Shown: one piece after another, positions 1 to 64,000 of the stretch
How the letters are laid out: each line of letters starts with the position of its first letter
Numbering within the stretch: position 1 is the first letter of the stretch
Origin: Psychroflexus curvus
Lineage (GTDB): Bacteria > Bacteroidota > Bacteroidia > Flavobacteriales > Flavobacteriaceae
DNA: 64,000 nt
NCBI RefSeq assembly: GCF_020164585.1
Contig: NZ_JAIQZF010000007.1
Location: 1 to 64,000, forward strand
Direction of reading: 5' to 3'
The notes under the pieces: generated by a model
The model's database searches: none
Told to the model about the DNA's origin: nothing
What the model saw: the letters and a program-made list of their open reading frames with translations, nothing else
Made by a program: the position numbers and the translations under genes

Positions 1-453
1 ATTATCTCAAGGGCGATATACGTAATTGTTATCAAGGGAAGAACCATACTCTTATTGAGACCCTTTATAATTGATTCTTTAAATTTATAAATCTATATTT
101 ATATGAAATCAAACATACGAGGGAAGAGGTCTTTATTTCTAATAACTTTAAAATTTATCATTGGTAAATGGTTTTAAACGGTCAACGCTATTTAGGGAAG
201 GTCACACTACTTAATACTTTGTACTTGCTACTTTGTACTTTGTACTTTCTACTCACTACTAACCAACTCAGAGACTCACCGCTATTGCAGATATTAAATA
301 TTAGAAGTTAGATGGTAGAAGGAGAAAAGAAAAATCATCGAATAAACTCCCCTCCTTAGGAGGGGCTAGGGGGAGGAATCGACTCCCCTCCTTGGGAGGG
401 GCTGGGGGAGGAACTCACTACTCACCACTACTTTGGCTACAAAAAACAAAATG
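1..453. other. Gene-free, repeat-rich intergenic DNA
   Basis: No credible coding frame is visible on either strand. The stretch around 205-260 is built from short direct repeats of an ACTTTGTACT type. At 347-378 and 383-414 there are two near-identical 32-base copies of a C-rich/G-rich hairpin (CTCCCCTCCTT then GGAGGGGCT). Such hairpins are common between flavobacterial genes, but their role is unknown to me. Nothing else is recognised here. Confidence 0.6.
347..414. repeat. Two direct copies of a 32-bp GC-rich hairpin
   Basis: Copy one is 347-378 and copy two 383-414, differing at only a few bases. Each contains CCCCTCC followed closely by GGAGGGG, so each RNA copy could fold into a short hairpin. 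A looser relative, with CCCTCC...GGGAGG arms, lies near 45940-45972. Confidence 0.7.
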
Positions 454-490
454 TACGGTTTTCCCGTAACAAAAGTACGGTTAAACCGTA
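454..490. promoter_or_regulatory. Tandem pair of 15-bp palindromic operator-like boxes
   Basis: Box one (454-468) reads TACGGTTTTCCCGTA, with 5-bp inverted arms. Box two (476-490) reads TACGGTTAAACCGTA, with 7-bp inverted arms. Their centres are 22 bp apart, about two helical turns, so two protein dimers would sit on the same face of the DNA. A near-consensus -7 element (513-520, AATATTTG) lies downstream with no clear -33 TTG. The boxes would then be centred near -42 and -64, the usual positions for an activator. The binding protein is unknown. Confidence 0.5.
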
Positions 491-524
491 ACGCAATGTC
501 TTTTTTAAAATAAATATTTGCATA

Positions 525-608
525 ACTAACACGATCAACTGTATCAGAATTTCATCTGATTTTGAGACCGTTCCAACGAAAAGCAAGGTTTAATCGCCTT
601 GCTTTTTT
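525..608 (+). ncRNA. Possible small non-coding RNA ending at an intrinsic terminator
   Basis: If transcription starts about 5 nt after the -7-like element at 513-520, an RNA of roughly 84 nt would run to the terminator at 579-608. It contains a 6-bp hairpin (ATCAGA 543-548 with TCTGAT 555-560). It has no ATG, and the only alternative-start frame (a TTG) runs into the terminator. It could be a regulated small RNA, or the scar of a deleted gene that kept its promoter and terminator. No known RNA family was recognised. Confidence 0.35.
579..608 (+). terminator. Intrinsic terminator with no upstream gene
   Basis: The stem AAAAGCAAGG (579-588) pairs with CCTTGCTTTT (597-606) around an 8-nt loop, followed by a T run. 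It is a convincing terminator, but no coding sequence precedes it in the window. Confidence 0.75.
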
Positions 609-748
609 ATTTTTATGCTTTTTTTGATTTTATGTAGAGTTGGACGTTTAGTGTTCAGACATTCAGCTTTAAGCATGCCGCTGAATTTAAGCTCCGTCTT
701 GGGTTATAAGTTTAATCTAAAGGGTTTTCGGTAGCTTACACACCCTAA

Positions 749-776
749 GCCTGCCTGCCAAGGAACGCAGGCAGGC
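749..776. repeat. Perfect 10-bp GCCTGCCTGC hairpin
   Basis: GCCTGCCTGC (749-758) and GCAGGCAGGC (767-776) are exact inverted copies around an 8-nt loop. Related GGCAGG/CCTGCC palindromes occur near 2036-2056 and 46172-46187, so this is a dispersed intergenic element. Confidence 0.6.
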
Positions 777-780
777 AAGC

Positions 781-1205
781 TCAGCCACCATCACCCTTCA
801 CTGTTCACTGTTCACTGTTCACTTATAAAGCGAATACACGATTACTCGATTATACCACTATACGATGAACTAAAAACTATAAAAAATCTTCCTCAAGAAC
901 TCAAGAACTCAAAAACTCACAGACTCACCAAGTTTGGTGCGCGATTGTATCGCGACACCCTGAATAAGATTTCCTGCCTTCGTTTCAAGGAAAGACAGAC
1001 TCAGCCACCATCACCCTTCACTGCTCACCGTTCACTGTTCACTTATAAAGCGAATACACGATTATACCATTACACGACTACACTAAAAACCATAAACAAT
1101 CTTCCTCAAGAACTCAAAAACTCACAGACTCACCGAGTTTGGTGCGCGATTGTATCGCGTCACCCTGAACAAGATTTCCTGTCTGCGTTTCAAGGAAAGA
1201 CAGAC
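781..1205. repeat. Tandem repeat, two copies of about 220 and 205 bp
   Basis: Copy one (781-1000) and copy two (1001-1205) abut exactly. Both begin TCAGCCACCATCACCCTTCA and end in CAAGGAAAGACAGAC, and a third copy starts to decay at 1206. Each copy contains a block of GTTCACT repeats, a CAAGAACTC/AAAACTCACAGACTCACC block, and a small hairpin (CGCGAT-TGT-ATCGCG). The length difference lies mainly in the simple-repeat blocks. No coding function is supported. Confidence 0.8.
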
Positions 1206-1289
1206 TCAGACACCAGTTCCTTCGCTCTACTACCTAACACCTACTCCCTAATTCCTGCTTTCTGCTTCCCCCTAAAACCCTGACGAATT

Positions 1290-1303
1290 ATGACTTTCGT
1301 CAT
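1290..1303. promoter_or_regulatory. Crp/Fnr-like operator upstream of CBS gene
   Basis: ATGAC-N4-GTCAT is a perfect 14-bp inverted repeat of the TGAC-N4-GTCA type bound by Crp/Fnr-family regulators. A near-consensus -7 element (TACATTTA, 1326-1333) follows. This places the operator centre about 41 bp upstream of the likely start of transcription, the classical activator position. The regulator is inferred from site shape only. Confidence 0.5.
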
Positions 1304-1356
1304 GAAATATACGCCTGATCTTAAGTACATTTATAACAATTTAAAATTCAGGAGCT

Positions 1357-1776
1357 ATGAAAACGACACAAATTCAGAAATTGATGACTAAAAACCTGGT
1401 GAAGCTCAATCTGGAAGATTCGCTTACCAAAGCAGAATCCCTATTCAAAAGCAATAACATACGCCACCTGCCCGTGGTGAGTGGCAATAAAATTGTAGGC
1501 ATGCTGAGTTATAACGACCTCCTGCGCATCTCTTTTGCAGATTCAGCAAACGATGATGGTGAAACCGTAGAAACCACGGTTTACGATATGTTTAATTTAG
1601 AGCAAGTCATGTCCAAACAAGTGTACTTTGTCAAGGCTTCCGACTCTATCGAAGACGCTGCTAAACTATTTATCAGCAAAAACTTTCATGCCCTGCCGGT
1701 GATTGAAAACGACAAGTTGGTAGGCATTGTCACCACTACCGATATGATTCGGTATTACAATACGAAGTGTAAATAG
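1357..1776 (+). CDS. CBS-domain-pair protein, 139 aa
   Basis: This small cytoplasmic protein consists almost entirely of two CBS domains, at about residues 8-60 and 85-137. Each ends in the usual hydrophobic plus G-hydrophobic pattern (NKIVGMLSYNDLL and DKLVGIVTTTDMI). Such stand-alone pairs usually bind adenine nucleotides and act as energy or redox sensors; no effector domain is fused here. The ATG at 1357 follows a purine-rich CAGGAG. The gene is alone, flanked by repeat DNA on both sides. The upstream palindrome at 1290-1303 suggests control by a Crp/Fnr-type regulator, perhaps linking it to low-oxygen metabolism, but the partner protein cannot be named from sequence. Confidence 0.85.
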   Translation: MKTTQIQKLMTKNLVKLNLEDSLTKAESLFKSNNIRHLPVVSGNKIVGMLSYNDLLRISFADSANDDGETVETTVYDMFNLEQVMSKQVYFVKASDSIEDAAKLFISKNFHALPVIENDKLVGIVTTTDMIRYYNTKCK

Positions 1777-2330
1777 ATAAGCCCCCTAGCCCGCCTTAGG
1801 CGGGGAACTTTCGGCAGTTAACCTTTGGCGTTTGACTAAAACTTAGACTTTGACGAAGACTAAAACTTTATCCTCTGTGGACTGTGGACCGTTGACTATT
1901 AGCTATTAACTCTTTGACGTGAACTGGTTTACTGGTCTATTGTCCCAGTCACCGCTACACCACCACGTCACTACATCACCACACCGCCATTTCACTTTTG
2001 GTCTTGGTCTTAGTTGTCTAAAAGATTTCCTGCCTTTGCCAAGGAAACGCAGGCAAGCCCGACACTAGCGCTTCCCTCGAAATGACAGGTTTCTGCGTTT
2101 TGAAGAACACAACTGGTCTTTTAGACCCTTTGGCGGTTGGCTATACTACCGTGAACTTTGACGAAGACAAAGACTTATTTTTCTGTGGACAGTCGACTGT
2201 AGACCAGTCAACTTTACAAGTCAACACATCACCACACCGCCATTTCACTTTTTGTCTTAGTCTTAGTCTTTGTTCTAGGTCTTCGCTTTCCTCGAAATGA
2301 CAGGCTATTTTACTTTTCAGAGTTCGGCTA
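1777..2330. repeat. Gene-free patch with two diverged copies of a ~240-bp repeat
   Basis: Copy A (about 1828-2090) and copy B (about 2128-2302) share the order TGACGAAGAC, CTGTGGAC, a CATCACCACACCGCCATTTC block, then TCTTGGTCTTAG-like runs, and end in CCTCGAAATGACAGG. Copy B has an inverted relative of about 130 bp at 39805-39935. A short frame through copy B (2082-2300) is low-complexity and is not considered a gene. Confidence 0.65.
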
Positions 2331-3242
2331 CTATCCGTTGTAGGCGACTACATTATTGATTTTGCCCTGAAGCATTTCTTTTAGCATGGTTTCGATCCCA
2401 TTTTTTAGGGTAATAGTCGAGGAAGGACAACCGCTACAGGCGCCTTGTAAAATCACTTCTACGTCTTTGGACTCTTTATTATAGGACTTGAACATGATAT
2501 TTCCACCGTCACTTGCAACAGCGGGCTTCACGTATTCTTCCAGAATCTGAACTATTTCCTTAGAGATCTCATCAAGATTGGAAGTGTCAATTTTTGGGGT
2601 TGAAGTGTCTTCAGTTTTTTCTTTTGAAACCGATCCCGTTTTCAAAACAGGCCCGCCTTCTTCGATGTAGTTTTTTATAAAACCTCTAAGTTCGTTGGTA
2701 ATCATATCCCATTCAGCCATATCGTACTTATTGATGGAGATGTAATTTTCATCCATAAATACCTCTTTTACGAAAGGAAAATGAAATAGCTTTTGAGCTA
2801 AGGGAGAACGGTCAGCATCATCTATAGTTTTAAACTCTGCAGACTCCAGCACCAATTTCTTATTAGCCACAAATTTCATCACCGAAGGGTTGGGTGTACT
2901 TTCGGCATAAACGGTGACTGGTACCTTTTTGGTTGATTTGGCTTCGTCTTCGTTTACGATTTTCCCTCCATCGTTCAGGTGGTTCAGAAGTTGCTCCGCT
3001 ACTTCATCCTGAACATCTTCCCACTCCACGATATTATATTTTTCAATAGCGATAAAATTTTGAGAGATATAAACCGTTTTTACAAAGGGCAGGTAAAACA
3101 ATTGAGAAGCTAAGGGCGAATTCGCTGCTTCTTCTATATTATGATATTCGTAGCCTTTTTGTTTGGTCAAAAATTCGTTGAATTCAAATTTCAGTATGGA
3201 AGGCTTATTGGTTGATTTTAGTTCTACAGTATAATTCGACAT
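2331..3242 (-). CDS. Nfu/NifU-family iron-sulfur carrier with duplicated N-domain, 303 aa
   Basis: The protein should bind a labile Fe-S cluster and pass it to apo-enzymes in the cytoplasm. The C-terminal NifU domain (about 225-303) has the CxxC motif GACSGCPSS, with Cys269 and Cys272. Ahead of it lie two tandem Nfu N-terminal domains, about residues 3-95 and 108-200. Both contain an (N/K)PS(I/V)(L/M)KF motif, an SPLA(S/Q)(K/Q)LF motif, an FVK.V motif and a closing (D/E)GG, so they are an internal duplication. Many Nfu proteins carry only one. The ATG at 3242 is preceded on the minus strand by a TAATTTTG -7 element at 3266-3259. It is transcribed alone, away from the PorP-type gene. Confidence 0.9.
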   Translation of the reverse strand: MSNYTVELKSTNKPSILKFEFNEFLTKQKGYEYHNIEEAANSPLASQLFYLPFVKTVYISQNFIAIEKYNIVEWEDVQDEVAEQLLNHLNDGGKIVNEDEAKSTKKVPVTVYAESTPNPSVMKFVANKKLVLESAEFKTIDDADRSPLAQKLFHFPFVKEVFMDENYISINKYDMAEWDMITNELRGFIKNYIEEGGPVLKTGSVSKEKTEDTSTPKIDTSNLDEISKEIVQILEEYVKPAVASDGGNIMFKSYNKESKDVEVILQGACSGCPSSTITLKNGIETMLKEMLQGKINNVVAYNG

Positions 3243-3421
3243 AATCCACTATTTTTTGCAAAATTACAAAACAAATGTCTAGGAAAGAATGATTTGAGTT
3301 TCTATTGGCAAATGATTTCATGCTTACATATATTAAAGTTGTCTTGATTTATCGAGGACTTTCCTTGCAAATAGCTATAAGATGTATATTTGGAAATATC
3401 ATTAATCATTAAATAATTTTT

Positions 3422-4456
3422 TTGACCTTTAGTTTTAGTTTTCAGAAAATAGTCCTGGTGATGCTGTTGGTTTATGTGACCCTGGCATCGAGCATTGCTT
3501 CTGCTCAAAGTCTTAGTTTGCCCATTTATATGGACTATTTAACGGATAACTATTACCTGGTTCACCCCTCCATGGCTGGTGCTTCCAATTTTAATAAAGC
3601 AAGACTTACTGCCCGGCAGCAGTGGTTTGATATGGAAAATGCTCCGAGCTTGCAAACCTTGAGTGTGAATGGAAGGGTAAATGACAAAGTGGCTTTAGGA
3701 GGGATTCTTTATAATGACTCCAACGGCAGATTTACCCAGCAAGGTGCGCAGGTGACCTTTGCTTATCACCTCATGTATTCAAGATCTACAATAGATATCA
3801 ATCAGCTTTCTTTTGGGTTAAGTGCCGGTGTAATGCAGGATCGCCTGGATCAAACCGGACTCGGCACTATCGGAATTCCAGACCCTGCCCTAGACGGTTC
3901 TCAACGCGCTGAAACTTTTTTCAATGTAGACGTTGGAGTCTCTTATTTCTTTTTGGATTTTTTTGCTCATGTCACCTTCAAAAACTTACTCCCTCAAGAG
4001 CGTAGGACGTATAGCGAAGTGTTTGAAACCAGCAACCAAAGACAGTATTTAGCATCTGTAGGTTACACTATATCGTCTTTAGAATCCCGTTGGGTTTTTG
4101 AACCTTCTCTGTTTTTTCAACATAGTGAGGCTTTAAATCAGTCCAGTCTCGATTTCAATTTTAAAACTTACTACGAACTTAATATGGGGCAAATCTGGGG
4201 TGGTATTTCTTACCGAAGAGCCTTGGATGGTATAGATTTTACAGCACCCGATTCTGAGACTCAATCCGAAAAGTTGCAGTACATCTCACCATTTATCGGA
4301 TTTAATTATAATCGATTCATGGTAGCTTATACCTATTCTCATCAGGCTTTTTCTGAAGTGATTTCTACCAGTGGTTTTCATCAAATTACACTTGGATATG
4401 ATTTTGGAGTAACCCGAAAGCGTTATGAGTGCAGCTGCCCGGCTGTAAATTATTAA
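3422..4456 (+). CDS. PorP/SprF-family outer-membrane protein, 344 aa
   Basis: Members of this family are Bacteroidota beta-barrel proteins tied to type IX secretion and gliding; many are paralogues paired with very large adhesins. The mature part begins LSLPIYMDYLTDNYYLVHP, with the family hallmark NPAxAG-like segment (VHPSMAGASNFNKARL). It continues as alternating amphipathic strands to the end, and finishes with a short Cys-containing tail (ECSCPAVNY). The start is uncertain. The frame opens just after a stop at 3410 and offers TTG at 3422, which gives a good signal peptide ending IASAQS; the first ATG (3461) would leave a very short one. No adhesin gene is adjacent. It overlaps the convergent murI gene by 4 bp. 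Confidence 0.8.
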   Translation: MTFSFSFQKIVLVMLLVYVTLASSIASAQSLSLPIYMDYLTDNYYLVHPSMAGASNFNKARLTARQQWFDMENAPSLQTLSVNGRVNDKVALGGILYNDSNGRFTQQGAQVTFAYHLMYSRSTIDINQLSFGLSAGVMQDRLDQTGLGTIGIPDPALDGSQRAETFFNVDVGVSYFFLDFFAHVTFKNLLPQERRTYSEVFETSNQRQYLASVGYTISSLESRWVFEPSLFFQHSEALNQSSLDFNFKTYYELNMGQIWGGISYRRALDGIDFTAPDSETQSEKLQYISPFIGFNYNRFMVAYTYSHQAFSEVISTSGFHQITLGYDFGVTRKRYECSCPAVNY

Positions 4457-5241
4457 AAGTCATCTCTTCTTACCACAGCATTCGGAATTTCTTTAGTCAG
4501 TTGTTTCAGGTGAAAGACATTATCCACATTGGTATAGATTTCAACCTCGCCCGGATGTGTAGATGAGGTTTTAAGCTTATTTTCCATCAATAGAGTTTCA
4601 GTTTGCTTTGCTACGGCCCTGCCAGAATCTATGATCTTCACATGAGGTGGAAGCAACTGCTCAAGCTGAGGTATGATATAAGGAAAATGAGTGCAGCCCA
4701 GGACAAGATAATCGATATCTTCTTCAATAAAGGCTTGCACCTGTATATTCAGATGGTCAAGAAAATTTTGCTCAGAAGTCCAGCCGCCTTCTACAGCTTC
4801 TACAATGCCTTTTCCTACCACTTCTACCACACCAATACCTTGTGTAAATGCTTCAGAGGTTTGCTTGAACAGTTTACTGCTCAGCGTCCCTTTAGTAGCA
4901 AGCACACCAATTCTTTTTACTTCTGAATTTAAAGCTGCTGTCTTTATGGCGGGCTCTATACCCACAAAGGGAAGTTGGTAATGCGTTCTGAGGTAGGAGA
5001 TGGCATTCGTTGTTGCTGTGTTGCAAGCTACGACGATAAGTTTGGCGTTCATGCGTAGGGCATACTCTGTATTTTTCACGCTCAAATTGATGATTTCCTG
5101 AGGGCTCCTTTCTCCGTAGGGAGCGTTTTTACTATCGGCGAGATAAATAAAATGTTCATAAGGAAGCCGCTCGACTATTTCTTTCAAAATAGAAGCTCCT
5201 CCTACGCCAGAATCAAATAAAACAATAGGTTGTTGAGACAT
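4453..5241 (-). CDS. murI: Glutamate racemase, 262 aa
   Basis: This enzyme interconverts L- and D-glutamate for peptidoglycan in the cytoplasm. Family motifs are complete: FDSGVGG near the N terminus, ADSKNAPYG, the first catalytic cysteine in VACNTATT (Cys73), and the second in LGCTHFPY (Cys183). Length is normal. It is the last gene of the minus-strand envelope cluster, downstream of two ompH genes, an order typical of flavobacteria. A strong symmetric hairpin with a T run (5250-5278) sits between it and ompH, directly before the ATG. murI may therefore be partly uncoupled from the cluster. Its 3' end overlaps the convergent PorP-type gene by 4 bp. Confidence 0.95.
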   Translation of the reverse strand: MSQQPIVLFDSGVGGASILKEIVERLPYEHFIYLADSKNAPYGERSPQEIINLSVKNTEYALRMNAKLIVVACNTATTNAISYLRTHYQLPFVGIEPAIKTAALNSEVKRIGVLATKGTLSSKLFKQTSEAFTQGIGVVEVVGKGIVEAVEGGWTSEQNFLDHLNIQVQAFIEEDIDYLVLGCTHFPYIIPQLEQLLPPHVKIIDSGRAVAKQTETLLMENKLKTSSTHPGEVEIYTNVDNVFHLKQLTKEIPNAVVRRDDF

Positions 5242-5249
5242 ACTAACTA

Positions 5250-5278
5250 AAAAAGACCATCACAAAGATGGTCTTTTT
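5250..5278. terminator. Symmetric intrinsic terminator between ompH and murI
   Basis: A 12-bp perfect stem (AAAAAGACCATC 5250-5261, GATGGTCTTTTT 5267-5278) has a 5-nt loop and U runs on both strands. Reading leftward it would cut transcription from ompH before murI, perhaps incompletely. Confidence 0.75.
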
Positions 5279-5302
5279 GTATGAATTAAAACGTAACATG
5301 TA

Positions 5303-5812
5303 TTACTTTCCTATGGCAGCTTTAGCATCGGGCATTAAGTCATAGCCATCGGCCATCAATACTCCTGATCCCAGTGAAGAGTCAACTACATAGTCATAAC
5401 CTTTAGCTCTCGCTACTTCCTGGATGACTTCTCTGGCTCTTTCCAAAACCGGTCTCATCAACTCCTCTTGCTTTTTCTGAAGATCCTCAGATGCTGTTTG
5501 TCTATATTCCATGATAGACTGTTGCATTTCCTGAAGTTCTCTTGCTCGTTTGTTGTTTTCTTCTTCAGTTTTTGTAGGAGCTTCCCTCTGGTAACGCTCG
5601 TTTGTTTTTTGAGCTTCTTTCAATAAATCGTCAATTTCTTTTCGATAGGTTTTTTCACGTTGATCAACCTCTGTCATCGCAGCCTGATAACTAGGTAAGC
5701 TTTGTACAAATTCCTGAGAGTTGATGTGTGCAATTTTAGACTGGGCGTTTGCGGTTGCCATCAATCCAAAAGACAATACTAAGGCTATTGCAATTGTTTT
5801 TAAATTTCTCAT
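5303..5812 (-). CDS. OmpH/Skp-family periplasmic chaperone, 169 aa
   Basis: Skp-type chaperones hold unfolded outer-membrane proteins on the way to BamA. The signal peptide (MRNLKTIAIALVLSFGLMATANAQS) is clear. The mature protein starts with the SKIAHINSQEF strand typical of the family, then a long charged coiled coil rich in Q, E, K and R (about 45-115). It closes with the conserved (R/K)GYDYVVDSS strand. The second ompH gene lies 25 bp upstream, then bamA, consistent with one folding pathway for outer-membrane proteins. Confidence 0.9.
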   Translation of the reverse strand: MRNLKTIAIALVLSFGLMATANAQSKIAHINSQEFVQSLPSYQAAMTEVDQREKTYRKEIDDLLKEAQKTNERYQREAPTKTEEENNKRARELQEMQQSIMEYRQTASEDLQKKQEELMRPVLERAREVIQEVARAKGYDYVVDSSLGSGVLMADGYDLMPDAKAAIGK

Positions 5813-5837
5813 TTCTTAAATTTAATTTAGTGTTTAA

Positions 5838-6632
5838 TTAATTGTTTTCTTTAGCGTTTTTTATAGAGTCTCTTTCTCTTTGACGTTCTTCTCGTTGTTC
5901 TAGTATTTTTGCCCTTCGTTCTTCAAGCTTTCGTTCCCGGGCATCTCGAATGGAATCTCTTTTGCGCTCCCTTTCGTTTAAAAGAGCCTCTCGTTGAGTT
6001 CTCGATTCCTGTGCTTTAATCGCCTTTTTCCTTTCTTCGATTTTGTCCTCTTCAGCCTTTTCTACAGACTTATAATCCTCCATCTCCTCTATGACACTGG
6101 TTTCTTCCTTTCTGGAGTTTCTAGTGATTAACTTCAGAATGACTTCACTTACATCATGTCGTCTTGCGGAAAACAAAAGTAAAGCATCTGCTGAATTTTC
6201 AAAAATAAAATCATAACCTCTCGTTTCACCTAATTCCTGAATGGCATTAAAAACCTGGTCTTGTATCGGTTGAATCAATTGTCTTTTTTGAACAATAAAG
6301 TCACCAGAAACGCCAAATCGCTTGTTGCGGTAGTCCAGCAACTCATTTTCCAGAAATCTGATTTCATCTTCCATATCCTGAATAAGATTTGTAGTAAGAA
6401 GAGGTTTTTCATTTTCCAGTTCTGCTTTTAAAGTTTCAATTTCATTTTGTTTACTTTCAATTTCAGTTCTCCACTGCTGAACTTTTAAATTCAGTTGCTC
6501 CGAAGCTTGGTTATAATTAGGCATCTTTTCTAAAACATAGTCCATATCCACATAAGCAATTTTCAGACCTGCTTGTCCGCATACGCTTAAGGTAAAAAAA
6601 CTGAAAATTAAAAAGGAATTAAGCAACTTCAT
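5838..6632 (-). CDS. OmpH/Skp-family protein with long charged tail, 264 aa
   Basis: A second Skp-like chaperone lies directly downstream of bamA (30 bp). A signal peptide (MKLLNSFLIFSFFTLSVCGQ) is followed by the family start LKIAYVDMDYVLEKMPNYNQ, a coiled coil (about 45-125) and the closing RGYDFIFENS strand. Unlike its neighbour it continues for about 90 residues as an extremely charged, presumably helical tail made of E, K, R and D with repeated ERxRERDSI-like patterns. Such tails are frequent in the longer flavobacterial OmpH paralogues. Their role is not known to me; extended coil formation or cell-wall contact are guesses. Confidence 0.88.
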   Translation of the reverse strand: MKLLNSFLIFSFFTLSVCGQAGLKIAYVDMDYVLEKMPNYNQASEQLNLKVQQWRTEIESKQNEIETLKAELENEKPLLTTNLIQDMEDEIRFLENELLDYRNKRFGVSGDFIVQKRQLIQPIQDQVFNAIQELGETRGYDFIFENSADALLLFSARRHDVSEVILKLITRNSRKEETSVIEEMEDYKSVEKAEEDKIEERKKAIKAQESRTQREALLNERERKRDSIRDARERKLEERRAKILEQREERQRERDSIKNAKENN

Positions 6633-6662
6633 AACTAACTATTAATAAAAACCATGCCACTT

Positions 6663-9269
6663 TTAGAATTGCTGACCAATAATAAAATGAGTTTCCCATC
6701 CGTTAGCTCCGGTATTGGCTCCGGGAATTGGATCAAATCCATATCCAAAGTCAATACCTAACAAACCAAAGGCAGGCATAAAGATACGCAAACCAGCACC
6801 TGCAGATCGACTCATTTCGAAAGGGGTAAAGTCTTTGAAATCATCGAAAGTAGCACCACCTTCTACAAAGGCAAGGCCATAAATAGAAGCAGTTGGTTTT
6901 AAAGTGATCGGATATCTCAATTCCATGGTGTATTTATGATATATGGAGGCTCCATCGTTAAAACTTTCCTCTCCTCCAACGGTTCTCGACCTTGGAAGAA
7001 TGGATTGGTTAGGATAACCTCTTAAAGCAACGATTTCACGACCATCCAGTGCAAATCCCGCAAGGCCATCACCACCTAAGAAGAAACGCTCAAAAGGAGG
7101 AATTCCCCTGTCATTATTATAAGCTCCTAAAAATCCATATTCAAAGCCTGTCTTTAAAACTAATTTATCGAACAAATTATTATACCAGTCTCCGCTAAAT
7201 TTTATTTTATAAAATTCAAGCCAGTTAAACCTTTGCTGGTCAATATTTGCTAAAGCTTCCTGGTTATTGTTTGCAATAGCTTCATTTCGTTGCTGACGAA
7301 GTTCCCCGTAATCCACATCATTAAAGGCGGAATAAGGCAGGGTGAATTTCACGGAAACATCAAATTCGGATCCACCCATCGGGAAAATAGGATTGGTGAA
7401 TGTGTTGTTTCTGTTTAAACCAACTGTAAATGATAAGTTGTTAGAAAAGCCGTTAGGAAAATTAAATAAACCAATGTTGTAATTGTTCAGTTGGAAATTT
7501 TGATATCCAATTGCGGTAGATAGCGTAAAGTTTTGGTCTGGCTCTCTCAGACGTTTTGCAAAACCTATATTGATACCTGATATCGTAAAGCTTCGGTCGT
7601 TGTCTGCTCGCCTGGTCAAAGGATTAAATAAAAACTGAATAGTTTGAGAAAGTGAAACAGAAAGCTGTACAGGTTTTTTACCTCCCAACCAGGGCTCTAC
7701 AAATGATAAGCTATAGTTTTGAAAAGCTAAACTCGCTTGCGCTCTTAAGGAAAGCGATTGGCCATCTCCCATAGGAACAGGCTTGTAAGCTTCCTTATTG
7801 AAAATGTTTTTAATAGAGAAATTGTTGAACCTCAATCCTAAAGTTCCAATAAATCCTCCGCCACCGTAACCCCCCTGAAGTTCTATCTGGCTACTGCCTT
7901 GTTCCTCTACAATGTAGTGTAAATCCAGAGTCCCGGACTGCGGGTCTACATTTTCGAATTTGGGCTCTAGATTTTCAGCATTGAAAAACCCAAGCTGACC
8001 AAGTTCACGAATGGTATTCATGACATCCTGCTTGCTGTATTGCTGACCAGGACGAGTCCTTAAATTTCTAAAGATGACATTATCGTTGGTTTTATCGTTT
8101 CCTGTAACCCGTATTTCATTAAAGTACGCGATTTTACCTTCGTTTATCCTGATTTCAAAATCGATAGTATCGTTATAAATTCTTGTTTCTACAGGGGTGA
8201 TGTTTGAGAATAAGTAACCATTGTTTTGATACAAGTTGGTGATATCATCTGCATCTGGTTTTTCTTTATTTGCAATTTTATTTTGAAGAATAGTCCCGTT
8301 GTAAGGATCCCCTTTACGAATTCCCATCAACTGATTTAATTGGGCATCAGTATAGGCAGAATTTCCCAGGAATTCGATATTTCCGAAGTAATACCTTTTG
8401 CCTTCCTTAACTTCAATATTAAGCGCGATATCCGTATCAGAATTCACAACAACAGAGTCACTTATGATTCTTGCATCACGGTAGCCTTTTTCTTTAAATT
8501 TTTTGACGATTCTTTCTTTATCCGCTTCATACTCATCTTCAATAAACTTGGAACGTTTCCAAAACCTAAGAAAAAATTTCTCTTTGGTTTTTTTCATCAT
8601 TCGCTTTACTTTCCAGTCCGAAAACTCCTCGTTCCCTTCTATATTTATGGAACTTATCTTTACTTTATCGCCTTTTTCAATATCAAGCGTCATGTTCACC
8701 AAATTATCTGTGGAAGTAGTATCTACAACAGGAGTGGTGATGATGTTGGCCTTAATGTTTAGAAAGCCTTTTTCTTTGTATTTATCTTCTAAAGTATTTT
8801 TGAGGTTGATGATGAAGTTTTCAGTAACTTTAGTACCCTTCTGCAACTCATTATCCTTTACGATTTCATCTCTTTTACGCTTTTTGATTCCTCTTACTTT
8901 AACCTCATTCAGCTTGGGGACTTCTACGATTTCCAGTTGTAAATCTGCTACATCCCCATCAACATTCTTCAGATAAAAATTGATGTCACTAAACAAGCCC
9001 AGATCCCAGAGTTTTTTCAGGACTTTGCTTATTTTATCGCCAGGGATATAGATTTCATCGCCTTTTTTAAGGCCCGTAAAAGCAATTACAGTTTGCTCAT
9101 TGTAGCTGGTCGACCCAATTACTTCTATTTCTCCAAGCGTATATTTTTTGCCGGCAGCTTCTAGTGGTGAGTTTTGAGCACTTGTTAATGCACTAAATAA
9201 TATAATAGCTAGAACTGATATATACCTAGTTGCTCTAGCAAACAATAAGGAGTACTTAGAGTTGTTCAC
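6663..9269 (-). CDS. bamA: BamA outer-membrane assembly factor, 868 aa
   Basis: BamA is the central Omp85 protein inserting beta-barrels into the outer membrane. After a signal peptide ending ALTSAQ come about five POTRA repeats (roughly residues 40-440; for example VKVRGIKKRKRDEIV and IRVTGNDKTNDNVIF). A C-terminal barrel follows, with the lid-loop motif as ALRGYPNQS and a terminal aromatic (HFIIGQQF). A frame open to an ATG at 9377 would overlap uppS by over 100 bp. I prefer the GTG at 9269, which follows a GAAAGAAG-rich stretch, gives a good signal peptide and overlaps the uppS stop by only 14 bp. It lies between uppS and two ompH genes. Confidence 0.93.
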   Translation of the reverse strand: MNNSKYSLLFARATRYISVLAIILFSALTSAQNSPLEAAGKKYTLGEIEVIGSTSYNEQTVIAFTGLKKGDEIYIPGDKISKVLKKLWDLGLFSDINFYLKNVDGDVADLQLEIVEVPKLNEVKVRGIKKRKRDEIVKDNELQKGTKVTENFIINLKNTLEDKYKEKGFLNIKANIITTPVVDTTSTDNLVNMTLDIEKGDKVKISSINIEGNEEFSDWKVKRMMKKTKEKFFLRFWKRSKFIEDEYEADKERIVKKFKEKGYRDARIISDSVVVNSDTDIALNIEVKEGKRYYFGNIEFLGNSAYTDAQLNQLMGIRKGDPYNGTILQNKIANKEKPDADDITNLYQNNGYLFSNITPVETRIYNDTIDFEIRINEGKIAYFNEIRVTGNDKTNDNVIFRNLRTRPGQQYSKQDVMNTIRELGQLGFFNAENLEPKFENVDPQSGTLDLHYIVEEQGSSQIELQGGYGGGGFIGTLGLRFNNFSIKNIFNKEAYKPVPMGDGQSLSLRAQASLAFQNYSLSFVEPWLGGKKPVQLSVSLSQTIQFLFNPLTRRADNDRSFTISGINIGFAKRLREPDQNFTLSTAIGYQNFQLNNYNIGLFNFPNGFSNNLSFTVGLNRNNTFTNPIFPMGGSEFDVSVKFTLPYSAFNDVDYGELRQQRNEAIANNNQEALANIDQQRFNWLEFYKIKFSGDWYNNLFDKLVLKTGFEYGFLGAYNNDRGIPPFERFFLGGDGLAGFALDGREIVALRGYPNQSILPRSRTVGGEESFNDGASIYHKYTMELRYPITLKPTASIYGLAFVEGGATFDDFKDFTPFEMSRSAGAGLRIFMPAFGLLGIDFGYGFDPIPGANTGANGWETHFIIGQQF

Positions 9270-9993
9270 TTGTTTTTCCAAATCTTCTTTCTCTTTTTTG
9301 GTATTCGTAAATTGCTTCAAAAAGGTTTTCTTTTCTGAAATCTGGCCAGAGAGTATCTGTAAAATACAATTCTGCATAGGCCATTTGCCATAATAGAAAA
9401 TTACTGATTCGCTGCTCTCCGCTTGTGCGAATCATCAAATCTACGTCTGGTAAATTTCGGGTGTAAAGATGCTTATTTATTGTAGATTCATCAATACTTT
9501 CTGAATCTATTATGTTATTTTTTACTTTTTCACTTATTTTTTTTACAGTTTGAATCAGCTCTTCCCGAGAACCATAACTTAAGGCAAGAGTCAGAGTCAT
9601 GTGATCATTATGAGCGGTTTTCTCGATGACCTCATTGAGTTCCTTTCTTGCTTTGGAGGGCAGGTTTTCTATACACCCAATGGCTTGAAGCTTGATTTTG
9701 TTCTTTTGTAAGGTTTTTATTTCACCTTTCAATGAGGAAACCAGAAGTCTCATTAAAGTTTGTACTTCAAGTTTTGGCCGTTTCCAGTTTTCGGTAGAAA
9801 AGGCGTAAAGCGTCAGGTTTTTTACACCAAGCTCTGCACAACCTTCTACAGTTTCTCTTACGGCCTTGGTCCCTTTTTCGTGACCTTTCACTCGCATTAA
9901 ACCTTGTTTTTTGGCCCAACGCCCATTTCCATCCATAATGATAGCTATGTGCTCAGGCAACTTTTCGACTATGATGTTTGACTTAAAATCCAT
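9256..9993 (-). CDS. uppS: Isoprenyl transferase (undecaprenyl diphosphate synthase), 245 aa
   Basis: This cis-prenyltransferase adds isopentenyl units to farnesyl diphosphate, making the lipid carrier for peptidoglycan and other envelope polymers. The N-terminal signature IMDGNGRWAKKQG contains the catalytic Asp. The C-terminal signatures (DLMIRTSGEQRISNFLLWQ and ELYFTDTLWPDF) are intact. Length is typical. It starts 3 bp after the upstream outer-membrane protein gene ends, and its last codons overlap the proposed GTG start of bamA, suggesting translational coupling of carrier-lipid synthesis with outer-membrane assembly. Confidence 0.95.
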   Translation of the reverse strand: MDFKSNIIVEKLPEHIAIIMDGNGRWAKKQGLMRVKGHEKGTKAVRETVEGCAELGVKNLTLYAFSTENWKRPKLEVQTLMRLLVSSLKGEIKTLQKNKIKLQAIGCIENLPSKARKELNEVIEKTAHNDHMTLTLALSYGSREELIQTVKKISEKVKNNIIDSESIDESTINKHLYTRNLPDVDLMIRTSGEQRISNFLLWQMAYAELYFTDTLWPDFRKENLFEAIYEYQKRERRFGKTSEQL

Positions 9994-9996
9994 TCA

Positions 9997-10707
9997 TTAA
10001 AAATTGCAGTAACACGGCTTACGACCAAAGGTGTACGTTAGCGTGATTCCTGCAAACATATACCAATCGTTCATGTTAGAGTTGCCAAAGGTAGGATAAA
10101 TTGTTTGACTGTTTATTTCTTCGGGTGCACTTCCGTCCAAATTATCTGTAAAGGTATATCTGGCACCAAATTCAGCCGCCACTATCCAATGCCTGCTTAA
10201 AGCGCCTTTCACCCCAAAAACCATAGGTATAGCGAAATTTGAAGTAGAATTTCCTTTAACAAGCTGATTGTCATCAACAAAAAATTCATTGGTGAGAAAA
10301 TAAGCAGGTCCTGTGTACAAATAGGGAGTGACTAGCGGGCGTTTCAATTCATGTAAATCCCAATCCAGAAAATTGAATTCAAGACCAAAAGAAAATTCAG
10401 TGATATCCGTCTCAAAATCATAACCTCGACTAAGCTTTCCTGGTTCGTCCGACCTGAAATCGCTGTCAAAGGTGTTCATTCTGATGACTGTAAGACGAAA
10501 AGCATGCCTAGGGCTTCTGTTCCATTTTAAAATGGCTCCGTAAGAGGTTTTATCCTGACTAAAATAATCTTTAGGCTGTACAAAGGATTGAGATCCTACA
10601 TCACCAACAAAATTAGTGCTCCCAAACACTAAACCTATTTCATAAGTCTGTGCGTTTGCAAGCTGGATTCCCATACAGATAGAGATGATAATAAAAACAT
10701 ATCTCAT
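9997..10707 (-). CDS. Outer-membrane beta-barrel protein (DUF6089-like), 236 aa
   Basis: A signal peptide (MRYVFIIISICMGIQLANAQ) precedes an eight-stranded-barrel-like sequence. It opens with YEIGLVFGSTNFVGDVG, typical of the flavobacterial family found between nadK and uppS. It ends with a strand followed by CYCNF. The first frame-opening codon is a TTG at 10716, but the ATG at 10707 gives the better signal peptide and is used here. Function is unknown. Its conserved position between NAD kinase and uppS-bamA suggests an envelope role, but nothing in the sequence identifies a substrate. Confidence 0.75.
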   Translation of the reverse strand: MRYVFIIISICMGIQLANAQTYEIGLVFGSTNFVGDVGSQSFVQPKDYFSQDKTSYGAILKWNRSPRHAFRLTVIRMNTFDSDFRSDEPGKLSRGYDFETDITEFSFGLEFNFLDWDLHELKRPLVTPYLYTGPAYFLTNEFFVDDNQLVKGNSTSNFAIPMVFGVKGALSRHWIVAAEFGARYTFTDNLDGSAPEEINSQTIYPTFGNSNMNDWYMFAGITLTYTFGRKPCYCNF

Positions 10708-10803
10708 AAATTTCAAAAAGTTACAAATATATAACTATACTTAAACGGGTAATATTTAAGACTACTTGTCATCTAAAAACACATTTAAGTTTAATTTATT
10801 GTC

Positions 10804-11691
10804 TCAATTGCGTTTATCCTGACCCCATGATAATTTCTTTCTAAGGGTTGTGATGAAACTATCGTTTTGCAACCAGACCAGCTTGATATTGAAATCAGCT
10901 TTTTTTATCCGCACTATAGTGTCCTTATCTAAACTGGCCAGCCTTGAGTCCAGCGAGATGAGGTATTGATCTTCTCTTCCTGAAATTTTTAATTTGATTT
11001 CCAGATGGTCTGGTATGACAAGTGGTCTTGCATTTAGATTATGAGGAGCGATAGGAGTGATGATAAAACTCTTGGTTTGTGGAGTAACAATAGGACCTCC
11101 ACAACTCAGAGAATATCCAGTGGAGCCTGTAGGGGTAGAGATGATAATGCCGTCTGACCAATACGAATTCAGAAACTCATCATTTAACCAGGTTTCAATA
11201 GTTATCATAGAAGTGGTCTCCTTTCTGCTGATGGCTACATCGTTAAGAGCAAAAGAAAACTGACCTAGTGAAAAATCTTCAGAATCCAGTTTGACTTCCA
11301 GCAAAGAGCGCTCAGAAGCCTTATAATTCCCGGCGAGAATGTCTTCAATGCTTTTTTTGATTTCGTCTTTATGAACCGTCGCCAGAAATCCCAGCCTCCC
11401 GGTATTAATACCTATGATGGGGATGTTCAGGTTTTTCACAAATTTTACCGCAGATAAAATGGTTCCATCGCCACCGATGGTAAAAAATAAGTCTACAGAT
11501 TCATTTAGGGTTTCGAAAGTAGTATAGTCCTGTAAATCTTCAACAGATTTTTCCTTTAAAAGCAATTTGAAATACTCCTTTTCTATGATGACTTCCACCC
11601 CATTAGATTTCAAAACTTCCAAAAGCTGGGCAAGATATTTTTCAGTTTCAGGATAAAACGACTGACCAAATATGGCAACACGATTTGTCAT
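10804..11691 (-). CDS. nadK: NAD kinase, 295 aa
   Basis: The enzyme phosphorylates NAD to NADP in the cytoplasm. The diagnostic GGDGT motif (residues 73-77, catalytic Asp75) is present, as are the NTGRLGFLA segment and the glycine-rich TPTGSTGYSLSCGGPIV loop. Length fits the family. It sits 6 bp downstream of a CBS-domain gene and about 90 bp upstream of the outer-membrane protein gene that leads into uppS-bamA. This arrangement is common in flavobacteria. CBS proteins bind adenine nucleotides, so a regulatory tie to NAD kinase is tempting but unproven. Confidence 0.95.
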   Translation of the reverse strand: MTNRVAIFGQSFYPETEKYLAQLLEVLKSNGVEVIIEKEYFKLLLKEKSVEDLQDYTTFETLNESVDLFFTIGGDGTILSAVKFVKNLNIPIIGINTGRLGFLATVHKDEIKKSIEDILAGNYKASERSLLEVKLDSEDFSLGQFSFALNDVAISRKETTSMITIETWLNDEFLNSYWSDGIIISTPTGSTGYSLSCGGPIVTPQTKSFIITPIAPHNLNARPLVIPDHLEIKLKISGREDQYLISLDSRLASLDKDTIVRIKKADFNIKLVWLQNDSFITTLRKKLSWGQDKRN

Positions 11692-11697
11692 AATGCT

Positions 11698-12354
11698 TTA
11701 AATATCTAGGTATTTATTGAGGTAATCTGAATGTTCTTTGAGATCTTCAGCAAACAAATCTTCAGGATGTTCGCTTGCGATTTGATAATCATAACGCCTA
11801 AAGGTTTGTAAAATCTCATTGATGCCCTGGTGCTCTACTTTTACGGTGATTTCCACCGTGTCCTGCGTGAGCTGACTGATATACATTCCAGAAACACGCG
11901 CATTTAAGGTTTCTATAAGTTGAGCGACTTCACTAAAAGCGAATTTTGTCCTTTCTTTCCTTAAGATCATCACTTCGCCCTCATTGGCAACAAATGGACT
12001 TTCGCCAAATAAGTCCAGAATATCCTCCAGCTTCATGACTCCCCTGTATTTTTTGTCAGGATCCAGAACAGGAAGCAAGTTGGTTTGGTGGTTAGCAAAT
12101 TCATGGATAAGGTCCAGGTTTGTATTATGGATTTCAGCATAAAATACCTCGATAAGATATTTATATTCTGAAAGGGGTAAGCTTGTGTCCAGGTCGATGA
12201 GATCATCTAAATTAATACTCCCTTTAAAAACTTCTTTTTTGAAAACTGGAAGATGATTAAACTTCGAAGCTTTAAAGGCTTGTCTTATTTCTGAAATAGT
12301 ATCAGAAACCTGAATAGGCTGTAAAGTTTGGTCTATAAAATTTTGCCAAATCAT
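11698..12354 (-). CDS. CBS-domain protein, 218 aa
   Basis: Two CBS domains cover about residues 1-130. They are followed by an ACT-like tail region around residues 145-205 (RKERTKFAFSEVAQLIETLN, then TVEITVKVEHQGI). This points to a cytoplasmic ligand-sensing protein. The frame could start 13 codons earlier at 12393, but that part overlaps the probable promoter (TAATTTGC on the minus strand) between this gene and divergent pdxJ, so the ATG at 12354 is preferred. It is the first gene of the cluster leading through nadK to bamA. Ligand and target are unknown. Confidence 0.8.
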   Translation of the reverse strand: MIWQNFIDQTLQPIQVSDTISEIRQAFKASKFNHLPVFKKEVFKGSINLDDLIDLDTSLPLSEYKYLIEVFYAEIHNTNLDLIHEFANHQTNLLPVLDPDKKYRGVMKLEDILDLFGESPFVANEGEVMILRKERTKFAFSEVAQLIETLNARVSGMYISQLTQDTVEITVKVEHQGINEILQTFRRYDYQIASEHPEDLFAEDLKEHSDYLNKYLDI

Positions 12355-12410
12355 AACTGATCTTTTGTTGCAAATTACACAAAATCCAAGCAAAGTCTCG
12401 CTTATGATTG

Positions 12411-12418
12411 TATTTTTG
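12411..12418 (+). promoter_or_regulatory. -7 promoter element for pdxJ
   Basis: TATTTTTG matches the Bacteroidota -7 consensus TAnnTTTG and lies 14 bp before the pdxJ ATG. No clear -33 TTG is seen. Confidence 0.45.
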
Positions 12419-12432
12419 TTTAAAAACTAACA

Positions 12433-13146
12433 ATGATAAGACTTAGTGTTAACATTAATAAAATTGCGACCTTAAGAAACGCAAGGGGAGGAAATACACC
12501 AAATGTTGTTGAAGCTGCAAAGCGACTGGAATCTTTTGGCGCTCAGGGCATCACCGTTCATCCAAGGCCAGATGAACGCCACATCAGATATGCCGATGTC
12601 AGAGACCTGACCAAAGTGGTGACGACCGAATTTAACATTGAAGGCAATCCCAATCAGAAATTTATAGACCTGGTCCTGGAAGCAAAACCCGCTCAGGTCA
12701 CTTTAGTGCCAGATGCCGAAGATGTGCTGACTTCCAATGCCGGCTGGGATACGATCAAAAATAAAGAGTTCCTGACAGAAGTTATTTCCAAGTTTAAAGC
12801 TCACGGGATCAGAACCTCAATTTTTGTAGATCCGAACATCGAAATGATTCAAGGGGCTGCTGAAGTGGGTACCGACAGAATAGAGTTGTACACAGAATCC
12901 TATGCTCAAGGCTACACGGAAGATAAGATAAAAGCCATTCAGCCTTACATTATTTGCGCAGAAGAAGCTAAGCGGCTTGGTCTGGGGATAAATGCCGGTC
13001 ATGATTTATCACTGGATAATATTGAATTTTTCGCGCATAAAATTCCATTTTTAGATGAGGTTTCCATAGGTCATGCTTTGATTTCTGAAGCCCTTTACGA
13101 TGGGCTGCAACCTGTGGTGAACGCTTATCTTAAAAAATTAAGCTAG
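12433..13146 (+). CDS. pdxJ: Pyridoxine 5'-phosphate synthase, 237 aa
   Basis: PdxJ condenses 1-deoxyxylulose 5-phosphate with aminoacetone 3-phosphate to give pyridoxine 5'-phosphate in the DXP-dependent vitamin B6 pathway. The N terminus ([18 protein letters not shown]) and the [10 protein letters not shown] motif are characteristic, as are [12 protein letters not shown] and [12 protein letters not shown] near the C terminus. Length is typical of the family. It is transcribed divergently from the CBS-nadK cluster, with 78 bp between the two start codons. The next gene on the same strand is an alpha/beta hydrolase about 95 bp away. Confidence 0.95.
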
Positions 13147-13240
13147 ATGAAATCGGTATGATTTAAATCATCAAAGCTCACTCCTGCCTAACTGAGTTAT
13201 TCAGGCGAGTGCGATCATTAAAGAATACTAAACTATACAC

Positions 13241-14008
13241 ATGAAATTACATTCAAAAATAAAAGGGAAAGGACAGCCGCTTGTTATTCTCCACGGATTT
13301 TTAGGCATGGGTGATAACTGGAAAACCCTGGCAAACTCTTATTCAAAAGAAGGTTTTGAAGTTCATCTTGTCGATCAAAGAAATCACGGAAGAAGCCCTC
13401 ATGAAGACGCCTTCAGTTACGATCTTTTGGCTGAGGATCTGAACGGCTATTTTAAAGAAAAAGGCTTTGATTCAGCCTCGATTATAGGTCATTCTATGGG
13501 GGGAAAAACCGCCATGAGATTTGCTACCCTTTATCCTGAGCAAGTAGATAAACTTATCATAGTGGATATCGCTCCCAAATATTATGCACCACATCACCAG
13601 CAGATTTTGGAGGGGTTGACAAAAATTTCGGAGGAGAAACTCACCTCGAGAACAGATGCTGATGAGCTCTTAGCTGAATACATTTCAGAAAAACCAATAC
13701 GGCAATTTTTGCTGAAAAATCTGTACTGGAAAACACAGGAAGAACTTAATCTGAGACTCAATATTGATGCTTTAAAACAAAACATAGAAGAAGTGGGCAA
13801 AGGCTTACCTCAAAACGCTACCTATTCTGGTGAAACCTTATTTTTAAAAGCTGGTAATTCAGACTACATCAAAGAAAGTGACACCAGTGACATCTCTTCT
13901 CATTTTCAAAATTTCGACATTCAGGTTATAGAAAATGCCGGACATTGGGTGCATGCCGAAAAACGGGATGAGTTTTTTAAAGTGAGTTTAGCTCACCTGA
14001 AATCTTAA
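13241..14008 (+). CDS. Alpha/beta-hydrolase esterase, 255 aa
   Basis: A cytoplasmic serine hydrolase of the YbfF-like type. The oxyanion region LHGFLGMGDNW and the nucleophile elbow GHSMGG (Ser85) are plain, and the catalytic His lies in ENAGHWVHAEK (His235). There is no signal peptide. Likely substrates are short acyl esters or thioesters, but sequence alone does not say which. A weak hairpin-forming stretch (ACTC...GAGT, about 13181-13211) separates it from pdxJ, so they may not be co-transcribed. A gene-free 157-bp gap separates it from the convergent penicillin-acylase gene. Confidence 0.85.
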   Translation: MKLHSKIKGKGQPLVILHGFLGMGDNWKTLANSYSKEGFEVHLVDQRNHGRSPHEDAFSYDLLAEDLNGYFKEKGFDSASIIGHSMGGKTAMRFATLYPEQVDKLIIVDIAPKYYAPHHQQILEGLTKISEEKLTSRTDADELLAEYISEKPIRQFLLKNLYWKTQEELNLRLNIDALKQNIEEVGKGLPQNATYSGETLFLKAGNSDYIKESDTSDISSHFQNFDIQVIENAGHWVHAEKRDEFFKVSLAHLKS

Positions 14009-14165
14009 GTCATCACCACTCAAGACCTGGCTTAATTGTTGTTTTCAAGACAATTAAAAAGTCAACCGAATAGTTTGCTGGTTTTATTCTAATGCTGAAC
14101 AGAGCTTGTCTGTCTTTAAGAGCAGGCAAGTTCTCGTCAGATATGTCCTAATGAATACATTAGCG

Positions 14166-16526
14166 CTATTCCAAAGTCAGTTTAAATTCAGAGTGCTCCA
14201 AAATCTTTTCCTTAGAAATCCAGTAAGGAATCCAGTCTCCTGTTTTCCATTTTTCCAACTGGGATTTATAATAGGGATGAAACACTCTTGCCGCACTCCC
14301 CCCAGCCAGTATTCCTATTATTTTTTCATCATCACTCATATCCGCTACCATTCTAAACGAACTAAACCAGCTGGTTTCAAATTCACGATCTGTATTCTTA
14401 ACAAATGCCCCTCTGTTCAGGGTTTGGTTGGATCCGGATTTGGGCCACAACTCAGCTCCCAGTAAATCACTTCCAAACCCTTCCGGGCGAAGCGGGCTTA
14501 CAAAATGTATGCTGTGTATCCTGCCCCAGGTCCAGTTGTCTTGATTTTTGCCTAAACGCTCAGTCAGCAGGGCTTTTGTTTTAAGACCAGCCTCGATGAT
14601 CAAATCTGTTCTTGTTTCTGCTTCAGGAGTATTTTTATTGTCTATAAATTCATGCTGACTTAAAATGAAATCATCTACTCTTTGATTCCAGTAGTATACA
14701 TTTTCCCAGTACATATCTTCGAGCTCGTCTGGTAACTCATCATTCATTACCAGGTATAACAGCTCATTGTACAGAACATTATAAACCGCAGCACCAACGG
14801 AATCTATCTCTTCATTGTAATCCCATTCTTCTAATAATTTGGCAAGACCCTGAGTAGATTTCTCTTGTTTTAAAGCTGAGGCCAATACCGGGGAAAAGAC
14901 TTCAGCCTGCTTGTTTTTGACATCCAAAATTAATTCCCATAAATCTTCAGTCGTAAATTTTTTAATTTCTGAGAGGACTTCCGTTATTCTTTGGTAACGG
15001 TAATAGGGTGAGAAATGATTGGAATAGTAATACGGGTAATCGTCTGGACGCGTGTCATTATTGGCTGTTCCGATCCAGCCTCTATCCGGGTTGACCATGT
15101 GAGGCAAACTATCTTTAGGAATAAATCCAAGCCAGGTATCTCCCAGATTCGCTTTTGAAGGCACCTCTCCCCTGCCTTCTGCTCTAACGGGAACCAATCC
15201 AGTCGCCTGGTGTGCAATATTACCATCGACATCTGCTATGGCATAGTTAAAAAACACATTGTCCATGCCTTTCAGCACTTCTCTAAATTCAAAGGTGTTT
15301 TTGGTTTCCAGTAAACGTTCAAAACCAATGGAATTGCTTTTGGTTTCGGCCAGAGACCATCTCAGGCTCACCACATCATCCGTTAAAATATTGAATACAG
15401 GAAAATCAGAAATCACCGGTCCATTTTTAGTGGATCGAATCTCAATTTCTACACTTGTACTGTCTTTAACCTCGATGGTTTCAGTGCGAGTCTCAAATGC
15501 TGTTTTCTCACCGTTGAACTTATAGAAATCACCCTGTGTTTCTTCAATAAATAAATCCTGACTATCGCCGTAGGCATTGGTCACTCCAAAAGAGACAAAT
15601 TCATTCCGACCGGATAATAGGCCTGGAATACCCGGCGTGGCAATGCCAACAGCTTTAAATTCCGGACAAAAGAGACCTATAGGATAAAACATACCCGGCA
15701 GCAGTCTTGAGTCCACGTGTGGGTCATTTGATAAAATCGGTTTTCCTGATGCTGATTTTTCTCCAGAAATAGCCCAGTTATTGGATCCTAACTTAGGATG
15801 GGCCATAAATGGGTCTGATAACTGTTGATATTCTGTTTTGTTGTTATTCAAAAAACCGATGATAGTCGAATCTGTAGTAAAATCCAAAGGTTTGGTCCTG
15901 TCTAAATTTACAGAAAGGGGTAAAAGTTTTGACGCTAAGTCGGTTCGCGCTGCCAGATTCAGGCTCAGGACTTCATCTTCCATATTTTGACTATGGAACA
16001 AACCTACAAAATGGGTGACAGAGACAATTTCTTCCGGGGTTAACGGGCTGGGTTCAATATCCAGCAAACTCAATTCCAGAGGGAATTCATCCTTTGCCAC
16101 GTTTAAATAGTCATTAAATCCTTCGCAATACCACTTCAGGGTTTGTTTTGTTTCTTCATCGAGAAATTGGTAATGCCTTTCGGCATTTCCAACCAAATCA
16201 AGAACCCGCATTTTTATGTCAGATTGCAACATTGAGTTGCCTGCAAGGCTAGCCCCTTCTCCTTTGATAAGCGCTCGATAAAATTCTATCTGGAATAGCC
16301 TGTCCTGAGCCATAACAAAACCTTGACCGCGAATGGCATCAGCTTTATTTTTTGCAAATATATAGGCAATACCGTTTTCATCTCTGTGGATATTAATCGG
16401 AAAATCATTTTTAGAAATTTGAAAACGTCCTTCTCTTTTGAAATTATTGACAGTTGAAAAGTAAAGACTGCCTGCTATGATAATAAGGACTAAGACGATG
16501 AGGATAGAAATAATGTACTTTTTCAT
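14166..16526 (-). CDS. Penicillin acylase family (Ntn-hydrolase) protein, 786 aa
   Basis: These enzymes are exported precursors that cut themselves into two chains, exposing an N-terminal serine which hydrolyses amide bonds of acylated compounds, including beta-lactams and acyl-homoserine lactones. An N-terminal hydrophobic segment (YIISILIVLVLIIIAGSLYF) acts as signal or anchor. The alpha-chain region contains GQGFVMAQDRLFQIEFYRAL. The cleavage point precedes Ser248 in LGSNNWAISG. Downstream are SNDPH and the late NRGAFVKNTDREFETSWFSSFRMVAD region. The ATG at 16526 is preferred over one 12 codons upstream because it places the lysine-rich start next to the hydrophobic segment. Physiological substrate unknown. 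Confidence 0.88.
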   Translation of the reverse strand: MKKYIISILIVLVLIIIAGSLYFSTVNNFKREGRFQISKNDFPINIHRDENGIAYIFAKNKADAIRGQGFVMAQDRLFQIEFYRALIKGEGASLAGNSMLQSDIKMRVLDLVGNAERHYQFLDEETKQTLKWYCEGFNDYLNVAKDEFPLELSLLDIEPSPLTPEEIVSVTHFVGLFHSQNMEDEVLSLNLAARTDLASKLLPLSVNLDRTKPLDFTTDSTIIGFLNNNKTEYQQLSDPFMAHPKLGSNNWAISGEKSASGKPILSNDPHVDSRLLPGMFYPIGLFCPEFKAVGIATPGIPGLLSGRNEFVSFGVTNAYGDSQDLFIEETQGDFYKFNGEKTAFETRTETIEVKDSTSVEIEIRSTKNGPVISDFPVFNILTDDVVSLRWSLAETKSNSIGFERLLETKNTFEFREVLKGMDNVFFNYAIADVDGNIAHQATGLVPVRAEGRGEVPSKANLGDTWLGFIPKDSLPHMVNPDRGWIGTANNDTRPDDYPYYYSNHFSPYYRYQRITEVLSEIKKFTTEDLWELILDVKNKQAEVFSPVLASALKQEKSTQGLAKLLEEWDYNEEIDSVGAAVYNVLYNELLYLVMNDELPDELEDMYWENVYYWNQRVDDFILSQHEFIDNKNTPEAETRTDLIIEAGLKTKALLTERLGKNQDNWTWGRIHSIHFVSPLRPEGFGSDLLGAELWPKSGSNQTLNRGAFVKNTDREFETSWFSSFRMVADMSDDEKIIGILAGGSAARVFHPYYKSQLEKWKTGDWIPYWISKEKILEHSEFKLTLE

Positions 16527-16956
16527 TTTAAAAGGGGCGTTAATTGAAAAAAATGAATTCAAATCGCTATAAAGTTATAAAAATCCATAAAACGGATTTA
16601 AGAAAGCTTAAACAAAACTCAATCGATTTAGACTTCATGGATTTGGATATGACTCGTCAATTTCACAAAATATAATAGAATAAAATTTATAAGTTTTTCT
16701 ACTTCTAACTTCAAATTCTACTTTCTATACTCTCACTTAGAGCATCCTGATTTTAAGGTGATGAGGTCTGACAATGCTTCTTATAAAATTGGACTTAGCT
16801 ATCTAAAATACAGCGTTTGATGACCTGGCTGGACTGGTCATGAAATGAGTTTCTGTTAAAAAAAGATATGCATGCATCGTTTTTCAATTTTTTTTCTCTT
16901 AATTTATTATTAAATTATTAGATTGCAGTGTAAAAAAAAATCACAAATCCATTAAC
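16527..16956. other. AT-rich intergenic region between divergent genes
   Basis: About 430 bp separate the penicillin-acylase gene and the divergent TonB-receptor gene. It is AT-rich with a CTACTTCTAAC-type simple-sequence patch near 16700-16740. I see no ORF, hairpin or clear TAnnTTTG promoter element. Confidence 0.5.
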
Positions 16957-19755
16957 ATGAAAACAGTTTTCAATTTTTTTGTACTTCTTTTGTGTGTGTT
17001 TTCCTACTCACAGACCACCATAAAAGGTAGCATTACAGATAACTCTGGCGTTCCTTTACCCGGTGCAAATATTTTCATCGAAGAATCAGCCCGCGGAACC
17101 ACTTCAGATTTTGAAGGGAAGTATACACTCACCACAGATCAAAATCCACCCTTTGATATAGTTATTTCTTTCACTGGTTTCGAAAACGTTATAGTTCCGG
17201 TTACGGCCAACAATCAAATTATAGATGTACAGATGAGTGTTGGCAGCTCACTGGATGAAGTTGTGATTTCTGCCTCAAGAACTCCGGAGCGTGTTTTTGA
17301 ATCCCCTGTAACCGTTGAGCGTTTTGGAATAAAAGATGTAAAGACTACAGCCTCTGTTGATTTCTATGGAGGGCTTGAAAATCTAAAGGGCATAGATATC
17401 AACACCAACAGTTTAACTTTTAAGTCTGTTAATGCTAGAGGGTTTGCAGATTTTGCAAATGCCAGGTTTATGCAACTGGTGGATGGAATGGACAACTCAG
17501 CGCCTGCCCTTAATTTCCCTTTGGGCAACCTCATAGGCATGGTGGAAACAGATGTGCAAAGCATAGAAATTTTGCCCGGAGCTGCTTCTGGTCTTTATGG
17601 TGCTAATGCCTTTAACGGTATTCTTTTCATGAGAAGTAAAAACCCGTTCGATTATCCCGGTATTCGCGGGTATGTTAAACAGGGAATGACGTCTCAGGAT
17701 GCTGCAGGAGAGAACCCCTACACCGATCTGGGATTGAGCATAGCTCATAAGTTTAGTGATAAATTTGCCGTTAAGGCAAATATTGGATACATCAAAGGTA
17801 CAGACTGGGCCGCCAATAACAGGTCCGACAAACTGAACAGGGGTCTCACCAGAGAGGATACAGATTATGATGGAATCAATGTTTATGGTGATGAGGTATC
17901 TACAAACATAAGGAGTGCTTCAGGTTTAGGCATAATTCCCGACGTTCGGGTCAGTAGAACCGGCTATAGCGAAATGGATCTAACCAACTATAATGCCGAG
18001 AGTTTTAAAGCTGACTGGGGGTTGTACTTCAGACCCTGGGAAGATGACTTTGAAATTCAATACGTAGGAAAAGTAGGTAGTGGTAACACCATTTATCAGG
18101 GAGCTAACCGTTATAACATCAAGAACTTTTTCTTACAGCAACATAAAATTGAAATCAAAAATGATAATTTCTTTGTGAGAGGTTACGTGAATGAAGATGA
18201 CGCAGGAGACTCCTATGACATGGTATTTACGGGGATTAACATCAACAGATCATGGAAAAGCGATGCCGACTGGTTTGGCGACTACATTCAAACTTTTGCA
18301 GGTATAGAATTGTCAGGTAATCCTCAGGGCTTAACCGATGATCAAAAGCATGATGCTGCTAGAGCTGCAGCGGATACTGGTCGTTTAATCCCTGGAACTC
18401 CTGAATTTCAGAATACATTTGATCAGGTCGTACAGGATACAGACTTAAGTTCAGGTTCGCGTTTTCAGGACAATTCTAAATTTTACCATTCAGATGCTAA
18501 TTACAACTTCAGTCACCTATGGGACTATGCAGAAGTTCAGGTTGGCGGGTCATTCAGATCTTACAATCTGAATTCTGATGGCACGATCTACACAGATAAC
18601 GATGGTCCTATCATATACTCAGAATTTGGAGTATATACACAAATTCAAAAAGAGGTAGAAATCTCGGATCTTGTAAAAATGAAACTTACGGGTTCTCTCC
18701 GATTTGATAAGTCTGAGTTATTTGACGGATTCTTTTCTCCAAGATTATCTGCAGGCTTTACGATTGCAGAGGATCATAATATTAGAGCCTCTTTTCAGAC
18801 AGGATTTAGAAACCCAACAACACAAAACCTATACATCGGACTTGACGTTGGTCGGGCTGTGTTAATTGGAGGAGCTTCCGATAATCCTAAACGCTACTCT
18901 AAACAATACAGTGTGGCAAACAGTACCTTAAGTCCTTTTGGTGCAGCTGTGCTTGGTTCGCCATCGGTTTCTATAAATGGTTCTGGAGCCTACAACAACT
19001 CGTTCACTGCAAGTTCGGTGAGTAATGATTTTTCTCAATCTGGAAACCCGGCAGATTTAGAAATTGGAAATTCCAATTTGGCACAACCGGAGCAGGTATC
19101 TTCTTTTGAGCTTGGTTACCGTGGAAAAGCTCAGGGCTTTGTCATAGATGCTTCAGCGTATTATAATATTTATCAGGACTTCCTGGCCAATGAAAATGTG
19201 ATTTCTCCATTTTATGGTGATGTGGAATTAACCCAGACTGTTCCTGGGACCAATACCCCTTTAGCAGTGGCTGCTATCGCTAATGGTGATTTCCAAGTCT
19301 ACCAAACCTATACAAATACAGATAAGGAGGTTAAATCCTATGGTGCAGCTATAGGCCTTTCAACCAAAGTGTTTAATGGTTTTGATCTGAGCGCCAATTA
19401 TACCTACGCCAGGTTAGATTTTGATGTCGCTGCTAATCCAAATGTGAGAACTAATTTTAACACCCCGGAACATAAGGTAAAAGCTTCTTTTGGTAAAACG
19501 GATTTGTTTGAGAATCTTGGGTTTAACCTGTCATGGAGATGGAGCGACAATTATTTTTGGGAAGCTAATTTTGGTGATGGAGAAGTGCCCGCTTTTAATG
19601 TCTTAGATGCACAGGTGAATTACAGAATACCAAAATATAAATCTACCATCAAATTAGGGGCTTCAAACTTGTTGCAAGACGAATATTTCACAGCATTTGG
19701 AACCGGATATATAGGTTCCATCTATTACTTGTCTTTAACCATCAATAATTTTTAA
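16957..19755 (+). CDS. TonB-dependent outer-membrane receptor, 932 aa
   Basis: An active-transport receptor in the outer membrane. A signal peptide (MKTVFNFFVLLLCVFSYSQ) is followed by a carboxypeptidase-D-like domain (about 20-100; TIKGSITDNSGVPLPGANIF) and a plug domain (about 115-225; VMETDVQSIEILPGAASGLYG-like features). A 22-strand-type barrel then ends in a terminal aromatic (SLTINNF). No SusD-type partner follows, so it is not a classical polysaccharide locus. Instead, 15 bp downstream lies an SGNH-hydrolase lipoprotein gene, most likely in the same transcript and closed by the terminator at 21481-21508. This pairing suggests uptake of a product released by the lipoprotein. Confidence 0.9.
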   Translation: MKTVFNFFVLLLCVFSYSQTTIKGSITDNSGVPLPGANIFIEESARGTTSDFEGKYTLTTDQNPPFDIVISFTGFENVIVPVTANNQIIDVQMSVGSSLDEVVISASRTPERVFESPVTVERFGIKDVKTTASVDFYGGLENLKGIDINTNSLTFKSVNARGFADFANARFMQLVDGMDNSAPALNFPLGNLIGMVETDVQSIEILPGAASGLYGANAFNGILFMRSKNPFDYPGIRGYVKQGMTSQDAAGENPYTDLGLSIAHKFSDKFAVKANIGYIKGTDWAANNRSDKLNRGLTREDTDYDGINVYGDEVSTNIRSASGLGIIPDVRVSRTGYSEMDLTNYNAESFKADWGLYFRPWEDDFEIQYVGKVGSGNTIYQGANRYNIKNFFLQQHKIEIKNDNFFVRGYVNEDDAGDSYDMVFTGININRSWKSDADWFGDYIQTFAGIELSGNPQGLTDDQKHDAARAAADTGRLIPGTPEFQNTFDQVVQDTDLSSGSRFQDNSKFYHSDANYNFSHLWDYAEVQVGGSFRSYNLNSDGTIYTDNDGPIIYSEFGVYTQIQKEVEISDLVKMKLTGSLRFDKSELFDGFFSPRLSAGFTIAEDHNIRASFQTGFRNPTTQNLYIGLDVGRAVLIGGASDNPKRYSKQYSVANSTLSPFGAAVLGSPSVSINGSGAYNNSFTASSVSNDFSQSGNPADLEIGNSNLAQPEQVSSFELGYRGKAQGFVIDASAYYNIYQDFLANENVISPFYGDVELTQTVPGTNTPLAVAAIANGDFQVYQTYTNTDKEVKSYGAAIGLSTKVFNGFDLSANYTYARLDFDVAANPNVRTNFNTPEHKVKASFGKTDLFENLGFNLSWRWSDNYFWEANFGDGEVPAFNVLDAQVNYRIPKYKSTIKLGASNLLQDEYFTAFGTGYIGSIYYLSLTINNF

Positions 19756-19770
19756 TAACTAAAACATAAA

Positions 19771-21438
19771 ATGATGAACTATTTTAAATATATCTTTCTT
19801 CCATTTTTAGCCGTAAGCTTCATGGCTTGTGAAAATGAACCTCTGGAAGACTTAAGAAACAGAGGTGTTCAGGAAGAACCGGAAGCTACAGAAGAGTTTA
19901 CGCAGGGTTCTGCAAACTTCTCAACGTATGTGGCTTTAGGGAATTCATTAACGGCTGGTTTTTCTGATGGTGCATTGTATAAAATCTCACAGGAAAATTC
20001 AATGCCCTCCATATTGGCCGACCGATTCTCTACACTGGCAGACGGTGGCAGTTTTACTCAGCCCCTGATGAATGATAATATAGGGGGTCTTTTGGCGGGA
20101 GGAAATCCTCTTCCAGGGTTTAATCCCAGGTTAGTATTTGGAGGTTCCGGTCCTGTTCCTCTATCAAGTGTTGTAGGCCCTATACAGCCTACCACCGACA
20201 TCCTGAATAATAATCCAACCGGTCCCTTCAACAACTTAGGTGTGCCAGGCGCAAAAAGTTTTCATTTACTTGCTCCAGGTTATGGAAATGTGACTGGCGT
20301 TTTTGCCAATCCGCCTTCCGCTAATCCTTATTTTGTAAGAATGGCAAGCTCGCCCCAAACAACAGTGATAGCCGATGCTATTGCTCAACAGCCTACGTTT
20401 ATATCCTTATGGATTGGTAATAATGATGTGTTAGGTTATGCGCTTTCCGGAGGTGACGGGTCCAATCCTATTACACCAATGGATGGACCTCCTGGTGTTG
20501 GTTTTCAACAGACATACGGAGCTATTGCCGGTCTTTTAACAGGTAACATTCCGAACTTACAGGGAATAATGGCAAACATTCCGAATGTGACTGCTATACC
20601 TCATTTCACAACCGTACCTCATAACCCGTTAGACCCTTCCAATCCAGACTTTGCGGATCAAATCCCTACATTAAATGCTATTTTTGGAGCTATAAATCAA
20701 GTATTTGTTGCCTTAGGAGAGACTAATCGGATTATTGAATTTACTGCGGAGGCTTCAAATGCAGTCGTGATAAATGACGAATCACTTACAGATGTTTCTG
20801 CTCAGATTGCTGGTGCTTTAGCACCTAATCCTCAATTCATAGCTTTGGTTGAGAGTTTTGGTTTGCCTGCTCAGGCTGCCCCTCTTGTTGCTAATTTATT
20901 AGGTAATACATATGGCCAGGCAAGACAGGCTACAGAAGAAGAGTTGTTAGTACTGCCTAGCAGTTCAATTATAGGAACAGTAAATACAGATCGTTTTGCT
21001 TTCCTAGTCTCTCAGGGACTTTCACAGGAACTTGCCGGTCAATTTTCTGTTGAAGGCATTACGCTGCCCCTGGCAGATAAGTGGGTCTTGTTACCAGAAG
21101 AACAGGAAGAGATAGCCACGGCTACAGCACAGTTCAATCAGGTTATCTCTGGGGTTGCAAGCGCAAATGGTTTTGCTTTACTGGATGCTAACGCCTTGTT
21201 AGATCGAATCGCAACCTCTGGTGTAGTGACCAACGATCTTATACTGACATCAAATTTAGTCACTGGAGGCGCTTTTTCACTTGATGGTGTTCACCCAACC
21301 TCCAGAGGCTATGCCTTAATCGCAAATGAAATGCTAAAAGCCATAGATGTAACGTATGGTTCAAATTTTGAAGCTTCCGGAAATCTTGTGGATGTATCGA
21401 CTTACAACACGAACTATTCACCCGGCTTAATCAATTAA
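19771..21438 (+). CDS. SGNH/GDSL-type hydrolase lipoprotein, 555 aa
   Basis: A surface or periplasmic lipoprotein: the hydrophobic start ends in the lipobox SFMAC (Cys20). The SGNH fold motifs are readable. Block I is ALGNSLTAG (Ser59; the usual GDS is GNS here), block II GVPGAKSFHLLAPGYG, block III WIGNND (Asn218) and block V DGVHPTSRGYALIANE (Asp505, His508). A long insertion of low-similarity sequence separates blocks III and V. Such enzymes hydrolyse acyl or acetyl esters. It follows the TonB receptor by 15 bp and has a paralogue at 22989, on the other side of a FadL-type gene. The exact ester is unknown. Confidence 0.85.
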   Translation: MMNYFKYIFLPFLAVSFMACENEPLEDLRNRGVQEEPEATEEFTQGSANFSTYVALGNSLTAGFSDGALYKISQENSMPSILADRFSTLADGGSFTQPLMNDNIGGLLAGGNPLPGFNPRLVFGGSGPVPLSSVVGPIQPTTDILNNNPTGPFNNLGVPGAKSFHLLAPGYGNVTGVFANPPSANPYFVRMASSPQTTVIADAIAQQPTFISLWIGNNDVLGYALSGGDGSNPITPMDGPPGVGFQQTYGAIAGLLTGNIPNLQGIMANIPNVTAIPHFTTVPHNPLDPSNPDFADQIPTLNAIFGAINQVFVALGETNRIIEFTAEASNAVVINDESLTDVSAQIAGALAPNPQFIALVESFGLPAQAAPLVANLLGNTYGQARQATEEELLVLPSSSIIGTVNTDRFAFLVSQGLSQELAGQFSVEGITLPLADKWVLLPEEQEEIATATAQFNQVISGVASANGFALLDANALLDRIATSGVVTNDLILTSNLVTGGAFSLDGVHPTSRGYALIANEMLKAIDVTYGSNFEASGNLVDVSTYNTNYSPGLIN

Positions 21439-21480
21439 AATTCTTTAAAATCTTAATTGAAAAGGTTTTGACACCTGCTA

Positions 21481-21508
21481 AAAGCTTCCAGAAATGGAGG
21501 CTTTTTTT
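21481..21508 (+). terminator. Intrinsic terminator after the first SGNH lipoprotein gene
   Basis: AAAGCTTCCA (21481-21490) pairs with TGGAGGCTTT (21495-21504), with one G-U pair, around a GAAA loop followed by a T run. It closes the TonB receptor-SGNH transcript. Confidence 0.8.
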
Positions 21509-21675
21509 GCTTTGGAGTTTAGGATTTTCCAGCGGTTTTTATAGATCCCCATGGCACTAATGCTGACAAATATTTTAGACAATGATCAAAACCTTATCTA
21601 TCAGCTCTTTAGAAATTGAAGTCAATTTTCTTTTAAATGAATACCGTAATAAAGTCCAAGGTTGTTAATAAATGA

Positions 21676-21683
21676 TAAATTTG
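21676..21683 (+). promoter_or_regulatory. -7 promoter element for the FadL-type gene
   Basis: TAAATTTG matches TAnnTTTG exactly and lies 40 bp before the ATG at 21723. Because it falls inside the longer possible frame (from 21672), it supports the shorter start. Confidence 0.5.
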
Positions 21684-21722
21684 CTGGTAAATTTTAGAAT
21701 TCCAAAAAAAAACAAATTTAAA

Positions 21723-22979
21723 ATGAAGAACTTTTTAATTTCAGGATTGCTTCTCATGCTAGCCTCAACTTTAGCATATGCAGGAGGCTATCGAGTAGGG
21801 GCGCAGGGACAAAGAGCTTTAGCTATGGGTCATGCAGGTGTTGGTGTGGTAAACAGTGCAGAAACTGCCTTTTTTAACCCTTCAGGTTTAGTGTATTTAG
21901 AAGACAGACTAACAATTTCAGCTGGTATAACAGGTGTTTTTTCTAATGTAAAGTGGCAAAACACTTCTACAGGTCAGTTTGCGGAAACTCAGCAGGATCC
22001 GGGAACTCCATTTTATTTTCACGCCGCCTATAAAGTCAATGAATGGATGAGTTTAGGTCTGTCGGTTTCTACTCCCTACGGAAGTTCTGTCGAGTGGGAA
22101 AGAAATTGGCCGGGGTCTCACTTAGTAAACGATATTGAACTTGCAGCCATTTATATTCAGCCTTTAGTCTCTGTAAAATTATCAGAGCATTTTAGTATTG
22201 GAGGCGGACCTATATTTGTAACAGGTAACGTGAATTTCAATAGAAATGCTAACCGTACTCTTACAGACGAGCAGGGAAACAGATCCAATATTACGGTAGA
22301 CGACTCAGGAGTCACAAACACAGGATGGAGCGCCAGTTTTATGTTCACTCCGGTTGAAGCGCTTAGAATCGGATTCAATTATAAATCTGAAATACTTCTT
22401 AATGCTGAAGGTGGAGAAGCTACGTTTAGCAATTTTCCAAACTCTACTTTAACACCTCAAAACGGAACAACAGCATTTGATGCAACTCTTCCTATGCCTG
22501 CTGAGTTAACCATTGGTTTTGCTTACGAAATGAATGAAAAGTGGTTGTTTGCTTTTGATTACCAAAGAGCATACTGGGACGTTTATAATTCCTTGGACAT
22601 TGATTTTGCTGATCCAAATGTCGCGACTTCTGTCAACCCAAGAAATTACAAAAATGCTTCTACTTATAGATTTGGTGCGCAATACCTTGCTTCAGATAAC
22701 TTAACCTTGAGGGCTGGCTATTATTTTGATGAATCTCCGGTTCAAGCTGGCTTTTTTGCACCAGAAACTCCTAGAAATGATGCCAATGGGTTTACTGCTG
22801 GTCTTTCTTTCCAGGTTTCAGAGAGTTTGGCAATCGATGCCTCGTTTTTATATTTGAGATTCAAGGAGGTGGATGCTTCTTATGACTCTTATACGGAAAA
22901 TGGTCAAAGTGTGCCTTTCGAAGGAACTTATAAATCCAATGCTTTTTTACCTGGTATAGGAGTTACTTATAAATTATAA
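21723..22979 (+). CDS. OmpP1/FadL-family outer-membrane channel, 418 aa
   Basis: FadL-type barrels let long-chain fatty acids and other hydrophobic compounds cross the outer membrane. The signal peptide (MKNFLISGLLLMLASTLAYA) is followed by the family opening GGYRVGAQGQRALAMGHAGVG and by AETAFFNPSGLVYL, the conserved NPA-like hatch region. The C-terminal strand is FLPGIGVTYKL. The start at 21723 is chosen over a longer frame from 21672 because it starts the signal peptide directly and lies downstream of a TAAATTTG promoter element. The gene is followed 9 bp later by a second SGNH lipoprotein gene, suggesting the released acyl group is its cargo. Confidence 0.9.
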   Translation: MKNFLISGLLLMLASTLAYAGGYRVGAQGQRALAMGHAGVGVVNSAETAFFNPSGLVYLEDRLTISAGITGVFSNVKWQNTSTGQFAETQQDPGTPFYFHAAYKVNEWMSLGLSVSTPYGSSVEWERNWPGSHLVNDIELAAIYIQPLVSVKLSEHFSIGGGPIFVTGNVNFNRNANRTLTDEQGNRSNITVDDSGVTNTGWSASFMFTPVEALRIGFNYKSEILLNAEGGEATFSNFPNSTLTPQNGTTAFDATLPMPAELTIGFAYEMNEKWLFAFDYQRAYWDVYNSLDIDFADPNVATSVNPRNYKNASTYRFGAQYLASDNLTLRAGYYFDESPVQAGFFAPETPRNDANGFTAGLSFQVSESLAIDASFLYLRFKEVDASYDSYTENGQSVPFEGTYKSNAFLPGIGVTYKL

Positions 22980-22988
22980 TTTAAGACA

Positions 22989-24548
22989 ATGAAAAACTAT
23001 ATAAAATTTTTACCGTTTTTAGCTTTTGGACTCATGGCATGTGAGCCGGAACTAGATCAAGCAATTGAGGAAAACGAAGTGTACACAGCTGGTGAAGCAG
23101 ATTTTTCCAACTATGTAGCTTTAGGAAATTCCCTTACAGCTGGTTATGCAGACCGAGCGCTGTACATTCAGGGACAGGAAAATTCGTATCCTAATATCTT
23201 ATCAGGACAGTTTGCACTTGTGGGAGGAGGAGAGTTTACGCAACCTCTTATGGCAGACAATCTTGGAGGATTGACATTGAATGGCAACCAAATCGCAGAG
23301 AACAGACTCGTATTGTCTTCCAATGCAGGTGAGCCTGTTATTCCACCACTGCCAATAACTGGAGAACCACAAACAGAAATCACCACTAAACTGTCTGGGT
23401 CTTTTAATAATATGGGAGTCCCTGGAGCAAAAAGTTATCACTTATTAGCTCCTGGCTACGGAAGTTTGGCAGGAGTAGCTACTGGACAGGCGAACCCTTA
23501 TTTTGCCAGGTTTTCATCTTCAGAAAACGCGACGGTAATTGAAGATGCCTTAGCGCAGAGCCCTTCTTTCTTTTCTTTATGGATAGGAAATAATGATATC
23601 TTGGGCTATGCAACAAGTGGAGGAACAGGTGTAGATCAAACAGGAAATTTTGATGCATCCACTTATGCTTCAAATGATATTACAGATCCCAACGTATTTG
23701 CAGGAGTTTATAGTCAGTTGATAGAAGGATTAACGGCTTCAGCTTCTGGTGGAGTAGTTTACAATATCCCAAACATTACTGATATTCCATTTTTTACCAC
23801 AGTACCCAATAATGCCCTGGTGCTGGATGCTCAGACTGCAGTTAATCTTACAGGTTTCTTTCAGGCTGTAGCCGGGATTTTTACACAGGGACTTATTCAG
23901 CAGGGGATTCCACCGGCACAAGCCCAGGCTCTTGCGGCACAATACGCTATCACATTCAGTGAAGGACCAAACAGATTTATCATAGATGTGCCTGTTACAC
24001 CTTCAAATCCTCTTGGCTTTAGACAAATGCAACCTGAAGAACTGCTGCTGCTAACTATAGATCAGGGTGCTTTAGCTCAAGGTTATGGTTCAGTTGCTCT
24101 ATCCCCGGAAGTTATGCAGGTTTTAGGCCTTCTGCAGCAAGGCGGAACACCAACACAGGAACAGGCTGCACTGGTATTGGATGCTGTCAATGGAATTGAT
24201 GATAAAGATGCTTTAGACGCAAGTGAACTGCAGGCCATTTCAACTGCAAGAACCTCCTATAACGCAACCATACAAGGTTTAGCTCAGGCTAATGGTTTGG
24301 CGTTTGTAGATGCTAATGGACTCTTGCAAGATGTAGGGCAGGGCGTAAGCTTTCCGGGAGGAACTATTACCTCAAGTTTTGTAACTGGCGGAGGGTTTTC
24401 TCTGGATGGGGTGCATTTAACTCCTAGAGGATATGCTCTTGTAGCCAATGAAACCCTTAGAGCTATCAATCTTACTTATGGTTCTGACTTGCCAGAAGTT
24501 CAGTTAGGAACTTATGGAACCATTTATTTAAGTGATAACGTTAACTAA
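22989..24548 (+). CDS. SGNH/GDSL-type hydrolase lipoprotein, paralogue, 519 aa
   Basis: This is a clear paralogue of the lipoprotein at 19771. The lipobox is GLMAC (Cys18). Block I is ALGNSLTAG (Ser48), block II GVPGAKSYHLLAPGYG, block III WIGNND (Asn202) and block V DGVHLTPRGYALVANE (Asp473, His476). The regions between the blocks are Q- and A-rich and diverged. It is 9 bp downstream of the FadL-type gene and closed by the strong terminator at 24567-24607. The two copies may cleave different esters, or one may be a later duplication. Confidence 0.85.
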   Translation: MKNYIKFLPFLAFGLMACEPELDQAIEENEVYTAGEADFSNYVALGNSLTAGYADRALYIQGQENSYPNILSGQFALVGGGEFTQPLMADNLGGLTLNGNQIAENRLVLSSNAGEPVIPPLPITGEPQTEITTKLSGSFNNMGVPGAKSYHLLAPGYGSLAGVATGQANPYFARFSSSENATVIEDALAQSPSFFSLWIGNNDILGYATSGGTGVDQTGNFDASTYASNDITDPNVFAGVYSQLIEGLTASASGGVVYNIPNITDIPFFTTVPNNALVLDAQTAVNLTGFFQAVAGIFTQGLIQQGIPPAQAQALAAQYAITFSEGPNRFIIDVPVTPSNPLGFRQMQPEELLLLTIDQGALAQGYGSVALSPEVMQVLGLLQQGGTPTQEQAALVLDAVNGIDDKDALDASELQAISTARTSYNATIQGLAQANGLAFVDANGLLQDVGQGVSFPGGTITSSFVTGGGFSLDGVHLTPRGYALVANETLRAINLTYGSDLPEVQLGTYGTIYLSDNVN

Positions 24549-24566
24549 AAAGACTAATTATTGTTT

Positions 24567-24607
24567 AAAAACTGCTTCAGCGTCATAAGTTGAAGCAGTT
24601 TTTTTTT
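24567..24607 (+). terminator. Strong intrinsic terminator after the SGNH/FadL locus
   Basis: A 13-bp stem (AAAAACTGCTTCA 24567-24579, TGAAGCAGTTTTT from 24591) with an 11-nt loop ends in a long T run. Confidence 0.85.
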
Positions 24608-24636
24608 ATTTTAGAAGCTTAATTAAACCTAACCCC

Positions 24637-24987
24637 ATGAAAACCTTACTACAAATTATACTTACAGGAGTCATTGTCCTTGTGTTATCGAACATCTTAG
24701 GAGGTGTTTATGTTGACGATTTTCTTACTGCTATCGTTGTGGCGGCTCTCCTCGCTTTACTTAACATATTTGTAAAACCGATTTTACTCATCCTTACCCT
24801 TCCCGTTACAGTCATCACTTTTGGCTTGTTCCTGCTGGTGATCAACGCCTTGATTATTTTGATGGCAGACGGGCTTATAGGCGGATTTAGTGTAGATGGA
24901 TTCTGGTGGGCTGTACTGTTTAGTATTTTGTTATCCTTTTTACAATCCCTTATTTTTTCGGTTGCAGAACGTTCTGGAAGAAGATAA
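24637..24987 (+). CDS. Small membrane protein of the phage-holin-4 (PF04020-like) family, 116 aa
   Basis: Four hydrophobic segments fill the protein (about residues 3-22, 29-47, 50-75 and 84-105). The family features ALLALLNIFVKPILLILTLPVTVITFGLFLLVINALII are present. Despite the family name, these proteins are widespread chromosomal membrane proteins (YvlD-like) with no established lysis role. No phage genes lie nearby. It is 16 bp upstream of a CPBP-family gene and probably shares its transcript. Function unknown. Confidence 0.8.
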   Translation: MKTLLQIILTGVIVLVLSNILGGVYVDDFLTAIVVAALLALLNIFVKPILLILTLPVTVITFGLFLLVINALIILMADGLIGGFSVDGFWWAVLFSILLSFLQSLIFSVAERSGRR

Positions 24988-25003
24988 CATCTAATCCATT
25001 TTT

Positions 25004-25579
25004 ATGAAATTGACAAAATCGGCAATGTTTGCCTTGTCCGTATTTACACTTTTTGGTTTTAGCGGAATAGCCTATTTCATTCTCTCTTTTTCTGATAGCG
25101 TCCAGTATTTTGAAATGTTTGCCTATGAAAATCTATGGCTTTCTATTCCTGCAGGATTAGGCTTTGGAACTCTTGCTGCTTTTATTGGTATTTTACTTTT
25201 GAAGTTGCCTTCGTTGAAAGATACAAGTACGTTTTATGCAAATTTCTTTAAGAGTTTAAACCTGCACTGGACAGATATTCTTTTTTATTCATTTTGTGCA
25301 GGAGTAGGTGAAGAAATATTATTCCGTGGTGCATTACAGCCCCTGCTGGGGTTGTGGCTGGCAGCGGTAATTTTTGTGATTTTACACGGTTATCTATCAT
25401 TTGAGGATTGGAAAAAATCACTCTACGGTATATATCTGATTTTCATTTCTGCAGGATTTGGATATCTCGTGGTTGACTTCGATATCTACGCAGCAATGGC
25501 AGCTCATTTTATTTTTGATGTGATTATGTTTTTCAAAATCAGAAAAGATTCTGAGTCTTTAGTTTCAGAAACGGATTGA
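25004..25579 (+). CDS. CPBP-family intramembrane glutamic protease, 191 aa
   Basis: A polytopic inner-membrane protein with the ABI/CPBP motifs: GEEILFRG (Glu103, Glu104, Arg108), a histidine in VILHGYLSFE (His128), and AAHFIFDVIM (His168, Asp172). Family members related to Rce1 cleave near prenylated or hydrophobic C termini; bacterial roles are mostly unknown. It is on the short side for the family, with about five or six membrane segments. It follows the small PF04020-like gene by 16 bp and ends about 50 bp before the trigger-factor promoter. Confidence 0.82.
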   Translation: MKLTKSAMFALSVFTLFGFSGIAYFILSFSDSVQYFEMFAYENLWLSIPAGLGFGTLAAFIGILLLKLPSLKDTSTFYANFFKSLNLHWTDILFYSFCAGVGEEILFRGALQPLLGLWLAAVIFVILHGYLSFEDWKKSLYGIYLIFISAGFGYLVVDFDIYAAMAAHFIFDVIMFFKIRKDSESLVSETD

Positions 25580-25629
25580 TTTCTTTAGATTTATTTAGCT
25601 TTTTGAAAGCCCTGCCTGTTTATAAAAAC

Positions 25630-25660
25630 TTGGTAAGCAGTGAAATAAATTGTAATTTTG
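25630..25660 (+). promoter_or_regulatory. Bacteroidota-type promoter of tig
   Basis: TTG at 25630-25632 and TAATTTTG at 25653-25660 are separated by 20 nt. This is a full match to the -33/-7 pattern, and the ATG of tig is 27 bp further on. Confidence 0.65.
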
Positions 25661-25687
25661 CACTCTTAAAAAAAATAATCCTTTAGA

Positions 25688-27010
25688 ATGAATATAACGA
25701 GAGAAGACAAAGATCAACTGAATTCTGTAGTCAAAATCAATATTGAAAAAAACGACTATAGTCCAAAAGTAGAAAAAATACTTAAAGACTATCGCCGTAC
25801 TGCAAACATCCCGGGCTTTAGAAAAGGCATGGTTCCTATGGGAATGATTAAAAAGCAGTATGGACAAGCCGTTTTGGTAGATGAGGTTAATAAATTGCTG
25901 CAAGATTCATTGAACTCTTATATCACAGAAGAGAAAATTGATATCTTAGGAAACCCACTTCCGATGCCACAAGACGACCTTAACTGGGAATCCGATGAGT
26001 ATACCTTTGAATTTGAATTAGGACTTGCTCCGAAATTTGACGTCACTCTAGAGGGCGAAGGACCTGTTACCTATTACAATATTTCTGCAGATGAGGAAAT
26101 GATCGATAACCAAATCAAAACCATTCAGCGTCAGTATGGAAAACTAGTGACTCAGGAAGAAGTCAAAGACGGCTTTACGGTTGTTGGTACATTTCACAAC
26201 GAAGAGGAAGGCATCGAAAATGAAGCTACGTTTAAAGTAGATGATATCGATGGCAAAACCAATAAAAAAGAATTGTTAGGTGCTAAAGTTGGCGATCAGG
26301 TTATTTTAAAGTCTAATAAGCTCTTTAAGGACGATGACACTTTAGCCAGACATCTTGGACTTGAAAAAGAGAAAGCTGAAAATCTAAAAGTAGAGTTGAC
26401 CTTTACAATCAAGGAAATCAACGAACAAATCCTGGCTGAACTTAACCAGGAATTATTCGACAAGGCTTTTGGTGAAGGTGAAGTGACTTCTGAAAAAGAA
26501 GCGAAAGAGAAAATCGCAGAGCAGTCTAAAGAAACGTTTAAGCAACAGGGTGATCAGCAGTTTTTCAATGATGTCACAGAGCATTTGATTGAAAAAGCGG
26601 ATATGGAACTGCCTTCAGAATTTCTTCAGAAGTGGTTGCAAACTCAAGGTGAAAAGCAATTGACTACAGAGGAAGCCAAAGAAGAGTACGAAAAGAGCGA
26701 AAAAGGCATAAAATATCAATTGATTGAAGCTCAAATAGCCAAAAACAACGACATTAAAATTGAAGTTGAAGACATTAAAAAAGTAGCTAAAGAGAAAATC
26801 AAAATGCAGATGCAGCAGTTTGGTCAAATGGATTTTCCGGAAGACCAAATGGACGGCATTATTCAGAATTTAATGTCCAACGAAGAACAGGTGAAACAAT
26901 TTTCTGAAGAGGTGATGGTTCAAAAATTACTTCAGTTGTATAAGGACAAAATGGAAGTTGAAGAGAAAGATATCACTTACAAAGAGTTCGTCGACAAGAT
27001 TTATAAATAA
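25688..27010 (+). CDS. tig: Trigger factor, 440 aa
   Basis: A ribosome-bound chaperone for nascent proteins. The N-terminal ribosome-docking signature is intact as IPGFRKGMVP (about residues 41-50). A middle PPIase-type domain follows (about 150-245; DGFTVVGTFHNEEEG, with few canonical catalytic residues, as usual in this phylum), then a long helical C-terminal domain very rich in E, K and Q. It has its own promoter at 25630-25660. A long hairpin (27035-27095) separates it from clpP. The order tig-clpP-clpX is widely conserved and joins folding with proteolysis. Confidence 0.95.
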   Translation: MNITREDKDQLNSVVKINIEKNDYSPKVEKILKDYRRTANIPGFRKGMVPMGMIKKQYGQAVLVDEVNKLLQDSLNSYITEEKIDILGNPLPMPQDDLNWESDEYTFEFELGLAPKFDVTLEGEGPVTYYNISADEEMIDNQIKTIQRQYGKLVTQEEVKDGFTVVGTFHNEEEGIENEATFKVDDIDGKTNKKELLGAKVGDQVILKSNKLFKDDDTLARHLGLEKEKAENLKVELTFTIKEINEQILAELNQELFDKAFGEGEVTSEKEAKEKIAEQSKETFKQQGDQQFFNDVTEHLIEKADMELPSEFLQKWLQTQGEKQLTTEEAKEEYEKSEKGIKYQLIEAQIAKNNDIKIEVEDIKKVAKEKIKMQMQQFGQMDFPEDQMDGIIQNLMSNEEQVKQFSEEVMVQKLLQLYKDKMEVEEKDITYKEFVDKIYK

Positions 27011-27034
27011 GTCGATATAAGATTAAGGTAATTG

Positions 27035-27095
27035 ATATAGCTTGAAGTTAACATTTAGTAAAAGAAGGTCGCTAAAGTTTAGCTTCAAGCTATAT
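27035..27095 (+). terminator. Long hairpin between tig and clpP
   Basis: A 13-bp perfect stem (ATATAGCTTGAAG 27035-27047, CTTCAAGCTATAT 27083-27095) continues inward with TTTAG (27054-27058) pairing to CTAAA (27072-27076). The tail TTCGTTTTAA is only weakly U-rich. It may be a leaky terminator after tig or a structured leader for clpP, whose start is 22 bp downstream. Confidence 0.6.
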
Positions 27096-27117
27096 TCGTT
27101 TTAAAAAAGAGGATACT

Positions 27118-27792
27118 ATGAATATGGATAAAGAATTTAAAAAGTTTGCCACCAAAGATCACGGTGTCAGTGCCAATTATTACGATAAAGTCATAACCAG
27201 CATGATTCCTACGGCAATGACTCCCAATATTATTGAGGAGCGCCAGATGAACGCTGTGGCTATGGATGTGTTTTCCAGACTGATGATGGATAGAATCATT
27301 TTTCTAGGGACGCCTATCAACGACCAGGTGGCCAATATCATTCAGGCACAATTGCTGTTTTTAGAAAGTACAGACTCTTCCAAGGATATTCAGATTTATA
27401 TTAACTCACCAGGAGGAAGTGTTTACGCTGGTTTGGGCATTTACGATACCATGCAATTTATCAAGCCCGATGTAGCAACGATCAATACGGGGATTGCCGC
27501 TTCTATGGGAGCTGTGCTGCTATGTGCAGGAACCGCAGGGAAACGCAGTGGTTTACCACACTCCAGAGTGATGATTCACCAGCCTATGGGCGGAGCACAG
27601 GGACAGGCAGATGATATTGAAATTACTGCAAAGCAGATTGTTCTTTTGAAAGAAGAATTATATAAAATCATTTCCAAACATTCTGGAAAATCTTATGATA
27701 CCGTTTATGAAGACGGTGACAGAGATTTCTGGCTGAAATCAGAAGCTGCCAAAGAATACGGAATGATAGATGAAATATTGACAAGAGAGTAA
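27118..27792 (+). CDS. clpP: ATP-dependent Clp protease proteolytic subunit, 224 aa
   Basis: ClpP forms the barrel-shaped serine protease chamber fed by ClpX. The catalytic triad is readable: Ser129 in GIAASMGAVLL, His154 in VMIHQPMGGAQGQ, and Asp203 in DRDFWLKSEAAKEYG. The family motif YINSPGGSVYAGLGIYDTM is intact. An N-terminal extension of about 25 residues compared with the E. coli mature form is normal for flavobacteria and may contain a propeptide. clpX begins 3 bp after the stop codon, so both subunits are co-translated from one message. Confidence 0.96.
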   Translation: MNMDKEFKKFATKDHGVSANYYDKVITSMIPTAMTPNIIEERQMNAVAMDVFSRLMMDRIIFLGTPINDQVANIIQAQLLFLESTDSSKDIQIYINSPGGSVYAGLGIYDTMQFIKPDVATINTGIAASMGAVLLCAGTAGKRSGLPHSRVMIHQPMGGAQGQADDIEITAKQIVLLKEELYKIISKHSGKSYDTVYEDGDRDFWLKSEAAKEYGMIDEILTRE

Positions 27793-27795
27793 ATT

Positions 27796-29028
27796 ATGGC
27801 AAAAGAAGAGTTAGAATGTTCGTTTTGCGGACGTAAAAAAGCTGAAACCAATCTGCTTATCGCAGGATTGGATTCTCATATTTGCGACCGGTGTATAGAA
27901 CAGGCTCACGGAATTGTTCTGGAAGAATCCAAACAAGATAGTACCGAAGAGCTGACTTCAGAATTGAAGTTGAGAAAGCCTAAGGCTATTAAAGATTTTT
28001 TGGATGAATATGTTATTGGACAAGACCAAACCAAAAAAGTAATGTCCGTAGCTGTTTATAATCACTATAAGCGGTTACTACAGCCAAAATCCAACGATGA
28101 TATTGAAATTCAAAAAAGTAATATCATCATGGCAGGACAAACTGGTACAGGTAAAACCTTAGTGGCCAAAACCATTGCCAAAATGTTGAATGTACCTTTA
28201 GCCATTGTAGATGCTACAGTTTTGACGGAAGCTGGTTATGTAGGTGAAGATGTGGAAACTATTTTAACCAAACTTCTTGCTGCAGCAGATTACAATGTAG
28301 AGAAAGCTGAACACGGCATTGTCTTCATCGATGAGATTGATAAAATCGCCAGAAAAAGCGATAACCCGTCCATCACCAGAGATGTAAGTGGAGAAGGCGT
28401 GCAGCAGGCTTTGCTAAAACTTCTGGAAGGAACCACGGTAAATGTTCCACCTAAAGGGGGAAGAAAGCATCCGGATCAGAAATTTATAGAAGTCAATACA
28501 GAAAATATCTTGTTTATCGCCGGCGGTGCGTTTGATGGTATTGAAAAAAACATCTCCAAACGTCTGAACATGCAGGCGGTAGGTTACGGAGCATCAAAGT
28601 TGGGTGAAAGTGTAGATAAAGAAAATATTCTGCAGTACATCATCCCAAAAGACCTTAAAGATTACGGGCTTATTCCTGAAATTATTGGTCGTTTGCCTGT
28701 GCTTACGTACATGGATCCTTTAGACAAAGAGACCTTAAGATTGATTTTGACGGAACCTAAAAATGCCATCATCAAGCAGTATCAGAAGTTATTTGAAATG
28801 GATAATATCGATTTTAAAATTACTGATGGCGCATTGGATTTCATTGTAGGAAAAGCTTTAGAATATAAACTCGGTGCCAGAGGATTGCGCTCATTATGTG
28901 AAGCCATTCTTACAGATGCGATGTTTGACATGCCGGAAGGTGAAGAGACAGAGTTGAAAGTCACTAAATCTTATGCTGAAAAAGCCTTGGAAAGAACAAG
29001 CCTTAGAAAGTTAAAAGCAGTGAGTTAG
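27796..29028 (+). CDS. clpX: ATP-dependent Clp protease ATP-binding subunit, 410 aa
   Basis: This AAA+ unfoldase recognises substrates and threads them into ClpP. The N-terminal zinc-binding domain has its four cysteines (Cys8, Cys11, Cys30, Cys33). Walker A is GQTGTGKT (114-121) and Walker B VFIDEIDK (176-183). The GYVGEDVE pore-region motif is present at about 147-154, with the sensor region [12 protein letters not shown] and the ClpX-type C-terminal domain after it. Spacing to clpP is 3 bp. A nested hairpin terminator (29053-29144) follows. Confidence 0.97.
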
Positions 29029-29052
29029 ACAGTAACTTTCCTGAAAATATAG

Positions 29053-29144
29053 GAAGCTGTCTCCAAACATCTAAATTGTCACCTTGTCCCGAAGCCTCGG
29101 GACTGAAAGACAAAAGGATAAGTTTGGAGACAGCTTCTTTTTTT
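29053..29144 (+). terminator. Terminator after clpX with nested hairpins
   Basis: A 16-bp perfect outer stem (GAAGCTGTCTCCAAAC 29053-29068, GTTTGGAGACAGCTTC 29122-29137) is followed by a T run. Inside lies another hairpin with GTCCCGA/TCGGGAC arms flanked by TTGTC/GACAA. The unusual size suggests either a very strong terminator or an inserted repeat. Confidence 0.75.
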
Positions 29145-29190
29145 ATGGAATAAATTTCTATTTTTAAAGTCTAACTTAAAGCTAGATCCC

Positions 29191-30537
29191 ATGAAACGTT
29201 TATTCCAAATCATTTTATTACTCTTATCGGTTTCTACATTTGCCCAGGATCTTGCGGTTCTGTCTCAGAAAAAGCAATCGGAAGTGATTGACCAGTGGCT
29301 TGGAGAACGTTTAGAAACGGTTCTGCCAGAACTGATGGACCGGACCGGAATCGATATGTGGCTGGTGATTTCCAGAGAATATAATGAAGATCCGATTACC
29401 AAAACTTTGTTACCGAGCACCTGGCTGGCAGCAAGACGCAGAACAATACTGTTGATGTACAAAGCCGGTCCACAAGCTCAGGTAGAAAAACTTGCTGTGG
29501 CCAGGTATGATGTTGGTACAAAGTTCAAAAAAGCCTGGAACCCCGAAGAGCAACCCAACCAGTGGAAGCGTCTCGTAGAATTGATCAAAGAGCGAAACCC
29601 CGAAAATATCGGCATTAATTTGTCTAAAGATTTTGGTCACGCCGATGGACTCAATCATACAGAATACGAGTTGCTTCTAGACAATTTACCAGCCTCATTT
29701 CAAAAGAAACTGACCTCTGCAGAAGACCTGGCTGTGGGCTGGTTAGAAACGAGAACTGCTTCAGAAATGGCAACTTACAAACATATTCAAAGCATTGCTC
29801 ATGATATCATTCAGGAAGGCTTGTCTGAAGAAGTGATCACTACTGGCGTGACCAGCACGACCGATGTGGTGTGGTGGTACAGAGACAGAATAAAGGAACT
29901 GGGGCTGGAAACCTGGTTTCATCCCACAGTGGACATTCAGAGATCGAGTGCCGAAAGTAAAGAGCATTTGCGAACCTTCGATAACCATCCCAAACCGGAA
30001 ATTATCAGGCCTGGGGATGTGCTACACATCGACTTCGGGATTACCTATTTGAGGTTGAATACAGACACACAGCAACTGGCCTATGTTTTAAAAGCAGATG
30101 AAAAAGAAGTCCCGCAGTATCTGGTAGATGCCTTGAGTGTTGGTAATCGTTTGCAGGATATCCTGACGACCAATTTTAAAACAGGACGAACAGGTAATGA
30201 AATATTGAAAGCTGCCAGAACTCAAATGAAAGCTGAGGGCATTAACGGGACTATCTACACCCATCCTATGGGCTATCATGGTCATGCTGCAGGGCCTACA
30301 ATAGGTATGTGGGATAACCAAGGGAAAGTTCCTGGTTCTGGAGAGTATCAGTTATACACTAACACCGTTTACGCCATCGAACTCAATGCGGAAGTCTATC
30401 TGGAAGAATGGCAAAAGCCAGTGCGAATCATGCTGGAAGAAGGGGCGCATTATGATGGAGATAAGGTGGTGTATTTAAATGGAAGGCAGAAGGAATTTTT
30501 AACTATTCCAAGGCAGAAATCCTACTTAAACGAATAA
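29191..30537 (+). CDS. Secreted M24-family metallopeptidase (Xaa-Pro aminopeptidase-like), 448 aa
   Basis: An exported creatinase-fold peptidase. A signal peptide (MKRLFQIILLLLSVSTFAQ) precedes an N-terminal creatinase domain (about 25-170) and a C-terminal pita-bread domain. Metal ligands are recognisable: an Asp pair with the usual spacing in HIDFGITYLRLNTD, a His in HPMGYHGHAAGP, and Glu residues in YAIELNAEV and IMLEEGAH. Members remove N-terminal residues before proline. Located in the periplasm or outside, it probably helps digest peptides. It stands alone between the clpX terminator and the aromatic operon promoter. Confidence 0.85.
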   Translation: MKRLFQIILLLLSVSTFAQDLAVLSQKKQSEVIDQWLGERLETVLPELMDRTGIDMWLVISREYNEDPITKTLLPSTWLAARRRTILLMYKAGPQAQVEKLAVARYDVGTKFKKAWNPEEQPNQWKRLVELIKERNPENIGINLSKDFGHADGLNHTEYELLLDNLPASFQKKLTSAEDLAVGWLETRTASEMATYKHIQSIAHDIIQEGLSEEVITTGVTSTTDVVWWYRDRIKELGLETWFHPTVDIQRSSAESKEHLRTFDNHPKPEIIRPGDVLHIDFGITYLRLNTDTQQLAYVLKADEKEVPQYLVDALSVGNRLQDILTTNFKTGRTGNEILKAARTQMKAEGINGTIYTHPMGYHGHAAGPTIGMWDNQGKVPGSGEYQLYTNTVYAIELNAEVYLEEWQKPVRIMLEEGAHYDGDKVVYLNGRQKEFLTIPRQKSYLNE

Positions 30538-30564
30538 AAAGTTGAATTTTATTTAGGTTTGGGC

Positions 30565-30593
30565 TTGTTTATTCAAAATTAATTTTAATTTAG
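30565..30593 (+). promoter_or_regulatory. Promoter of the aromatic amino acid operon
   Basis: TTG (30565-30567) and TAATTTAG (30586-30593) are separated by 18 nt, matching the Bacteroidota promoter pattern with one mismatch in the -7 element. A start near 30598 would leave only about 15 nt before the leader-peptide ATG. Confidence 0.55.
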
Positions 30594-30611
30594 CACTCTA
30601 TTAGAACAAAA

Positions 30612-30674
30612 ATGACAACACATATTTATTTTTATTTCAACTTTTATTTTGCTGATCCAGCGAAACGAGGTTGA
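30612..30674 (+). CDS. Phe/Tyr-rich attenuator leader peptide, 20 aa
   Basis: A short frame with ATG at 30612 and TGA at 30672-30674 encodes a peptide whose residues 5-13 read IYFYFNFYF, with seven aromatic residues (three Tyr, four Phe) in eight positions from residue 6. It precedes the pheA-aminotransferase-tyrA-DAHP synthase operon and overlaps the 5' arm of an antiterminator. This is the arrangement expected of a ribosome-stalling leader: shortage of charged tRNA-Phe or tRNA-Tyr stalls translation in the run. The composition, position and RNA folding all agree. It is too short for ordinary gene calling. Confidence 0.85.
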   Translation: MTTHIYFYFNFYFADPAKRG

Positions 30675-30729
30675 TATGAAATAAATTCATCATCAAAATA
30701 TATAAGCCTCGTTTTTACGAGGCTTTTTT
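30663..30729 (+). promoter_or_regulatory. Transcription attenuator (antiterminator/terminator switch)
   Basis: Terminator: AAGCCTCG (30704-30711) pairs with CGAGGCTT (30718-30725) over a 6-nt loop, with T run 30724-30729. Antiterminator: AAACGAGG (30663-30670), lying in the last leader codons, pairs perfectly with CCTCGTTT (30707-30714) and would disrupt the terminator's 5' arm. A ribosome at the leader stop (30672-30674) covers 30663-30670 and lets the terminator form. A ribosome stalled in the aromatic codons (30627-30650) leaves it free to form the antiterminator. pheA starts 6 bp after the T run. Confidence 0.82.
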
Positions 30730-30734
30730 AGTTT

Positions 30735-31559
30735 ATGAGAAAAAAGATAGCCATACAGGGAATTAAAGGATCCAACCATTACAAGGCTCTAACTGAGCTT
30801 TTTAATGAAGCTGAAGTAGAGGCTTTGGAATGCAATACATTTCAGGAGCTTGTCAATGCCGTTGTGACAGGAAAGTGTGAAAAAGCGGTGATGGCGATAG
30901 AAAACTCTATTGCGGGAAGTATTCTTCCCAACTACCGGCTTATTTTAGACCATCACCTGCAGATTACAGCAGAACATTACCTCAACATCAGCCATAATTT
31001 GGTGGCACTGCCAGGTCAGGGTTTAGCTGATTTGGTTCAGGTGAAATCTCATCAGATGGCACTTCATCAATGCAGTAACTTCTTCAGCAATCATCTTCAT
31101 ATCAATCTGATTGAAGATGTGGATACCGCTCTGCCGGCAAAAATTATTGCCGGACATCAGTTGATGGGTGTTGGTGCTTTGGTACCTAAAGGCTCTGCAG
31201 AACTTTTTCAGCTGGCAACACTAGCAGAAGATGTTCAGAACAACAGCTTAAACGAAACCCGTTTTGTAGTGGTACAAAAGCAAGCCAATGCAAGCTTGGA
31301 AGTGAATAAGGCAACTATTCAATTTGAAATGGCTCACGAATCCGGTAGTCTGGCTAAAGTTTTAAATACCATGTCAGCACATCATTTGAACTTGTCAAAA
31401 ATCCAAAGCATTCCCATTCCCTACGATATCTGGAGGTATGCGTTTATTGTGGATGTGAGTTTTTCAAAGGCAATTCAGTTTCAAAACGCCTTTTCAGAAC
31501 TATCTAAAATCAGTATCAATCCGACCTGTGTAGGTCAATACAAAAGTGGAAAATCATGA
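30735..31559 (+). CDS. pheA: Prephenate dehydratase, 274 aa
   Basis: The enzyme converts prephenate to phenylpyruvate, the step committed to phenylalanine. The N terminus (KIAIQGIKGSNHYKA) and the catalytic TRF motif (NETRFVVV, about residues 174-181) are present. A C-terminal ACT domain (about 193-270; HESGSLAKVLNTM, then LSKIQSIPIP) would bind phenylalanine for feedback inhibition. It is monofunctional: chorismate mutase is on the fourth gene of the operon instead. It is the first structural gene after the Phe/Tyr attenuator, and its stop overlaps the next start (ATGA). Confidence 0.93.
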   Translation: MRKKIAIQGIKGSNHYKALTELFNEAEVEALECNTFQELVNAVVTGKCEKAVMAIENSIAGSILPNYRLILDHHLQITAEHYLNISHNLVALPGQGLADLVQVKSHQMALHQCSNFFSNHLHINLIEDVDTALPAKIIAGHQLMGVGALVPKGSAELFQLATLAEDVQNNSLNETRFVVVQKQANASLEVNKATIQFEMAHESGSLAKVLNTMSAHHLNLSKIQSIPIPYDIWRYAFIVDVSFSKAIQFQNAFSELSKISINPTCVGQYKSGKS

Positions 31560-32716
31560 TTTCAGTATCCAACCGACTTCAGGAAACCAAAGAATACTAC
31601 TTCAGTAAAAAATTGAGGGAAGTAGCTCAGCTCAAAAAGCAGGGCAAACCCATCATCAATTTAGGGATTGGAAGCCCGGATCTGGCTCCCCCCCAGGAAG
31701 TAGTAGAAGAATTGATGAAAGCGACACAGGCGCCAGGCGCTTACCAATACCAGGCCTACAAAGGACTCGATGAGTTGCGGGAAGCCATGTGCAATTTTTA
31801 TCAAACCCATTATAAAGTCGATGTGAATCAAGCTGAGCAGGTTTTACCACTGATGGGTTCCAAAGAAGGTATTGCGCTCATTTCTATGGCCTTTTTGAAT
31901 GAAGGTGATGAGGTCCTGGTGCCCAATCCTGGATATCCCACCTATCAGGCTGCCACCAAACTTTTGAATGCAAAGTTGATTTCTTATGACCTGACAGAAG
32001 AAAACACCTGGCATCCGGAGGTGGAGGCCCTTCAGAAACTGGATTTATCCCGAGTTAAACTGATGTGGATCAATTATCCCAACATGCCCACCGGCGAAAC
32101 AGCCGATAAGGAAAAACTTCAGGAGTTGATCCGCTTTGCCAAAGCCAATTCTATTCTTTTGGTAAATGATAATCCTTACAGCATGGTGCTTACCGATGAG
32201 AAATTTTCCATTTTTCAACTGGAAGGCGCTCACGAAGTTTGTTTAGAATTGAATTCTCTGAGTAAGTCCTTCAATCTGGCCGGTTTCAGAGTCGGGTTTT
32301 TGGTAGGTAATTCTGATTTTATATCAGCTGTTTTAAAAGTGAAGAGCAATATGGATAGCGGCATGTTTTTCCCCATTCAAAAAGCAGCCACTAAAGCTTT
32401 AAACCTGGATATAAGCTGGTTTGCCAGGCAAAATGACATCTACAAAAACCGAAGAGCACTCATCTGGGATATATGCGACTCTTTAGATCTGACCGTTAAT
32501 AAAAATGCCGTAGGACTTTTTGTTTGGGCAAAAATCAACGCTTCACTTTCTGCTGAAGAACTTGCAGATGAATTGTTGTATGATAAAAATATTTTTGTGA
32601 CACCCGGAACTGTATTTGGGGATAACGGAGGGAATTACGTTCGTTTTTCGCTTTGCGTGTCTGAGGATGAACTGGAAGTATGTAAAAAACGAATTTTAAA
32701 ACCCAAAGCCGTATGA
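31556..32716 (+). CDS. PLP-dependent class I/II aminotransferase, 386 aa
   Basis: A fold-type I aminotransferase. The substrate-binding segment is LGIGSPDLAPP, the PLP-phosphate and ring contacts lie around NYPNMPTGE and VNDNPYSM, and the Schiff-base lysine is in LNSLSKSFNLAGFRVGF. Its place between pheA and tyrA, with 4-bp ATGA overlaps on both sides, indicates that it transaminates phenylpyruvate and 4-hydroxyphenylpyruvate to phenylalanine and tyrosine. The closest-looking family also includes LL-diaminopimelate aminotransferases, so substrate assignment rests on context. Confidence 0.88.
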   Translation: MISVSNRLQETKEYYFSKKLREVAQLKKQGKPIINLGIGSPDLAPPQEVVEELMKATQAPGAYQYQAYKGLDELREAMCNFYQTHYKVDVNQAEQVLPLMGSKEGIALISMAFLNEGDEVLVPNPGYPTYQAATKLLNAKLISYDLTEENTWHPEVEALQKLDLSRVKLMWINYPNMPTGETADKEKLQELIRFAKANSILLVNDNPYSMVLTDEKFSIFQLEGAHEVCLELNSLSKSFNLAGFRVGFLVGNSDFISAVLKVKSNMDSGMFFPIQKAATKALNLDISWFARQNDIYKNRRALIWDICDSLDLTVNKNAVGLFVWAKINASLSAEELADELLYDKNIFVTPGTVFGDNGGNYVRFSLCVSEDELEVCKKRILKPKAV

Positions 32717-33582
32717 ATATAGCATGTATAGGCCTGGGATTGATCGGAGGCTCTTTTGCCTTGTCCATAAAAAAGAATTTTCCCGAAATAAAGCGGTTTG
32801 GGATGGATAAAAATCCGGAACATCTGGAGAAAGCTCTGGAATTGAACATCATAGATGAAGCTCTGGAGGAAACCGATTTGCCTAGGATGGATGTGGTGGT
32901 CGTGAGTATCCCTGTTGATAAAGCAAATGCAGTGATTCAAGCCGTGTTGGATAAAGTACATTCCAAGGCTCTAGTGATGGATATGGGTTCGACAAAAGGG
33001 GAATTATGCCAATCGATTTCTGACCACCCAAAACGCCATCAATTTTTGGCAGCGCATCCTATTGCAGGAACCGAGTTTTCTGGTCCTGAAGCTGCTTTCA
33101 GTTTACTCTTTGAAAACAAAACTATGATTTTCTGTGATGTGGACGCTACCCAGACCGATCGTGTTGAACTGGCTAAAAGTCTGATTGCCCCTTTAGATAT
33201 GAGCCTAAAATATATGGGGGCCAAAGAGCATGATAAGCATCTGGCTTATGTGTCTCACCTGTCGCACATCAGCTCTTTTATGCTCGGTAAAACGATCTTG
33301 CAAGTTGAACAAAACGATAAGACGATTTTTGATTTGGCGGGCAGTGGATTTGCTTCCACAGTGAGGTTAGCCAAATCCAACCCTGTGACCTGGACAGCGA
33401 TATTTAAAGAAAATCAAAGTGAAGTACTTCAGGCTTTAGAGGGATATATTCAGAATCTAAAAACATTTCAAAAGCAATTAGAAACTCAAAATTATACTGA
33501 GATAGAACAACAGTTGGTCAATGCCAATGAGCTTAAACCTATTTTAAACGGAATACTAAAAAAAGAGAAAAATGGAAATTAA
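32713..33582 (+). CDS. tyrA: Prephenate dehydrogenase, 289 aa
   Basis: This NAD(P)-dependent oxidative decarboxylase turns prephenate into 4-hydroxyphenylpyruvate for tyrosine. The N-terminal Rossmann motif is IGLGLIGGSFA. The catalytic and binding region includes DMGSTKGELC, AHPIAGTEFSGPEAA and YVSHLSHISSFML. No ACT domain follows, so feedback control is not obvious. It overlaps the aminotransferase gene by 4 bp and the DAHP synthase gene by 11 bp, so all four enzymes are translated from one message under the attenuator. Confidence 0.93.
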   Translation: MNIACIGLGLIGGSFALSIKKNFPEIKRFGMDKNPEHLEKALELNIIDEALEETDLPRMDVVVVSIPVDKANAVIQAVLDKVHSKALVMDMGSTKGELCQSISDHPKRHQFLAAHPIAGTEFSGPEAAFSLLFENKTMIFCDVDATQTDRVELAKSLIAPLDMSLKYMGAKEHDKHLAYVSHLSHISSFMLGKTILQVEQNDKTIFDLAGSGFASTVRLAKSNPVTWTAIFKENQSEVLQALEGYIQNLKTFQKQLETQNYTEIEQQLVNANELKPILNGILKKEKNGN

Positions 33583-34654
33583 CAACACACAAAGACAATG
33601 GCTAGAGGCGTTCAACCTGGATCATCCGCTGGTTATTGCGGGACCATGTAGCGCAGAAACAGAAGAACAGGTCGTGAAAATCGCCCATCAGCTTAAGGAT
33701 ACCGACACCAGCGTCATGCGGGCAGGCATCTGGAAACCAAGAACACGACCTGGGAACTTTGAAGGTGTAGGGGCCATTGGCTTGGAATGGTTAAAAACCG
33801 CCAAAAAAGAAACAGGAATGAAATTGGCGACCGAAGTTGCCAATAAAACTCATGTGGAAATGGCCCTTAAGGCTGATATAGATGTGCTTTGGATTGGAGC
33901 AAGAAGTACGGTGAGCCCGTTTATCGTTCAGGAAATCGCAGATGCTTTGAAAGGAACGGATAAAGTGGTTTTGGTCAAAAATCCTGTGAATCCAGATCTA
34001 GCCCTTTGGCTGGGAGCTGTAGAACGACTTCATGATGCCAATATCAAAAATTTGGGCGTGATTCACAGAGGCTTTTCGACTTACGAAAAAACCAAATACA
34101 GAAACAACCCCGAATGGCAAATCGCGATTGATCTGCAGTCTGAATTCCCGGATTTACCCATCATTTTAGATCCTTCGCACATCGCCGGCCGTCGGGATAT
34201 CATATTTGATATTTGCCAGACAGGACTGGATCTTAACTTTGACGGCATTATGGTCGAGACTCATTTCGACCCTGATAATGCCTGGAGTGATGCCAAACAA
34301 CAAATCACACCCAAGGCTTTAGACCAGATGACCATCGATTTGAAAATGAGAAAGGAGTTTACGGAGGCTACTGCTTTTCAAAACAAACTTCAGACCTTAA
34401 GAACTAAAATTGATGTGGTGGATCATCAACTGATCGATTTGCTAGGCAAGCGTATGAAAATCGCAGATGACATCGGAAAGCTTAAGAAGAAAAACAATGT
34501 TGCTATTCTTCAGGCTAAACGCTGGAATTTTATTCTGGATACGATGATAGAAGCTGGTGCTGAACATAATTTAAGTGAAGAATTTATCACTAAGATTCTT
34601 AAAGCCATCCACGAAGAATCCATAGGTCACCAGCATAAAATTATCAGTGAGTAA
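33572..34654 (+). CDS. Bifunctional DAHP synthase / chorismate mutase, 360 aa
   Basis: The N-terminal domain (about 1-260) is a KDO8P-like type I DAHP synthase, condensing phosphoenolpyruvate with erythrose 4-phosphate: VIAGPCSAETEEQV, RAGIWKPRTRPGNFEG and ILDPSHIAGRRD are its signatures. The C-terminal part (about 270-360) is an AroQ-type chorismate mutase (TLRTKIDVVDHQLIDLLGKR with KLKKKNNVAILQAKRW). The protein thus joins the first step of the shikimate pathway to the branch step to prephenate, and such fusions are allosterically controlled by prephenate. It is the last gene of the operon, closed by a terminator at 34662-34690. Confidence 0.93.
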   Translation: MEINNTQRQWLEAFNLDHPLVIAGPCSAETEEQVVKIAHQLKDTDTSVMRAGIWKPRTRPGNFEGVGAIGLEWLKTAKKETGMKLATEVANKTHVEMALKADIDVLWIGARSTVSPFIVQEIADALKGTDKVVLVKNPVNPDLALWLGAVERLHDANIKNLGVIHRGFSTYEKTKYRNNPEWQIAIDLQSEFPDLPIILDPSHIAGRRDIIFDICQTGLDLNFDGIMVETHFDPDNAWSDAKQQITPKALDQMTIDLKMRKEFTEATAFQNKLQTLRTKIDVVDHQLIDLLGKRMKIADDIGKLKKKNNVAILQAKRWNFILDTMIEAGAEHNLSEEFITKILKAIHEESIGHQHKIISE

Positions 34655-34661
34655 TCCACTA

Positions 34662-34690
34662 CCCCCGGTGGCTTTGCATCGGGGTTTTTG
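34662..34690 (+). terminator. Terminator of the aromatic amino acid operon
   Basis: CCCCGGTG (34663-34670) pairs with CATCGGGG (34677-34684), one G-U pair, around a 6-nt loop. A TTTTT run follows, just 7 bp after the last stop codon. Confidence 0.8.
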
Positions 34691-34733
34691 TTTATGGTAC
34701 GAAGATATCGGGGCTACGCCGTATGATGATGAC

Positions 34734-35220
34734 GGGGCTCTGCCCCTACCATGATGTCAGGGCTACGCCCTTTTGACTATCTATGAGCTCAGGGGCGTTA
34801 GCCCCTCCATCTTCGTAGATATTTTTTTTGTAGATTTATATTGTTAGATTCTGGGACGTTAACCCCGCGATCTTCGTAGATTTTGAATCGGGAATGATAT
34901 GCGTAATGCAGGCAAAGGAGCATTAGCCCCGCCATCTTCGTAGATGTGTTCAACGTGATACAGACAAAGGGGCGTTAGCCCCGCCATCTTTGTAGATTTT
35001 GAATCGGGAATGATATGCGTAATGAAGACAAAGGGGCGTTAGCCCCGTCATCTTCGTAGATTTTGAATCGGGAATGATATGCGTAATGCAGACAAAGGGG
35101 CGTTAGCCCCGACATCTTCGTAGATGTGTTCAACGGGATACAGATAAAGGGGCGTTAACCCCGCCATCTTCGTGAATGTATTTAGCGGGATTCAGATAAA
35201 GGGCAGAGCCCTGACATCTT
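34734..35220. repeat. Array of GGGGCGTTAGCCCC hairpin repeats
   Basis: Seven 29-bp units of the form GGGGCGTTAGCCCCGCCATC + TTCGTAGAT begin at 34792, 34853, 34917, 34969, 35033, 35097 and 35149, with a decayed eighth at 35201. Two shorter hairpins (GGGGCTCTGCCCC at 34734, GGGCTACGCCC at 34760) precede them. Period is 52 or 64 bp according to which of two spacers intervenes: a short one with TGTTCAACGGGATACAGA, or a long one with GAATCGGGAATGATATGCG. Every unit can form a GGGGC/GCCCC stem with a 4-nt loop. No coding frame spans it. Confidence 0.85.
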
Positions 35221-35422
35221 TTTATTTCAGTTAATGCTATAAGAGATTGTTGTTTTTGACATCAATTCAGGTATGTCTGAAAACCCAGGACGCCAACTTC
35301 AGTATAACTATCAGCACTTAAGCTCACTATCTGAAAACTTAAAATTTTGCAGTCATAAAATCGGAATAAATCCACATTTAACATCTGTTTTTTGCTAATT
35401 TTATAGTCCAAAATTCTGCTCC
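35221..35422. other. dnaE upstream region
   Basis: Two hundred AT-rich bases between the hairpin array and dnaE. Two imperfect -7 elements are present (an AAATTTTG ending near 35350, and TAATTTTA near 35396-35403). No ORF or structured element was recognised. Confidence 0.4.
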
Positions 35423-38400
35423 ATGTACCTCATTTTTGATACTGAAACCACCGGCTTACCTAAGCGCTGGAATGCTCCTGTAACTGACACTGACAACTGG
35501 CCAAGGGCGATACAAATTGCCTGGCAAGTCCACGATCAGTGGGGAAACCTAGTGGAAGCCAAGGATTATCTCGTGCGGCCGGACGGCTTTGATATCCCTT
35601 ATGATGCTGAGCGGATTCATGGGATTTCCACAGCTCTGGCTCAGGAAAAGGGAGAGTCGCTGGACTTTGTTTTGGGAGAGTTTAATGAGGCTTTACTCAA
35701 GTCCAAATTTGCGGTAGGACAGAACCTTGGTTTTGATGTCAATGTGATGGGGGCCGAGTTTCATAGAGCGATGTTCGAGACACCTATGCACAGCATGCCG
35801 GTTTTGGATACCTGTACCGAAAAAACGGCAGCCTTATGCAAAATCCCGGGGGGTCGTGGAGGAAAATTTAAACTGCCGACACTCACAGAATTACACGAAC
35901 ATTTGTTTGGAGAGGCTTTTGGCGAAGCGCACAACGCTACTGCTGATGTGGAAGCCACGACCCGTTGTTTTTTGGAGCTGATTCGCATTGGAAATTACAC
36001 CGAAAAAGAGCTTCAGGCGCAACCCGGCTATCTGCTGGAATTCAAAGCTAAACATCCTCAGCCTATCGATAAGGTGGGGCTTAACCACATCAACCTTAAA
36101 AAAGCCTCAGCAAAACTCAAGCAAAAACAGGAGGCTAAATCCGATGAACAAAAACCGTCCAAAGCTGAGCTTGATGAGAATTTAGAGCAGCTGCAGGAGT
36201 CGAGTTTTGTGCATTTGCATAACCATACCCAGTTTTCGGTATTGCAGTCAACCACGGCAGTTCCAGATTTGGTGGCTGCTGCGGCTAAGCACAACATGCC
36301 AGCGGTGGCCATCACCGATCATGCCAATATGATGGGAGCGTTCCACTTTGTGAATGCGGTCAAAAAACACAATGCGTCGGTGGCTTCTGAAGATGTTGAC
36401 ACTTCCTCTCAGCCTATCAAACCGATTATTGGTTGCGAGTTTTTTGTGTGTGAAGATCACCTGGACAAGTCCCACAAAGACAATGGATACCAAATGGTGA
36501 TTTTAGCAAAAAGCAAAAAAGGCTATCACAATTTGGCGAAGATGTCTTCCATCGGATTTACCAAAGGCTTTTACTACTTGCCGCGAATCGATAAAAAAGT
36601 GATTGAAGCCTACAAGGAAGACCTGATTGTGCTTTCCGGAAGTCTCTACGGTGAAATCGCCAGCAAAATTTTGAATCTAGGTGAAAATCAGGCGGAAGAA
36701 GCGATGCTGTGGTGGAAAGAAACCTTCGGAGATGATTTCTATGTAGAACTTATGCGCCACCAGCAGGAAGATGAAGACCGTGCCAATGAAGCCTTGATTC
36801 GTCTGGCTCAAAAGCATGAGGTGAATCTGGTGGCGACCAATAATACGTACTACGCCGAACAAAAAGATGCCAATGCCCACGATATTTTACTCTGTGTAAA
36901 AGACGGTGAGAAGCAGGCGACACCCATTGGCCGAGGCCGAGGCTACCGGTATGGTCTGCCCAACGACCAGTATTACTTCAAATCGGCTGAAGAGATGAAA
37001 TCCCTCTTTAAAGATTTGCCTGAAGCGATTTCCAATACCGAAAAAATTGCTGAAAAAGTCGAAGCTTATGAACTGGCTAGAGAAGTGTTATTACCAGCTT
37101 TTGAGATTCCTGAGCAATTTCTGGATGCCCAGGACAAGCAAGATGGAGGGAAGCGAGGAGAAAACGCCTATTTGAAGCATATTACGTTTGAAGGGGCTAA
37201 AGAACGCTACGGCGATTTCAGCGATGAGATCAAGGAGCGTCTGGAATTTGAATTGTCGGTAATTGCCAACACGGGATATCCCGGTTATTTCCTGATTGTG
37301 GAAGATTTCATCCGGGAAGCCCGAAAAATGGGCGTTTCGGTGGGGCCGGGCCGAGGTTCTGCTGCGGGTAGTGCCGTGGCCTACTGCCTAAAAATTACCA
37401 ATATCGACCCGATTAAATACGATTTGCTTTTTGAGCGTTTCCTGAATCCGGAACGGGTGAGTATGCCCGATATAGATATCGATTTTGACGATGAAGGCCG
37501 AAGTAAAGTCATGGATTATGTCATCGATAAATACGGTGAAAATCAGGTGGCTCAAATTATCACTTACGGTACCATGGCGGCCAAGTCTGCGATTCGAGAT
37601 ACGGCCAGAGTTTTAGATTTGCCGCTTTACGAAGCCGACCGCATTGCAAAGCTGATCCCGGACATGTCCAAGCTGGGCAAGATTTTCAGCATGGACGAAA
37701 AAGAAATTCGGAAGAAATTCAGAGCTGAAGAAATCGATAAGGTTTTGGAACTGGTCAGCCTTTCAGAACAAGATTCACCGGAGGCAGAAACGGTTAACCA
37801 GGCCAGAATTTTGGAAGGTTCGGTGAGGAATACCGGTATACATGCCTGTGGGGTGATTATTACACCCGACGACATTACCAAGTTTGTTCCTGTTTCGGTG
37901 GCCAAAGATTCCAATTTATATGTCACTCAGTTTGACAACTCGGTGGTGGAAGATGCAGGTCTGCTGAAAATGGACTTTTTAGGTTTAAAGACACTGACTT
38001 TAATTAAAGACACTGTCGATATCGTAAAAGCACGTCACGGACTTGAGCTGGATCCTGATGCCTTTCCGCTGGATGATGAAAAGACCTACGAACTTTTTCA
38101 GCGTGGAGAAACGGTCGGGATTTTCCAATACGAATCTCCGGGCATGCAGAAGCACATGAAGGATTTGAAGCCTACGGTGTTTGAAGATTTGATTGCCATG
38201 AACGCCTTGTACAGACCAGGACCGATGGAGTATATCCCGAGTTTCATTAAGCGTAAGCACGGGGACGAGGAGATTTCTTACGATTTGCCGGAAATGAAGG
38301 AGTATCTAGAGGAAACCTACGGAATTACAGTTTACCAGGAGCAGGTGATGTTGTTGTCTCAAAAGCTGGCGAGTTTCACCAAAGGTGAAGCGGATATTTT

Positions 38401-39787
38401 GCGTAAAGCTATGGGTAAAAAGCTGAAAGATGTCCTGGCCAAACTCAAACCTAAATTCATCAACCAGGCCAAAGACAATGGTCACGATGAAGAGAAGCTT
38501 GAAAAAATATGGAAGGACTGGGAAGCCTTTGCCAGTTATGCGTTCAACAAATCGCACTCCACCTGTTACGCCTTTATAGCTTATCAAACAGCATATTTAA
38601 AAGCACATTACCCCGCCGAATACATGGCGGCGGTACTTTCCAATAACATGAGTGACATCAAAAAAGTCACCTTCTTTATGGAAGAATGCAAACGTATGGA
38701 CTTACCCGTTTTGGGACCAGATGTGAATGAATCTTACTATAAGTTCTCTGTGAATAAAGACAATGCCGTTCGTTTTGGAATGGGAGCCATCAAAGGTGTA
38801 GGCGGAGGAGCCGTCAATACAATCGTGGAACACAGAAAAAAGGACGGGCATTATTTATCGATTTTCGATTTGGCCAAGCGCATCGATTTACGAGCTGCCA
38901 ATAAAAAAGCTTTCGAAAGTCTGGCTTATGCCGGGGCGTTTGATAGTTTAGGCGAAGTGCATCGGGCTCAGTATTTCCAGGTGACAGAAGGGGAACTGAC
39001 GTTTTTGGAAAAAGTCATCAAATATGCAGCGAGGTACCAGGAAAATAAAAACTCCGCTCAGGTGAGTTTGTTTGGGGAATCCAGCGATGTTCAAATCCCG
39101 GAGCCCGAAGTGCCGCCCTGCGAGCCCTGGCATACCATGCGAACTTTAAAGGCCGAAAAAGAAGTGGTTGGCCTGTTTTTATCGGGACATCCTTTAGATG
39201 ATTTTGAATTGGAAATCAATTCGTTTTGCAATTCCAATCTAAGACAAATGGCTCATATTGAAGAGCATTTGAATAAGGAAATCAGCCTTGCAGGCGTGGT
39301 CACCGATGTGAATCACAGAGTCACCAAAACGGGGAAAGGCTATGCTACGTTTGTGCTTGAGGATTATAATGAAAGCCATGAATTTTGGATTTTTAGCGAA
39401 GAGTATCTGAAGTACAGGCACTTTTTAATTCAGGATAACTTCGTGCATGTGAAGCTGAAAGCCACCCAGTTTATCGATAGGAAAACGGGTGAGCCCGGAC
39501 GAACGCGTATTGGGTTTTTAGGCTTTAAACAACTGCAGGATGTGCTGAAAGAAAATGCTAAAAAGTTGACAATTCAAATGAATGTAGCCGACCTTACCGA
39601 GTCCCAGGTTCTGGCGATGCAGGATTTATTCTCCAACTATACCGGTGATCACATTTTGAATTTTGTGGTGTATGAAATGAAAAATAAAATAAAAATCCAC
39701 ATGCCCAGCAAGTCTAAGAAAGTCCAGATTTGTTCTGAATTAATTTCAGAATTGAATCAGAACAACATCAGTTTTAAGTTGAATTGA
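35423..39787 (+). CDS. dnaE: DNA polymerase III alpha subunit with fused proofreading exonuclease, 1454 aa
   Basis: This is the replicative polymerase. It opens with a DEDD-type 3'-5' exonuclease (about 1-190): FDTETTG gives Asp6 and Glu8, and AHNATADVEATTRCF supplies later acidic and His positions. A charged linker (about 225-255) leads to the PHP domain with metal ligands HLHNH (His264, 266, 268) and AITDHANMMGA. The polymerase core has GPGRGSAAGS and the catalytic PDIDIDFDDEGR (Asp683, 685, 687). The C-terminal part includes helix-hairpin-helix, OB-fold (LAGVVTDVNHRVTKTGKGYA) and tail regions. The exonuclease fusion matches the long Bacteroidota DnaE form, in place of a separate epsilon subunit. 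Confidence 0.95.
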   Translation: MYLIFDTETTGLPKRWNAPVTDTDNWPRAIQIAWQVHDQWGNLVEAKDYLVRPDGFDIPYDAERIHGISTALAQEKGESLDFVLGEFNEALLKSKFAVGQNLGFDVNVMGAEFHRAMFETPMHSMPVLDTCTEKTAALCKIPGGRGGKFKLPTLTELHEHLFGEAFGEAHNATADVEATTRCFLELIRIGNYTEKELQAQPGYLLEFKAKHPQPIDKVGLNHINLKKASAKLKQKQEAKSDEQKPSKAELDENLEQLQESSFVHLHNHTQFSVLQSTTAVPDLVAAAAKHNMPAVAITDHANMMGAFHFVNAVKKHNASVASEDVDTSSQPIKPIIGCEFFVCEDHLDKSHKDNGYQMVILAKSKKGYHNLAKMSSIGFTKGFYYLPRIDKKVIEAYKEDLIVLSGSLYGEIASKILNLGENQAEEAMLWWKETFGDDFYVELMRHQQEDEDRANEALIRLAQKHEVNLVATNNTYYAEQKDANAHDILLCVKDGEKQATPIGRGRGYRYGLPNDQYYFKSAEEMKSLFKDLPEAISNTEKIAEKVEAYELAREVLLPAFEIPEQFLDAQDKQDGGKRGENAYLKHITFEGAKERYGDFSDEIKERLEFELSVIANTGYPGYFLIVEDFIREARKMGVSVGPGRGSAAGSAVAYCLKITNIDPIKYDLLFERFLNPERVSMPDIDIDFDDEGRSKVMDYVIDKYGENQVAQIITYGTMAAKSAIRDTARVLDLPLYEADRIAKLIPDMSKLGKIFSMDEKEIRKKFRAEEIDKVLELVSLSEQDSPEAETVNQARILEGSVRNTGIHACGVIITPDDITKFVPVSVAKDSNLYVTQFDNSVVEDAGLLKMDFLGLKTLTLIKDTVDIVKARHGLELDPDAFPLDDEKTYELFQRGETVGIFQYESPGMQKHMKDLKPTVFEDLIAMNALYRPGPMEYIPSFIKRKHGDEEISYDLPEMKEYLEETYGITVYQEQVMLLSQKLASFTKGEADILRKAMGKKLKDVLAKLKPKFINQAKDNGHDEEKLEKIWKDWEAFASYAFNKSHSTCYAFIAYQTAYLKAHYPAEYMAAVLSNNMSDIKKVTFFMEECKRMDLPVLGPDVNESYYKFSVNKDNAVRFGMGAIKGVGGGAVNTIVEHRKKDGHYLSIFDLAKRIDLRAANKKAFESLAYAGAFDSLGEVHRAQYFQVTEGELTFLEKVIKYAARYQENKNSAQVSLFGESSDVQIPEPEVPPCEPWHTMRTLKAEKEVVGLFLSGHPLDDFELEINSFCNSNLRQMAHIEEHLNKEISLAGVVTDVNHRVTKTGKGYATFVLEDYNESHEFWIFSEEYLKYRHFLIQDNFVHVKLKATQFIDRKTGEPGRTRIGFLGFKQLQDVLKENAKKLTIQMNVADLTESQVLAMQDLFSNYTGDHILNFVVYEMKNKIKIHMPSKSKKVQICSELISELNQNNISFKLN

Positions 39788-39804
39788 TTTTTCAAGACTA
39801 AGGC

Positions 39805-39935
39805 GAAGACTAAGACAAAAAGTGAAAAGGCGGTGTGGTGATGTGTTGAAAGGACGTTTGTCTTCGGTCTACAGTCGACTGTCCACAGAAAAATAAGTCT
39901 TTGCTTTCGTCAAAGTTCACGTCATTATAGCCAGC
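39805..39935. repeat. Inverted copy of the 2.2-kb intergenic repeat
   Basis: On the minus strand this reads as a close relative of 2139-2275. Shared blocks include GACTAAGACAAAAAGTGAAA, GGCGGTGTGGTGATGTGTTG, CTACAGTCGACTGTCCACAG and AAAAATAAGTCTTTG (plus-strand forms here). It lies between the convergent dnaE and lpxB ends, so it could also act as a bidirectional transcript end, though no classical terminator is obvious. Confidence 0.75.
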
Positions 39936-40018
39936 TGCGAAAAGCCTCACCCAGATTTATTTCATAAATCCGACCTCTCCAAAGGAAAGGTAAGGTAAAA
40001 TAAAATACTCAAGAATGT

Positions 40019-41131
40019 TTACTTGAAACTATTCACAATCAATTCGGCGGTACGGCGACTCGCTCCTGCTCCACCGAGTTTAGTTTTCAGGTCTTTATAG
40101 TCTGACAATAACCTTTCTCTTTGGTCCGGATTCAGAATTTTATCCAGTTCCAGTTTTAGGTGTTTGGAATTAAATTCATTTTGAATCAGTTCCTTCACCA
40201 CTTCCCTATCCATTATCAGATTCACCAGGGAGATATAATCCAGCTTCACGATTTGCTTAGCGATCAGATAAGAAATCACATTACCTTTGTAGCAGACCAC
40301 TTCCGGCACCTCAAACAGGGCTGTTTCCAGAGTAGCTGTACCCGAGGTCACCAGAGCCGCATGAGATTTACTCAGCAGATTATAGGTGTCATTTTGGATT
40401 AATTTGACTTTAGAATCTGATACAATTGACTTATAAAATTCTTCATCCTGACTTGGTGCCCCAGCAATCACAAATTGATAGGTCGGGTAATGGCGAACTA
40501 CTGAAAGCATCACCGAAAGCATCACGGATATTTCCTGTTTTCGACTTCCCGGCAACAAGGCAATAATAGGTTTATCCTCCAGCTGATGCTTGTGTTTAAA
40601 CTCTTTAAAACTGATTTCTTTTCGCTTTTCGATCTGATCCAGCAACGGATGACCTACAAAATGAACTTTAAAATCGTGCTTGGTTTCATAAAACTCCTTT
40701 TCAAAAGGGAGAATCACATACATGTGGTCCACGTCCCTTTTGATGTCTTTAATTCTGTTTTCTTTCCAGGCCCATATTTGTGGTGAAACATAATAATGCG
40801 TGGCAATGCCCTGTGCTTTTGCCCATTTGGCAATCCTCATATTAAACCCGGGATAATCCACAAAAATGATCGCATCTGGCTGAAACTGACCTATATCTTC
40901 TTTACAGAGTTTGATGTTGTTCAAGATAGTCTTCAGATTGGTAATCACTTCCCAAAACCCCATAAAGGCAAGTTCTCTGTAGTGTTTTACCAGCGTTCCG
41001 CCAAGGCTTTCCATGAGGTCACCCCCCCAGAATCTAAAGTCTGCAGAAGCATCTTTTTCCAGCAGAGCCTGCATCAGGTTGGAAGCGTGAAGATCTCCGG
41101 AAGCTTCTCCGGCAATGATATAATATTTCAT
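40019..41131 (-). CDS. lpxB: Lipid-A-disaccharide synthase, 370 aa
   Basis: A GT19-family glycosyltransferase that joins UDP-2,3-diacylglucosamine and lipid X to form the lipid A disaccharide at the inner face of the cytoplasmic membrane. Signatures: GEASGDLHASNL at the N terminus, RFWGGDLMESLGG, FVDYPGFNMRIAKWAK, YYVSPQIWAWKENR and LLPGSRKQEI. A TTG codon one position earlier is the first frame opening, but the ATG at 41131 gives the standard start. It is transcribed alone, divergently from yicC. No surE neighbour is present. Confidence 0.95.
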   Translation of the reverse strand: MKYYIIAGEASGDLHASNLMQALLEKDASADFRFWGGDLMESLGGTLVKHYRELAFMGFWEVITNLKTILNNIKLCKEDIGQFQPDAIIFVDYPGFNMRIAKWAKAQGIATHYYVSPQIWAWKENRIKDIKRDVDHMYVILPFEKEFYETKHDFKVHFVGHPLLDQIEKRKEISFKEFKHKHQLEDKPIIALLPGSRKQEISVMLSVMLSVVRHYPTYQFVIAGAPSQDEEFYKSIVSDSKVKLIQNDTYNLLSKSHAALVTSGTATLETALFEVPEVVCYKGNVISYLIAKQIVKLDYISLVNLIMDREVVKELIQNEFNSKHLKLELDKILNPDQRERLLSDYKDLKTKLGGAGASRRTAELIVNSFK

Positions 41132-41210
41132 CAAATTAATTTACCGCTATCGATTCACGAAATTACGATAAATAAAAGATTAGACCTTAAGCTTAACTGC
41201 AAGTTCATTC

Positions 41211-41239
41211 TTGAGTTCCTGTTGGATTTGCTACATTTG
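41211..41239 (+). promoter_or_regulatory. Bacteroidota-type promoter of yicC-gmk-nadD
   Basis: TTG (41211-41213) and TACATTTG (41232-41239) are spaced by 18 nt, a full consensus match 26 bp before the yicC ATG. Confidence 0.65.
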
Positions 41240-41265
41240 CCTAATCTTTTTAAGACAACGCATTT

Positions 41266-42132
41266 ATGATTCAATCCATGACCGGTTATGGCAAAAGCAA
41301 GCTAGAAGTAGCAGGCAAAACCTTTACCGCAGAGATAAAATCTCTCAACAGTAAAAACTTAGACGCCAATGTAAGAATTCCTTCAGAATTTAGAGAACTG
41401 GAACTTCCCATAAGAAACAAGCTGTCGCAAAGCCTTAACCGAGGTAAAGTAGACCTTTCCCTACAGGTTGAAAAGCATGCGGAAGAGAGTTCTTCAAAAA
41501 TCAATACTAAAGTGGTTGAGAATTATCTAAAACAACTTCAGCAGTTTCCATCTTCAACAAAAGGAGATGACAACCGCTTACTTCAGATTGCCATGTCGAT
41601 GCCTAACGCGCTGAGTTCTGAAAAAGATGAACTCGAAAAAGAAGATTCAGAGGCGGTATATAAAGTTTTAGATTTGGCTTTGGAGCAAATCAATACCTTC
41701 AGAACTGACGAAGGAAAAGTCCTGAAGGAAGATTTTGAACTCCGCATTCAAAACCTAACCGATTTACTTTCAGAAGTAAAATCCATAGATCCTGAGCGGA
41801 TTGAACACGTGAAGACGAGATTGAGAAAAGGCATTGAGGATTTAAAAGAAAAAATAGATGAAAATCGATTTGAACAGGAATTGATTTATTACATCGAAAA
41901 ATACGATATCACCGAAGAGAAAACGAGACTGGACAACCACCTGTCTTATTTTATCAAAGCACTTAACTCTCCGGATTCCAACGGAAAAAAACTCAATTTT
42001 ATCTGCCAGGAAATCGGCAGAGAAATCAATACCATTGGAAGCAAATCGAATTTTGCCGCTATGCAGAAAGCAGTAGTGCAAATGAAAGACGAGCTGGAGA
42101 AAATAAAAGAACAACTGCTTAACGTCCTTTAA
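41266..42132 (+). CDS. YicC-family protein (putative endoribonuclease), 288 aa
   Basis: The family opening MIQSMTGYGK is exact, with the YicC-like N-terminal domain (about 1-155) and the DUF1732-type C-terminal domain. The latter contains the conserved HLSYF segment and GKKLNFICQEIGREINTIGSKS near residues 240-275. Members of the YicC/YloC family have been described as RNA-cleaving enzymes. It is 2 bp upstream of gmk, a pairing seen in many bacteria. The promoter at 41211-41239 should serve yicC, gmk and nadD together. Confidence 0.9.
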   Translation: MIQSMTGYGKSKLEVAGKTFTAEIKSLNSKNLDANVRIPSEFRELELPIRNKLSQSLNRGKVDLSLQVEKHAEESSSKINTKVVENYLKQLQQFPSSTKGDDNRLLQIAMSMPNALSSEKDELEKEDSEAVYKVLDLALEQINTFRTDEGKVLKEDFELRIQNLTDLLSEVKSIDPERIEHVKTRLRKGIEDLKEKIDENRFEQELIYYIEKYDITEEKTRLDNHLSYFIKALNSPDSNGKKLNFICQEIGREINTIGSKSNFAAMQKAVVQMKDELEKIKEQLLNVL

Positions 42133-42134
42133 GT

Positions 42135-42713
42135 ATGACCGACAAAAAACAAGGTAAACTCATTGTGTTTTCTGCACCATCCGGTTCTGGAAAAACAACG
42201 ATTGTAAGATATCTTTTAGCACAAAAAGATTTGGACCTGGAATTTTCTATTTCAGCAACATCCAGAGCGCCGAGAGAAAATGAAGTAGATGGTGAAGATT
42301 ATTATTTTATGGATTTGAAAGAATTCAAATCTCACATCAAAAACGATGATTTCCTGGAATGGGAAGAAGTGTACAGAGATAATTTCTACGGCACTTTAAA
42401 TTCTGAAGTAGAACGCATCTGGGCGATGGGAAAACATGTGGTTTTCGATATTGATGTGGTTGGCGGTCTGGACATCAAGCGCATTTATCCAGAGCAAACC
42501 CTTGCCGTATTTGTAGAACCACCCAGTATTGAAGAACTCAAAATAAGGCTCAAAAAACGCAAAACCGAATCTGAAGACCGCATTGCCACAAGAGTTGCTA
42601 AAGCTTCTATTGAAATGGCTACAGCTCCACAATTTGATCATATTATCGTGAACGAAGATTTGGACACAGCCTTAGGTGAAGCCTATGAATTGGTTAAAGA
42701 CTTTATCAAATGA
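42135..42713 (+). CDS. gmk: Guanylate kinase, 192 aa
   Basis: It phosphorylates GMP to GDP. The P-loop is SAPSGSGKTT (about residues 14-23). The GMP-binding region carries SATSRAPRENEVDGEDYYF, and the lid includes RLKKRKTESEDRIATRV. The C-terminal FDHIIVNEDLD segment is typical. Length is normal. It starts 2 bp after yicC and ends with a 4-bp ATGA overlap with nadD, so the three genes form one transcriptional unit. Confidence 0.96.
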   Translation: MTDKKQGKLIVFSAPSGSGKTTIVRYLLAQKDLDLEFSISATSRAPRENEVDGEDYYFMDLKEFKSHIKNDDFLEWEEVYRDNFYGTLNSEVERIWAMGKHVVFDIDVVGGLDIKRIYPEQTLAVFVEPPSIEELKIRLKKRKTESEDRIATRVAKASIEMATAPQFDHIIVNEDLDTALGEAYELVKDFIK

Positions 42714-43291
42714 AAAAAGTAGGCCTTTACTTTGGGACGTTCAATCCGTTTCATATTGGACATTTGGTCATTGCTAATCATTTGGCGGAGCACACAGATC
42801 TGGATGAAGTCTGGTTAGTGATTACCCCTCAAAGTCCTTTTAAGAAAAAGAACAATCTTTTGGAAAATCATCACCGATATGAGCTGGTATATCGAGCGAC
42901 AGAATCTTACGAAAAGCTGAAGCCCTGCGATGTTGAATTCAAGTTGCCTCAACCCAATTACACTTCCAAAACCTTGGCAGAACTGAAAGACTCACATCCC
43001 GATAAGGATTTTGCATTGATTATGGGAGAAGACAATTTGGTGAATTTTCACAAGTGGAAAAATTATGAAAGCATCCTGGAACATCACGACATTTACGTGT
43101 GCCCCAGACAAACCACTATTGAAATTCCTGAGCAGTTTCAAAACAATCCCAAAATACATACAACAGACACGCCTGTCATGGAAATTTCATCTACTTTAAT
43201 AAGAAAGATGATAAAATCTGGTAAAAACGTGGCGCCTTTGCTCCAGCACAGAGTTTGGGAATATATCGACGAAATGAATTTTTACAGATAA
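42710..43291 (+). CDS. nadD: Nicotinate-nucleotide adenylyltransferase, 193 aa
   Basis: The enzyme adenylates nicotinate mononucleotide in NAD synthesis. The nucleotidyltransferase opening GTFNPFHIGHLVIA holds the (H/T)xGH motif (HIGH). Substrate loop VITPQSPFKK and the late EISSTLIRKMIKSG (ISSTxIR) motif are complete. It overlaps gmk by 4 bp and is the last gene of the yicC operon. About 125 bp, without a clear terminator, separate it from the glycerol-3-phosphate dehydrogenase gene. Confidence 0.94.
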   Translation: MKKVGLYFGTFNPFHIGHLVIANHLAEHTDLDEVWLVITPQSPFKKKNNLLENHHRYELVYRATESYEKLKPCDVEFKLPQPNYTSKTLAELKDSHPDKDFALIMGEDNLVNFHKWKNYESILEHHDIYVCPRQTTIEIPEQFQNNPKIHTTDTPVMEISSTLIRKMIKSGKNVAPLLQHRVWEYIDEMNFYR

Positions 43292-43416
43292 ATCTGTTCT
43301 CAGGTGCCTTTAAATCTTTGTTAATACGAATTAAAAACTACTTTTATTTATCAAGTTTTGAATTGAAAATCAATCTTAAAAAGATTGAAGAATAAAATTT
43401 TTAAAAGACAAACCCT

Positions 43417-44424
43417 ATGACAAATCCTAATCCAAATTTTGGAGTTATCGGCAGCGGAAGCTGGGCGACAGCCATTGTGAAGATGCTTTGCGAAAATGTA
43501 CCGGAAGTAAATTGGTACATCAGAAAACAGGAAGTTATAGATTATATTGAGAAGGAACACCACAATCCCAACTACCTCAGCGCTGTTGAATTTAACCCTA
43601 AACAAATCAAATTATCCGATAATATTGATAAGGTAATTGAACTGTCTGATATTTTAATTTTTGTGGTGCCTTCTGCTTTTTTAAAGAAGGAACTCGATAA
43701 GATTAGTGTTGATATTACAGACAAAATCATCTTCAGTGCGATCAAAGGCATTGTACCCGAATCTCAGCTTTTGGTGGGAGAGCACTTCAATAAGGAATAC
43801 GATATTCCTTTTGAAAGAATTGGTGTGATCACTGGTCCTTGTCATGCAGAAGAAGTGGCCCTGGAACGCTTGTCTTACTTAACGATTGCCTGCGCCAACG
43901 AGGGGCATGCCAATACTCTTGCTCAGTACCTGAGCAGCGAATACATCAAATGCAACGTCTCTGAGGACATCATAGGCACCGAATATGCTGCCGTGCTCAA
44001 AAACATTTATGCCATAGCTGCAGGCATTGCACATGGTCTGGGGTATGGAGATAACTTCCAAAGCGTGCTAATGAGTAATGCCATAAGGGAGATGAAACGC
44101 TTTATCAAAAAACGCTATAAAATGAAACGCAACATCAATGATTCCGCCTATTTAGGGGATTTACTGGTTACGGGATATTCTGTCTTTAGTCGAAATCGCT
44201 ATTTTGGAAACATGATAGGAAAAGGATATACGGTGAAAAGCGCTCAAATGGAAATGAGTATGGTCGCAGAAGGCTATTATGCTACTAACTCTGCCTATGA
44301 AATGAGCAAATCTTTTGGGAAAAAGAAGGCAAAAACTCCTATCATAAATGCGGTTTACAAAGTCTTATACGAGGGGAAAAATCCAAAAAAAATCTTCGAA
44401 AATTTAGCTGATAAGCTTAACTAA
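43417..44424 (+). CDS. gpsA: NAD(P)H-dependent glycerol-3-phosphate dehydrogenase, 335 aa
   Basis: GpsA reduces dihydroxyacetone phosphate to sn-glycerol 3-phosphate for phospholipids. The Rossmann motif is IGSGSWATAI. Later signatures include FSAIKGIVPESQLLVGE, GPCHAEEVALERLSYLTIA and the catalytic lysine region AVLKNIYAIAAGIAHGLGYGDN. Near the C terminus, YLGDLLVTGYSVFSRNRYFG matches the family. Length is typical. The EamA-type transporter gene begins 12 bp later and is likely co-transcribed. Confidence 0.93.
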   Translation: MTNPNPNFGVIGSGSWATAIVKMLCENVPEVNWYIRKQEVIDYIEKEHHNPNYLSAVEFNPKQIKLSDNIDKVIELSDILIFVVPSAFLKKELDKISVDITDKIIFSAIKGIVPESQLLVGEHFNKEYDIPFERIGVITGPCHAEEVALERLSYLTIACANEGHANTLAQYLSSEYIKCNVSEDIIGTEYAAVLKNIYAIAAGIAHGLGYGDNFQSVLMSNAIREMKRFIKKRYKMKRNINDSAYLGDLLVTGYSVFSRNRYFGNMIGKGYTVKSAQMEMSMVAEGYYATNSAYEMSKSFGKKKAKTPIINAVYKVLYEGKNPKKIFENLADKLN

Positions 44425-44436
44425 TTATTTTTTTAC

Positions 44437-45336
44437 ATGAATTCAATTTTGAAAGGTGGCATTTTGGTTGCCCTGGGCGCTTCCTGCTATGGTTTACTCA
44501 CCACTTTTGTCAAACTGGCTTATGAAGAGCATTATACGGTTTATGAAGTTACTTTTTCTCAGATCCTCATCGGTTTCGTTGCCTTAATGATTTTGAATCT
44601 TTTTCTAAAAAAGAAAAAACCACCCATCACAGATCCGAAGTTGAGGCGTAAAACTATTTTCTACCTCATCCTCGCCGGAACGTCTCTGGGCTTCACCAGT
44701 ATATTTTATTACCTGGCTATACAATATATTACCGTGTCTGTAGGTATCGTTTTACTCATGCAAAGCGTATGGATAGGAGTTGTTCTGGACAGCATCATCA
44801 ACAAGATAAAACCCACTAAAATCAAAATCATTTCTGTGGTTCTTATCTTGATAGGAACCGTTCTCGCTGCAGATTTATTGATCGAGGAACAACAGGTAAG
44901 TCTGGCAGGTATCGGCTTTGGGATCTTGGCCGCCTTGTCCTACACCATCACAATTATGACTTCCAATAGCGTTGGTACGCAATACCACCCTATCACCAGA
45001 AGCAAATGGATGATGCTGGGCGGGCTCATCGTTGTTTCCGTGATTACTTTACCAGAACTTATCGAGTATATGGATTTTGGTATTTTCATGCTTTGGGGAC
45101 CTGTTTTAGCCTTGTTTGGCACCATTCTGCCTCCCTTGTTTTTTACAGCAGGCATGCCCAAAATAAACGTTGGCCTGGGCGCTATCATCTCTTCCATAGA
45201 ACTTCCGGTAGCGGTGCTGATGGGCTACTTTGTTCTGCATGAAGATCAAAATATTTATAAGTGGGTTGGAATACTTCTGATTTTGTCCTCGATAGTCCTT
45301 ATGAACTTAAAGAAAGTTCAGAAAGAGCCGTTATAA
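44437..45336 (+). CDS. EamA-family (DMT superfamily) membrane transporter, 299 aa
   Basis: About ten membrane helices are arranged as two repeated five-helix EamA domains (about 1-140 and 150-290). The first opens GGILVALGASCYGLLTTFVKLA and the second GIGFGILAALSYTITIMTS. Members export or import amino acids, nucleosides or other metabolites; the substrate here cannot be told. It follows the glycerol-3-phosphate dehydrogenase gene by 12 bp. It ends 8 bp from the stop of a convergent small gene, with no terminator hairpin between them. Confidence 0.85.
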   Translation: MNSILKGGILVALGASCYGLLTTFVKLAYEEHYTVYEVTFSQILIGFVALMILNLFLKKKKPPITDPKLRRKTIFYLILAGTSLGFTSIFYYLAIQYITVSVGIVLLMQSVWIGVVLDSIINKIKPTKIKIISVVLILIGTVLAADLLIEEQQVSLAGIGFGILAALSYTITIMTSNSVGTQYHPITRSKWMMLGGLIVVSVITLPELIEYMDFGIFMLWGPVLALFGTILPPLFFTAGMPKINVGLGAIISSIELPVAVLMGYFVLHEDQNIYKWVGILLILSSIVLMNLKKVQKEPL

Positions 45337-45344
45337 GTCAACAT

Positions 45345-45746
45345 CTACTCCGCTATAATTCCTTTTGAAGTTAGCAGCGGCAATGCTTTGATGTCTTTAG
45401 ATTTCAAGCTGTATTTAGGAAATTTGAAATCCTTGTGCATCAGTTTCCCGTTAAGAAAATAAGTGACCTGAAATATATTATCGACTTCCAGCACATCCTC
45501 GTGAAGAAATTCAAGCTTAGCGATAGATTTAGCTGGTAAGACTTCTAATTTTTTTCTGAGTACAGAAGTGGTTTTTGTTTTGCTTTCCCCTTTAGACACC
45601 ACCAAAACGGTTTCTAAAGCTTCAGTAGTATCATTGACGAGGTATATGGTCCACTCTTCCACTTTGAAGATTGAATTATACTCAAAAGCGGCAACCACGT
45701 AAACATGTTCAACTTCTGGAATATGGTTATCGATGTCTTTTTTCAT
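45345..45746 (-). CDS. Unrecognised cytoplasmic protein, 133 aa
   Basis: I do not recognise this family. The protein has no signal peptide or membrane segment and alternates short beta-like strands (HVYVVAAFEYNSIF, WTIYLVNDTTEALETVLVVS), consistent with a small beta-sandwich. It is mildly acidic at the N terminus and lysine-rich in the middle. Codon use looks like its neighbours. It lies alone between a convergent transporter and 650 bp of repeat-bearing intergenic DNA. Length and frame are intact, so it is probably a real gene; function unknown. Confidence 0.65.
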   Translation of the reverse strand: MKKDIDNHIPEVEHVYVVAAFEYNSIFKVEEWTIYLVNDTTEALETVLVVSKGESKTKTTSVLRKKLEVLPAKSIAKLEFLHEDVLEVDNIFQVTYFLNGKLMHKDFKFPKYSLKSKDIKALPLLTSKGIIAE

Positions 45747-46392
45747 GATATATAGTGTGTAAAAGTGGTTATAGTAAAGTTGTCTCGACTGCCACCCTCA
45801 GTGTTGAGGACAAGCTTCTACTATTGACTTTTTTGTGTAATTAACTCGTTTTTAGATACTTATTTTCCCTTGAGGGAAATGCCGATAGGCAAAGGGTGTT
45901 AACGCGAAATGAACTTCATTCTACTAAACACCCTCCTCTCCCGATAGCTATCGGGACTCCTTTAAGGGAGGAAGCTAAGTCGTAGTTTAGATTAAAATTA
46001 TAGCTTTATCCTCACATTCCATTAAATGAAATCCTAAAATTTCCAGAGACTCGATATGACATTTTATTCAAGGCTTCGACTCCAGTTTAACCTGAATTTG
46101 TCAAAAGGACTAATCAGTCTATTTTAAGCATTGAAAAAAATTACTTCACGCGAACCTGCCTTCGTGCCATTGGCAGGCAGGCCTGCCTTTGTGTCACTTG
46201 AACAGACAGGGTTCGCAAAGAGAAAACGAAAAGCGACGCAAATTGTTGATAAGCATCGATTTATAAATTCACGGCCTTTGCGAAAAGCTTAGCGGTCTTG
46301 GCGTGAAAAACTTATGTAACATACTGAGAATAGATTATTTATAACTTGTAGGTGAAAACATAATAGATACTGATTAGTTACATCAGTTTTAG
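45747..46392. other. Repeat-bearing intergenic region downstream of pheS
   Basis: No ORF is supported. A C-rich/G-rich inverted pair with CCCGATAGCTATCGGGA in its centre lies at about 45940-45972. A larger hairpin spans 46149-46217 (GCGAACCTG with CAGGGTTCGC), enclosing the palindrome GGCAGGCAGGCCTGCC (46172-46187). The GCGAAAAGCTTAGCGGTCTTGGCGTG stretch near 46280-46305 resembles common flavobacterial intergenic text. Confidence 0.55.
46149..46217. repeat. Long imperfect hairpin with GGCAGG palindrome
   Basis: GCGAACCTG (from 46150) and CAGGGTTCGC (ending near 46217) form the outer stem with one bulged G. GGCAGGCAGGCCTGCC (46172-46187) forms an inner palindrome related to the hairpin at 749-776. 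Confidence 0.5.
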
Positions 46393-47415
46393 TTAAAATG
46401 TAGATTTAAACTGCTCAAGAAAACGAATATCATTTTCGTAAAACATACGAATGTCTCCAATTTGATACAACAACATGGCTATGCGTTCTATGCCCATACC
46501 AAAAGCAAAACCGCTGTATTCTTTCGGGTCGATATTACAATTTCTTAACACATTGGGATCTACCATACCACAGCCCATAATTTCCAGCCAGCCTGTTCCT
46601 TTAGTAATTCTATAGTCCGTTTCTGTTTCGAGACCCCAGTAAATATCCACTTCTGCACTTGGCTCTGTAAAGGGGAAATAAGAAGGTCTTAATCTGATTT
46701 TTGACTTTCCAAATAGCTCTTTGGTGAAATAAATCAAAGTTTGTTTCAGGTCTTTAAAGGACACCTCTTTATCGATGTACAAACCTTCCACCTGATGAAA
46801 AATACAATGAGATCGCGATGAAATATCTTCATTCCTGAAGACTCTCCCGGGAGAAATCGTCCGGATGGGTGGCGTGTTGTTTTCCATATAGCGTACCTGT
46901 ACACTAGAGGTATGCGTTCTCAACAAGATATCCTTAGGATCGGTTTGGATAAAAAAGGTATCCTGCATATCTCTTGCCGGATGGTATTCCGGCAAATTTA
47001 AGGCAGTGAAATTATGCCAGTCATCTTCGATTTCTGGACCTTCAGAAACATTGAAGCCAATGTTGGAAAAGATTTCTGTAATTCTGTTTTTGACTAAAGA
47101 GATAGGATGTCTTGCTCCAATTTGTAAAGGTTCTCCAGGTCTGGTGAGGTCGCCGTAAATACCTTTATCCTCTATATTGGAAGCGATTTCCAGTTTTAGC
47201 TGATCAACTTTTTCCTGAGCTGAAATCTTTAACTGATTGATGGTCTTACCAAATTCTTTTTTTTGTTCATTAGGTACATTTTTGAATTCTGCAAAAAACG
47301 CATTAAGAATTCCTTTTTTCCCTAAATACTGTATCCTGAATTGCTCAACATCTTCAGCATTATCTGCTGTAAAGCGTTCAACCTCATCGATATATCCCTT
47401 TATCTTATCTATCAT
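46393..47415 (-). CDS. pheS: Phenylalanine-tRNA ligase alpha subunit, 340 aa
   Basis: PheS is the catalytic subunit that charges tRNA-Phe, working with PheT (not in this window). An N-terminal coiled-coil tRNA-binding arm (about 1-85) is followed by the class II core. Motif 2 is around [26 protein letters not shown], the Phe-binding pocket region ENTGTGWLE-like, and motif 3 [13 protein letters not shown]. It has a full consensus promoter on the minus strand (47466-47438). It may matter for the upstream aromatic operon, because charging of tRNA-Phe is what the attenuator would sense. Confidence 0.96.
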
Positions 47416-47437
47416 GGCATTTGGTAAAATGAATTGG

Positions 47438-47466
47438 CAAATTTAGAAAAAATAGACTGTTTCCAA
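47438..47466 (-). promoter_or_regulatory. Bacteroidota-type promoter of pheS
   Basis: Reading the minus strand, TTG (47466-47464) and TAAATTTG (47445-47438) are separated by 18 nt, 22 bp before the pheS ATG. Confidence 0.6.
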
Positions 47467-47497
47467 CTTAGAAAATCTATTATTTAAATAGTACTGC

Positions 47498-47851
47498 TTA
47501 CTCGATGTACTCTCGCTTTAAAAAGTAGCTCACCAGAGCTTCTTTCATCAGGACGGTTTGTTCGCCGGCTTTAAGCGCTGGCAGCTTAGAGGTGTTCGTA
47601 AAATGGGGCCAGCCCTCTTCATCGATAAAGTCAAATTCATAAAATCCGTAAGGCTCCAAAAGTGTACATATGGCGATGTGCATCAAATTGATCTTGTCAT
47701 CTTTTTTGAACTTAGCCTGTGGCTTCCCAAGTTCCTGTACGCCTACCATATAAATAATGGCATCCAGTTCCATTTGCTCTCCATCTGCAAATTGATTGGA
47801 CAGCTTATTTTGAAGGCTTTCCCAGCGTGTTTTAAGTAACTCATCTCTCAT
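47498..47851 (-). CDS. Unrecognised small cytoplasmic protein, 117 aa
   Basis: I do not recognise a named family. The protein is predicted soluble, mixed alpha/beta, with an amphipathic N-terminal helix (LLKTRWESLQNKLSNQF), a central KKDDKINLMHIAICTLLEPYGFY segment and a hydrophobic-charged C terminus. No signal peptide, metal motif or transmembrane segment is seen. It lies upstream of pheS on the same strand, but pheS has its own promoter in the gap. Its start is 45 bp from that of divergent cvpA. It appears to be an ordinary intact conserved-hypothetical gene. Confidence 0.7.
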   Translation of the reverse strand: MRDELLKTRWESLQNKLSNQFADGEQMELDAIIYMVGVQELGKPQAKFKKDDKINLMHIAICTLLEPYGFYEFDFIDEEGWPHFTNTSKLPALKAGEQTVLMKEALVSYFLKREYIE

Positions 47852-47883
47852 GCTACAAAGGTACTCGCTTTAACCGAATTGAT

Positions 47884-47891
47884 TATATTTG
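47884..47891 (+). promoter_or_regulatory. -7 element immediately before cvpA
   Basis: TATATTTG is an exact TAnnTTTG match ending 5 bp before the preferred ATG. If used, the message would begin at or within the start codon (near-leaderless). It may be coincidental. Confidence 0.3.
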
Positions 47892-47896
47892 ACAAC

Positions 47897-48418
47897 ATGA
47901 ATGTAATAGATATTATTCTTGGGGTTTTACTCCTGCTCGGTTTTATAAGGGGATTTCAAAAGGGATTCATCATAGAACTAGCAGGGATTGTCGCCTTACT
48001 GGCAGGCATATTTGGCGGTCTTGAATACGGCTATATCGCTGAAGGTTATCTTGAAAAATGGACCGACTGGTCGCCCTCAGGTATTGAGATTGCCAGCTTT
48101 TTTATTGTGTTTATCGGCATAGTTATTTTGGTTTCAGTCATTGCCAAAATCTTAACGACCATCGTACACAGCATAGCTCTGGGCTTGATCAACCGAATTT
48201 TCGGAGCTCTGTTTGGCGTCATCAAAACCGGACTTTTTATTTTTATTTTGCTTCTTATTTTCGATTACGTCAATGGTGATGGCAGATTTGTTTCAGAAAC
48301 AAAATTAGAGGATTCTGTGGTGGTTACCACCATTCGAGAATTGAGCTCCACACTGCTTCCCTCTTTAGAAGAGTTGCTGGATGAAAGTGAGCTTTTGAAC
48401 GGAAACGAAGAGGCATAA
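47897..48418 (+). CDS. CvpA-family membrane protein, 173 aa
   Basis: Four hydrophobic segments (about residues 3-22, 25-45, 58-85 and 98-122) form the CvpA core, opening with the typical MNVIDIILGVLLLLGFIRGFQKGF. The C-terminal tail (about 135-173) is acidic and soluble. CvpA proteins were named for colicin V production, and in several bacteria they affect envelope robustness and purF expression. The biochemical role is unclear. A frame-opening TTG lies six codons upstream, but the ATG at 47897 matches the usual family start. The transcript ends near the hairpin at 48418-48445. Confidence 0.85.
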   Translation: MNVIDIILGVLLLLGFIRGFQKGFIIELAGIVALLAGIFGGLEYGYIAEGYLEKWTDWSPSGIEIASFFIVFIGIVILVSVIAKILTTIVHSIALGLINRIFGALFGVIKTGLFIFILLLIFDYVNGDGRFVSETKLEDSVVVTTIRELSSTLLPSLEELLDESELLNGNEEA

Positions 48419-48445
48419 AAAAACCCTCAAACAAAATTTGAGGGT
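48418..48445 (-). terminator. Terminator of the SulP/carbonic anhydrase unit
   Basis: A 10-bp stem (AACCCTCAAA / TTTGAGGGTT, 48422-48445) has its T run on the minus strand (48424-48418), so it ends the carbonic anhydrase message. It lacks a T run for plus-strand cvpA but may still shield it. Confidence 0.75.
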
Positions 48446-48471
48446 TGGAACTTAAATAATAAATAAAGTGA

Positions 48472-49098
48472 TTAAGAAAGCAATTCTACTTCACCTGTTT
48501 GAAGGGAATACACCCCTCCTACTATTTTGATTTCTCCTTTTTCTTCCATGCTTTTTAAGATTGGGCTTTTTTCTCTTACCCTGTCCATAGTCAGTTCTAC
48601 GTTCTTTTGAACTACCTTATGTACAAAATCTTTATTAGAAGAATCTCTTTTTCCATCGGTCTTTACAGCTTCTACTGCTGGTTTGATATTGCTTAGCAAA
48701 TGAGTGATATTACCCAATTCAACGCCATCGCAGGCAGCACTTACTGCTCCGCAACTTTCGTGACCTAGTACAAAAACGAGCTTACTCCCAGCTACTTTAC
48801 AGGCATATTCCATGCTGCCCAGTATGTCTGTGTTTTCAAAATTACCTGCAACTCTGGCTACAAATATATCACCGATTCCCTGATCCAGGACTGTCTCTAC
48901 AGGCACTCTACTATCTACACAAGATAAAACCACAGCTTTTGGATATTGACCACCAGTTGCGCTTACTTTCATAGCGTTATAATCCCTTGAATGGAAATCT
49001 TCTGAAGTAAATCGCTTATTACCTTCCATAAGGTCTTTTAATACCTCGTCTGGCGTTAAAGCTTCCTGTTCTTGTTTTGTTATTATCTTTTTAAGCAT
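48472..49098 (-). CDS. Beta-carbonic anhydrase, 208 aa
   Basis: It interconverts CO2 and bicarbonate. The zinc ligands are visible: Cys60 in VVLSCVDSRVP (with the Asp62-Arg64 dyad), and His113 and Cys116 in VLGHESCGAVS. No signal peptide is seen, so it is cytoplasmic. It begins 2 bp after the SulP gene ends. Pairing of a SulP transporter with a carbonic anhydrase suggests bicarbonate import coupled to hydration and pH balance. It is followed by a terminator at 48418-48445. Confidence 0.93.
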   Translation of the reverse strand: MLKKIITKQEQEALTPDEVLKDLMEGNKRFTSEDFHSRDYNAMKVSATGGQYPKAVVLSCVDSRVPVETVLDQGIGDIFVARVAGNFENTDILGSMEYACKVAGSKLVFVLGHESCGAVSAACDGVELGNITHLLSNIKPAVEAVKTDGKRDSSNKDFVHKVVQKNVELTMDRVREKSPILKSMEEKGEIKIVGGVYSLQTGEVELLS

Positions 49099-49100
49099 GA

Positions 49101-50669
49101 TTAGTTGTATTTTGAATTTATATTGAAAAATTTACTGTATTCCTTCGGATTTTCAAATTCTCCGAGTTCTGATATGATGTTGATATTGATATTTCTGTTT
49201 TCCGCTTTGATAGCAAAGTCTTCAAGAATTTCTAAGACATCATAGTCTAAATATTTAGACTTTCTAATATCAATGGTAAGGTTAGAATTTTCTGAAATAT
49301 CATTTAATGTTTTAAGAATAGCTCCCTTATTGAAAAAAGTTACTTCTTCAGCGAAGGTCATTTTAATCGATTTTTTTACGCCTTCTTTTTCTTCAATGTG
49401 AAGGAAGTGAGAGTTTTTTAAACTGTTGTATAAAACTGTAAGCAAACCAGAAACCAGTCCTAGTCCGATACCGATAAGTAAATCTCCAAAAACAATTCCA
49501 GCGACAGTAATAATAAAAGGTAGAAATTGAGCTTTACCTAATTTATAAGATTTGATGAAAAGTGAAGGCTTTGCTAATTTATATCCAACGATTAGTAAAA
49601 CACCCGCCAATACAGCCAAAGGAATAAGATTGAGTAAATCTGGTATAAAGACTACAGCAAGCAATAGCCACAAGGCATGTAATATAGCCGACATTTTTGT
49701 TCGTCCTCCCGATTGTATATTGGCAGAACTCCTTACAATCACCTGAGTTACTGGCAGACCACCTATAAATCCGGAGACCATATTTCCAGTTCCCTGAGCA
49801 AGTAATTCCCGATTGGTAGGAGTTACTCGTTTTCGCGGGTCAAGTTTATCTGTTGCCTCTACACTGAGCAAAGTTTCTAAACTCGCTACTATGGCAATGG
49901 TGATCCCAACAATCCACACCTGACTAGAGGTAATGATTGAAAAATCCGGGAAGGTGAACTGACTTACAAAGTCAGAAAAATTATCTGGTACCGGAACGGT
50001 AACCAGGTTTGAATCTGATATTCCTAAAACACTTGAGTCATCTATAAAGAGTTTGTATAATACCCCTACAACTACTGCAACCAAAGGTCCCGGAATAATT
50101 TTGAAAATGCTGTGTTTTTTCTCAAGAACATTGGACCAAAGCATCATGATAGCAATACTGAGAATAGTAATTGTTAATGTGCCTAAAGAAAGCTGTTCCC
50201 AGCCTAAAATCACATTATCTAATAAGACTTCCAGGTTGTAATCAAAAAATCGGTAATCATCCGGCAATCCAAATGCCACTGAAAACTGTTTAAGAAAAAT
50301 AATGATCCCTATTCCCGCCAGCATTCCTTTTATAACAGAAGAAGGAAAATAATAGCCTATGACTCCAGCTTTAAGAAAGCCTAAAAGGATTTGAATGACT
50401 CCACCAATAACGACGGCAACAAGAAAATACTCGTATTTTCCAAGGCTTGCAATAGCCCCTAACACAATAACTGCAAGTCCTGCAGCAGGACCACTTACAC
50501 CCACAGAAGAACCACTAAGGGCCCCGACCACGATTCCTCCAACGATTCCTGCAATTAGTCCTGAAAAAAGTGGTGCTCCACTGGCTAAAGCAATACCCAG
50601 ACATAAAGGTAGAGCTACAAAGAAAACAACTATACTAGCTGGTATGTCTTTATTTAAATGTTTAAACAT
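49101..50669 (-). CDS. SulP-family anion permease with STAS domain, 522 aa
   Basis: An inner-membrane transporter with about 12-14 helices beginning DIPASIVVFFVALPLCLGIA, the SulP start, and containing GFIGGLPVTQVIVRSSAN, the SulP core signature. A C-terminal STAS-like domain (about 420-520; EEVTFFNKGAILKTLNDI) completes it. The adjacent carbonic anhydrase points to bicarbonate as substrate, although sulfate cannot be ruled out. The ATG at 50669 is preferred over one nine codons upstream (50696) because the family usually starts MFKHL. A small exported protein gene lies 65 bp upstream of this start. Confidence 0.9.
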   Translation of the reverse strand: MFKHLNKDIPASIVVFFVALPLCLGIALASGAPLFSGLIAGIVGGIVVGALSGSSVGVSGPAAGLAVIVLGAIASLGKYEYFLVAVVIGGVIQILLGFLKAGVIGYYFPSSVIKGMLAGIGIIIFLKQFSVAFGLPDDYRFFDYNLEVLLDNVILGWEQLSLGTLTITILSIAIMMLWSNVLEKKHSIFKIIPGPLVAVVVGVLYKLFIDDSSVLGISDSNLVTVPVPDNFSDFVSQFTFPDFSIITSSQVWIVGITIAIVASLETLLSVEATDKLDPRKRVTPTNRELLAQGTGNMVSGFIGGLPVTQVIVRSSANIQSGGRTKMSAILHALWLLLAVVFIPDLLNLIPLAVLAGVLLIVGYKLAKPSLFIKSYKLGKAQFLPFIITVAGIVFGDLLIGIGLGLVSGLLTVLYNSLKNSHFLHIEEKEGVKKSIKMTFAEEVTFFNKGAILKTLNDISENSNLTIDIRKSKYLDYDVLEILEDFAIKAENRNININIISELGEFENPKEYSKFFNINSKYN

Positions 50670-50734
50670 AAAAATATTTGAAATGGTGCTTTTCATAAAA
50701 AAGCACTTAGATTTATAAATTGAAATTGAAATGA

Positions 50735-51034
50735 TTAAATGAAATAATTCAATTTAAAATCTGGAGGGGGAGATACTATTTTCTGATAAATAGTTTTGTA
50801 GCTTAATGTGTAGTGTGGTAGAAATCTTGAATAGCTGGAATCTAAAGAACTAACAGCCTTGTCTGATTTATGAAAAAGATATTCGCTAAATGAGACACTA
50901 TTTTCTTCTGAATTTTCTTCTTCATTTAAGTTTATAAAAAAAGAAACATCACCATTACCTTGTAAGGTCAGAATAGTAGGAGTTACCAAAAGATTGGTAA
51001 AAGAAAAAACAAGTATAAATAATTTTAATCTCAT
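50735..51034 (-). CDS. Small exported protein of unknown function, 99 aa
   Basis: The N terminus (LKLFILVFSFTNLLVTPTILTLQG) looks like a signal peptide or membrane anchor. The rest (about 25-99) is acidic early (NEEENSEENS), with a C-terminal part rich in aromatic residues and serine and ending KLNYFI. No family is recognised. It is on the same strand as, and just upstream of, the SulP-carbonic anhydrase pair, so it may be co-expressed with the transporter. Such small partners could modulate a transporter, but this is conjecture. Confidence 0.55.
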   Translation of the reverse strand: MRLKLFILVFSFTNLLVTPTILTLQGNGDVSFFINLNEEENSEENSVSFSEYLFHKSDKAVSSLDSSYSRFLPHYTLSYKTIYQKIVSPPPDFKLNYFI

Positions 51035-51083
51035 ATATCAGGCAAATATATGGATTAATTGGTAACTCTTTCAATACCTCTTG

Positions 51084-51833
51084 TTATAATTCTTTAAAAG
51101 CTGATGTTTTGACCCAGCCCGAAGAACCATCAGAAAGTTTTATCTCAGTAAAATCTCTAAACGTTGACCCTAAGCTTACCTTTGTTCCTTTATTGAGTTC
51201 AAAGTTGATATCGCTTCTGGGATTAGGCTCCACGTAGGCAGGCAATTGATTTTCAAAAATGATAGCAAAGGACTGCTCTTGCTGAAGCTGATTTTGAAAG
51301 CGTCCTAAAAACAAACTCCCAACGGCAAAGACTAGAAAAGCAATGGCAAAAGAAAAGTTTCTCTGTTTGCCTTTCACTGTTGATGACCTGAAATAAAGTA
51401 TAATTAATAAGCCAAAACCTACAGAAAAGCCAATACTTATCCAGGCCCAGGCATTTATATTCAGAGTACGGGTCATCAAGTGAACTACAGAATTTAGCTG
51501 ATTCTCCGGAGCATCTACGACTTTGTCTATGGTTTGCGAATTGGCAATCTCTAAGTTTTCTTTTATGTCTGAATCGCCCGGACTATACTGAAGTGCCTTT
51601 TCGTAGTGGTAAATCGCATTGGCCAGATCATTTTGTTTGAAATACGCGTTTCCCAAGTTGAAATACAAGTCGGATGACACCAAGCCTTCTTCCAAAATAG
51701 TATTGTAAAGTTGAATCGCCTCCTCAAACTCATCATCTGCATAAGCAGAATTAGCTTTTTCAAAAGTACCTTCAGCTTGAGAAAAACCAACAGAACTGAT
51801 TAAAAAAAATAATACGCAGGTATAAAATTTCAT
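51084..51833 (-). CDS. batE: BatE-like TPR and SH3 protein, 249 aa
   Basis: A signal peptide (MKFYTCVLFFLISSVGFSQ) is followed by TPR repeats (about 20-100; LYFNLGNAYFKQNDLANAIYHYEKAL), two hydrophobic membrane segments (about 130-180) and a C-terminal SH3b domain (about 185-245; KGTKVSLGSTFRDFTEIKLSDGSSGWV). This is the architecture of BatE in the Bat operon of Bacteroidota. The frame runs back to 51932 inside batD, but the ATG at 51833 starts the signal peptide and lies 1 bp from the batD stop. It is the last gene of the operon. Confidence 0.87.
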   Translation of the reverse strand: MKFYTCVLFFLISSVGFSQAEGTFEKANSAYADDEFEEAIQLYNTILEEGLVSSDLYFNLGNAYFKQNDLANAIYHYEKALQYSPGDSDIKENLEIANSQTIDKVVDAPENQLNSVVHLMTRTLNINAWAWISIGFSVGFGLLIILYFRSSTVKGKQRNFSFAIAFLVFAVGSLFLGRFQNQLQQEQSFAIIFENQLPAYVEPNPRSDINFELNKGTKVSLGSTFRDFTEIKLSDGSSGWVKTSAFKEL

Positions 51834-51834
51834 A

Positions 51835-53592
51835 CTAAACTTCTTTATCAATTTCAGATATAACTTTTGCGGATTCTTTGTAATCGTTTTGCATGTCTTC
51901 TGTAACTGTTGGTGTATATCTTGCCAACTCACAACTTTCCAAAATCTTTAAAAAATTCTTGGAAGTCTCCTGTGAAACCCCTTTTTGTAAAAGCAGTGAT
52001 TGTATTTTTTCTTTTTGCATATCCAAAGTTTGAATCTTCAACCTGGCTTTTATGTAGTTATGCAAAGCCCTCTCAAGAGACTCATAAAAAGCCTTGGAAT
52101 CGCCTATGGTCTTTTTAGCTTCAGATAAATATTTTTTAGCCAGCTTGTTGGCTCTTTTTAACTGAAGCTGATTTTGATCGATATCTCTGTTTTTTACTTT
52201 CCCAAATATCAGCATAAAAGGAATACTTAAAAATGGGAGGAAAAATAAAGTCCAGTAGAGTGGCGATTGAAAAAACTGAGTTTGATCTTCTGCTTTCAAA
52301 TTTGTTTTTAACTTAATGTAGTTAAAGTTGTTTTTTGAAGAAATAATATTTTGTGGATTACCAGAATCGCTTGGGGTAACATTTGCAGTTTCTTCCGGAC
52401 GCTCCGGACCAGCGTTTACCTGTATGGTTATTGGGCTGGATTGTATCGTTTCATAGGAATTCGTCCTCGGGTTGAAATATGAAAATGATGTTGGCTGGAT
52501 AACGTACTCCCCTTTAAACTCAGGTATAATAGTATATTTCTCTGATATGTCACCACGCATGCCAAGGCTTGTTGTTCTCACGTTTTCATTTCGTTCAGGG
52601 TCATAGACTTCAAAAGAAGAAGGCGTCTGGATTTTTGGTAAGTTGAATAACTTCAAATTTCCTTTTCCACTTACTTCTGAAGTTAGTTCAAGGGAAGTTT
52701 GAGCATCCAGTTCTTTTTTATTGGCTTTTAGTTCAAAATCAAATTCACCTACAGCGCCAGAAAAACCTGCTGGCTTACCTTCTTCAGGTAAAGGTTGCAC
52801 GTCTATGGTTCTTGTGTTGGCAGAAAAGTTTTTCTCTGCCACATCATACATGCGTCTTCCAAAAAAGTCCCTTCTGTCTGTTGGCACTTCAACAGAAACA
52901 GCCAGAGACAAAGGCTCAATTTTGAGATCTCCTGTTTTTTGGGGATATAAAACGGTTTTACGAAGCTCCACATAGCGATAAGGCTGACCACCAAATTCAC
53001 CTTCTTTAAGTTCAAGCTGTTCAATATCTATATTTTGACTCCAAAATCCTTCAAACTTAGGATCATCTAGAGGTCTCCAGTTTCTGATATTCACGGTTGG
53101 ACTTAAAAACAATTTATAAACCACATAAATACCTTCATTGAGATAAGGCTGAGATTTGCTTACTTCTGCGATTAAATGTATGCCGTCACCAGCTTCGGCA
53201 ACAGCCCTGGATTGATTTGGCGTATCTACGGCGGCTGTTACTTCTATCTGGATAGGTGAGGTTTTATACACTTGTCCATCCACGGTGATTTCAGCTTGCC
53301 CAATAGTGAACTCACCTCTGCGTTCTGGCTGAAAAAAATAGGTAAATGTTTTTTGAAACGTACTTTTTCCATTCACCCAGGATTGAGAAATTTTTTGGGA
53401 TGGACCTCCAATTTTTGTAAAACCATCAAAACTTGGTGGCATAAAATTGTCACCATTAGCATTTACTATAAACTCAACCTTCAACCGTTCGTTGATACCA
53501 AGCTTAGACCTGCTTGCTTCGGCAGTGAAACTCACTTGAGCAACTGAAGACCAGCCCAGCAGAAAAACCAATAAAAATGTCAATTGTTTCAT
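51835..53592 (-). CDS. batD: BatD-family protein, 585 aa
   Basis: BatD proteins are large, mostly periplasmic and anchored to the inner membrane; they act with the Bat von Willebrand proteins. A signal peptide (MKQLTFLLVFLLGWSSVAQ) precedes several beta-sandwich domains (about 20-430; the ERRGEFTIGQAEITVDG-like strand repeats). A single membrane helix (about 440-465; LYWTLFFLPFLSIPFMLIFG) and a cytoplasmic helical tail (about 480-585) follow. The ATG at 53592 is chosen because it begins the signal peptide and lies 1 bp past the batC stop; a longer frame overlaps batC. Confidence 0.88.
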   Translation of the reverse strand: MKQLTFLLVFLLGWSSVAQVSFTAEASRSKLGINERLKVEFIVNANGDNFMPPSFDGFTKIGGPSQKISQSWVNGKSTFQKTFTYFFQPERRGEFTIGQAEITVDGQVYKTSPIQIEVTAAVDTPNQSRAVAEAGDGIHLIAEVSKSQPYLNEGIYVVYKLFLSPTVNIRNWRPLDDPKFEGFWSQNIDIEQLELKEGEFGGQPYRYVELRKTVLYPQKTGDLKIEPLSLAVSVEVPTDRRDFFGRRMYDVAEKNFSANTRTIDVQPLPEEGKPAGFSGAVGEFDFELKANKKELDAQTSLELTSEVSGKGNLKLFNLPKIQTPSSFEVYDPERNENVRTTSLGMRGDISEKYTIIPEFKGEYVIQPTSFSYFNPRTNSYETIQSSPITIQVNAGPERPEETANVTPSDSGNPQNIISSKNNFNYIKLKTNLKAEDQTQFFQSPLYWTLFFLPFLSIPFMLIFGKVKNRDIDQNQLQLKRANKLAKKYLSEAKKTIGDSKAFYESLERALHNYIKARLKIQTLDMQKEKIQSLLLQKGVSQETSKNFLKILESCELARYTPTVTEDMQNDYKESAKVISEIDKEV

Positions 53593-53593
53593 T

Positions 53594-54463
53594 TTACCAG
53601 TCTTTTCCTGTTTTAGATTTTTGTCCTTTTGCTTTTTGAGCATTTAGCTTTTCTTGTACGTCTTTTTCCTGATTCTCAATGGCTTCTAGCAAACGCTGAA
53701 TCTGTTGTGGAGAGATTTGTCCTTTCGTATTCTGAGGCTGCTGAGGCTGCTCCTGCTCTTTATCTCCGCCTTCACCTTCTTTCTCTTTTTCCTGTTTGTC
53801 TTTATTGCCCTTATCGTCTTTTTGATCTTCTTCATTTTCATTCTTATCGCCCTTGTCGTCTTCCTGATCTTTCTCCTTGTTGTCTTTATCTTTATCCTCG
53901 TTTTCTCCTTCGTCTTTGTTATCCTTGCTTTCGTCCTCGCTCTCGTCTTTGTTTTTATCCTTATTATCATCACCGTCCTTGTTCTCGTCGTTTTTCTCGT
54001 CTTTTAACTTGGACTTGGCGTAAGCAAGATTATAACGGGTTTCCTCGTCTGTAGGATTGTTTCTAAGGGCATCTTTATAGGCATCTACTGCCATTTGGTA
54101 TTGCTCTTCTTCCATCAATACATTGCCTAAATTATGGTAGCTTTTATGTTTTAAGGATTTATCCTCTGTACTTTCTATAGATTCAACGAGTCTTAACCTT
54201 GCAGATTCGAGCTCGTTATTTTCTATATATAAATTTCCAAAGTTATAGCTGATGTCTGAGTTGTCTTTATCTATGGCTTTGGCCTGTCTTATCTTAGCTT
54301 CAGACCTAGGGAAGTCAAGGTCTTTGGAACTTGCTTCGGCCAGTAAAGCTTTCGCTTTTTTTGGAGCATTAGAAATGCTTTGGGCCTTAGCTACAATGGC
54401 AGTGCTCAAGCTTATCAAAACCGATAAAATAATAGTCTTAGTCGTCATCTTTCTTTCTTTCAT
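53594..54463 (-). CDS. batC: BatC TPR protein with very acidic-basic linker, 289 aa
   Basis: A signal peptide ending AIVAKAQ is followed by about three TPR repeats (residues 30-150; ISYNFGNLYIENNELESARL, and QMAVDAYKDALRNNPTDEETRYNLAYAKS). Then comes a striking low-complexity stretch of about 95 residues, almost all D, K, E and N (about 152-245), followed by QPQQPQ and a short helical tail (ISPQQIQRLLEAIENQEK). BatC with this tail is typical of the Bat cluster. The ATG at 54463 overlaps batB by 26 bp; a second in-frame ATG at 54448, preceded by a GAAAGAAAG tract, is an equally reasonable start. Confidence 0.87.
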   Translation of the reverse strand: MKERKMTTKTIILSVLISLSTAIVAKAQSISNAPKKAKALLAEASSKDLDFPRSEAKIRQAKAIDKDNSDISYNFGNLYIENNELESARLRLVESIESTEDKSLKHKSYHNLGNVLMEEEQYQMAVDAYKDALRNNPTDEETRYNLAYAKSKLKDEKNDENKDGDDNKDKNKDESEDESKDNKDEGENEDKDKDNKEKDQEDDKGDKNENEEDQKDDKGNKDKQEKEKEGEGGDKEQEQPQQPQNTKGQISPQQIQRLLEAIENQEKDVQEKLNAQKAKGQKSKTGKDW

Positions 54464-55484
54464 TAAATAAATTCAATCGTCGTATCCAGGCTGTTTTTCT
54501 GTCCAGCAGGAGTATATCTATCAGTACCAAAAATATACCAAAACCTAAAACCCACTGATATTTACTCTTAAAATCTGCAAATTGTTTGGCTTCAAACTCA
54601 GTTTTTTCAATTTTTTGTAGTTCATTTAAGATTCCTTCAACAGCTTCAGAAGTACTTGTCCCATTTATATAAGCCCCATTTCCGATTTCCGCAATTCTTC
54701 TCAGGGTCTCCGTATCTTTCCTGGTGATTACCGTTTCTCCGGCATCATCTTTTAAATAAGATTGTATTCTGCCGTTTTGTTTAATAGGGATAGGGCCGCC
54801 ACGCTCTGTCCCCACACCAATGGTAAATATTCTTATCCCTTCTTCTGAAGCTTGCTCTGCCATACCTTCAGCATTACTGTCATGATCTTCACCTTCAGAT
54901 AGAATGACAAGAACTTTATTGGTTTGGTCATCATCGTTGTAATACGATCTGGCTAAATCTATAGCCTGAGAAATCGCCGTTCCCTGACTGGATACCATAT
55001 CGGTATTCATGCTTTGCAAAAATGTCTTGGTGGTGGAGTAATCTGTAGTAATTGGAACCTGAGGAAATGCACTTCCTGCATAGCCAACCAGACCTACACG
55101 GTCTGACGCCAGATTGTTGATGATTTCGGTAATAATACGTTTGGATTTCTCGAGTCTGTTTGGTGCAATGTCTTCTGCCAGCATACTCTTGGAAACATCC
55201 AGAGCAAACACGATATCTACACCTTCCCGCTTTATCGTTTCTATCTTGGTGCCCAATTTCGGATTGACCAATGCCATCACAAAACAAGCAAAAGCAAGGG
55301 AAAGGATTATGAATTTCAGATTAGACTTAAAGCTGGATTGATCTGGAGCCAGTTTTTTAAACAGCTTGGTATCCGCAAATTTCTTTTGGGTTCTCTTTTT
55401 CCAGAACACATAACTTAGAAACAAAAGAAGTAGTACTGGTAAAACCAGAAATCCCCATACATATATTTGTTCTTCTAAAATCAT
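54438..55484 (-). CDS. batB: BatB von Willebrand factor type A membrane protein, 348 aa
   Basis: Two N-terminal membrane helices (about 8-28 and 57-75) precede a VWA domain (about 85-290) with an intact metal-site motif DVSKS (Asp96, Ser98, Ser100). A later conserved region (LSEGEDHDSNAEGMAEQA) is also visible, and a third helix (about 310-330) ends the protein. It is a paralogue of BatA, which lies directly upstream with adjoining ends (no gap). In Bacteroides and other genera the cluster is linked to oxidative-stress or aerotolerance phenotypes, but the molecular function is unclear. Confidence 0.92.
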   Translation of the reverse strand: MILEEQIYVWGFLVLPVLLLLFLSYVFWKKRTQKKFADTKLFKKLAPDQSSFKSNLKFIILSLAFACFVMALVNPKLGTKIETIKREGVDIVFALDVSKSMLAEDIAPNRLEKSKRIITEIINNLASDRVGLVGYAGSAFPQVPITTDYSTTKTFLQSMNTDMVSSQGTAISQAIDLARSYYNDDDQTNKVLVILSEGEDHDSNAEGMAEQASEEGIRIFTIGVGTERGGPIPIKQNGRIQSYLKDDAGETVITRKDTETLRRIAEIGNGAYINGTSTSEAVEGILNELQKIEKTEFEAKQFADFKSKYQWVLGFGIFLVLIDILLLDRKTAWIRRLNLFNERKKDDD

Positions 55485-56486
55485 TTATACAAAGCTTCTA
55501 AAAAGGGTGTGTTTCAGTAAAAATTCTAAAAACAATAAAGCCCCTGCCAAAAGGAGAAATATTCTAAACTTTTCATCGTAATTATAAAATTTAAACTCTT
55601 CAATTTCTGTTTTTTCCAGGTCATCGATTTCTTCATAAATCGATTGAAATTTTTCATTATCGGTAGCTCTAAAGTATTTACCCCCTGTGCTTTCTGCAAT
55701 TGTTTTCAATAAGTTTTCGTCAATTTTTACTTCAATGTTTCTATACTCAAACTGGCCATTTGGTTGGATGCCCACTGGCGATAGAGCCATTCCATTGCTG
55801 CCAACACCAATGGTGTAGGTTTTGATATCATATTCGGTAGCGAGCTGTGTAGCCGTAATCGGGTCTATAAATCCTGCATTATTTTCTCCATCTGTCAATA
55901 AAATAATGACTTTGCTTTCTGCTTTGCTATCTTTTAGTTTATTGACAGAAGTAGCAAGTCCCATTCCTATCGCTGTTCCTCCTTCAATATTCTGCGTATA
56001 TTCTAAATCATTTATTGCATTGATGATGATAGACTTATCACTGGTAAGCGGGGTTTTGGTATAGCTTTCTCCAGCATAAATTACAAGGCCTATTCTGTCA
56101 TTTGGTCTTCCTTCCACAAAATTATTGGCAACATTTTTAAGAGCTTCCAGACGGTTGGGTTCCAGGTCTCTTGCCAGCATACTTGCAGAAATATCTACCG
56201 CCATAACGATATCGATACCTTCCGTCTTTTTTACTTTGGTCGTAACGTCCACCGTTCTTGGCCTTGCCATGGCAATAGTCAAAAGAACAAGCGCTAACAT
56301 TTTGAGAATGAATAAAAGCGGTCGAAGCTGAGCCAGGGTACTTTTATCAAAGCCCTGGGTGCTGGATATTTTAAGCGTTGCTGTTTGTTTACTGCGTTTT
56401 TTCCAATACCAGAATATCGCTAACGGAATAGCCAGCAACAGCCAGAACCAGCTCGGATTTTCAAACGTAAAGTTTTCAAACATCAT
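55485..56486 (-). CDS. batA: BatA von Willebrand factor type A membrane protein, 333 aa
   Basis: The membrane topology matches BatB: N-terminal helices (about 12-30 and 55-75), a VWA domain (about 90-300) with the metal-site motif DISAS (Asp98, Ser100, Ser102) and LTDGENNAGF, and a C-terminal helix (about 308-328). The upstream gene ends with a 4-bp overlap and batB follows immediately. The gene opens with two consecutive ATG codons; either could be used. Confidence 0.92.
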   Translation of the reverse strand: MMFENFTFENPSWFWLLLAIPLAIFWYWKKRSKQTATLKISSTQGFDKSTLAQLRPLLFILKMLALVLLTIAMARPRTVDVTTKVKKTEGIDIVMAVDISASMLARDLEPNRLEALKNVANNFVEGRPNDRIGLVIYAGESYTKTPLTSDKSIIINAINDLEYTQNIEGGTAIGMGLATSVNKLKDSKAESKVIILLTDGENNAGFIDPITATQLATEYDIKTYTIGVGSNGMALSPVGIQPNGQFEYRNIEVKIDENLLKTIAESTGGKYFRATDNEKFQSIYEEIDDLEKTEIEEFKFYNYDEKFRIFLLLAGALLFLEFLLKHTLFRSFV

Positions 56487-58123
56487 TGTTCTATCGTTTT
56501 AAATTCCACAGCATTCAATATACGATTGGCGATTTTCTCACCATATTCATCATCAGCATCGTGAAAAATGACGATCTGTTGAAAACCTCCCCGACCAAAA
56601 TTCACAATTTGATATTCTTTCTTAATGTCTTTTTTAGTAATAGGATTTTCTATGGAAAAGCTTCCAAATACCTTCTTACCTTTCACCCCTCCCAGCGTTT
56701 CAAACTCTTCTGCTTTGGTAATGATGTTATAAGCTCCCCGTTCTTCCAGGTTATTATAAATCCCGTCTACAATAGCATTCAAATCTATGTCTTGAGCATC
56801 TTTAAATCGAACTTGGTTTAGCTTAACATACAAGCTTTGGTATAGCGTTCCAAAACCATAGGTTTCTTTGGCTTTTACATTTTCGGAAATGCTTTCCGGA
56901 AGCTCAAATTCACCTCTTACCAATACTTCTGGTGTAGTCATGCTCACAGGTGGTACGCCGTAATCGCTGGTAATCCAATCGCCTTCCAGCAGTTCTTTGG
57001 AAGGATTTCCTAAAATATTATCTTTCACGTACTCGAAGCCTTTAGTGGCCACGACAGCAGTCGCTGTAACGAAAATCAATACCAACCCAAGTATAACCCC
57101 GACGATCCATTTTTGTTTCTTTCGTTTTTTGGCCAAAGTCTTTTGAAAAGCTTCATCCTTTTTCTTCTCTTCTTCTGTAATTTGTGGAATGGCACTTTGG
57201 ACGTGTTTTAAAAACTTTTCAATCTGTTTTCTGTTTGATTTTAAAGTCAGTAAATCAGGTTTAATATTGGCGAATTTAGCAAGGTCTGCCCTTTTTAAAA
57301 TCTTTTCATACTCAGCAATCATATCCTCTTTGAGAGCCAATTTTTTCTTTTCCTTTTTGAATTTTAATTCAGAAATAAGTTCGCTGGTAGTATATTCCAA
57401 AGCTCTTATCTCCAACTTTTCCTCGAGGTATCTTCTGGAAATATAGGTGAGTTCTGTAATGTAGTCTTTAAAATTTCTATTTTCTAAAGTAGAAGATTTG
57501 TCCAACTCTTTCAAAGACAGCATCGCCTGTTCATAGGGAGGAATTCTACGCCTGGCTTCGTCTCTTTTTTTCTTCAATTTGAAAATCAAGAAAGCTATAA
57601 CTGCTAAAATTGCAATAATAGCGAGAGTCCACCAAAACCAGGATGGCACAGCAAAAGGCTTGTTTACGCCTATGGAGGGCTTGATAGGATATAGCTTTTG
57701 ATTGGCCGTATCCAGTACCACATCATTAACCCTTACTTTGAGTGTATCGGTATAAAAAGCTTTATCATTGATTTTCACAAGTTGAGGCGGAACTGAATAG
57801 GTTCCAGAATCAAACTGAGTTAATTTGTAAAGTTTGGTGAGTGTGAAGGTTTTGGCCTGTGGATTTAAAGTGTCAATTTTATAGGCTTCCACCATTTCTA
57901 AAGGAACAAAGGTCTGGTCTTTAGGAAAAACGACCAGATCTTCATTCGTTACCTCATTCACCTTGATCTCATATTCTATTTGCTCACCAATCTGGATGCT
58001 ATCCTTATCGGTTTTGTAACTCACTTCCTGAGAATACGCATAGCCACAAACCAAAAACAACATCAAAAACAAAGGGAATTTTGATGTGAAGTCAATGCTA
58101 TAACTAAGTAATTTTCTCTTCAT
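56483..58123 (-). CDS. BatD-like/DUF4381-containing membrane protein, 546 aa
   Basis: This gene, common between DUF58 and batA in Bacteroidota, encodes an N-terminal hydrophobic signal (LFLMLFLVCGYAYSQ), a periplasmic beta domain (about 35-150), and a membrane helix (about 155-180; FWWTLAIIAILAVIAFLIF). A cytoplasmic helical part similar to DUF4381 (about 185-310), a second helix (about 340-362) and a C-terminal domain (about 375-545) follow. Its first domain resembles a BatD repeat. It overlaps batA by 4 bp. Its role is presumably in the same membrane complex. Confidence 0.8.
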   Translation of the reverse strand: MKRKLLSYSIDFTSKFPLFLMLFLVCGYAYSQEVSYKTDKDSIQIGEQIEYEIKVNEVTNEDLVVFPKDQTFVPLEMVEAYKIDTLNPQAKTFTLTKLYKLTQFDSGTYSVPPQLVKINDKAFYTDTLKVRVNDVVLDTANQKLYPIKPSIGVNKPFAVPSWFWWTLAIIAILAVIAFLIFKLKKKRDEARRRIPPYEQAMLSLKELDKSSTLENRNFKDYITELTYISRRYLEEKLEIRALEYTTSELISELKFKKEKKKLALKEDMIAEYEKILKRADLAKFANIKPDLLTLKSNRKQIEKFLKHVQSAIPQITEEEKKKDEAFQKTLAKKRKKQKWIVGVILGLVLIFVTATAVVATKGFEYVKDNILGNPSKELLEGDWITSDYGVPPVSMTTPEVLVRGEFELPESISENVKAKETYGFGTLYQSLYVKLNQVRFKDAQDIDLNAIVDGIYNNLEERGAYNIITKAEEFETLGGVKGKKVFGSFSIENPITKKDIKKEYQIVNFGRGGFQQIVIFHDADDEYGEKIANRILNAVEFKTIEQ

Positions 58124-58129
58124 ATACTT

Positions 58130-58993
58130 TTATCTGGATTTAAAATATCCTAGTAGTTTTACTACATAATTTTGATCTACACGGGTACTCAAAAATCCTG
58201 AACCACTCAGTTTAAAAGACCTTTGAAAATAATCTACTCTATCTCTATAATGCTTGGTGTATGTCTTTCTTGTGGACCCACTGGAGGTGTTCACCCACAT
58301 CGCCTGCCCGGTTTCTGCATCTTTCATTTGCACCATGCCCAGGTTGGGTAGTTCTTCCTCACGTTCATCGTAAATTCTGATACCTGTGACATCATGCTTT
58401 TGACCCAGAATCTTCAGGGTATGCTCATAATCGTCTGTCAAAAAATCGGACATTACAAACACAATCGCCTTTTTCTTCATCATATCGATAAGGTACCTGA
58501 AGGCTTTGGAAAGATTGGTCGTTTTGTGTGAGGGTTTAAATTCTATCAATTCTCTGATGATCCTCAACACATGCGTTCGCCCTTTTTTTGGGGGAATATA
58601 AAGTTCGATTTGATCGGAAAACAACATCAATCCAATCTTATCATTATTTTTAGTCGCAGAAAAAGCAAGTGTTGCCGCCATTTCTGTAATAATATCTTTT
58701 TTAAAGGTTTCCCGAGTTCCAAAGGCTGTCGATTCGGAGATATCCACAAGCAGCATCATCGTCAGTTCGCGTTCTTCTTCAAATACTTTTACGAAGGGCT
58801 CGTTGTATCTCGCTGTCACATTCCAGTCTATGGACCTGACGTCATCTCCAAATTGATAAGCACGCACCTCGCTAAAAGTCATTCCCCGACCTTTAAACTT
58901 AGAATGGTATTCTCCACCAAACACGTGGTCGCTCAAACGCCGTGTTTTGATTTCGATTTTTCTTACCTTTTTTAAAAGTGATTTGGTATCCAT
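58130..58993 (-). CDS. DUF58-domain protein, 287 aa
   Basis: The DUF58 signature is clear: GEYHSKFKGRGMTFSEVRAY followed by GDDVRSIDWNVTARYNEPFVK (about residues 32-75). After it is a degenerate VWA-like fold (MMLLVDISESTAFGT, keeping DISES). These proteins partner with MoxR AAA+ ATPases and the Bat VWA proteins. A frame extends to 59041, but the ATG at 58993 gives the usual family start (MDTKSLLKKVRKIEIKTR). It lies 6 bp upstream of the 546-aa gene. Confidence 0.9.
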   Translation of the reverse strand: MDTKSLLKKVRKIEIKTRRLSDHVFGGEYHSKFKGRGMTFSEVRAYQFGDDVRSIDWNVTARYNEPFVKVFEEERELTMMLLVDISESTAFGTRETFKKDIITEMAATLAFSATKNNDKIGLMLFSDQIELYIPPKKGRTHVLRIIRELIEFKPSHKTTNLSKAFRYLIDMMKKKAIVFVMSDFLTDDYEHTLKILGQKHDVTGIRIYDEREEELPNLGMVQMKDAETGQAMWVNTSSGSTRKTYTKHYRDRVDYFQRSFKLSGSGFLSTRVDQNYVVKLLGYFKSR

Positions 58994-59087
58994 AGAGTGT
59001 AAGTACTTGTCATTCGATTTAAAACTAAATCGCAAAAGCATTATCTAAAAGCTTAAAAGCTTGTTCTGGTTCTAGTCAGAAGAAATT

Positions 59088-60092
59088 TTAAGGAACCTCT
59101 ACTTCGTTTATAATTTTGCTGATCAGGTCTTCAGATGTTATGTTTTCTGCCTCGGCTTCGTAAGTAATCCCAACTCTGTGTCTTAGCACATCATAAACGA
59201 CGGCACGAACATCCTCTGGAATCACATAACCTCTTCGCTTGATAAACGCATAACATTTGGCAGCAATGGCCAGGTTGATACTACCTCTTGGCGAAGCTCC
59301 AAAACTAATAAGGGGCTTAATCTCTGCCAGTTTGTATTTTTCTGGATAACGCGTTGCAAAAACTATATCCAGGATATATTTCTCAATTTTCTCATCCATA
59401 TACACCTCCCTCACAGCGCTTTGTGCTCGCAGAATCTGATCTGTGGAAACCACTGGATTTATCTTCCCGAAACTGTTGTTAAGATTGGCTCTCATCACCA
59501 GTTGTTCATCATCAAAATTCGGATAATCGATAACCGTTTTCAGCATAAATCTATCGACTTGTGCTTCAGGCAATGGATAGGTTCCTTCCTGCTCCACTGG
59601 ATTTTGAGTTGCCATGACTAAAAATGGCTTATCCAGAATAAAGGTTTCGTCACCAATGGTCACTTGCTTTTCCTGCATGGCTTCCAGCAAGGCTGACTGC
59701 ACCTTGGCAGGAGCGCGGTTGATCTCATCTGTCAGCACAAAATTGGCGAAAATCGGACCCTTTTTTATGCTGAAGTCATTTTCTTTCATATTGTAGATCA
59801 TCGTTCCCACAACATCGGCAGGAAGTAAATCTGGAGTAAACTGAATTCTGCTAAAGCTGCCTTGTACAGCTTTAGCCAATGTATTGATGGCTAATGTTTT
59901 TGCCAGACCCGGAACACCTTCCAGTAAAATGTGACCCTGACCCAAAAGCCCTATGAGCAGCCTTTCTATCATATGCTTTTGCCCGACAATGACTTTGTTC
60001 ATTTCATTGGTTAGCAAGTCAACAAAAGCACTTTCCTTTTCTATCTTTTCGTTGATGGAGGCAATGTCTACATTAGTTTGATCCTGTTCCAT
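59088..60092 (-). CDS. MoxR-family AAA+ ATPase, 334 aa
   Basis: MoxR proteins are chaperone-like ATPases that act on VWA proteins. Walker A is GVPGLAKT (59-66), Walker B with sensor residues is LTDEINRAPAKVQSALLEAM (from 120), and sensor 1 lies in LVMATQNPVEQEGTYPLPEAQ. The AAA lid domain follows (about 220-330). This is the first gene of the Bat operon. It probably remodels or loads metal or partners onto the BatA/BatB/DUF58 VWA domains. About 94 bp separate it from DUF58. Confidence 0.93.
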   Translation of the reverse strand: MEQDQTNVDIASINEKIEKESAFVDLLTNEMNKVIVGQKHMIERLLIGLLGQGHILLEGVPGLAKTLAINTLAKAVQGSFSRIQFTPDLLPADVVGTMIYNMKENDFSIKKGPIFANFVLTDEINRAPAKVQSALLEAMQEKQVTIGDETFILDKPFLVMATQNPVEQEGTYPLPEAQVDRFMLKTVIDYPNFDDEQLVMRANLNNSFGKINPVVSTDQILRAQSAVREVYMDEKIEKYILDIVFATRYPEKYKLAEIKPLISFGASPRGSINLAIAAKCYAFIKRRGYVIPEDVRAVVYDVLRHRVGITYEAEAENITSEDLISKIINEVEVP

Positions 60093-60241
60093 ATTAAAAT
60101 TCTTATAACGTTATAATCTATTCTTATAATTGGTTGCAAAATGAAAATTATATCCATTCTCTGTTGTTAAGGCTTGGTTAAAAATCAGCGTATTACGATA
60201 AGCTTATGAAATAATTCAAATTTTGTTTGAAGTAATCCTGA

Positions 60242-61450
60242 CTATAATTTATAAATCCATTGCTCGGGATTGAGCTTGGTGGTGTTTTTGAATAACTGAA
60301 AAATAAGGGTGGTTTTGCCTGAGGAAGAATTGATTCCTACCTCGCCCAGTTCTTCGCCCCTGGCTACTTTGTCTCCAGATTTGACGAATACTTTTTGCAG
60401 ATTATTGTAAATGGACAAATAGTCTCCATGACGAACCATAACCACAACATTAGCTCCAGGAATTTTGCTCACCTGGCTGACTTCACCTTCGAAAACAGCT
60501 CTGGCTTTCCCATTTTTCTCGGTGTCTATTCTCACACCGTTACTCATGATTTTTATGGTTTTTACAATAGGATGTGGCCGTTCACCAAAACGCATAGACA
60601 CCTCTCCAGACCTCACAGGCCAGGGCAACTTACCTTTATTTTGTGCAAAATCTTTGGCAAGGGCTTTGGCTTCGGGAGTTAGATTGAAAGTCGATTTAGC
60701 ATCTGAACCACTTTTTTTATTTTCCCTGGCAATGGCTTCTCGAATCAATCGGTTGATTTCTCGATCTATCCTGTTAGCTTCCTGCTGCTTTTGCTTAAGT
60801 TCCTTTGCATATTTCTTTTTTTCCTTATTGATACTCGCCAGCAATTGGTTCAAGTTGTTTTTGTCACTCACCAATTTGGACTTTGTTTTTCGGTTTTCAG
60901 CAAGAATTTTTTCCTGATCTCTGCGTTGTTCAAACAGCTTATTATTGATACCCTGAAGCTCTTTGGTTTGCTTCATGACTTCTTTCCCCTGCTTTTTTCT
61001 ATATTGAGCAAACTGCTTCATATATTGAATCCTCTTGTAAGCCTGTAAAAAGGACTCTGAAGAAAACAAAAACATAATTCTGCTTTTGTCGGATTTGCTT
61101 CTGTATGACTTTTGAATCATCTGCTCATAATCGCTCTTAAGCTGTTCCAGCTCATTCCTCAACCTGTCGATTTTATTGGCATTGGCATTGATTTCTCTGG
61201 TCAATAAATTGGCCTCCTGGTTGTTGACCTGTATTAAACGTTCTGTTACTTTTATTCTTTTCTGAAGGTCTTCGTACTCATTCAAGGCAGAGCGCCCCTT
61301 GGTTTCGGCAGTTCGGATGATGCTGTTGATTTCATCTATTTCCTGCTGAATAGACTGACGTTTGGCTTCAAGCTCTTCCCTTGTTTGAGCCTGAAAAGTT
61401 AAACTGGTAGTGAGCGTTATAAAAAAAAGTATGTACTGAAGGTATTTCAT
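60242..61450 (-). CDS. EnvC-like coiled-coil protein with degenerate LytM domain, 402 aa
   Basis: A signal peptide (MKYLQYILFFITLTTSLTFQAQ) is followed by a long coiled coil (about 25-245), with QQEIDEIN and SDYEQMIQKSYRSKSDKSRIM-type segments. A C-terminal M23/LytM-type domain (about 290-402) follows. Catalytic positions look lost: the first zinc site reads SNGVRID, where an active enzyme has His before Gly, and the late motif is HGDYLSIYNNL, where active ones have YxHL. This pattern fits EnvC, which activates amidases rather than cutting peptidoglycan itself. Its start overlaps the DUF4292-like gene's stop by 1 bp (TGATG). Confidence 0.87.
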   Translation of the reverse strand: MKYLQYILFFITLTTSLTFQAQTREELEAKRQSIQQEIDEINSIIRTAETKGRSALNEYEDLQKRIKVTERLIQVNNQEANLLTREINANANKIDRLRNELEQLKSDYEQMIQKSYRSKSDKSRIMFLFSSESFLQAYKRIQYMKQFAQYRKKQGKEVMKQTKELQGINNKLFEQRRDQEKILAENRKTKSKLVSDKNNLNQLLASINKEKKKYAKELKQKQQEANRIDREINRLIREAIARENKKSGSDAKSTFNLTPEAKALAKDFAQNKGKLPWPVRSGEVSMRFGERPHPIVKTIKIMSNGVRIDTEKNGKARAVFEGEVSQVSKIPGANVVVMVRHGDYLSIYNNLQKVFVKSGDKVARGEELGEVGINSSSGKTTLIFQLFKNTTKLNPEQWIYKL

Positions 61451-62217
61451 CAAAGTTCTAAACGTTCGTAATTATTAGGAATTGAAAATGGGAAGGTAAG
61501 CTCTTCATCAAAAACAACAGAGCGATAGTCTAAATCTATCAAAATTACTTCACCCTCTTTTTTAGCAGTCATCAGCAATTTGCCCGGAAATTTTTTTTTG
61601 TCGACGGATTGAAATCTTGAATAATTCACTTTCAAACTTTCATTCTTTACATTTTGTAAGGATTGAGATTTCATTTCAAACTGGCGGCTGTCAATTATTG
61701 CTGAATAGGCCAAAACAGACCTTATATTTTGCAGAAAGACATAGGCATTATCGTCAAAAAGCATCTGATTTCTCTTGAGTTCATACATGGGTCTGCCGAT
61801 GAGCAGGTTTTGAAGGTTTTCAAAATTGACTTCCACTCCCAAAAATTCTTTTGCCATGGAAAAATCTCCATCAAAATAAGTTCCATTTATCTTCTCGTAA
61901 TACTGAAACCGATCTGGCGTAATATAAACCTTAGCCACAGGCAATAAACCCATCACTTTGGCGCTCATCCAGATGGCTTTGTCTTTTTCAATTCTATACG
62001 TAATGCTGATGGACTGGGAATCCTCTTCAGTTTTATAACCGGCTTTTATTCTTCCACTCACCGTTTTAAAATCTGCTAAGTTATCTTCAAAAGTTCTCAG
62101 GACCACTCTGGCCGATTTTTCTTTTGTACCTGTGCCAGTTACTTTAGAAGATTTACAACTTGAAAAAGTTATCAATACGATTAAAACAAAACTTATTTTA
62201 AAAAATCGTTTATGCAT
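61450..62217 (-). CDS. DUF4292-like lipoprotein, 255 aa
   Basis: The signal sequence ends in the lipobox TFSSC (Cys21), so the protein should be anchored by lipid. The remaining 234 residues are beta-rich without recognised catalytic residues (VSGRIKAGYKTEEDSQSISI, VMGLLPVAKVYITPDRF). The overall pattern resembles LolA/LolB-type or DUF4292 proteins of Bacteroidota that sit beside the EnvC-like gene. Its ends overlap its neighbours by 1 bp on each side, so it belongs to one transcript with the EnvC-like and TPR genes. Precise function unknown. Confidence 0.8.
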   Translation of the reverse strand: MHKRFFKISFVLIVLITFSSCKSSKVTGTGTKEKSARVVLRTFEDNLADFKTVSGRIKAGYKTEEDSQSISITYRIEKDKAIWMSAKVMGLLPVAKVYITPDRFQYYEKINGTYFDGDFSMAKEFLGVEVNFENLQNLLIGRPMYELKRNQMLFDDNAYVFLQNIRSVLAYSAIIDSRQFEMKSQSLQNVKNESLKVNYSRFQSVDKKKFPGKLLMTAKKEGEVILIDLDYRSVVFDEELTFPFSIPNNYERLEL

Positions 62218-63581
62218 TAATTTGAGATTATGATTAATTTTTGTCTGTAAGCCTCGGCTTTTTCCTGCTTTCCTAAAGCAAGATAGGATTCTTTCAACGC
62301 GCTGTACACTTTTTGCTTAAGCGTGTTATCATCAAAAATATAATCCAAAGCCTCTTCCAGAACATCCACTGCTTCCTGGTGATTATTCAATCGGCCCAGG
62401 GCCAGACCTTTTGTGAAATATAAGTAGGCCTGAGAAGGGAAGCTTTGCAAGGCCCTGTCACTTGTTGCCAACACCTCCTTATAGTTTTGTAATTCTATTT
62501 CTAATTCCAATATATTCTTAATCAACTTAAAATCGTTAGGCTTATTGCGCAGAGCAGACTTAAAATTTTCCAGGGCTTTATCCTTATCTCTGGATTTATA
62601 AAACTCACCTAACTCCGCTTTGCTTGAAGAATTTTTTTCTGAAGAAAGCGCAGAATCCAGTACCGCTACAAAAGCAGCCTGAGCCTCCGTATTTTGTAAA
62701 GCTAAGGCTTTAAATGTGTTAATTACTTTCAGCTTGTCTTTTTCATCCAACGTAAGGCTCTCCACCACTTTTCTACTGTAGGTTTTGGCCTCAGTAATAT
62801 TTTCGCTTATCAGGTGTGCCAAAGCCATTTCAACATAGAGTTCAGATGCAGGTGGCGACTGTTGTTCCAGTTCTTTTCCAATTTCAATGGCTTTTTGAGG
62901 CGAACTGCTGAGTCTGTAAAGCTGCATCAATAAAATGGCGGCTCTGCTGTCTTCTTTAGAATTCTGAAATCGATTTTTGAAGAATTCAATACCCTGCCCC
63001 AAAAGCGAGCCTTCTTTATAAATAATCATTCGGTAATCATCTCGAAATTCATCGATGCCATTCACTGTGTCAAATTTGTCTAAAGCCCCCAAAGCAGATT
63101 GATAGTTTTTCTGAAGCAAATATAAATTGGCCAATTCCTGAAAGTAAACGGGATCAAATTCAGAAATAAACTGAGCTTCTTTTATCGCCTCACTGTACTC
63201 TTTCTGCATGGAAAAGACATAAAACAATTGCTTGTGAATGTTCACATTGTTCTGGTACGCTGGGTCTTCTAAGGTTTTCTTTATAAAATTTTCTGCCTTT
63301 TCGTAGTCTTTAAGATCGATGTAGTTTTTTGCCAACTCATAAAAAACTGCCGTGCTGTTCGGTTTTAACTCAAGACATTTGTCCAGCGCTTCTATAGCTT
63401 TTTCTGGATTTTCTACAGCACGTTGAGCAATAGCTTTAAAAAACACCTCCTGAAATTCGTCTGTGTTATTTCCGAGATCGTCGATATTGATCTCTTCAGA
63501 TAGATTGTCTTTATCCTGAGCATTGCCAATAGAAACCATCATAAGGCCCAAAAAAAGAAAAAGACGAATAAGCTGGGACAT
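62217..63581 (-). CDS. Exported tetratricopeptide-repeat protein, 454 aa
   Basis: A signal peptide (MSQLIRLFLFLGLMMVSIGNAQ) precedes about ten TPR-like helical repeats (for example AIEALDKCLELKPNSTAVFYELAKNY and ALENFKSALRNKPNDFKLI). It probably acts as a protein-interaction scaffold in the periplasm or at the outer membrane. Neighbours are the nucleotidyltransferase 5 bp upstream and the DUF4292-like lipoprotein overlapping by 1 bp downstream, a gene order seen in many Bacteroidota. The partner is not identified. Confidence 0.85.
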   Translation of the reverse strand: MSQLIRLFLFLGLMMVSIGNAQDKDNLSEEINIDDLGNNTDEFQEVFFKAIAQRAVENPEKAIEALDKCLELKPNSTAVFYELAKNYIDLKDYEKAENFIKKTLEDPAYQNNVNIHKQLFYVFSMQKEYSEAIKEAQFISEFDPVYFQELANLYLLQKNYQSALGALDKFDTVNGIDEFRDDYRMIIYKEGSLLGQGIEFFKNRFQNSKEDSRAAILLMQLYRLSSSPQKAIEIGKELEQQSPPASELYVEMALAHLISENITEAKTYSRKVVESLTLDEKDKLKVINTFKALALQNTEAQAAFVAVLDSALSSEKNSSSKAELGEFYKSRDKDKALENFKSALRNKPNDFKLIKNILELEIELQNYKEVLATSDRALQSFPSQAYLYFTKGLALGRLNNHQEAVDVLEEALDYIFDDNTLKQKVYSALKESYLALGKQEKAEAYRQKLIIISN

Positions 63582-63586
63582 ATATT

Positions 63587-64000
63587 TTATTCTAAAGTGG
63601 AATAATCTCCTATACTCACTGAGGTGAACTCTCCATTAAATTTAGCAAAATTACCTATCATGGCTTTGTCTAACTTGGCATTGGTAATTTCGGAGTGTTC
63701 TTGGATCAAAGAATTTTTGATAGTACAGTTATCGACAACCGTGCCATTTCCAATAGAAACGTTAGGTCCGATTTTGGCATTTTTTAAAAATACATTTTCA
63801 CCGATAAAACAAGGCTCAATGATTTCAGCATCATGAATTTTGAGTGAAGATGAAATCAGTTTTTCTTTCTGCTCTTCGTGAATGAAGTTTAGCATACGGG
63901 AATTGGTCTCGACAGTCACCTGCTTGTTTCCACAATCCATCCATTCCTCTACCTGACCTGGTTTAAAGATGGCTCCATGTTCCCGCATCTTTTTGATTCC
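63587..64000 (-). CDS. Sugar nucleotidyltransferase, 3' part only
   Basis: The frame remains open across the right edge of the window, so the N-terminal catalytic domain is missing. The visible 137 residues run from GIKKMREHGAIFKPG (a likely end of the catalytic domain) to a left-handed beta-helix with hexapeptide-like repeats (NVFLKNAKIGPNVSIGNG, then NSLIQEHSEI). This form fits glucose-1-phosphate thymidylyltransferase-like or related NDP-sugar enzymes. It is 5 bp upstream of the TPR gene. Confidence 0.75.
   Translation of the reverse strand, partial: GIKKMREHGAIFKPGQVEEWMDCGNKQVTVETNSRMLNFIHEEQKEKLISSSLKIHDAEIIEPCFIGENVFLKNAKIGPNVSIGNGTVVDNCTIKNSLIQEHSEITNAKLDKAMIGNFAKFNGEFTSVSIGDYSTLE

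Follow-up and report, generated by a model that had tools for sequence, protein, structure and literature searches.

Four genes of aromatic amino acid synthesis lie together in Psychroflexus curvus (Flavobacteriaceae, Bacteroidota), and directly before them stands a short open reading frame crowded with Phe and Tyr codons, followed by an apparent transcription terminator. Leader-peptide attenuation is a textbook mechanism, and the thr and ilv leaders show that a single leader can read several amino acids; we ask here whether the frame, the terminator and the RNA between them form such a device, which amino acids it would read, and how widely it is shared. The locus lies in a stretch of 64,000 nucleotides (contig NZ_JAIQZF010000007.1, positions 1 to 64,000, forward strand), hereafter called the window. 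Judged from sequence comparison, the element in the window is very probably a classical ribosome-mediated transcription attenuator; leader-peptide attenuation, as put forward in the original prediction, is supported by the parts of the element, by their conservation and covariation, and by regulatory codons that track gene content in relatives.

Anatomy of the leader

The main parts are readily located (Table 1). A frame of 20 codons with Phe or Tyr at seven of eight successive codons (30627-30650), a strand over its last codons able to pair with the 5′ half of a terminator, and the terminator itself had all been predicted, and inspection of the sequence bears each of them out; the terminator, with its stem at 30704-30725 and a T-run up to 30729, was also recovered by a terminator scan. 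No other open reading frame of 8-45 amino acids in the window, on either strand, has at least 7 Phe or Tyr per 8 residues, and three dinucleotide shuffles of the window gave none at all; a frame arising by chance was rejected on these grounds. The predicted complement of AAACGAGG (30663-30670) and CCTCGTTT (30707-30714) is present and extends, with G-T pairs allowed, to 11 pairs between GAAACGAGGTT and AGCCTCGTTTT, and the last aromatic codon ends 11 nt 5′ of segment 2. The RNA from 30600 to 30735 has a minimum free energy of -34.3 kcal/mol (z = -6.25; 0/200 shuffles as good), and in its fold segment 2 is sequestered in a 1:2 hairpin (30624-30690), which completes the four-segment layout of a classical attenuator. 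This hairpin had no place in the original prediction and was added by the fold analysis.

Upstream of the frame, a TTG at 30565-30567 is presumably part of the promoter, by comparison with Bacteroidota promoters. The sequence TAATTTAG that follows it is likely the -7 box, for which the consensus TAnnTTTG is quoted in PMC9723704; the same source states that translation initiation in Bacteroidota uses signals other than Shine-Dalgarno.

Table 1. Features of the leader and of the operon that follows it, in window coordinates.
Feature	Position	Strand	Evidence or remark
Candidate -7 promoter box TAATTTAG	30586..30593	+	TTAG part conserved in relatives' alignments
Leader peptide frame MTTHIYFYFNFYFADPAKRG	30612..30674	+	Sequence; ATG at 30612, 20 codons, stop TGA at 30672-30674
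Segment 1, 5′ strand of the 1:2 hairpin; shares positions with the regulatory codons	30624..30654	+	Minimum free energy fold
Predicted regulatory codons, Tyr Phe Tyr Phe Asn Phe Tyr Phe	30627..30650	+	Sequence; unique in the window
Segment 2 GAAACGAGGTT, antiterminator strand spanning the final codons and the first base of the stop	30662..30672	+	
Segment 3 AAGCCTCGT, terminator 5′ arm and partner of segment 2	30704..30712	+	Pairing, covariation
Segment 4 ACGAGGCTT and T-run; with segment 3, intrinsic terminator 30704-30729	30717..30729	+	Terminator scan, covariation
pheA, prephenate dehydratase	30735..31559	+	PF00800
Class I/II aminotransferase	31556..32716	+	PF00155
tyrA, prephenate dehydrogenase	32713..33582	+	NF006307 above cut-off; PF02153, PF20463
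DAHP synthase-chorismate mutase fusion	33572..34654	+	PF00793 and PF01817
Terminator-like hairpin, then T-run, 3′ of the operon's last gene	34663..34684	+	Consensus scan only (6 such sites in the window, 5.0 expected)

The genes downstream, which overlap or abut from 30735 to 34654, proved on Pfam analysis to be those predicted and in the predicted order: pheA, an aminotransferase, tyrA, and a DAHP synthase-chorismate mutase fusion. Among the four, the prephenate dehydrogenase alone passes a curated NCBIfam cut-off; the aminotransferase (31556-32716) scores highest against LL-diaminopimelate aminotransferase models, below their cut-offs, and its gene context makes it a candidate for a role in Phe/Tyr synthesis.

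In a classical attenuator so arranged, a ribosome would translate the 20-codon peptide while RNA polymerase transcribes the leader. With charged tRNA-Phe and tRNA-Tyr ample, the ribosome would reach the stop codon and cover segment 2, segment 3 would pair with segment 4, and transcription would end at the resulting terminator before pheA; with either charged tRNA scarce, the ribosome would stall at the aromatic codons, segment 2 would remain free to pair with segment 3, the terminator would be blocked, and all four genes would be transcribed. If the frame were not translated, segments 1 and 2 would pair, with termination as the default. For the window leader we infer each of these events, translation, stalling, termination and read-through alike.

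Conservation in Flavobacteriaceae

The PheA protein of the window shares 90% identity with its counterparts in P. sediminis and P. aurantiacus, and a Phe/Tyr-rich frame was found in all 11 Psychroflexus genomes, the window included, that is, at 10/10 further loci (L037 duplicates the genome of L003 and was dropped from later counts). PheA was detected in 268/299 genomes of the family Flavobacteriaceae, and a Phe/Tyr leader stands at each of the 30 best PheA loci, the window's own among them. R1, a covariance model built from 39 leaders, for which 30 of the 299 family genomes supplied training sequences, matches 255/299 genomes and does so once only in 252 of the 255. Of the R1-positive genomes, 252 also have pheA; 16 genomes with pheA have no R1 match, and the one inspected of these 16 (G023, L226) shows no Phe/Tyr leader within 844 nt upstream of the gene. 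At all 35 loci with enough flanking sequence for a check, the gene next after the match is pheA in the same orientation, with 1-100 nt between the match and the first aligned pheA codon. Extra low-scoring R1 matches in G104, G083, and G048 (L081-L083) were set aside, the next genes being unrelated by eye, and two pieces at contig ends of G048 (L074, L080) were likewise left uncounted. Inspection of 115 family genomes, comprising the PheA/R1 loci and the better-scoring of the R1 matches listed, revealed a frame with both Phe and Tyr codons in every one, and Trp codons in 75.

The leader beyond the family

A sample of the phylum yielded PheA in 258/296 genomes, 228 of them outside the family, and 38 of the 228 upstream regions were read: 31 from the same class with printed coordinates, and 7 other high-scoring ones; lower-scoring families of the phylum and six family f2 genomes of the same order lie outside this set. 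A Phe/Tyr-rich frame precedes pheA in 33 of the 38 regions, and in 31 of these 33 leaders the script places segment 2 at 6-16 nt. Altogether 37 of the 38 operons, across 11 families, are headed by a leader. In family f8 (L218-L221) the aromatic cluster is rearranged: all four genomes carry a Phe/Tyr leader with terminator ahead of DAHP synthase-chorismate mutase (protein identity checked in two), and pheA follows further down the cluster. The one remaining genome, from family f50 and on a contig of 10 kb, shows no leader.

Three loci, L087 and L093 (family f9) and L091 (family f5), have two tandem Phe/Tyr leaders upstream of pheA, each followed by a terminator-like hairpin; some of the segment 2 and terminator assignments there were made by eye. 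Attenuators in tandem, responding to different signals, are described for Salmonella mgtCBR (PMC3641672).

Codon use and gene content

Differences per site pair within the FYFYFFF block, taken over 39 leaders of a single type, rise from 0.015 at first codon positions to 0.098 at second and 0.224 at third positions; this freedom at the third position favors translation of the leader frame. Codon 7 is TGG in 24 of the 39, TTT in 7, TAT in 7, and TTC in 1, and such exchange of Trp, Phe, and Tyr favors a signal that pools the aromatics. In a wider set of 159 leaders (115 from the family, 9 from other Psychroflexus, L122, L123, and 33 from outside the family), a Trp codon occurs in 87, including 9 of the 33 from outside. 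Phe/Tyr leaders of relatives that include one Trp codon may thus read all three aromatic amino acids, as would suit DAHP synthase, the supplier of all three. Trp codons are missing from the leader in the window, and the case for a three-way signal is drawn from its relatives.

The strongest evidence is a natural experiment, in which the codons of the leader appear to switch as genes are lost. No PheA match was found in 31/299 family genomes; a tyrA domain above the curated cut-off is present in 0/31 of these and in 7/7 comparison genomes (G089 and G079 have weak tyrA matches below the cut-off), and 25/31 keep the DAHP synthase-chorismate mutase gene. We analyzed 22 such solo regions, leaving out G116 (cut by a contig end), G062 (a tyrA-like frame at the contig end, by eye), and G276 (in which the aminotransferase precedes DAHP synthase). 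A short frame with a Trp-Trp pair, here called a WW leader, lies within 300 nt upstream in 13 of the 22 regions and in 22 of 4400 dinucleotide shuffles. Where trpA is present (a match over cut-off) a WW leader was found in 11/13 regions, and where it is absent in 2/9 (p = 0.0073 by a Fisher test that ignores relatedness); seven genera contribute two genomes each, so that the events are fewer than the counts. The exceptions are i) G101, which has trpA and a single Trp; ii) G042, in which trpA is kept and the WW leader is absent; and iii) G263 and G202, each with a WW leader and no trpA match, the G202 genome being only 68% complete.

Matches that cover the whole of model R1, at E-values of 0.06 or better, were obtained for 7 of the 13 WW leaders, the best being L147 (1e-6), L146 (3e-6), and L127 (1e-4), although these E-values are rough. 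Since R1 was trained on Phe/Tyr leaders, the matches suggest that the WW leaders are the same element with changed codons; convergence could also account for them. In G276, which keeps the aminotransferase and DAHP synthase and has neither a pheA nor a tyrA match, a Met-rich frame with one Trp, MQNMQMMYHKWLMLFLLKRV (L078), stands before the aminotransferase.

An improbable alternative is that the peptide itself is the sensor, arresting the ribosome from within the exit tunnel in response to a small molecule, so that the codons matter only through the peptide that they encode. Part of the family does conserve the peptide beyond its aromatic codons, in the pattern YF-W/F/Y-N-G-FYFYFFF-KRG; however, arrest peptides conserve particular residues, whereas here the aromatic residues interchange at codon 7, the leaders of other families keep aromatic density but not residue order, and the leaders turn to WW where the Phe/Tyr genes have been lost. 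Still less probable is an RNA that senses a metabolite or tRNA directly (a riboswitch or T-box), or a protein-bound terminator, with translation of the leader unneeded. Such devices do control aromatic genes in other bacteria, but an Rfam search, recommended with the original prediction, found no family at its gathering score in the window, and what is conserved is an open frame whose third codon positions are free to vary, as in translated sequence.

The P. curvus genome carries other leaders of similar appearance. A Trp-Trp-Trp leader, MFNNKNNSWWWSLLRQTS (G000:C23, L217, 4041-4097), lies right before trpE (PF04715, PF00425), and a His-His-His leader, MKNYNLHHHLPSSLNAVGM (G000:C1, L215, 1206-1265), lies upstream of hisG; the first is followed by a hairpin and T-run, the second by a terminator hairpin and T-run. 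No obvious leader was seen in the region read at ilvD.

Pairing and spacing

Base pairs were counted on 29 sequences, the ten YYTYF-type leaders of the 39, with a one-base offset at segment 2 in alignment A2, being omitted. Among these 29, the terminator is paired in 99.6% of cells, with 22 double-sided changes vs 6.4 in shuffles, and the antiterminator in 90.6%, with 20 vs 7.4; a slide of one column cuts pairing to 52-65% and 51-57%, respectively. The number of pairs with double changes is unremarkable (3 for each helix, reached by 73/500 shuffles for the terminator and 120/500 for the antiterminator), as is the number of further pair types (490/500 and 500/500). RNAalifold recovers only the terminator from the 39 leaders, and the 1:2 hairpin is therefore not one conserved consensus fold. 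An alignment of relatives had been proposed as a check, and it shows the frame conserved, with compensatory changes in both hairpins; a frame lacking conservation, which the original prediction had named as counting against attenuation, was not seen.

Over the 159 leaders, in which two mispaired by the script (L040, L041) are kept in the counts and the script's terminator or segment 2 is doubtful in two others (L101 and the first L093 leader), a leader's own terminator arm beats the mean of other leaders' dissimilar arms in 148 (17.4 vs 12.3), segment 2 outscores its averaged shuffles in 158, and 150 of the folds pair segment 2 with leader RNA upstream of it, vs 58% once that upstream part is shuffled. 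With segment 2 taken as the best complement, the last aromatic codon lies 6-16 nt from it in 155/159, and the stop codon falls within or shortly past it in 146/159 by the script's criterion. The spacing criterion rests on the size of the ribosome footprint, and the spacing found would let a stalled ribosome free segment 2 and a terminating ribosome cover it. A terminator belonging to the M24 peptidase-like gene that ends upstream at 30537 on the same strand, accompanied by a chance frame in AT-rich sequence where Phe and Tyr codons come cheaply, with pheA read from elsewhere, is about as improbable as direct sensing by RNA and was rejected, since relatives retain the leader frame and, through compensatory changes, both helices, and no such frame appeared in the three window shuffles.

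Relation to known systems

Below the gathering scores, the best Rfam match in the window is to RF01859 Phe_leader (31.5 bits, E 0.0011, model positions 1-125 on 30614-30732), the pheA leader, of enterobacterial origin. Both are Phe-rich leaders before pheA, but 31.5 bits is well below the RF01859 gathering score of 55, which places the window leader outside that family; moreover, the window leader mixes Phe and Tyr, belongs to a different phylum, and heads an operon that also includes tyrA and DAHP synthase-chorismate mutase. With the classical trp, his, thr, and ilv attenuators the window element has in common regulatory codons, an occluded segment 2, a shared segment 3, and an intrinsic terminator; it differs in its aromatic codon set and in a codon choice that shifts as the pathway is lost, relatedness in sequence having been assessed through Rfam. 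A comparative study of attenuation across bacteria (Lopatovskaya, 2010) may already hold Bacteroidota cases.

As of 2010, Proteobacteria and Actinobacteria were stated to be the only groups with known leader-peptide systems (PMC2965389). Short ORFs reminiscent of leader peptides have been mentioned for Bacteroides thetaiotaomicron (PMC7366714), and PMC9723704 infers leader-peptide attenuation for amino acid operons of F. psychrophilum and notes a conserved and structured 5′ element ahead of pheA in that species and in Flavobacteriaceae. Section 19 of that paper does not name the pheA element among its leader-peptide cases, gives no codons or helices for it, and reports no spread beyond Flavobacteriaceae. 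Phylum-wide spread, codon switch, and tandem copies were not found in the open-access literature, most subscription papers lying outside the scope of the search.

On balance we lean slightly towards an old Bacteroidota attenuator, present in 12 families and in tandem in some lineages, for which Phe, Tyr, and Trp codons would be interchangeable inputs, rewritten as the pathway shrinks: Phe/Tyr codons, often joined by Trp, as long as the Phe/Tyr genes persist, Trp-Trp once Trp synthesis is all that remains, and no such leader after its loss as well. The element could become an Rfam family. Lineages without Phe/Tyr genes make the idea that regulatory codons follow the end product directly testable, and if the predictions hold, such leaders would be a main control of aromatic synthesis in many Bacteroidota.
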